Source: a virus
Length of the DNA: 25,243 nucleotides
Direction: 5' to 3' (one strand)
Virus record (IMG/VR): IMGVR_UViG_3300017758_000124
Location: 1 to 25,243 of that record
Shown here piece by piece: positions 1 to 25,243 of the stretch. Under the pieces are notes generated by a model that worked only from the letters and a program-made list of their open reading frames with translations, was not told where the DNA came from and ran no database searches. Numbering within the stretch: position 1 is the stretch's first letter; every line of letters begins with the position of its first letter. The position numbers were made by a program, and so were the translations under genes.

Positions 1-3000
1 CTGCTGCATATTTGTTTACATGGTAATATCGGTATTTACCATTAAGCATAAAACCTATAGTTTCCATACCTGCAGGTGGTGGTTCTACTTTACCTTTGTC
101 AATGTATTTAGCTTTTTGTACTGTTACATCTTTCCATGTTCCATACTTAACATAGCCTCCTTTAACCATACGGCCTTCATCAAACGTTTCAATCCAACTT
201 TTATTTTGTTGCATCCACAAAATTGAATCATGTATCATACGGTTACGTTTTAACTCACTCATCAACAACGCATCTTTTTGGATAGTTGCTAACAATGGGT
301 CTACAATGTCTGCCATTGTACCTGTAGTTTGTTTGCTAAATGATGCTGATGAAATATTAGAACCGCCTGATCTATTTAATCTTTCTAGTGCATATTCAAG
401 AACGTTAAATGTTATGTACTGTTCATTGTTTATAATTGAATCTAAAGTTTCTTTGTCAAACGCCTTACTTTCTCTAATTAATGGATGCACATATGTTTTA
501 CGCAATTCATAAAATTTAGTAGCAGCTTGATCTAGGATAGGATGTTCTTTAGCCATAAACTCATAGGCTTGTAGCGGTGTACGCTCACCTATAAACTCAT
601 TAGCAATAGCTTCACCTTCTTTGCCCATAGCTTTGATTTGCGCCCATAGACCCATAGGGTTTGCTTTACCCATACGTTGTTGTGATACAGCTAAGTTTCT
701 TAGCAACAACAATGTAGACAACATACTAGAATTATAGCCTGCTGCTTCTACTGGGTTTATAACTTTGGCAGTAACTGTTTCTACATACCTTTGCATACCC
801 GCATGTCGGTATCTATAATTTTCTAATCTTGAATTTAGATTTAATGTTTCTTTATCCATCCAACGGCTGTTACCAGTTTTATTTTTACCCCACATACCGT
901 TTTGACCACCAAAACGTCTATAAAACCAAGCCATTGTATCAAACACTTCAATAGCAATACCGTCAAATTTGTTTGGTTGCCATGCTCGTTCCATGCCTTC
1001 ATATATTTTAATTTTACTGTCTACAAACTTGTTAGATATACGCGTTACCATTGATGAATAACGTGCATCTGAACCTTGGTTTATTTCGTTTTGTGCTTTT
1101 TCGTATTGTGCTTTTACTTCAGGACGTTTGTACATATGGTAGTTAAACAACTGCCATGATTTAGGTGCATTAAGCATTGTCCATTTTGGGCGTAATAGAT
1201 AGGCCATCATAAAATCAGCCATCAACTCACGCGGATTATCTCTGTATGCTGTGTAATTAGGGTCAGCCTGTCTGTTAAATGGTTTCCACAATGCTGATAG
1301 TCTAATCAACTCTTGTGTAATTTCTTGCCTACTTACTAGCCCTCTTTCTCTAATTTCTGCCTCAAACTTACGTTTAAATATTTCTGCAGCTTGTTCACCC
1401 ATCTTAGCTTCAGCTTCAGATGTTGGTTTTTTACCATTTATACGGTCAACTAAAGATTTAATATGCGGGTCAATCATTCCACGCATAGCACTTTTAGTAA
1501 TTAATTTTTTTAGTTTGCCATCTAATTTTACAAACGCATCATAAAATTCTTTGTTTATTTTGTTTCTAATGTCTGGGTCACGGAAAATGTCTAAGATTTT
1601 TTCTGGCGTAATTGCTAGGTCTTCTTTGATTTCTTTGTCAATCTTAGGTTCTTTTGCTTGTGCTTCTTTTTCAGCAGCTTTTTTAAGTGCATTAATTTCT
1701 GCTTGGCTCAATGGTTTTGCACCGTCAGCTTTACCATCAATCCATTTATTCATGTACCCTTTTAGGGCAGCCATAGAACCTAGAATATTACCTTTCTTCA
1801 TAGTTTCTGCAGGCAGATAATCAATCAAATGCCCTATTTCGTGGGCAAGTGTCATAGTAAAATCTTTAGGGTTTTCTTGTAGTGCTTTGTTTACAGCTAC
1901 AGTTAACTCTTGTTTAGACATTTTTTGTGGTATGCCGTTAACTACTTTGCCGTATTGAAAATAACCACGCAAACCTGCCCTGTTCATACGTTCTGTAACA
2001 GGTAGTTTGTTAATTAGCACTTCTACTAATTCTACAAGATCAAAGGTGTCTAGCCCTTTGGCATTGTTATACAGTTTTTTGTATGATGCGTTTACAGGCA
2101 TTTCTGGCGGTGGCTCATTAGGTACACCCCAAGTGTCATCACCTTTACTGCTGTATACTTTTTCATCTGTACGGAATGTATTGTCTGTATCAGGAAATAC
2201 ACGGTCTTTTTTAGATATGTGTGTTTTGTAGTAGCTATTAGCTTGATGATCTAACGCGCCTGTAGCTTTTTCACCTCTAACTGCTGCAAGTATTTTACCT
2301 TTGTAAACTTGTAAATCTTTTTCTAAAACAACTAAAATGTTATCAATAACACCAAATTTAGTTTGTCCTGTTTCTATTTTTCCATCTTTTGTTGTGTATT
2401 TGTATGTTGTTAAATTTTCTACAACACTTCTAGGAAATACAATGTTTTGACCTTTGTTAGTACGGTATACAATACTATCAACTTTTACTTTACTAGGGCC
2501 ATTTTGTTTCACGTGAAACACCTCTTGCACCTTAGTAATAGCATCTTGCTTTGTAACTTCTTTAAAATTTTGTGTAATTACTTCGCTAGTATTTTTAAGT
2601 TGTACTTTTGGTTTTGTAAGATTTGTTTGTATAGTGTTTGCAATATCAGGCATTGCTTTGACATTTACAAATACATCAGGCGTACCAATAGTTTCATTAG
2701 ATTTAATTACTGTTTCCGTTTTAGATACAAGTCTAATGTCATTAGCTATTTTTTCAGGTATTTTTATACTTAATTTATCTTTAGCTATTTCAGCTTTTCT
2801 TGCGTTTACCTCAACAATATCTGTATTAAACTCACCTTTAGTTTGTTTTTCAGCAAAATTAGCTTCTACTTTTTCAGTAATTTCTATTTTGCCATCTTTT
2901 TTAACAGTAACTACTTCGTTAACTGATTCCATAGGTACACGTACATCTATCTCTTTGACATGTACTACATCACCATTATCAAGTTTTACTTCTAGTATTA

Positions 3001-5413
3001 CCTCACCGTTTATTTCCTGCCTGTTTAATACCGTACCTTCTTTTGAACCAGTTGGCTCAATAGCTACTTTTTCATTAGGTTTTACTTTAGATGGTTCAAC
3101 AATTTTAATACCTGCTTTTTCTTCAAGACCTGTAATAAATACTTCGTTAAGTTCTGCTAATGCCCTTGGTTCAATAATATCTGGGTCTAACATATCAGTT
3201 TTTACTTCAGCATTTTTTTCTGTCATTGTTTGCATATCACGTGGATGTATGCCGTATTTTTTGTAAATGTGATAAAGTTTGTTAATACCACCTGCTGCTT
3301 GATGTAATCCAAATATTAATACAGCAGCGTGTGCAAAGTCTTTTCTAGTAGGTACTTGGCCTTCCATAACAGATGACAATGTAACAAGTGTACCTACCTC
3401 ACCTGCCATTTGCATATAACGGTTACCACCTACTGATTTAATAGCTTTACCTGTACCGTATGTAGCTGCACCAACTGTTGTATATTTACCAAATGTTTTT
3501 AGCGATTGAACACGCATAATCTCATCTAGCAATTCATCAAAGCTGTTAACATCACCATTTAACAAAGCACGCATATACACATCACGTATTGTTTCAGGTA
3601 ATCCAAAAGACACACCTAAAGCTATAAATGGTGTAGCAGGCGCTGCTGCACCTCCTGTAACTGTTGTTAATCCAACACCCCCTACAAATCCTACTCCTAA
3701 ACCTACTCCCATTGCAGGTAAATCTGCTGTTAATGTTATAGCGCTTTGTATTATTTCTTGCGGAAAATTTTGTGCTTGGTGCATAAATATTTGTTCATAT
3801 GCTGTTTGTGGGTCAACACCATCTTCTGTAATAGATTTGTGGTATGCCTGTATAAGACCCATTGTGGACATAGAATATCCTGCACCAAATACATTTCGGT
3901 CACCTGCACCACCTGTAAGTTTTACAAACTTACGGCCTGCCCAACTATCTTTCATAAATTTAGTTATAGCCCAATCGTCTTCATCAGGCTTTAGTATGTC
4001 GCTACCCCATGTTGCTAGCATTGGTAGTTCATATTCATACTTTAGTGTATTCCATGACCCCATGTGTTGATTAACACGTTCATCAAAAGCAGCTTGATCT
4101 CTAGTGCCTTTTGTCAACAAATCCATTTCTGCGTTTAGGTCATCTAATTCATTTAAAAACATGTCCATTGATCTGTTTTCAAAATCGAGATTGACTACGC
4201 CTGTAGTGTCAGCACTAAAGTCTTGTATGCCAACATCTATATTTTTCATAGCTTCTTCTATTTCTAAACGTCTAGCTTCTATTTCAGCTATTCGTGCAGA
4301 ATTATCTACTGTTACTGCAGGGTTGTAATATTTTGTATATAACTCTGTAAGAGCATCTTTATCACCTCTAGCACCTTGCAGTACATATGCCTGTGCATCA
4401 GGGTTCATTAATATTTTTACTAATGCTAATGATCTTTGTGCATCTAAAGATAATTTAGTTGCATCTTTATGTTCGTATGCAGCTTCAAAAAATTTAGGCA
4501 TAACAAATTCAGGATTAGCTGCTTTTGCTATGTTTCCGTAATAATTAATTAGTTCTACTATTTCATCGTTTTTTATTTGAAATACACCACCTTTAGTACC
4601 TGCCTCATTTTGTATATTTTTGTTGCTAGATTCCATAGCACCTATAAATGATACAAATTCGTTTATAGTAGCTAAGTCATCATCTTCTAAATTTTGCGTA
4701 TTTTTTAAAGAATTAAGAACCAACATAGTTGATGGCCCAGTTGTAACTACTGTGTTAATTACTGGTAATTTTTCATCTTCCGTTGGTCTGTTAATTACTG
4801 TCATAGCAACACCATCCCTAATAGGTTTTTTACCATTACGGGCGTGTACTTTTCTTTCTGCGTCAGTTAATTGGTCACGATAAATTAAACCATTAGCTTT
4901 CATTTCTGCTTCAGTTTTTGCTAATGCAGCATTTTGATCAGCTATAGTTTTATAAAGTTGTTCGTTGTAATCAGGTGTCTTACCAAATGCTATAGAATCA
5001 GGATTATCTATAACCTGATCTACCATTGTAACTATATTAGATTGATCTACGTTAACAGTATCACCTTGTTTTATAGGCGATGTAGTTTCTTTAGTGTTTG
5101 AATTATTAACTTTAGTATCGTTTGTTGCTGTTGCGCTGTCTTCTTTTGCCCTTTTTTCTGCCCAAGTTGTGCTAACATCTTGCTCATTTGTTGCCGTAGT
5201 GCTTTCTGTATTAACAGGAATATTGTGAGTATTAAGGTCACTATCATGTAATGGATGTGGTGATGTACGTTCTATTCCGTAAAATTTATCAATTTGATTG
5301 TTAGAAAACCCTGCTTGTATAAGCAATGGTCTTTGGTCTTCAATATGACCAATGATTGTTTCATCATCAAAACCTGCTAATTTTAGTTGCGATGCTGTTA
5401 TTCCAACAGTCAT
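1..5413 (-). CDS. Very large internal virion (ejection) protein, gp16-like, with lytic transglycosylase-like and zinc metallopeptidase motifs; 3' end cut by window edge
   Basis: One reading frame runs unbroken from ATG at 5413 to the left edge, giving 1804 codons with no stop; the carboxyl end lies outside. The start is 3 nt after the stop of the gp15-like gene. Position after gp14- and gp15-like genes, and extreme size, fit the largest T7-type core protein (T7 gp16, about 1318 aa), which is ejected into the host. Near residue 261 the sequence GAMESS is followed 18 residues later by Q279 in GGVFQI; this E-x17-Q spacing is that of SLT-type lytic transglycosylases, with E261 as candidate catalytic acid. 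A Gly/Ala-rich hydrophobic stretch lies around residues 560-610. HEIGH at 1191-1195 is a zincin signature, and ELMAD at 1396-1400 could supply a third zinc ligand. Between them (about 620-1100) is a long charged Lys/Glu/Val-rich region. Role in virion is confident from context; both enzymatic activities are inferred from motifs. Confidence 0.85.
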   Translation of the reverse strand, partial: MTVGITASQLKLAGFDDETIIGHIEDQRPLLIQAGFSNNQIDKFYGIERTSPHPLHDSDLNTHNIPVNTESTTATNEQDVSTTWAEKRAKEDSATATNDTKVNNSNTKETTSPIKQGDTVNVDQSNIVTMVDQVIDNPDSIAFGKTPDYNEQLYKTIADQNAALAKTEAEMKANGLIYRDQLTDAERKVHARNGKKPIRDGVAMTVINRPTEDEKLPVINTVVTTGPSTMLVLNSLKNTQNLEDDDLATINEFVSFIGAMESSNKNIQNEAGTKGGVFQIKNDEIVELINYYGNIAKAANPEFVMPKFFEAAYEHKDATKLSLDAQRSLALVKILMNPDAQAYVLQGARGDKDALTELYTKYYNPAVTVDNSARIAEIEARRLEIEEAMKNIDVGIQDFSADTTGVVNLDFENRSMDMFLNELDDLNAEMDLLTKGTRDQAAFDERVNQHMGSWNTLKYEYELPMLATWGSDILKPDEDDWAITKFMKDSWAGRKFVKLTGGAGDRNVFGAGYSMSTMGLIQAYHKSITEDGVDPQTAYEQIFMHQAQNFPQEIIQSAITLTADLPAMGVGLGVGFVGGVGLTTVTGGAAAPATPFIALGVSFGLPETIRDVYMRALLNGDVNSFDELLDEIMRVQSLKTFGKYTTVGAATYGTGKAIKSVGGNRYMQMAGEVGTLVTLSSVMEGQVPTRKDFAHAAVLIFGLHQAAGGINKLYHIYKKYGIHPRDMQTMTEKNAEVKTDMLDPDIIEPRALAELNEVFITGLEEKAGIKIVEPSKVKPNEKVAIEPTGSKEGTVLNRQEINGEVILEVKLDNGDVVHVKEIDVRVPMESVNEVVTVKKDGKIEITEKVEANFAEKQTKGEFNTDIVEVNARKAEIAKDKLSIKIPEKIANDIRLVSKTETVIKSNETIGTPDVFVNVKAMPDIANTIQTNLTKPKVQLKNTSEVITQNFKEVTKQDAITKVQEVFHVKQNGPSKVKVDSIVYRTNKGQNIVFPRSVVENLTTYKYTTKDGKIETGQTKFGVIDNILVVLEKDLQVYKGKILAAVRGEKATGALDHQANSYYKTHISKKDRVFPDTDNTFRTDEKVYSSKGDDTWGVPNEPPPEMPVNASYKKLYNNAKGLDTFDLVELVEVLINKLPVTERMNRAGLRGYFQYGKVVNGIPQKMSKQELTVAVNKALQENPKDFTMTLAHEIGHLIDYLPAETMKKGNILGSMAALKGYMNKWIDGKADGAKPLSQAEINALKKAAEKEAQAKEPKIDKEIKEDLAITPEKILDIFRDPDIRNKINKEFYDAFVKLDGKLKKLITKSAMRGMIDPHIKSLVDRINGKKPTSEAEAKMGEQAAEIFKRKFEAEIRERGLVSRQEITQELIRLSALWKPFNRQADPNYTAYRDNPRELMADFMMAYLLRPKWTMLNAPKSWQLFNYHMYKRPEVKAQYEKAQNEINQGSDARYSSMVTRISNKFVDSKIKIYEGMERAWQPNKFDGIAIEVFDTMAWFYRRFGGQNGMWGKNKTGNSRWMDKETLNLNSRLENYRYRHAGMQRYVETVTAKVINPVEAAGYNSSMLSTLLLLRNLAVSQQRMGKANPMGLWAQIKAMGKEGEAIANEFIGERTPLQAYEFMAKEHPILDQAATKFYELRKTYVHPLIRESKAFDKETLDSIINNEQYITFNVLEYALERLNRSGGSNISSASFSKQTTGTMADIVDPLLATIQKDALLMSELKRNRMIHDSILWMQQNKSWIETFDEGRMVKGGYVKYGTWKDVTVQKAKYIDKGKVEPPPAGMETIGFMLNGKYRYYHVNKYAA
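2505..2520. promoter_or_regulatory. parS: Perfect parS centromere sequence (ParB-binding site)
   Basis: The sequence TGTTTCACGTGAAACA is a perfect 16-bp palindrome and is identical to the near-universal bacterial chromosomal parS consensus bound by ParB. It lies inside the gp16-like coding sequence, where it encodes VFHVK and neighbours. By base composition a chance match in 25 kb is expected about once in 100,000 windows. No ParA or ParB gene is present in this window, so a host ParB, or one encoded elsewhere on the phage, would be the reader. The identity is seen directly; occupancy by ParB is inferred. Confidence 0.8.
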
Positions 5414-5416
5414 TAA

Positions 5417-7288
5417 TTATTGCTCCTGATTAGGTATTACTATCATAGTTTGCGTATTTTCACCACCAACAACATCACTACGTAAGAACGTAGGCATACC
5501 TGTTTTTTCTGCAGCTTGTTTGTTGTTAAATTTTTGCAATCTAAGTAGATAAGTATTTATTGGTTCATTTTCTTCTCTAGGCGGTACTTGTATATTTTGC
5601 GCAGTTCCACCTTTGCTTTCAACATATTTTGCCCATCCTACAGGGTCTATTTTGTAATTACCAAATTTAGCGTCTTCCATAATATAAGCATTTGTACCTT
5701 TTGCTTTTAATTCAAAATTTCTAATATTTTCTTCTTTAGCTTTATCAGTATATACTTGAACCAGATCATTCATTAAGTATGCAGGGCTTTTAGGGTTCAT
5801 TAACATTTCGTTCATAGTTAAACCTTTTTTCTCACCTTCAGCTATTAAAAGAGTTAAATTGTTAACTGCTTTGTATGCGTTAGGTGTCATATTACTGCCC
5901 ATAATAGTGCTAATTTGTGTCATAAGATCAGCTTGTGACATACTTTCTAACATATCCATTCGTGACAATACATCTGGTGGCGCTCCTGCTGCTTTCATAA
6001 CTGTTTTTACAGCATTTCTGTACATAATTAATTTATGATTATTTTTATCTTTTTGATATTTTTCTATGTCACTTGTAAGTTGTCTTGTTGTATCAGGGCT
6101 TATCATGCCATCTGCACCTAATTGAATAATTGTTGATTTTTCTTCTTCAGTATCAATCATTCCAGACAACACCATAGCTGTAACTAAACTTTCTGTTTTT
6201 TTACCTTCTATTGTGTCATAATATGGCTTACCTTCATTTCTAGCCTTTACTGCTGTACTGTAAGCTGATGCTAGTGTTTTCTTTGTTGGGCCATCAATTG
6301 TATTGTTGTCTTCTAACTCTTTTAAAAAGTTATTATCTACATTGCCTCTATAAATACCAATTAATCTTTGGTTAAAATTATTATTATCTGTACGCATGTT
6401 TTCTGTACGTTGGCTTTTATCAAAACCTTCTTGTTCATTAGACAATGTTATAGCATTACTAATAAATTCTTTTCTTGCAGGGTCATCTACAGTAATTTCA
6501 TTACCTTCAACATCAACCATTTTTACTGTTGGGTCTGCAGCACGTTCTGCTACTTTTGACCAATCAGTAACTGTTTTGCCATTTGGGTTTTGATAAATAG
6601 GTGTTTTACCGTCTACACCAGATTGCATTAACATCATTTGTGTGTTGGCTTTTTTAAATAAACCATCGTAACCTGTATCTAATGTGCCTTGGTCAAACGT
6701 AGCTAAACCTCTGTAATTAGCAAAGACGTTATTTTTCCAATCGTTCCAGTTACCAACAACTTGCGCAGTTGAAGTAGCAGTTTCTAATTTTACTTCGGTC
6801 TGATTAAAATTTGTATTATATGCTGTTACAGATTGTGCGTTCCTAGCTTTGCTTATGTGAGTTTGCACATTAATTTTACCTTCCATAAATGTTTTTTGAT
6901 GGTTAGGTAAGTATCTATTCCATGCTATTTCATCAAATACACCATTGTTAGTAAATTTATCTTTTTTAAGTTTTTTAGTATGTTTATCCCAAGTAGTTTC
7001 ATATTCAGGTAAAAAATTTTGATAATCCCTTCGTGTTTCTAAACCAAAACTAAAATCATTAGCAGCCATCATACTTTCACCTTCAGACATTGTTGATAGG
7101 TCTAGTATTTCTTGGTCACGCATTTTTGCTGTATGCGCTACTTTTTGTGCTGCAAACGTAGATACAGCGTCAAGCATGCTTTGGCCTAGATTAACCATGC
7201 CTTGTGCGCTGCCTGTACCTGTTGTAAGCGTTCTACCGCTTTGTATTGGTGCGCTTCCAACATTGCCTGTGTATCTAGGTATCTTCAC
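5417..7288 (-). CDS. Internal virion protein, gp15-like
   Basis: A 623-residue soluble protein, Asn/Lys/Thr-rich, with no signal peptide or clear membrane segment. It sits between a gp14-like and a gp16-like gene, the place of T7 gp15 (747 aa), part of the internal core that is ejected with the DNA and forms a conduit across the periplasm. The amino end (KIPRYTGNVGSAPIQSGRTL) is of a kind common in podovirus core proteins, and the rest is predicted largely helical with many heptad-like charged stretches. Its ATG overlaps the stop of the upstream gene by one base, and its stop precedes the next start by 3 nt, so the three core genes look translationally coupled. The assignment rests on order, size and composition rather than on a motif. 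Confidence 0.72.
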   Translation of the reverse strand: MKIPRYTGNVGSAPIQSGRTLTTGTGSAQGMVNLGQSMLDAVSTFAAQKVAHTAKMRDQEILDLSTMSEGESMMAANDFSFGLETRRDYQNFLPEYETTWDKHTKKLKKDKFTNNGVFDEIAWNRYLPNHQKTFMEGKINVQTHISKARNAQSVTAYNTNFNQTEVKLETATSTAQVVGNWNDWKNNVFANYRGLATFDQGTLDTGYDGLFKKANTQMMLMQSGVDGKTPIYQNPNGKTVTDWSKVAERAADPTVKMVDVEGNEITVDDPARKEFISNAITLSNEQEGFDKSQRTENMRTDNNNFNQRLIGIYRGNVDNNFLKELEDNNTIDGPTKKTLASAYSTAVKARNEGKPYYDTIEGKKTESLVTAMVLSGMIDTEEEKSTIIQLGADGMISPDTTRQLTSDIEKYQKDKNNHKLIMYRNAVKTVMKAAGAPPDVLSRMDMLESMSQADLMTQISTIMGSNMTPNAYKAVNNLTLLIAEGEKKGLTMNEMLMNPKSPAYLMNDLVQVYTDKAKEENIRNFELKAKGTNAYIMEDAKFGNYKIDPVGWAKYVESKGGTAQNIQVPPREENEPINTYLLRLQKFNNKQAAEKTGMPTFLRSDVVGGENTQTMIVIPNQEQ

Positions 7289-7731
7289 TAATTACTCCCA
7301 TATTTTGCTGCATTGTCCATATCTGTTTTATATTTACCTGTACTTGCTGCCGTATTAAACAAAGATTGTCCTATAGCAAAGTTAGCATTAGCTATTTCAC
7401 CTGCTAGTGCTGCGTCTTGTGCTTGGGTTTTTGCCCACAATCCTTTTTCTAAATACCACATATCTGTTTCAAATTCTTCTATATCTGCATTAGCTACAAG
7501 CAAACTACTACCAGTAAACATTGCTGTACCTGATGCACCAGTTCTAGCCCTTACTTCACTTAAACGTTTTGTTTCGTCTGTTAAACGTTTTTGTTTTTCA
7601 TAATGAAAGTTTAATTCATTTTCATAATTTTGCCATGCACGGTTGGCTTTCATATTCTTCTTTTGCTGCTGTATGCCCATTACAGTTACAGCAGTTGAAG
7701 CCACCATTGCAGGTATTACCCACCACGCCAT
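7288..7731 (-). CDS. Internal virion protein, gp14-like
   Basis: A 147-residue protein beginning with a hydrophobic stretch (WWVIPAMVASTAVTVMGI, residues 3-20) followed by a long helical, Lys/Glu/Gln-rich body. T7 gp14 (196 aa) has the same character: it ends up in the host outer membrane as part of the DNA ejection channel. The motif RARTGASGTAMFTGSSLL around residues 61-78 resembles the conserved core of this family in other podoviruses. The gene follows the tail nozzle gene by 12 nt and overlaps the gp15-like gene by one base. The start is supported by an AGGAGG Shine-Dalgarno just upstream (about 7738-7743). Confidence 0.72.
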   Translation of the reverse strand: MAWWVIPAMVASTAVTVMGIQQQKKNMKANRAWQNYENELNFHYEKQKRLTDETKRLSEVRARTGASGTAMFTGSSLLVANADIEEFETDMWYLEKGLWAKTQAQDAALAGEIANANFAIGQSLFNTAASTGKYKTDMDNAAKYGSN

Positions 7732-7743
7732 TATGAACCTCCT

Positions 7744-9993
7744 TTAATCACTTGTTACCAACGTTCCTGTTACACCAAGAACCGTCATAGGTAACGGCTG
7801 TGTTTGCTCTATTGTTATTTTACCTTGTCTATCCCATCCCGTATTAGTTACTCTTTTGTCACCAGTAAAAGGCGGTATGTTTTGACCAACAGGTGTAGAA
7901 GATGATCTAAATGGTATTTGATCACCGTTAACTGTAACACCTACAGTTTCAAACAACCTTACTGCTACTTCATTCCATCTTTTAGGTCTGTTTTGCGCTG
8001 TGCCTGCATTAGCGCCTGCCTCTATGCTCATAGTTACCATTTTGCTTGTGTAACCCAAGCCTATTTCTACATTTTGAAAACCGCTTGTAGATGGTAACGA
8101 AACTGATATTTGGCCATTAGTAACTGTTTGATTTGGAAATACTGCATCACCTACCAATACCTGTACAGATTCACCTTCTAAATGATCTAGGTTTGATAAT
8201 GTACCTGATGCTCCGTTTACTATGCCATTTAATGTAGAATCCATATTTAATGTCGGGTCTAAATATTCAACGTATTTTACTTTTGAACCGTTGACAATTC
8301 TTTCTACAACCATCCAAACTTCTGTTGTATCACCTACTGGGAATGAAGCAATAGATTTTACTTTAGCATGATTTTTAATAATGTGTGTACCTGAACCCGT
8401 ACCTATTTGATGTACAGTTCTATCTACAGCTTGTTTGTATGTTCTCGCTAATTCTATAGTGTTATTATCAACTTTAATTACGTAATAAATAGTTCCATCT
8501 ACAAGACCGCCAATATTAGCATTACCATTGTTATCATATTCAACAGGGTCACCTGTTACATAACCATGCCCAGTAATGGTAAAAAACCCATTATTATCAC
8601 TATCTGATGCTGCTGATGTTAGTTGTGAAGATGTATTTATACTGTGTTTAATGTGTCCACCAATAACATGTCTATGCCATGCAATAACGTCTTCTTCACG
8701 TTGATATGTCATGCCTATCAATAAACCATCATCACGTACTGCCCAATAAATACTTTCAGGTTCTTGCGCATAGGTAACATCTACAATTCCTGTGCCTGTA
8801 ATGTGTGTTGCTAATAGACACATATCTGGCGCTGAATACGCATCATCTTCAAATCTATATGCAAATTCTCTAACTTTTTTTCTTTCTTTTTGTACAAACA
8901 AAACAACGTTACCTACTTGTATAGGTTCAGTTGTCCAACCACCATAAGTAGTTTGTTGTGTAATTGTAACATTGTCAGGCTTTAGAGGTTCACCTGCAGG
9001 TCTACCTACTTTAAATTCACCGCCTGCTGTACCTACAATTAGATCACGTGCAGGTGCTAGCCAACGTATTACGTTTACTTTGTTTGCAGCAATTGTGTAA
9101 ATAAAAGCATCAGCAGCGTTACCACTACCTACATCAAAATCTGTATATGAACCTGATTGTGATGCCCATATAGTTTGTGGGTATTTAGTTGACCCACCAA
9201 ACACCAAACGTTGTTCGTAAAATGATACAGTACGCGGATAACCGTTAGACCCACTCCAAGCTGCTGTTGTGCCATCATCTAAAAATGGGCCGTTAGTAAA
9301 CGTTTCGTTACCAATAGTCCATGATGTATGACCTGTTCTTGATAATTTTTGCGGTGCTATGGTTTCATGTACAATGTACATAATATCTGCAGATTGCGTA
9401 AATTGTATTTCATACAACATACTTTCTGTAATATTAGTAGAAATTTCATAAATTTTATTAGCTACACCCGCAGATGCGTACGCTGTATATCCAGTGCTAT
9501 TTATGTTGTTTCCGTCTAAATCTGTTATTTGAAACGTGTTAGTAGTTTTATTAGCTACTTTATAACGTTTTCCATTTATTTGTGTCATGCCTACTACTTC
9601 AGTAAGTATAACTTCATCACCATTGCTGTAACCATGACTAGACGCTGTTACTACTGCAGGATTTGCCTGTGTAATGCCAGTAATTGTTTTGTCATTTTCT
9701 GTAATAATACCGTTATCTTTGTAAAATCTAAGATATTGATGACCAAATTCTAAACAATAACTTTGCTCAACATTAAATTCAAAAGGTATTAATCTAACGT
9801 TTTGTGAATGATTTTTAACTGGCCCTACAAATCTAGTACCATATCTACGTGCTGCACCACCTTGCGGAAACACTGTCATGTTTTGCAAAGTTTCTAGGCC
9901 ATTAGCATATTTTTTAAAATCAATTTGCCCTGCTAACTTTGGTGTAAGTTCGCCTGCTGTAAAATTTGATTGAAAAGGGTGTACTCTTGCCAT
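7744..9993 (-). CDS. Tail tubular protein B / tail nozzle, gp12-like
   Basis: A 749-residue protein close in size to T7 gp12 (794 aa), the nozzle at the tip of the short tail. The amino end (PFQSNFTAGELTPKLAGQ, then NMTVFPQGGAARRYGT) is the typical opening of podovirus nozzle proteins. Two small beta-rich insertions, around residues 105-175 (SHGYSNGDEVILTEVVGM) and 470-545 (GHGYVTGDPVEYDN), look like the E1-FCCH-type modules often found in this family. The sequence is beta-rich throughout, with many Asn/Gly/Thr and no cleavage or enzymatic motif. Its start codon overlaps the stop of the tail tubular A gene, as expected for coordinated production of the two tube components. Confidence 0.88.
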   Translation of the reverse strand: MARVHPFQSNFTAGELTPKLAGQIDFKKYANGLETLQNMTVFPQGGAARRYGTRFVGPVKNHSQNVRLIPFEFNVEQSYCLEFGHQYLRFYKDNGIITENDKTITGITQANPAVVTASSHGYSNGDEVILTEVVGMTQINGKRYKVANKTTNTFQITDLDGNNINSTGYTAYASAGVANKIYEISTNITESMLYEIQFTQSADIMYIVHETIAPQKLSRTGHTSWTIGNETFTNGPFLDDGTTAAWSGSNGYPRTVSFYEQRLVFGGSTKYPQTIWASQSGSYTDFDVGSGNAADAFIYTIAANKVNVIRWLAPARDLIVGTAGGEFKVGRPAGEPLKPDNVTITQQTTYGGWTTEPIQVGNVVLFVQKERKKVREFAYRFEDDAYSAPDMCLLATHITGTGIVDVTYAQEPESIYWAVRDDGLLIGMTYQREEDVIAWHRHVIGGHIKHSINTSSQLTSAASDSDNNGFFTITGHGYVTGDPVEYDNNGNANIGGLVDGTIYYVIKVDNNTIELARTYKQAVDRTVHQIGTGSGTHIIKNHAKVKSIASFPVGDTTEVWMVVERIVNGSKVKYVEYLDPTLNMDSTLNGIVNGASGTLSNLDHLEGESVQVLVGDAVFPNQTVTNGQISVSLPSTSGFQNVEIGLGYTSKMVTMSIEAGANAGTAQNRPKRWNEVAVRLFETVGVTVNGDQIPFRSSSTPVGQNIPPFTGDKRVTNTGWDRQGKITIEQTQPLPMTVLGVTGTLVTSD

Positions 9994-10571
9994 TATTTTC
10001 TAAAGTCCGTAAATGTGTTTGATACAAGGTCATCAATAAATCCTTCTTGACCATCAACACTACGGGCTTCAGATAGCTTGGCTTGATACATTTTTTCCAT
10101 CTGCGCCTGTAGTTGTGCGCTTCCTGTTATTGCATACGCTAAATCTACAGCCAACTTAGATGTTAAAGTTTCTACAAACATTGCATCAAATAAAGTTGGG
10201 TCAGTTACACGTGCTATATACAAAATTTTTGCGGTAGCTTCGTCTGTAAGCAAGACCCTTCCGCTTGTTGCATCGTTTTCTATTTTAAATATAAAATCTG
10301 GGTGTTCCATTTCCAACACACGCAAACAATAAGGGTCTGTTGGTAATGCGTACATATAGCTAAAACCATATGAAGGTGTATTTGATAATTGTGCTAATGT
10401 TGCTCTAGTGATGGCAAAATTAAATGGATGCGCTCGTAATACATGATCACGGGCATCAGCAAAAAAGGCATTACATAGACGCGCTCTTTCTGTATCATCT
10501 GTAAGACTTGTAATAGGTGCATCACCTAACCGTCTTAAAGCGTTACTACAAATAGATACGTCTGTTGCCAT
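9993..10571 (-). CDS. Tail tubular protein A / head-tail adaptor, gp11-like
   Basis: A 192-residue protein almost the same size as T7 gp11 (196 aa), the ring between portal and nozzle. The opening VSICSNALRRLGDAPITSL and the following FADARDHVLRAHPFNFA are the hallmark of the tail tubular A family. Residues 150-185 (YQAKLSEARSVDGQEG) also match the family's helical carboxyl half. It is the first gene after the intrinsic terminator at 10585-10613, so it is probably expressed at a lower level than capsid and decoration proteins. It shares one base with the nozzle gene. Confidence 0.9.
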   Translation of the reverse strand: MATDVSICSNALRRLGDAPITSLTDDTERARLCNAFFADARDHVLRAHPFNFAITRATLAQLSNTPSYGFSYMYALPTDPYCLRVLEMEHPDFIFKIENDATSGRVLLTDEATAKILYIARVTDPTLFDAMFVETLTSKLAVDLAYAITGSAQLQAQMEKMYQAKLSEARSVDGQEGFIDDLVSNTFTDFRK

Positions 10572-10584
10572 TTTTATTCCTTTA

Positions 10585-10613
10585 CAAAAAGATAGGGGGT
10601 GTTGTACCCCCTA
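10585..10613 (-). terminator. Intrinsic terminator after the capsid/decoration genes
   Basis: On the minus strand a perfect 8-bp stem, TAGGGGGT/ACCCCCTA with loop ACAAC, is followed by TCTTTTTG. It lies in the 56-nt gap between the decoration-like and tail tubular A genes. This is where T7 has its terminator after gene 10, which lets capsid mRNA exceed tail mRNA. It must leak or be bypassed, because the downstream tail genes have no visible promoter of their own. Confidence 0.8.
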
Positions 10614-10627
10614 CCTAATTTTATTAC

Positions 10628-11092
10628 TTAGTCAGTAACATACTGCATCGTAAGTACAATAGTACCCGTTGCAGCCGCGCCTGCTAAAGTTATTGCCACA
10701 GGCAAACCATCTTGGTTAGCATCAACTTCAGTTCCGTGACCTAAAGCAATAGTCGCACAAACGTCCGCTTTACCTGCTGATGCAGATGAAGCTGCTGCTT
10801 TGTACGCTGCTGCTGAAGCTGAAACTGCTGTTCCTGCTGCATTAGTATGCGCTGCGTAGCCTACGGCAAGAGTAGTAGATGAACCTAGTGCATCGTGTGC
10901 AATAGAACCACTTACGATTCTCGCGCCGTTTGGCAGATTAAACATTTCAATCACATCACCTGCAGAAAGACTTGACGCTTCATAAGTAGCGTAAGCAATT
11001 CTAACACGTCCTGCGAATTCATTTGTTTTAATCTTATCAGTTGGGTTATTTTGATTCCAACTGGTCTTCTGTGCTGAATATACAGTAGCCAT
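10628..11092 (-). CDS. Putative capsid decoration / head structural protein
   Basis: A 154-residue Ala/Thr/Ser/Gly-rich protein with an acidic carboxyl half and no charged catalytic pattern. Residues 33-75 (RIAYATYEASSLSAGDVIEM) and the end (AATGTIVLTMQYVTD) suggest a compact beta-sandwich. It lies 14 nt downstream of the major capsid gene and immediately before a strong terminator, so it is in the most highly expressed part of the late operon, as expected for a protein made in hundreds of copies per virion. Many podoviruses and siphoviruses carry such a gene next to the capsid gene. A specific family could not be named with certainty, and a head-fibre or minor structural role is possible. 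Confidence 0.6.
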   Translation of the reverse strand: MATVYSAQKTSWNQNNPTDKIKTNEFAGRVRIAYATYEASSLSAGDVIEMFNLPNGARIVSGSIAHDALGSSTTLAVGYAAHTNAAGTAVSASAAAYKAAASSASAGKADVCATIALGHGTEVDANQDGLPVAITLAGAAATGTIVLTMQYVTD

Positions 11093-11106
11093 GTTTTAAC
11101 CCTCCC

Positions 11107-11967
11107 TTATTCGTTACATGCGATTTCTACTACTTTTTCGTCTTCTACTCTCGTAGCGCCGATTGTCATAGATAGAAATACTTGAGTTGCATAATTCTTG
11201 TCTGCTCGTTCAGATATTCTTGTAGAAACATCAGAACCCACAGCAAGCCCAATACCAGATTGGCAGAAAGCTAACACTTGTCTGTCAGAGTTAGCATCAG
11301 TGCCAAGTCTTTCCGTTCTTATGAATTTAAATCCTAAGTACGTATCAATTTGGCCTTGTACTAACGCCTTAATGCTTGCGTAATCTGAAGAAGTTACCTT
11401 CTCTAAATTTAACAAGTTAGACATTTGTTTGCTTGTTACAACCATGTATCTAGTTTCATCTGGGTCAACATCATTAGCATCAAGAAGTTCTTTTGCTGAT
11501 ATTAGTTTCGCCAGAGTTAGACCTGCAGAACCATGTGCGATTTTTTGACCTGCGGGTAACGCAACCGAAGTGCCGCCTGATACACCACCGTATGATGTAC
11601 CTGTAGCTGCACCAATGATTGAATCATCCATAGCTCTACCCATCGCCCAAGCGCCTGCCATAGCATATTCTGATTGAGGGGAAATAAGCATTCTTACCTT
11701 ATCTTCCTGATCAATCAAATCTGCCCAGTCGTAGTCGTCCATAGTAACTTTTCGTCTACTATGGGGTGTGTCCATTCTAGGTGTGTCAGAGTGTCGCGAT
11801 GTACGCTTTTCTGCTGCCACAGACCCAATTCGCTCAAAGAAGTGCGATTTTCCTGTAACCGTTTCCGATCTTACGCAATCCCTTAAACGTGAGCCTTTTT
11901 GTTGTGCTAGATGGAACACATTGCTTTTGTATTGTTCAACAAAAGCTGTAGTTATTTGCACTGACAT
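11107..11967 (-). CDS. Major capsid protein
   Basis: A 286-residue protein directly after the scaffold gene. Features typical of an HK97-fold capsid protein of short-tailed phages are visible: an amino-terminal helix (TTAFVEQYKSNVFHLAQQKG), a polar arm or E-loop region with RTSRHSDTPRMDTPHSRRKV (about 55-75), a DDYDWADLIDQEDK element, a spine helix (LTLAKLISAKELLDANDVDPD) and a P-domain/A-domain ending in TIGATRVEDEKVVEIACNE. No protease domain is fused to it. The Shine-Dalgarno is very strong (AAGGAGG, 11973-11982 region). Size is smaller than T7 gp10A (345 aa) but normal for this family in marine podoviruses. Confidence 0.9.
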   Translation of the reverse strand: MSVQITTAFVEQYKSNVFHLAQQKGSRLRDCVRSETVTGKSHFFERIGSVAAEKRTSRHSDTPRMDTPHSRRKVTMDDYDWADLIDQEDKVRMLISPQSEYAMAGAWAMGRAMDDSIIGAATGTSYGGVSGGTSVALPAGQKIAHGSAGLTLAKLISAKELLDANDVDPDETRYMVVTSKQMSNLLNLEKVTSSDYASIKALVQGQIDTYLGFKFIRTERLGTDANSDRQVLAFCQSGIGLAVGSDVSTRISERADKNYATQVFLSMTIGATRVEDEKVVEIACNE

Positions 11968-12135
11968 ATGTGCCTCCTTCTTAGTTTAAGTTTAACATAA
12001 TCGGTTTTTGTCCTTTGCAGGGAAACCTTACAGTATACGCACTGTCAAACGGCATTTACGGTTGCACACCGAACAACTTAGGTTGTCCTGTTGGGCCTAT
12101 GTGTTGTGTTCTAAATATACCATATAAGTTACTAA
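11968..12135. other. 168-nt non-coding spacer between scaffold and capsid genes
   Basis: This is the only sizeable gap inside the structural operon. It holds the strong ribosome binding site of the capsid gene, a palindrome ACAACTTAGGTTGT (12073-12086), and minus-strand TTGACA (12043-12048) without a convincing -10 at 16-18 nt. A hairpin GGTTT...AAACC can form on the transcript near 12005-12028. It may carry an extra capsid promoter, an mRNA processing site or a structured leader; none is proven by the sequence. Confidence 0.4.
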
Positions 12136-12957
12136 TTATCCATGCACTTTTTCCATTAGTTGTCTAACTCTTTCTACGGCAGTTTTATGATCAGGATTTT
12201 TTTGATCAAAATATGCGTGTTGAGTGTTAGAATATATGGCATTAATTTCGTCTTGCGCGTCTAATTTATTAGTAGCTAAAGTATTATTTTGAGTATTTTG
12301 TGTCATATCCTCTGTTACTTCAGCACCTAAACGTGCAAACAATTTAACAACTGCAGGATGATTGCCTGCTGATGTATTCATCAAATCCATAATTTCTTCA
12401 TCACCATAAACTTGTAAAGCGCGTTGTGCTGCTCTAATATTTTTATTGTAATCAAGACCCCAATCTTGTTTTAGCGTTTGCTCTGTATCTTCTTTTTGCG
12501 CAGCTAACATAGCGGGTTCATTATCCACTGAAGCACGTATTGCTCCATGTTGATATTCAATAAGCGCATCTACTTGTTTTTGATTCAAACCAATTTTATG
12601 TGCAACATCTTTAAATTGATTTAAATTATCTTCACTGTAATGCTCTTGCATATCTTCAGGAATATTAGTTTCATAAGCTGTTGCTTCACTTGGTCTGCCA
12701 AGTTTTGTATACAACTCATTAAAACCTTCTTCATCTTTTGGGATAGGTATACGATTACCCATCTGTTTTTGTTGATGTACTACTGTCTTTGCTAGACTTT
12801 CAACATCTTTAAAGTTTGACAAAGTTGGGTCATTTTTTAATTCGTCAGGTAGTGATGATTTCCAATCAAGGTTATCGCCCACTGCCTCAGACCCTAAGAT
12901 TGTACTATCTTGGGTTACCTGTTCTTCGGTGGTAACGGCCTCTGCGTTTTCTGACAT
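12136..12957 (-). CDS. Capsid assembly scaffolding protein
   Basis: A 273-residue acidic, helix-rich protein immediately upstream of the capsid gene, the standard position for a scaffold (T7 gp9, 307 aa). The amino end is disordered and very acidic (SENAEAVTTEEQVTQDS). Then comes DWKSSLPDELKNDPTLSNFKD, a motif that recurs in podovirus scaffolds, and IPIPKDEEGFNELYTKLGRP. The central and carboxyl parts are Gln/Asn-rich helices ending in a basic patch (DHKTAVERVRQLMEKVHG), where scaffolds bind coat protein. It is separated from the preceding gene by one base, so coupling is likely. Confidence 0.88.
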   Translation of the reverse strand: MSENAEAVTTEEQVTQDSTILGSEAVGDNLDWKSSLPDELKNDPTLSNFKDVESLAKTVVHQQKQMGNRIPIPKDEEGFNELYTKLGRPSEATAYETNIPEDMQEHYSEDNLNQFKDVAHKIGLNQKQVDALIEYQHGAIRASVDNEPAMLAAQKEDTEQTLKQDWGLDYNKNIRAAQRALQVYGDEEIMDLMNTSAGNHPAVVKLFARLGAEVTEDMTQNTQNNTLATNKLDAQDEINAIYSNTQHAYFDQKNPDHKTAVERVRQLMEKVHG

Positions 12958-12958
12958 A

Positions 12959-13198
12959 TTAATCCTCTTTCCTTTCTTTTATCATTGATTTAATACGTAG
13001 TAATATACTACGTTGCCCTTCCTTGTAAGCAGTATCATATGGATTACTAGAATAACTACTTCTATTACCATATGCTGCATCCAAGTCTTTTAACACTTGT
13101 TCACCCGCAGGTGATGTAAAACACTGTTTGTAGTTACTAACTAACTCACCGTGTTCTTTGTGTAATTCTTCTAAATGCGCTATGTTATTTTTTGCCAC
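12959..13198 (-). CDS. Bbp19-like small conserved phage protein
   Basis: A 79-residue protein between portal and scaffold. Residues 27-70 (FTSPAGEQVLKDLDAAYG, then NPYDTAYKEGQRSILLRI) match the pattern of Bbp19-like proteins, in which a short SxxG-x-VL-x-DL helix is followed by a tyrosine/aspartate segment and an EGxR helix. Their function is not established; they lie in head-gene clusters. The start is GTG at 13198, overlapping the TAG of the previous gene (TAGTG), with AGAGGACAAGG upstream acting as ribosome binding site. Confidence 0.7.
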   Translation of the reverse strand: MAKNNIAHLEELHKEHGELVSNYKQCFTSPAGEQVLKDLDAAYGNRSSYSSNPYDTAYKEGQRSILLRIKSMIKERKED

Positions 13199-13332
13199 TA
13201 TTTACCTTGTCCTCTGTATTTTTTAAAACTTCTTCTCTTTGATTTATTCATTTTACATTTGCTAGGGTTACGTCCTATATTGGTTTTATGAAATATGCTT
13301 TCATGTTCTACACGTTCCTTTACTTTTGCCAT
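13198..13332 (-). CDS. 44-residue basic hypothetical protein
   Basis: A tiny gene, MAKVKERVEHESIFHKTNIG..., ending in KYRGQGK. It is strongly basic, with a Lys/Arg-rich carboxyl half (NPSKCKMNKSKRRSFKKYR), suggesting nucleic-acid or capsid-interior binding. Its ATG overlaps the stop of the gene before it (TAATG) and its TAG overlaps the GTG of the gene after it. The ribosome binding site AAGGAG is well placed. The coupled starts and good ribosome binding sites on both sides make it a real gene despite its size. No function is known to me. Confidence 0.75.
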   Translation of the reverse strand: MAKVKERVEHESIFHKTNIGRNPSKCKMNKSKRRSFKKYRGQGK

Positions 13333-13472
13333 TAACTCCTTGTGCCAATTTTAGGAAAACCTTTTTTCATATTGTCATAATTTTTTGCAGTTATAGTAGA
13401 TTTAGATTTTGATCTGCTAGTGCCTGCTTTTTTACGTTTATTAATATTGTAATATAGTCCTTTTTTTGCCAT
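13332..13472 (-). CDS. 46-residue conserved basic protein downstream of portal
   Basis: The product starts MAKKGLYYNINKRKKAGTSR and continues with SKSKSTITAKNYDNMKKGFPK. Small proteins with the opening MAKKGLYxNI-(N/H)-x-KR are found beside portal or scaffold genes in many marine phages; their role is unknown. The ATG overlaps the portal stop (TAATG) and is preceded by AGGAG. It is very basic and contains no hydrophobic segment, so it may act inside the head or on nucleic acid. Confidence 0.8.
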   Translation of the reverse strand: MAKKGLYYNINKRKKAGTSRSKSKSTITAKNYDNMKKGFPKIGTRS

Positions 13473-15142
13473 TACATTAACTCCTGTTCTGCTTGTGCAG
13501 TAGCTTCAGACATAACATCTTGTACATCTGGGTCTGCAGTTGCTTTAGCTGCATCTGCCTGCATTTTGCCTGTTTGTGCTTGTTGTTGTTGAGCCATTAA
13601 CATTTGTTGTTCCATAGCTGCTTGTTGTTGGGCTTCACGTTTTTCTGCAACGTCATCCCTAGATACAAGAATAGATTTAGGCACACCAAGTAGTGTTGCT
13701 CTCATTCTTATAGCTTCATCATGGTTTATGTTATCCATAATACTTGGGTCTATTTGAGCCACGTTAGCTGCTAGTTGATACAATCTATCAATAGCTTGTG
13801 CTTCTTCCATACGTTGTGAACGTGCTAATGGCCCTACGTATTCTATATCCATCTTGGCTTCTTGTATAGCGTCAGGTATCGGGAGCAACGCACCTGCTCT
13901 AAACATAATGCCAAAAACACGTTCAATTAATGGGTTAAGAAATTCACTTTGGAATCTTCCTAACGTTGGCCCAAGAAGTCTTTGCATTAATTCATATCTA
14001 ACTTGTACTTCAGTTGCTGTCATTTGTGGGCCTTCTTGCAACTGTAGTTGATCTGAATAATATGCTTGTCTAATTGCAGTTCTTAACTGCGTTTCTTTCA
14101 TGTCTGTGATTTGCCAGTTACTGCCTGTTTGTAATGGTTTAATTGCACCATCGTTTCTAATAACAGTAATACCTGCGGGTGTAGTTCTTACTCTGCCAAC
14201 AACACCATCATCCTGTACCAAAAGAGGGGGGTCAATTGCTTTTGCCCATGCTTTAAGTCCAATCTCTACTGCCTTGTTCAAAGTTTTAATATCAGGTAGC
14301 GCATTATAGCTAGGTGATCTTCCATAAATTTCACCCGTTGCTTTAGCCCATCTAGGCACTAAATATGGAAATTCATTGTAACCTCCTGCTCTAACTTTCA
14401 TTTTGTCTTCAATACATACATGACAACTATGCACTGGTAATTTTGTAGCTGCTTTACCCATTGCACGTTCGTAATCTGCAGTTGGTTCTACTGCATGTAT
14501 AAATGAAAATTCTTTTTCTGGTTTATTCTTAGCAGCGTCTAAAACTTTATCACCAAGATTATCTTCACCAAACTCTTGTACTGCTTGTCTAGCAGACATT
14601 TTGTATTTTCTGTAAACTGTATCAATAAATCCGTTATTGTTTTCTTGTATATAAAATTCATTAATGTGTAGTGTCTTAAAATGTATACCGCCAACTCCAA
14701 ACCCATCTTTATGTTCTTCCACAAATAAACATCCAGTACCAATAGATGTTAGGTCTAAGTACATTTCGTGTACTTCAGTGTTAAAATTTGCATCATTAAA
14801 CGCGTCATACATACGTCTAGCAGTATCTTCCAACCACATTTGCGTATTAAAATCTTCGTTTATTGATTTATCTCTAAGTTTAATTGAGAACCAAGGCAGT
14901 GAGGGCGATGTAAGTGTGCCTTGTAAACTTGCTGACAACATTGTGTTTGCTGTAATAGCTGTGCTATCAAATAGCACTTCAGTTCTTTTTGAACCTTTAG
15001 AATTTATTGTAGTAACGTCTGCTTTACGTGGCATAACGTAATCAAGTATTTCTTGCCAATGATCTTCCCATGTGCCTCTAGTAGATTCCATAGAAGCAAA
15101 TCTTTTTTTAATATAATCAAAAGGTGTTATGTTATCGTCCAT
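13472..15142 (-). CDS. Portal protein / head-tail connector, gp8-like
   Basis: At 556 residues it matches the T7 gp8 connector (536 aa). Recognisable elements include the opening FDYIKKRFASMESTRGTWEDHWQEILDYVMP, the DSTAITANTMLSASLQGTLTSP segment, and WFSIKLRDKSINEDFNTQMWLED. Later come VPRWAKATGEIYGRSPSYNALPDIKTLN and the MTATEVQVRYELMQRLLGPTLGR region that lines the channel. The carboxyl tail is Gln/Ala-rich (MEQQMLMAQQQQAQTGKMQA), as in many podovirus portals. It forms the dodecameric DNA entry ring at one capsid vertex. The start overlaps the stop of the small gene before it (TAATG). Confidence 0.95.
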   Translation of the reverse strand: MDDNITPFDYIKKRFASMESTRGTWEDHWQEILDYVMPRKADVTTINSKGSKRTEVLFDSTAITANTMLSASLQGTLTSPSLPWFSIKLRDKSINEDFNTQMWLEDTARRMYDAFNDANFNTEVHEMYLDLTSIGTGCLFVEEHKDGFGVGGIHFKTLHINEFYIQENNNGFIDTVYRKYKMSARQAVQEFGEDNLGDKVLDAAKNKPEKEFSFIHAVEPTADYERAMGKAATKLPVHSCHVCIEDKMKVRAGGYNEFPYLVPRWAKATGEIYGRSPSYNALPDIKTLNKAVEIGLKAWAKAIDPPLLVQDDGVVGRVRTTPAGITVIRNDGAIKPLQTGSNWQITDMKETQLRTAIRQAYYSDQLQLQEGPQMTATEVQVRYELMQRLLGPTLGRFQSEFLNPLIERVFGIMFRAGALLPIPDAIQEAKMDIEYVGPLARSQRMEEAQAIDRLYQLAANVAQIDPSIMDNINHDEAIRMRATLLGVPKSILVSRDDVAEKREAQQQAAMEQQMLMAQQQQAQTGKMQADAAKATADPDVQDVMSEATAQAEQELM

Positions 15143-15354
15143 TACGTTATTGTTCCGCCTAACATTGTTTTTTTAGTTTCTGCTTCTTCTTCAACTCCTT
15201 GTGCAGATGTTAGTATAGTACCGTATTGGCCTTTTTTCTTAGTTGCAAGCATTTTTGATTTTTCTTTTTCTAATGCCGCTTCCTTTTTTTCAGTTCTTTC
15301 TTGAACCGAATTATCTACAGGTGGTGGCATTTGTGGTTGTGATTTTCCGCCCAT
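15142..15354 (-). CDS. 70-residue small protein with GVEEEA-x-T-x-KT-x-LGG tail
   Basis: The amino end is proline-rich (GGKSQPQMPPPVDNSVQ), the middle is a charged helix (QERTEKKEAALEKEKSKMLA), and the end reads TILTSAQGVEEEAETKKTML. The last part repeats, with few changes, the carboxyl end of the protein encoded at 15797-16111. Short proteins ending in TxLT-x(2)-GV...KTxLGG are common between terminase and portal genes in tailed phages, with no known function. The gene overlaps portal by one base and follows the GNAT-like gene closely. Confidence 0.75.
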   Translation of the reverse strand: MGGKSQPQMPPPVDNSVQERTEKKEAALEKEKSKMLATKKKGQYGTILTSAQGVEEEAETKKTMLGGTIT

Positions 15355-15355
15355 G

Positions 15356-15790
15356 TTATTCCTTTATCCATTTACATTCGTCTTTGAGCATACCATAAAC
15401 TGCTGCATCAACGAATTCATTTTTTATTTTCATAACTTTTCTTACTTTACCTTCTTTTGTCCAACCTGTACCAGATAAAATACGCTCGTTTCTTTCGTAC
15501 CCATTACGACAAACGGCTGTCATTCTTCCACAACCAAGTTGGTTAAAACCATAGTCAAATACTGTTCTTATATTTTTTTTGTTAAATAATCTAGGTGTTT
15601 CTAATGCAAGATGTACGTATATGTTATGTCCATCCCAATCTGTAAAAAGAAACCCACCTAGTATTTTTTCATCTTCTATAAAACCAATATAAGAAAAACT
15701 ATCGCCTATATCTGCAGAAATAAAGCATTTTTCTTTTAGATATTTACCAATAGGTACACGCCATTTGTCGTCTGTTACGACTTCAATCAT
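15356..15790 (-). CDS. GNAT-like (acetyltransferase-fold) protein
   Basis: A 144-residue protein with the course of a compact GNAT fold: a beta strand with an acidic turn (YIGFIEDEKILGGFLFTDWDG), a strand NIYVHLALE, the helix FNKKNIRTVFDYGFNQLGCG, then MTAVCRNGYERNERILSGTGWTKEGKVRK. The last segment corresponds to the N-x(4)-A-x(2)-L-x(3)-GF motif of acetyltransferases (NERILSGTGW). Similar proteins occur in the head-gene cluster of many podoviruses. The substrate is unknown, and a structural rather than catalytic role is possible. It is translated within the packaging/portal operon. Confidence 0.7.
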   Translation of the reverse strand: MIEVVTDDKWRVPIGKYLKEKCFISADIGDSFSYIGFIEDEKILGGFLFTDWDGHNIYVHLALETPRLFNKKNIRTVFDYGFNQLGCGRMTAVCRNGYERNERILSGTGWTKEGKVRKVMKIKNEFVDAAVYGMLKDECKWIKE

Positions 15791-15796
15791 ATTACA

Positions 15797-16111
15797 TTAT
15801 CCGTAATTAACTGCTTTACCTGTTTTCTTTTTCTTACCTGCTGTAGATGAGCCACCTAATACAGTTTTTTGTGTATTAGCTTCTTCTTCTACGCCTGCAG
15901 TAGTTGTCATTACAGTTTGGTCACCAGTACCATACCCAGACCCTAGTGCTGTTTTCTTACTATCTTTTGCAGGTGCTGTTGCTGCTGTTGTTGCAGGCTG
16001 AACAGGTGCTGCTGATGCAGTTTGAGCAGGAGCAGGTTGAGGTGGTGGAGGTGGTGCTTTCTTAGGTGCGATACCCAAAGTTCTTGCAACAAATCTTACA
16101 AATCCGCCCAT
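15797..16111 (-). CDS. 104-residue Pro/Ala-rich small protein with GVEEEA-x-T-x-KT-x-LGG tail
   Basis: The product begins with a short amphipathic helix (GGFVRFVARTLGIAPKK), then a proline run and an Ala/Thr/Pro-rich linker (PPPPPQPAPAQTASAAPVQP). The conserved motif follows (VMTTTAGVEEEANTQKTVLGG) and then a basic end (GKKKKTGKAVNYG). It shares both the GG start and the carboxyl motif with the protein at 15142-15354, so the two are probably paralogues separated by the GNAT-like gene. The function is unknown. Location between large terminase and portal suggests a head-assembly or ejected peptide. Confidence 0.75.
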   Translation of the reverse strand: MGGFVRFVARTLGIAPKKAPPPPPQPAPAQTASAAPVQPATTAATAPAKDSKKTALGSGYGTGDQTVMTTTAGVEEEANTQKTVLGGSSTAGKKKKTGKAVNYG

Positions 16112-16129
16112 AATTATCCTTCCTTATTG

Positions 16130-17551
16130 TTACGCAAATACATTAAAACTACTGTCTGAATATAATTGCTTTGGTTCATAGTTTTTTACTCTCGCTTTTC
16201 TGACAGACATTACGGCATAACGTGCAGCCGAAATAACGTCATCATGCTTAAATACGATTTTACCATCCTTACGATGGTACATTCGCAATTCCTCTAACAA
16301 CTTACTCTGATTATTAAAAATTTTCAATCTATTAGTCATAAACCTTGTATACATTTCCTGTACCCCTGCTTCTACAGAGATACCACCTGTGTTTTCTTTT
16401 TGTCCTTGTTGTGGTGGATTTGTAAAATGTTCACGTGTCATGTTCACGCCTTCATTACGATATTGTTCTGTTAAACTTTTACCAGAACCTTTGTCTGCTT
16501 GCCTTCCGTCCATTGGCCATATAACAGGAATCCATTGACCTCGTGCTTTTACAGCACTTGCATGTATAGGCACAGCTTCTTGTGACATTGCATATGTATC
16601 ATAAATATAAATTATATCTGAATCTCTATCCCATGCAGCCCACGCTGCTGCTGTCGGGTGATCCCAACCAAAATCAAGACCACAAATCCTAGGCCAATGA
16701 TCAGGCATATTAATTGGGTCACATACCATATCTGATTCAGCAATAGGAAACACTAAGCCTGAACCTAGTTGTGGTATACCTTGCTCACGCATCTTACGTT
16801 CATGCGGTGGTAGCGCAGCTAATATTTGCTGACGCACTTCTTTAGTCATATGTGGTGCATCATCCCACCCCGCTTGTATAAGCGCTTGCCCATCCCGAAG
16901 ATCATTAACAAACTGCGCTACAGTTTCAGTCATACCGTTTTCTGGTGTAAATGTCATGTAAACAATTCCACCTTTATCGGCTGTCCTCGTTAGAGATTGA
17001 GTATAGATAGATGATGGTGGTTCTTCATCCAACCATATAACGTCTAGGCTTTCACCCATCCATTTTTCTTTACCCATTTCGTATGCTTTAAATGCTAATC
17101 GTGACCATCCACCTGTTACGTGTTTAACAACAAGACTATTCATTGCATTAGGCACGCCTGCTTTACGTACCGTTTCGCCAATTAATTTTAGCGGTATAGA
17201 CCCTGTACCCCTAGCACTGGGGTCGTCTGGCTGCCCAACCAGTTCCTTCTGGCAGATGTCACGTGTGGTTTCATTAGATGCTCCACCTGCCCACGCCCTA
17301 ATAGGTCTAACAAATTTTCTACCTTGCCACCAATCAGGGTATAGCCCTGTTAGATGATAGGCCATTTCCATAGCACCAGAGAATGATTTGCCTATACGGT
17401 TACCTGCCATAAGTAGGCGCTGTTGTGCAACTTTATTATGAAATTTTTTTTGATATTCGTACGGTACGTACCTAGCCATTGTATTTGTGGCTTTTCTGTG
17501 TTCTAGTTCCTTGGCGATTTCTACTGCCCTTGCTAATGCTTGTGCTGTCAT
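16130..17551 (-). CDS. terL: Terminase large subunit (ATPase and nuclease)
   Basis: A 473-residue DNA-packaging motor. The Walker A variant GNRIGKS is at residues 50-56 and the Walker B segment VIWLDEEP at 171-178, with catalytic acid E176 or E177. The RNase H-like nuclease domain begins with CGLDFGWDHPTAAAWAAWDR (D293 as first metal ligand). It continues with IIYIYDTYAM and WPMDGRQADKG, and closes with KHDDVISAARYAVMS near the end. The combination is that of short-tailed phage large terminases (T7 gp19, 586 aa); this one is shorter. Its start overlaps the stop of the preceding nuclease gene by 4 nt. The protein pumps DNA into the prohead and makes the terminal cuts. Confidence 0.96.
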   Translation of the reverse strand: MTAQALARAVEIAKELEHRKATNTMARYVPYEYQKKFHNKVAQQRLLMAGNRIGKSFSGAMEMAYHLTGLYPDWWQGRKFVRPIRAWAGGASNETTRDICQKELVGQPDDPSARGTGSIPLKLIGETVRKAGVPNAMNSLVVKHVTGGWSRLAFKAYEMGKEKWMGESLDVIWLDEEPPSSIYTQSLTRTADKGGIVYMTFTPENGMTETVAQFVNDLRDGQALIQAGWDDAPHMTKEVRQQILAALPPHERKMREQGIPQLGSGLVFPIAESDMVCDPINMPDHWPRICGLDFGWDHPTAAAWAAWDRDSDIIYIYDTYAMSQEAVPIHASAVKARGQWIPVIWPMDGRQADKGSGKSLTEQYRNEGVNMTREHFTNPPQQGQKENTGGISVEAGVQEMYTRFMTNRLKIFNNQSKLLEELRMYHRKDGKIVFKHDDVISAARYAVMSVRKARVKNYEPKQLYSDSSFNVFA

Positions 17552-17835
17552 AGTTTATACAAATCATCGCTGTGTACCATTATCCAAAACCCTTTACGGT
17601 TCTTTTCACATAATGCAATAACTGGTGTTTTATTTTCTGTATCAGCTATTTCTTTAGTTTCATCCCATAAGGTTATTGCTGTGTGTTTGGCACGTAGTTT
17701 ACATTCAATAAATAGGCTTTCATGTATAACATCTGCACGGGTTATTTTACCGTTGCCACCTGATAGCGGTGTACGAACCCCCCCAAAAAATTTGGCCACG
17801 TTTCGTTCTCGTTGTTTCCATGCTTTATCGCCCAT
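17548..17835 (-). CDS. PD-(D/E)XK nuclease, VRR-NUC / Holliday-resolvase-like
   Basis: A 95-residue protein opening GDKAWKQRERNVAKFFGGVR, then TPLSGGNGKITRADVIHESL and FIECKLR. D35 and the E44-x-K46 pair are the active-site arrangement of PD-(D/E)XK enzymes, and the W-K-x(2)-E-R-x-VAK-x-(F/L)GG start is typical of small phage resolvase-like members. ATG at 17835 is preferred over the GTG at 17850 because the family begins at this point. No Shine-Dalgarno precedes it, and a -10 element ends 6 nt upstream. Placed between the small and large terminase genes, it may resolve branched DNA before packaging or assist end formation. The substrate is inferred. Confidence 0.78.
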   Translation of the reverse strand: MGDKAWKQRERNVAKFFGGVRTPLSGGNGKITRADVIHESLFIECKLRAKHTAITLWDETKEIADTENKTPVIALCEKNRKGFWIMVHSDDLYKL

Positions 17836-17841
17836 AGTGAC

Positions 17842-17870
17842 ATAATACACACAACATTAACTTAACGCAA
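17842..17870 (-). promoter_or_regulatory. Promoter for nuclease/large terminase operon
   Basis: On the minus strand TTGCGT (17865-17870) and TATTAT (17842-17847) are 17 nt apart. The predicted start point falls at or next to the A of the ATG at 17835, so the mRNA would be leaderless. The -35 has only three matches to TTGACA, which would fit an activated promoter. Confidence 0.55.
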
Positions 17871-17887
17871 CTCCCATGTGATAGCTG

Positions 17888-17901
17888 TTAACTTAGGTTA
17901 A
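17888..17901. promoter_or_regulatory. Operator copy 1 (TTAACTTAGGTTAA)
   Basis: Perfect arms TTAAC/GTTAA around a 4-nt spacer. The centre lies about 60 nt upstream of the predicted start point of the nuclease/terminase promoter, a position more usual for an activator than for a repressor. Confidence 0.6.
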
Positions 17902-18201
17902 TTTCTAAATAGGCCCTGCGCTGTGCGGATGAAAGCATTATATATGACAAGGGGAGGCACTTTGGGGGGTGGGGGGGTCTGTTGCGCGCGTGTGCCTGTG
18001 ATATGTGATGCCGTGTTCCCCTGTGTATGTATATGTGAAGCATTATGCGTAGGGTATCTTTAGCAAGACCGCGCAGACATGTGGCCTAGCGGGCAAATGC
18101 GTGTGTGTGTGTGCGATGAACCTTTTTTCTGGAAGGTATGGCAAGGCTAGCCAGTGTGTCTTCCCCTATATAGGTATAGGAGTAATGAGCAGTATACTGT
18201 G
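17902..18201. other. Gene-free, G-rich stretch beside small terminase; candidate packaging (cos/pac) region
   Basis: No convincing coding frame is present. By eye it is more GC-rich than its surroundings and includes G6-T-G7 (17964-17977) preceded by GGGG at 17951, enough G-tracts for a quadruplex. It also has a GT-dinucleotide run near 18101-18114 and recurring short words: GAAAGCATTAT at 17931, ATATGTGATGC at 18001, ATATGTGAAGCATTAT at 18031. A perfect 10-bp palindrome CAGTATACTG lies at 18190-18199, just after the small terminase stop. Adjacency to terS and repeated words are what a terminase recognition site would show; the cut position cannot be read. Confidence 0.4.
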
Positions 18202-18615
18202 CTAATGCTCTGTGCTTTTACTAGACCCCGCGTTAATGGATTGCAGCAGGTGTTCTAGTTCTGTCTGTAGTTCCTCGTCAGTACGTTGCTTGGTTACGTC
18301 TTCTACCTTGTGGACTGTCTGGTAGCCTGTACGGTCAAGGATGCTGTTGATAGCACCTAACTTGACAGATGCCGCTACCTTGTCGTCTGTGATCAGGCTT
18401 TGTAGTTTCTCAACCGCCATAGGTACAGCGCCGCCTAATGCAGCACGTGTAGCTAAATCAATCTCGTTTACTAGCTTGCGCTTTAACTCGTAGCCCTGTT
18501 GTTCGGCTGTGGCTTTTGAGTAGCCCGCTTTGATTGCAGCATGTGTTGCATTGCCTAACTGACTAAAGTAGTCAACGAATGCTTTTTGCTTATCTGTCAA
18601 CGTTTTTGCGCTCAT
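18202..18615 (-). CDS. terS: Terminase small subunit (Terminase_2 type)
   Basis: A 137-residue protein whose opening LTDKQKAFVDYFSQLGNATHAAIKAGYS is the standard amino-terminal helix-turn-helix of Terminase_2 small subunits, the DNA-recognition domain. The following GYELKRKLVNEIDLATRAAL and VEKLQSLITDD segments belong to the oligomerisation region, and the acidic carboxyl end (EDVTKQRTDEELQTELEHLL) contacts the large subunit in relatives. The only sensible start is ATG at 18615; no Shine-Dalgarno lies in the 15 nt before it and a consensus TATAAT ends 7 nt upstream, suggesting a leaderless transcript. The gene begins the late leftward operon and is next to a probable packaging site. Confidence 0.92.
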   Translation of the reverse strand: MSAKTLTDKQKAFVDYFSQLGNATHAAIKAGYSKATAEQQGYELKRKLVNEIDLATRAALGGAVPMAVEKLQSLITDDKVAASVKLGAINSILDRTGYQTVHKVEDVTKQRTDEELQTELEHLLQSINAGSSKSTEH

Positions 18616-18622
18616 ATTAGTT

Positions 18623-18650
18623 ATTATAACCTAAAGTAGTTTAAGTGCAA
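18623..18650 (-). promoter_or_regulatory. Late leftward promoter for small terminase
   Basis: Minus-strand TATAAT (18623-18628, fully consensus) with weak TTGCAC (18645-18650) 16 nt upstream. The start point would coincide with the ATG at 18615. A weak -35 together with late timing suggests an activator is used; the TAGGTTA half-site overlapping it resembles half of the operator. Confidence 0.5.
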
Positions 18651-18671
18651 TATATAAAGGTAAATTAATTC

Positions 18672-18699
18672 TTGCGTGCATTTATAAATAGTGTATGAT
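18672..18699 (+). promoter_or_regulatory. Promoter of rightward accessory cassette
   Basis: TTGCGT (18672-18677) and TATGAT (18694-18699) are separated by 16 nt. The start point falls near 18706, inside the operator at 18699-18712. The mRNA leader is about 25 nt and carries GAGGA before ATG 18731. Confidence 0.55.
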
Positions 18700-18712
18700 T
18701 AACCTATGTTAA
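18699..18712. promoter_or_regulatory. Operator copy 2 (TTAACCTATGTTAA)
   Basis: Perfect arms TTAAC/GTTAA with a 4-nt spacer, overlapping the last base of the -10 and covering the predicted start point of the cassette promoter. Binding here would block transcription of 18731-20648. Confidence 0.7.
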
Positions 18713-18730
18713 CAACAATGAGGATATAAC

Positions 18731-19162
18731 ATGAATACAATATGGACATACAACGATGGTGGTGCAGCAGATGCAGGTTACACTGTCAAAGCAGGTGATT
18801 GTGTATGCAGATCATTTGCTATCGTTAGCGGCAAACCTTATGCAGAGGTTGCAGCGTTAATCAATCAACTTGGTTCTAAGGAACGTAAAACCAAAAAGCG
18901 TAGAGGTAAGTCAACAGCGCGGTCTGGTGTTTACAAACCTACAACCAAACGTCTTGCAGCTATGCTTGGACTTAAATGGACACCAACAATGTTTATTGGT
19001 CAAGGTTGCAAAGTGCATTTGAAAGCAGATGAATTGCCATTGGGTACAATTGCTGTGTCTTGCAGTAAGCATGTAACAGCAGTTATTGATGGCGTAATCA
19101 ATGACACCTATGACCCTTCGCGTAGTGGTACGCGTTGTGTTTATGGTTATTGGAGTAAATAA
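18731..19162 (+). CDS. Papain-like (C-H-D) putative cysteine peptidase or amidase, function unknown
   Basis: A 143-residue protein, first of the cassette. Residues 22-32 (GDCVCRSFAIV) place a cysteine (C24) at the start of a helix. H114 follows a beta-like segment (GTIAVSCSKHVTAVIDGVI), and N124-D125 lies in NDTYDPSRSG. The order Cys-helix, His-strand, Asp is that of small papain/NlpC-like folds, and phage proteins with the pattern DC-x-x-R-(A/S)-x-AI...H-x(2)-AVIDG-x-(I/V)-x-DT-x-DPSR are widespread with no assigned role. A basic segment (KERKTKKRRGKSTARSG, 50-66) splits the two halves. Ribosome binding site GAGGA precedes the ATG. No signal peptide is seen, so it acts in the cytoplasm. The catalytic assignment is inference. 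Confidence 0.75.
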   Translation: MNTIWTYNDGGAADAGYTVKAGDCVCRSFAIVSGKPYAEVAALINQLGSKERKTKKRRGKSTARSGVYKPTTKRLAAMLGLKWTPTMFIGQGCKVHLKADELPLGTIAVSCSKHVTAVIDGVINDTYDPSRSGTRCVYGYWSK

Positions 19163-19163
19163 C

Positions 19164-19361
19164 ATGAAAACATTTTTAAACGTATTTGGTGCAATTGCTT
19201 TGGCTGTCGGATTGATGGCCATTGCAGGCAGTGCCAATGATTGTGATGGCAAGTGCATGGAGTATGCTAACGATTTGCCCACAATGTTAATGGTGGTCGG
19301 TTACGGCCTAATATCAATGCTTGGCGGTGGTGCATGTTTGTACACCGCTAGCAAACTATAG
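19164..19361 (+). CDS. 65-residue small membrane protein
   Basis: The start is ATG 19164, 1 nt after the previous stop; an in-frame start further upstream would lie inside the preceding gene and is rejected. The product has two hydrophobic segments, FLNVFGAIALAVGLMAIAG (residues 4-22, possibly an uncleaved signal anchor) and MLMVVGYGLISMLGGGACLY (about 42-61). Between them is a Cys-containing loop (NDCDGKCMEYANDLP) that could form a disulphide if periplasmic. Function unknown; the position in a small regulated cassette would fit an envelope-acting host-modifying protein. Confidence 0.7.
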   Translation: MKTFLNVFGAIALAVGLMAIAGSANDCDGKCMEYANDLPTMLMVVGYGLISMLGGGACLYTASKL

Positions 19362-19371
19362 GAGCAACAAC

Positions 19372-19959
19372 ATGAGTAAAACAAAAAATGAATACTGGGA
19401 TGATATTGAAAACAACAGCCACAATGATGACAGTGCGCAGGCAGCTATTGCAGAGGGTAAAGCGCAAGCAGCTACACTTGCATCACAAATTGTTGATGGT
19501 TTAAATGGTCAGGAATTAATGTTCTTGGCAGAGGAATTGATAGAGATTGATCAAAGCAAAGCAGAGGCGTTTGCATCATCTTTGTCAGCAGCAATACAGG
19601 ACAAGTACGTCAGCGATTTGTCAAACATCACAAAGTCAAGCAACACAGGTGGAACACATTTACACGGACATTTGAACAGAACATATGATCAACTTGTCAG
19701 TGTGTTTGGTGATCCGCATTTCCGTTACATACCGCGTGCAGGTGCAGAGGATAAGATTGACGTTGAATGGTCGTTTGAGTTTCCTGATGGTCGTGTCTTC
19801 ACTGTGTACAATTGGAAGAATGGCAAAGCATATTGCGGACATCAAGGCGAAGACGTTGAACACATAAAAGAATGGAATGTCGGTGCGCATGGCATGAGTG
19901 CTTACCATAGCCTAAAAGAGTTGCTAGATATGAAACTTGGAGCAGAAAAGAATGGATAA
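19372..19959 (+). CDS. 195-residue hypothetical with conserved phage carboxyl-terminal domain
   Basis: ATG 19372 with AGGAG upstream is the natural start. Residues 1-95 are acidic and helical (DDIENNSHNDDSAQAAIAEG; LMFLAEELIEIDQSKAEAFA). Residues 105-190 have the form YDQLVSVFGDPHF...KIDVEWSFEFPDGRVFTVYN and WKNGKAYCG...IKEWNVGAH. This LV-x-x-FG-x-P / VEW-x-x-x-F-x-DG-x-V-x-T-(I/V)-YN / W-(H/N)-(I/V)-G arrangement recurs in many phage proteins of unknown role and looks like a small alpha/beta module. No catalytic residues can be assigned. It overlaps the next gene by 8 nt. Confidence 0.75.
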   Translation: MSKTKNEYWDDIENNSHNDDSAQAAIAEGKAQAATLASQIVDGLNGQELMFLAEELIEIDQSKAEAFASSLSAAIQDKYVSDLSNITKSSNTGGTHLHGHLNRTYDQLVSVFGDPHFRYIPRAGAEDKIDVEWSFEFPDGRVFTVYNWKNGKAYCGHQGEDVEHIKEWNVGAHGMSAYHSLKELLDMKLGAEKNG

Positions 19960-20158
19960 CCCGTTCTTCAGTGTTGGCAAAGTGTGGGTTGAAAGCGTTG
20001 TTAGAGATCATCTAAAAGGCTTATCGCCCACACAACAGCAACAAGCAATTGACTATTTAATCAACAACAAACAGGAATTGCATATTGGCTTTGATGATGG
20101 CTTGCGTGCAATCTTGGATGATTGGGTAGTCAAACAAAACAAAAAGTTAACACCGTGA
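19952..20158 (+). CDS. 68-residue hypothetical, cassette gene 4
   Basis: The product starts MDNPFFSVGKVWVESVVRDH and contains a helical middle (SPTQQQQAIDYLINNKQEL) and IGFDDGLRAILDDWV. ATG 19952 overlaps the previous stop and has GGAG 11 nt upstream; a TTG at 19937 is possible but less likely. It is soluble and neither strongly acidic nor basic. No family is recognised. Its stop overlaps the GTG of the next gene (GTGA), so the cassette is tightly coupled. Confidence 0.65.
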   Translation: MDNPFFSVGKVWVESVVRDHLKGLSPTQQQQAIDYLINNKQELHIGFDDGLRAILDDWVVKQNKKLTP

Positions 20159-20316
20159 TTTGGCGTTTTGGTATTAGTGGCGTGCTATGGACGCTTTCAA
20201 TCTATCTTGTTGTAGTAGACAGGAACACATTGGATGCGTCTATTGTTGCGCTTTGGGGTGTCATAAACATATGGCATGCAATAGAAGAAAACAGAAGGAA
20301 GGAAAGAAAACAATGA
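20155..20316 (+). CDS. 53-residue small membrane protein, cassette gene 5
   Basis: The start is taken as GTG 20155, which overlaps the preceding TGA; an upstream ATG at 20122 would run 36 nt into that gene. The product MIWRFGISGVLWTLSIYLVV has a first membrane segment at about residues 5-21, a short polar turn (DRNTLD), a second hydrophobic stretch (ASIVALWGVINIWHAI, 28-43) and a basic tail (EENRRKERKQ), which suggests the carboxyl end is cytoplasmic. Two-helix hairpins of this size in phages include holins, but no lysis gene is nearby to support that. Function unknown. Confidence 0.6.
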   Translation: MIWRFGISGVLWTLSIYLVVVDRNTLDASIVALWGVINIWHAIEENRRKERKQ

Positions 20317-20648
20317 ACCAAAAACAAGCAATTGAATATTTAAAAAGTATAATTGATGAAGGTGACACCATTTATTATGTTGTCAAACAAGTCAGCAATT
20401 CTGGCATGTACAGACACATCACGTTTTATAAATTTGGTGTTAAAGATGAGTTTCGTGAAGGTGAGGACAGGGTTGAACCTTACTGGCTAACGCGTACAAT
20501 GTGCGTTGCTTTGGATTATAGATTTAAAGACAAAACAGAGTGCATGGGCGTGTCTGGTTGCGGAATGGATATGGGTTTTCATGTTATTCATCAATTGGGT
20601 CATGTGTTGTTTGGCGATGGTTACAAATTAAAATCTAAATCATTGTAA
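20313..20648 (+). CDS. 111-residue conserved phage protein (VSxSGMxRxI / GCGMDMGFH type)
   Basis: ATG 20313 overlaps the previous TGA and follows GAAGGAAGGAAAG. The protein has DTIYYVVKQVSNSGMYRHIT (residues 17-37) and MGVSGCGMDMGFHVIHQLGH (78-97). The pair of motifs V-S-x-SGM-x-R-x-I and GCGMDMGFH-x-(V/I)-x-x-LG marks a family found in phages and plasmids of unrelated hosts, without a known function. The fixed Cys, Met, Asp and His residues of the second motif look like a ligand or metal site. It is the last cassette gene and its stop abuts the stop of the convergent nuclease gene. Confidence 0.8.
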   Translation: MNQKQAIEYLKSIIDEGDTIYYVVKQVSNSGMYRHITFYKFGVKDEFREGEDRVEPYWLTRTMCVALDYRFKDKTECMGVSGCGMDMGFHVIHQLGHVLFGDGYKLKSKSL

Positions 20649-21008
20649 CTATTCCCAAAATAAATTGTTTCTTGTAAACGGGTTGGATGGATTTATCTGA
20701 CCCGTTTTTTTATCTTCATAATCTAACCAATCTTTCACAATCTGCAGCAGTTCTTTTTGTGTGCCATAGTTCCCTTCAAACTCTTTTGGGCTTGTGTGAT
20801 AGCCATATGTGCCACGGTGGTGCATGTAGCAAAGCGGTATTACATCAAAATGACTAGACCGTCTGCCCATGCCCGTTTTATCTTTTATGTGGTGTATTTC
20901 TGCAGGTGAATCGTAATGGCCTAACGTAGCACAGGCAACGCATCCCAACGCAGCAACGCGTGACATGTGTTTCTTTTCTTCAATCGTTGCCTGTTTTTTT
21001 TTAGCCAT
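20649..21008 (-). CDS. Ref-like HNH endonuclease
   Basis: The 119-residue product begins MAKKKQATIEEKKHMSRVAA. A zinc-binding and HNH-type pattern follows: C23-x2-C26, H39-H40 in PAEIHHIKDKTGMGRRSSHF, then IPLCYMHHRG (C60, H63, H64) and GYHTSPKEFEGNYGTQKELL. This arrangement matches the nuclease core of phage P1 Ref, a RecA-dependent endonuclease, and related DUF968/NinG-like phage enzymes. ATG 21008 is chosen over the TTG at 21023, which would extend further into the preceding gene. It is the last gene of the leftward early operon. A terminator for the opposite strand lies inside its 3' end. Confidence 0.78.
   Translation of the reverse strand: MAKKKQATIEEKKHMSRVAALGCVACATLGHYDSPAEIHHIKDKTGMGRRSSHFDVIPLCYMHHRGTYGYHTSPKEFEGNYGTQKELLQIVKDWLDYEDKKTGQINPSNPFTRNNLFWE
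20676..20711 (+). terminator. Intrinsic terminator of the rightward cassette, inside the opposing nuclease gene
   Basis: A perfect 8-bp stem AAACGGGT/ACCCGTTT with a 16-nt loop is followed by an unbroken T-run to 20711. It ends plus-strand transcription 28-63 nt past the last cassette gene and lies within coding sequence of the convergent nuclease gene. On the minus strand the stem is not followed by a T-run, so it is one-directional. Confidence 0.8.
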
Positions 21009-21339
21009 ATTTCTTACGTTCAATGGTTTGGTTAATCATGTTGGTCTTCCATTTCTCAAAGTTTATATCAACAATCTTTTTTTCCCAAGCCCATTTTAGT
21101 TCTTCCTCAACAGCTTCACCAAGCCCTTCAATGTGTTCTTTGTAACGTGGGTCTGCTCTGGCCTCACGTTCTTGACCTGCAGCAGTCTTCTCACCTTTAA
21201 GCATGTATTCTTTCATAAGATCGGACAGCATTATCTGTCTACCATGTTCAAGCACAGTAAGATTACGTTTTGCGGCAGCATGTTTCTTGCCTACCTCACG
21301 CAACGTGTGCATTTGTTGTTCTTTAGCGTCCTCTGACAT
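21001..21339 (-). CDS. 112-residue hypothetical between helicase and nuclease
   Basis: A charged, helical protein opening MSEDAKEQQMHTLREVGKKH and continuing AAAKRNLTVLEHGRQIMLSD. A middle segment (GEKTAAGQEREARADPRYKE) and a carboxyl region with WAWEKKIVDINFEKWK follow. ATG 21339 is preceded by GGGGGTG; an ATG at 21351 is also possible. It overlaps the helicase gene by 17 nt and the nuclease gene by 8 nt. Small helical proteins at this place in early operons may be replication accessory factors, but no family is recognised here. Confidence 0.65.
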   Translation of the reverse strand: MSEDAKEQQMHTLREVGKKHAAAKRNLTVLEHGRQIMLSDLMKEYMLKGEKTAAGQEREARADPRYKEHIEGLGEAVEEELKWAWEKKIVDINFEKWKTNMINQTIERKKYG

Positions 21340-22816
21340 AAGCACCCCCATTTGATTTGGCTTTCTTTATTTGCAAGTGGCGCAGGTAGCCTTTGACCTC
21401 ATCGCCCACAGGTTTTGGCATTACACGTTTACTGTGTGGAAAATGCCCAAACTTTTCTTTGAATGTCCAATCAGCCCAACCTGACTTGTAACCTTTTTGT
21501 CTGCTGTGAAACAAAAGTTGTGCGTAAAAATCTTGCTTGTCCTGTGCATTAACATCTGCTTTTGGTAATTCAACCAAACGTCCTTGTTTAATCAATACCT
21601 TCTTGTCTGCTTCCGTTGGTGCATGACCACACACAGGGCAAGTTCTCAATATCCTTGTTGGCTCATATACAGCGTTACATTTAGTGCAAGTAAACGGCTG
21701 CTTATCTATTTCTTTTCGTTCTTTATTTTTCTGTCGTGTAATTTTATCTGTTGTTAATTCCCAATCAGGCACATCTTCAGGGAAACCGTGTTCGTAAACA
21801 CAACCTGCATGGTCAATAATCAATGTATCTTTCTTGCCTTCAAATGGCCTCAATGATCTACCAACCATCTGCAAGTACATGCCGTATGACTTTGTAGGTC
21901 GTGCAAGTACAACACATGAAACTTTTGGTTCATCCCATCCTTCGGTCAACACTTGGCAGTTAGATAAAACTTTAATCTTACCATGGTGTAAATCATGCAG
22001 CACTTGTTCACGCTCTAGTTCATCCATGTCACCATCAACATGACCTGCAGCTATGCCGTTATCATTAAATATTTTAGATATGTATTTACTGTGTGCAATT
22101 GATGTAGCAAACACAACAGTTGGCCTATCCTCTGCATATCGTAACCAATGGGTAACAAGATCACCTACTAATTTAGGTGTGTTCATACGTTTGTTTAGGC
22201 CACGCTTTTCGTAATCACCTGCCATAATCTTTAAACCTTTTAAGTCTGGCAATGTAGGTGCAACAACACGGTTAGGCACAAGGTAACCCTGTTCTGTAAG
22301 TTTTCGTATGCTGCCACACTCTATCAAGTCATCATAAATACCGCCCAAACCTTTGCCATCGTTACGTACAGGTGTTGCAGTTAAACCAATTACAAACGCA
22401 TCTGGATAATCATTAATAAGTTCTCTAAATGATTTGCTTACACTACGGTGTGCTTCATCTAATATAATTACATCTGCATATGGTTTGTTAAAATATTTAT
22501 TATCTTTTCTGATTGTGTAAGTTTGTATGCTTGCAACCTGTGTCCTTGCACCAATGTTAGCTGATCTGCCTGCCATAATAACGCCATGGTTCACATCAAA
22601 ATGCCTAAGTTTATCGCTGCATTGATCAATTAATTCACGTCTATGTGCTACAAACAAACAATCATTACTTTTTTCAACAGCAGCTTTAATCATTGCACTA
22701 GCTATTACTGTCTTACCGCTACCAGTTGGAGCAACAAGCAACAGCTTTTTATTACCTGCCCTCATTGATTCACGTAAATTATCAAGTGCTGTTTGTTGGT
22801 AATCTCTAAGGTGCAT
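21323..22816 (-). CDS. Superfamily 2 DEAH-type helicase with zinc ribbon
   Basis: A 497-residue ATP-dependent DNA translocase. The Q-motif-like opening LRDYQQTALDNLRESMRAGN is followed by Walker A APTGSGKT (29-36), DEAH at 120-123 (VIILDEAHRS), motif III TAT at 146-148, motif V region VLTEGWDEPKVSCVVLARPT and motif VI QMVGRSLRP (316-324). A four-cysteine zinc ribbon (C377, C380, C393, C396) sits after the helicase core. This is the SSL2/XPB-like type III restriction-helicase group often encoded by phages, where it is thought to act at replication origins or recombination intermediates. It overlaps the primase gene by 11 nt. Confidence 0.92.
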   Translation of the reverse strand: MHLRDYQQTALDNLRESMRAGNKKLLLVAPTGSGKTVIASAMIKAAVEKSNDCLFVAHRRELIDQCSDKLRHFDVNHGVIMAGRSANIGARTQVASIQTYTIRKDNKYFNKPYADVIILDEAHRSVSKSFRELINDYPDAFVIGLTATPVRNDGKGLGGIYDDLIECGSIRKLTEQGYLVPNRVVAPTLPDLKGLKIMAGDYEKRGLNKRMNTPKLVGDLVTHWLRYAEDRPTVVFATSIAHSKYISKIFNDNGIAAGHVDGDMDELEREQVLHDLHHGKIKVLSNCQVLTEGWDEPKVSCVVLARPTKSYGMYLQMVGRSLRPFEGKKDTLIIDHAGCVYEHGFPEDVPDWELTTDKITRQKNKERKEIDKQPFTCTKCNAVYEPTRILRTCPVCGHAPTEADKKVLIKQGRLVELPKADVNAQDKQDFYAQLLFHSRQKGYKSGWADWTFKEKFGHFPHSKRVMPKPVGDEVKGYLRHLQIKKAKSNGGAYVRGR

Positions 22817-23630
22817 ATCTATTCCATATATCTTTTACCTGAAACAATACTTCGTTGTGGTTTTCAGGTGGGTTACAAGCGTTTGCAAATTTTAAGGCTT
22901 CTTCATTTGCATATTCCATGCTTTCGCCACGCTTTCTAATTGCTATCAACATCTTTACCAATGCAGCATGCCTGTCACCCTTGCCTACACCATATCGTAA
23001 TGTACCTGAATACTTGCCTTGATACATTGATGGTTGATAATCTGTTTTGATTGTAGCTTGTTGTGGTCTTTGTAATCCAAGACCATCACGTATCTCTGCC
23101 ATTGTGTATGGTGTATCAATGCCCTGCGCACCAATTACTTTAATTGGATATGGTTTTGTTTTGTTATGATAAAACCCTGCAAGTCGCATTACTCTTGGCA
23201 AGTCTTTGACAACTGGGTCTGAATTAAACTTTGCAGCTAATGCTTGCTGATACAATGTAAATGATTCTAATGGCATATCACTTACTAACCAATAACAATG
23301 GTATTTATCAGGCGATGTGTTTAAAATAAAATTAGGTTTAAGATCAAAGTGATCGGGCAATGGTGTACCATCTAAATCTATAAACACAGCCCTAACTTTT
23401 GTAATATTTTTTGTGGTTCTGCCCTGTAAATCTGTCTGATTTACTGTAAAAAATACACCTGCACCCTGTTTGTTTAATGACCATAGTTCATCTATGTGTT
23501 CTTCCAATGTGCCATGTAACTGTCTAATTATTTTCCTGTTCTTACCCTTGTCACAAAACGTTTGGAAACTGTGATGTGTACCAAATGCTTGTATAAATAT
23601 GCCATGGTGACTATTTGGATTGTACTTCAT
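22806..23630 (-). CDS. AEP-type (RepB-like) DNA primase / replication protein
   Basis: A 274-residue protein from ATG 23630, which has GGGG upstream; an earlier in-frame start at 23669 lies deep within the previous gene. Residues 79-88 (VRAVFIDLDG) contain the D85-x-D87 pair of archaeo-eukaryotic primases. H111 in DKYHCYWLVS is the second motif, and LPRVMRLAGFYHNK (144-157) matches the carboxyl motif of RepB/plasmid-type primases. The end (GDRHAALVKMLIAIRKRGES, then EEALKFANACNPP) resembles a PriCT-type helical domain. It would synthesise primers for leading-strand initiation. Partner helicase and DUF1376 genes are adjacent and overlapping. Confidence 0.85.
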   Translation of the reverse strand: MKYNPNSHHGIFIQAFGTHHSFQTFCDKGKNRKIIRQLHGTLEEHIDELWSLNKQGAGVFFTVNQTDLQGRTTKNITKVRAVFIDLDGTPLPDHFDLKPNFILNTSPDKYHCYWLVSDMPLESFTLYQQALAAKFNSDPVVKDLPRVMRLAGFYHNKTKPYPIKVIGAQGIDTPYTMAEIRDGLGLQRPQQATIKTDYQPSMYQGKYSGTLRYGVGKGDRHAALVKMLIAIRKRGESMEYANEEALKFANACNPPENHNEVLFQVKDIWNRYAP

Positions 23631-23994
23631 CCTTACCCCATCGTTTATCAGCGCCTTTTTTGCCTGCAATCTGTCGTTTTTTACGGTTCAATGCCTGCTC
23701 TTTACGTTCTTCTTCTGCCTGTAAACACACTAAGTTTTGCCCATCATCAACTTCTTTAAACATATGTTTTATAGATGGCCACATGTATTTAATCTTATCC
23801 AACGTGCAGTTACACATCTTTGATAGTATTTCAAAATCTTTTGGTATCTTAAAACCACGCCAACAATGGCAATACAACAGTATGTATGCACCCTGTTCTT
23901 CAAGTGACATTTTTAATCTGCTAGGTTCGCTTATCCAATCATTAGCGTAAAATTGAAACGCAGGCGATTGTTCATCTGTAGATTTTTTTCTCAT
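23611..23994 (-). CDS. DUF1376 (YdaU-like) replication-associated protein
   Basis: A 127-residue protein with the DUF1376 signature: PAFQFYANDWISEPSRLKMS, EEQGAYILLYCHCW, then a winged-helix-like stretch with LSKMCNCTLDKIKYMWPSIK and a basic end (NRKKRQIAGKKGADKRWGKD). Members such as Rac-prophage YdaU sit next to replication initiation genes and are thought to bind DNA. It is the first gene of the leftward early operon, 23 nt after the predicted start point, with AGGTAAC as ribosome binding site. It overlaps the primase gene by 20 nt. Confidence 0.88.
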   Translation of the reverse strand: MRKKSTDEQSPAFQFYANDWISEPSRLKMSLEEQGAYILLYCHCWRGFKIPKDFEILSKMCNCTLDKIKYMWPSIKHMFKEVDDGQNLVCLQAEEERKEQALNRKKRQIAGKKGADKRWGKDEVQSK

Positions 23995-24003
23995 TGTTAC
24001 CTG

Positions 24004-24017
24004 TTAATTTTCGTTAA
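24004..24017. promoter_or_regulatory. Operator copy 3, imperfect (TTAATTTTCGTTAA)
   Basis: One arm is TTAAT instead of TTAAC; the other, GTTAA, is perfect. It lies just downstream of the DUF1376 promoter, covering its predicted start point, 35 bp from copy 4. Confidence 0.45.
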
Positions 24018-24023
24018 TGATTT

Positions 24024-24052
24024 AATATACAGAATATGTTAACCTATGTCAA
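24024..24052 (-). promoter_or_regulatory. Leftward early promoter for DUF1376-primase-helicase operon
   Basis: On the minus strand a perfect TTGACA (24047-24052) and TATATT (24024-24029) are exactly 17 nt apart. The -35 is the outer part of operator copy 4, so a bound regulator would exclude polymerase. Confidence 0.8.
24039..24052. promoter_or_regulatory. Operator copy 4 (TTAACCTATGTCAA)
   Basis: Arms TTAAC/GTCAA; the change from GTTAA to GTCAA creates the consensus TTGACA -35 on the other strand. It overlaps the leftward early promoter. Confidence 0.75.
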
Positions 24053-24090
24053 CCCCCCCAAATATGGTTGTGTGTGTTTGCTCTATCTTG

Positions 24091-24138
24091 GTTGAAGTTG
24101 AAGGTGTAGTTGAAGGTGAAGATGAAGATGAAGGGGAT
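24091..24138 (+). repeat. Degenerate hexamer repeat (GTTGAA/GGTGAA/GATGAA)
   Basis: Eight successive hexamers: GTTGAA, GTTGAA, GGTGTA, GTTGAA, GGTGAA, GATGAA, GATGAA, GGGGAT. The purines are almost all on the plus strand. The tract is in frame with a possible 25-codon reading frame 24064-24141 (MVVCVCSILVEVEGVVEGED...) that would make an acidic peptide, but that frame has no ribosome binding site and is not called as a gene. Confidence 0.7.
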
Positions 24139-24143
24139 TGATT

Positions 24144-24194
24144 TGCCATTAACAAACTGATGGCACACTTATAGATATGCCATAGCTTTGCCAT
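24144..24194. repeat. TGCCAT repeat cluster
   Basis: TGCCAT occurs at 24144-24149, 24178-24183 and 24189-24194, and inverted (ATGGCA) at 24160-24165. The first and inverted copies can form a hairpin with a 10-nt loop. TTTGCCAT is repeated at 24142 and 24187. Such clusters are compatible with initiator or regulator binding. Confidence 0.5.
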
Positions 24195-24232
24195 AATGTA
24201 AGATGATGATGGGGGATATGCAACAATGAGAT

Positions 24233-24263
24233 AAAATACATACCCCCCGTGCCGTAGTATTTT
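24233..24263. terminator. Weak hairpin downstream of XRE gene, possible terminator
   Basis: Arms AAAATAC and GTATTTT flank a C/G-rich loop, and both strands have short T-runs at the end of the stem. It lies 11 nt past the XRE stop and could end the XRE transcript. The stem is AT-rich and the support modest. Confidence 0.3.
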
Positions 24264-24273
24264 TAGCCTAAGA

Positions 24274-24513
24274 TTATTGACCTACACCCTGCGGCTGCGG
24301 TGCAATTTCATCTGCGTGTTTTAGATCAGGACGTAAATAGTCTAATTCAAAATCACCAATATCTGCTATTTGATACGCACGCAAAGGCGGTATTACTTGC
24401 CATTTAGATACAGCAGGATGGCTTATATTAAGCATACGTGATAGGTTTCTACCACCATACTTAGTTACCACCTCTTTCTTACGTTCTTTTGCAAGTTCAT
24501 ATAAATTCATCAT
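24274..24513 (-). CDS. XRE-family regulator, Cro/YdaS-like
   Basis: A 79-residue DNA-binding protein. Residues 22-40 (RNLSRMLNISHPAVSKWQV) form a helix-turn-helix, with recognition helix SHPAVSKWQV. The following IPPLRAYQIAD and ELDYLRPDL are typical of the YdaS/Cro group, whose members end near this point with no dimerisation or cleavage domain. The end is a Gln/Pro-rich tail. ATG 24513 has AAGGGA upstream; a second ATG follows at once. The gene is divergent from the rightward early operon, and its own promoter is covered by operator copy 5, so autoregulation is likely. It is the best candidate in this window to bind all six operators. Confidence 0.85.
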   Translation of the reverse strand: MMNLYELAKERKKEVVTKYGGRNLSRMLNISHPAVSKWQVIPPLRAYQIADIGDFELDYLRPDLKHADEIAPQPQGVGQ

Positions 24514-24538
24514 AATAATCCCTTATTAATCTAAGTAC

Positions 24539-24567
24539 ATCATACTTATAAGATTAACAAATGTCAA
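24539..24567 (-). promoter_or_regulatory. Promoter of the XRE gene
   Basis: Minus-strand TTGACA (24562-24567, consensus) and TATGAT (24539-24544) are exactly 17 nt apart; the -35 is part of operator copy 5. The start point falls near 24532, giving a leader of about 19 nt with a ribosome binding site. Confidence 0.8.
24554..24567. promoter_or_regulatory. Operator copy 5 (TTAACAAATGTCAA)
   Basis: Arms TTAAC/GTCAA. It overlaps the -35 of the XRE promoter and lies 31 bp centre to centre from copy 6, about three helical turns, so regulators on both could touch. Confidence 0.7.
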
Positions 24568-24575
24568 CATATAGC

Positions 24576-24604
24576 TTGACTTTGGTAACCTACGTTAATA
24601 TAAT
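24576..24604 (+). promoter_or_regulatory. Rightward early promoter
   Basis: TTGACT (24576-24581) and consensus TATAAT (24599-24604) are exactly 17 nt apart. Operator copy 6 fills the spacer up to the -10. The start point falls near 24611, with a leader of about 31 nt carrying AAGGAG. Confidence 0.85.
24585..24598. promoter_or_regulatory. Operator copy 6 (GTAACCTACGTTAA)
   Basis: Arms GTAAC/GTTAA, one base away from perfect. It occupies the spacer between -35 and -10 of the rightward early promoter, so binding would shut that promoter. Confidence 0.7.
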
Positions 24605-24641
24605 ATAAGTTCCAATAGTAAATATAAAAAAAGGAGTAGAC

Positions 24642-25243
24642 ATGAGTATTATTGCGAAAACAGTAGACAACGAAAGTAAGTACCCTGAAGTAAGTACAGG
24701 CGTACACAAGGCTAGATGTGTAAAGGTCATTGATCTAGGCACACAAGAAAACAACTATGATGGACAGGTAACATGGAAACGTCAATGTATGGTTATCTGG
24801 GAAGTACCATCTGAAGTAAACAACAACGGTGAACCTCTAACAATCAGTAAGTTTTATACGCTATCGCTGCATGAGAAGGCTACACTTGGGCAGGATTTAT
24901 CTGCATGGCGTGGCCGTCCATTTACTGAAATGGAAAAGAAGGGCTTTGATATATCTAAGTTATGTGGTGTAACTTGTTTTATTAACGTAATGGAAGGTAA
25001 GAACGGTAGACCACGTGTTAGTTCTATTATGCCATTGCCTAAAGATGATGAGATCAAAGAACAATACCATGAATCTGTGGTGTTTTCTGTTGATGAATAC
25101 CAAAAAGGCAACAGGGAAGAATTTAACAAGTTAGCTGATGGTATACGTAACATTATTTTGCGGTCAAAAGAGTTACAAGATACGCAAGACATGGGTGATG
25201 GGAACAATGGCGCTGATATGCCTAACCTTTCATCTGATGAAGA
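24642..25243 (+). CDS. SSB-like NGO0469-family protein, 3' end cut by window edge
   Basis: The first gene of the rightward early operon, with AAGGAG (24631-24636) before ATG 24642. About 200 codons are present. The pattern MSIIAKTVDNESKYPEVSTG, ARCVKVIDLGTQE, FYTLSLHEKATLGQDLSAWR, GRPFTEMEKKGFDISKLCGV, INVMEGKNGRPRVSSIMPLP is that of phage NGO0469-like proteins, which look like OB-fold single-stranded DNA binding proteins. The visible end is acidic (NNGADMPNLSSDE), as in SSB tails. In other phages such genes precede recombinase or polymerase genes, which would lie to the right of the window. Confidence 0.82.
   Translation, partial: MSIIAKTVDNESKYPEVSTGVHKARCVKVIDLGTQENNYDGQVTWKRQCMVIWEVPSEVNNNGEPLTISKFYTLSLHEKATLGQDLSAWRGRPFTEMEKKGFDISKLCGVTCFINVMEGKNGRPRVSSIMPLPKDDEIKEQYHESVVFSVDEYQKGNREEFNKLADGIRNIILRSKELQDTQDMGDGNNGADMPNLSSDE

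Follow-up and report, generated by a model that had tools for sequence, protein, structure and literature searches.

The DNA analysed here, referred to as the window (25,243 nt), is a fragment of a marine phage genome. Its TerL and capsid proteins are 77% and 79% identical, respectively, to those of Pelagibacter phage EXVC032P Baldr, the closest match. The TerL, capsid, portal and tail genes are homologous to those of Baldr/HTVC010P-type pelagiphages and occur in the same order. This kinship to isolates suggests that the host is alphaproteobacterial and Pelagibacter-like. A host search among genome contigs returned distant prophage-like matches and one contig from a Verrucomicrobia MAG, but no clear host. 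The MAG contig (assigned to "Verrucomicrobia bacterium TMED56", L395:5817-6674) codes for a capsid protein that is 76% identical to that of the window phage, and it is probably a mis-binned phage contig. No integrase was found in the window, in seven of its kin or in Baldr. Despite this, a small P22 Cro-like regulator (PF14549) is encoded at 24274-24513 (minus strand).

The window contains a perfect chromosomal-type parS site (16/16, zero mismatches), as described in the initial annotation. It is the sole exact copy in the whole record, and the window has no other perfect 16-bp palindrome. A second parS-like site (22831-22846) has three mismatches, which is chance level, and was discarded. The probability of a chance match, initially put at roughly 1 in 100,000, is of the right order. 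Exact parS matches are expected 1.0e-5 (independent bases) to 3.0e-5 (Markov order 2) times per window, and neither value corrects for the many further motifs and windows that might equally have attracted notice. The features at the locus are listed in Table 1.

Table 1. Features at the parS site of the window phage
Feature	Position	Strand	Remarks
parS palindrome TGTTTCACGTGAAACA	2505..2520	no strand	exact match; minus strand reads xTG TTT CAC GTG AAA CAx, V-F-H-V-K-Q
Rare-codon cluster AAG GTG CAA GAG GTG TTT CAC GTG	2508..2533	-	5 of 8 codons below 20% usage
Predicted beta strand KVQEVFHVK, residues 960-968 (approximately)	2507..2533	-	AlphaFold2 prediction; covers most of the site
Site-bearing gene P0001, at least 1804 aa	1..5413	-	truncated at the left end of the window; HExxH motif

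The palindrome is indeed embedded in coding sequence, namely in a minus-strand ORF that starts at 5413 and runs off the left end of the window. The site is read as GTG TTT CAC GTG AAA CAA, encoding V965-Q970. Just 11% of the Val codons in the window are GTG, and the probability of the site codons, given the peptide, is 0.003. The overlapping rare-codon cluster belongs to the 0.3% tail among 6106 eight-codon windows. A part of this cluster (GTG CAA GAG GTG TTT CAC) is also present in a clade of relatives with ca. 80% identity.

The counterpart of P0001 in Baldr is a 6,990-nt gene, and tblastn spans 100% of its length. P0001 has zero family matches in PHROG, and only one sub-threshold match, with nothing above the cut-off, in Pfam. 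Its initial designation as a virion-protein gene thus gains nothing from family assignment. The position after the tail genes, the Baldr counterpart and the HExxH motif nevertheless make an internal virion protein probable. AlphaFold2, run on residues 860-1080, predicted a beta strand at segment residues 101-109, with a pLDDT of about 75 in the strand block and an overall mean of just 57. On this model, P0001 is probably structured at the site, whereas in many other phages parS falls in linkers.

The ParB_N domain was found neither in the window nor in 16 related contigs, five of which are 37-38 kb long. This bears out the initial statement that no parB is present in the window and extends it to the relatives. 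A phage-encoded ParABS partition system was rejected on these grounds.

Conservation of the site among close relatives

The three closest kin (94% identical) encode the same peptide at the site. They carry a silent change (CAC to CAT), resulting in TGTTTCATGTGAAACA. In the 80% clade, TGTTTCACGTGACACG is found in three relatives and TGTTTCACGTAACACG in one, the best match to parS being 14/16; one member has a silent GTG to GTA change within the site. Nothing resembling parS occurs at this position in more distant kin, and a search of Baldr and 11 related isolates of pelagiphages gave no site within 2 mismatches. A second scan for relatives covering the site yielded zero new contigs. A V-[FY]-x-V motif is common to the distant kin, so part of the site sequence can be attributed to protein constraint.

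Comparison of the site with the rest of the gene had been proposed as a check, and it shows no excess over background. In the closest kin, 78-80% of the same-phase 16-mers of the gene equal or exceed the site in conservation; for the 80% clade the figure is 46-68%. Conservation of the 16-mer is gene background, no better than elsewhere in the gene, and synonymous-site conservation was dropped as proof of function. The initial annotation also held that relatives encoding VFHVK with freely varying codons and lacking the palindrome would speak against a role of the site. Such variation is partly seen in the kin, and its weight is reduced by the natural use of the CAT form as parS in chromosomes (see below).

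The main rival of a functional parS is coincidence: the codons of a V-F-H-V-K beta strand happen to spell parS, and nothing acts on the site. The background-level conservation, the silent changes in the kin, the lack of the site in related isolates and the protein motif shared with distant kin all fit this explanation. Furthermore, windows picked for striking features invite chance matches. On evidence from the phage's own family alone, coincidence would be a fair verdict, with the unusual codons and the rare-codon cluster counting slightly against it.

Distribution and alleles of parS in phages and chromosomes

TGTTTCACGTGAAACA is the chromosomal centromere word of Alphaproteobacteria. It was found in 100 of 142 genomes, while a reversed-pattern control occurs in none of the 142. 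Exact parS is also present in at least 120 stretches of viral contigs, whereas two palindromes of similar composition, used as controls, gave 1 and 5. An 18-mer consisting of parS and the window's own flanking bases has at least 119 viral matches and the corresponding 20-mer 13; the window's flank is uncommon among the exact-parS matches listed (7 of 120). Scaling from the 18-mer and 20-mer counts, we estimate that the viral collection holds about 3,000 exact parS sites, a number that may be off two-fold or more. Chance predicts only a few in the whole collection, which counts against coincidence. In ParB-less phages, exact parS is about thousand-fold above chance.

The contigs bearing parS have the character of phages. 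The longest ORFs of 62 such contigs most commonly match portal, head-tail adaptor, terminase and capsid families. ParB_N scored above the cut-off in only one of 50 contigs, and ParB box-II and ParA P-loop motifs were not found in the flanks of the 120 listed parS loci. Contamination by bacterial chromosomes was rejected as the source, given that the family-matching longest genes are mostly phage portal, terminase or capsid genes and that ParB_N is so scarce. An integrase is encoded on 8 of 45 contigs. Among the matches listed, 43% of the exact phage sites are intergenic, compared with 7.5% of random positions (p = 1.6e-26). A parS variant, TGTTTCACGTGGAACA, was seen 14 times in parS-bearing loci. 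Three phage contigs (L340, L017 and L044) have five exact parS sites each.

The form present in the closest kin, TGTTTCATGTGAAACA, with a CATGTG core, is likewise found in viral contigs, in at least about 120 stretches, and 45% of the matches listed are intergenic. Inside phage genes it mainly reads VSHET or VSCET. The two forms interchange at homologous positions in three pairs of contigs (L166/L099, L249/L112 and L259/L054). The CATGTG form occurs in 11 of 142 alphaproteobacterial chromosomes. All seven loci that were inspected correspond to the mnmG-rsmG-parA-parB locus, and Pfam analysis of example loci confirmed ParB, ParA, GidB and GidA. Three small genomes of 1.1-1.4 Mb (G160, G161 and G165) have zero exact parS sites and carry two, two and seven CATGTG copies, respectively. 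At L405-L410 and L412, TGTTTCATGTGAAACA adjoins mnmG, rsmG, parA and parB, and some of these genomes are devoid of exact parS. Copies of TGTTTCATGTGAAACA located within rsmG can give the protein an N-terminal MFHMKH or VSCET. As the CATGTG form lies beside parAB in alphaproteobacterial chromosomes, the single change in the closest kin appears to convert one natural parS into another. This counts against coincidence, as does the low probability of the codons given the peptide. For the ParB of P. aeruginosa, integrity of the CACGTG core is important, and binding persists at sites that have one perfect arm (PMC4368675).

A 16-bp palindrome alone does not name its binder, and a host or phage protein other than ParB might be the one that recognises it. 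We consider this very unlikely, because the sequences seen together with the site, or in its place, are themselves parS variants (TGTTTCACGTGGAACA and the CATGTG form, the latter beside chromosomal parAB).

Within long phage genes, parS mostly reads VSRET, often with off-usage codons and frequently in low-complexity stretches or linkers. The window site differs, being read in the FHVK frame in a beta strand predicted with modest confidence; its flanks, unlike those of other phage parS sites, are also not enriched in T. These differences favour coincidence for the window site. On the other hand, internal FHVK-frame matches in long genes are rare in our samples, which is not what coincidence leads one to expect. 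The closest analogue of the in-gene site is found in a terminase gene (L289:9038-10426, minus strand), where exact parS is read KVFHVKQ.

In a family of 30 contigs (L268-L375, e.g., L274:4279-6501), GTT TCA CGT GAA ACA (VSRET) is invariant in a gene for a protein of ca. 745 aa, although GC3 is 78-91% and amino-acid identity goes down to 44%. This family was ascertained by an exact 18-mer and is thus biased upward, so its conservation provides support but is not an unbiased test. The protein has no PHROG match, and the family has no match in the phage isolate collection.

In a group of marine phages (L101, L119, L097, L120, L027, L042, L093 and L066), exact parS is located immediately upstream of terL. 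Pelagibacter phage HTVC027P, an isolate related to this group, carries a 15/16 site, CGTTTCACGTGAAACA, at another location, in an intergenic gap (L401:15903). In podoviruses related to the window phage (capsid/portal about 23-33%), parS is found in the portal gene, near it, or in a gene between portal and capsid. Overall, phage parS positions are scattered, occurring before terL and in genes for portal, scaffold, polymerase and giant proteins, on both strands. Local silencing of late genes, by which ParB spreading from the site would repress or time them as from a silencer or operator, had been suggested initially and draws on the silencing of promoters near parS by excess ParB (PMC4368675, PMC7022226) and on the grouping of P0001 with other structural genes, but we regard it as the least probable explanation of all because phage parS positions and strands vary so much, the site is ca. 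2.9 kb inside the gene, and it is not kept in the kin.

Interpretation and comparison with known systems

We favour, with a probability of about 0.58, the interpretation that the window phage carries a functional host-type parS which, in a phage devoid of ParB, would load host ParB and confer a benefit independent of its position. Coincidence, although we do not think it probable, is a serious possibility for this site. The initial proposal that the phage recruits host ParB through a host centromere thus stands with respect to the perfect site, the ParB-less phage, the chromosomal word in alphaproteobacterial genomes and the wide excess among phages; synonymous conservation at the locus did not bear it out. 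The evidence for the wider phenomenon is much stronger than that for the window site, and the carriage of host centromeres by phages in general is strongly supported.

Judging from sequence, the phage parS may be recognised by host ParB, which would then form a closed CTP clamp, load, and spread over the phage DNA. Bound ParB, together with its partners SMC and ParA, could then compact the phage genome or place it in the cell. Alternatively, the phage parS could serve as a decoy that draws limited ParB off the chromosome. ParB binding at the window site and all such downstream effects are what we infer from the site. A benefit that is genome-wide rather than local is most likely, since phage parS sites occupy so many unrelated positions. 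A decoy role is plausible because extra-chromosomal parS can harm the host, as in Caulobacter, which does not survive a plasmid bearing two strong parS sites (PMC5815017). Positioning or SMC-mediated compaction is no less plausible. It is tempting to generalize that thousands of ParB-less phages, including that of the window, carry parS sites which track the allele of the host (CACGTG or CATGTG), accommodate them in genes via VSRET, VSHET or FHVK, and use them to capture host ParB during infection. We consider the chances of this generalization to be evenly balanced.

To our knowledge, there is no known case of a phage borrowing the centromere of its host. No description of ParB-less phages with a host parS was found in an open-access library. 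Loading of host ParB on phage genomes, if it takes place, would link infection to chromosome segregation, SMC loading and the control of the division site. It would also account for the retention of a short DNA word in phage genes that are otherwise unrelated, and the parS allele might help to link phages of unknown host to their hosts.

The window phage resembles pelagiphages of the Baldr/HTVC010P type in phage type and in having a homologous giant gene, but differs from Baldr and the 11 other related isolates by its parS site. That site is identical over 16 bp to the chromosomal parS of ParB/Spo0J. It differs in being present on a ParB-less phage, inside a protein-coding gene, as a single copy, and far from a parAB operon. 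A centromere on a phage genome is also a feature of phage-plasmids such as P1, N15 and cluster A mycobacteriophages, which encode their own ParABS. The window phage differs from these in that its site is of the host-chromosomal type and that searches of the window and its kin gave neither a ParB of its own nor an integrase. The Staphylococcus phage Lacachita group codes for ParB without ParA, whereas the window phage has the site without ParB (PMC10286716). Both carry a partial ParABS on a phage genome, with possible reliance on host components.
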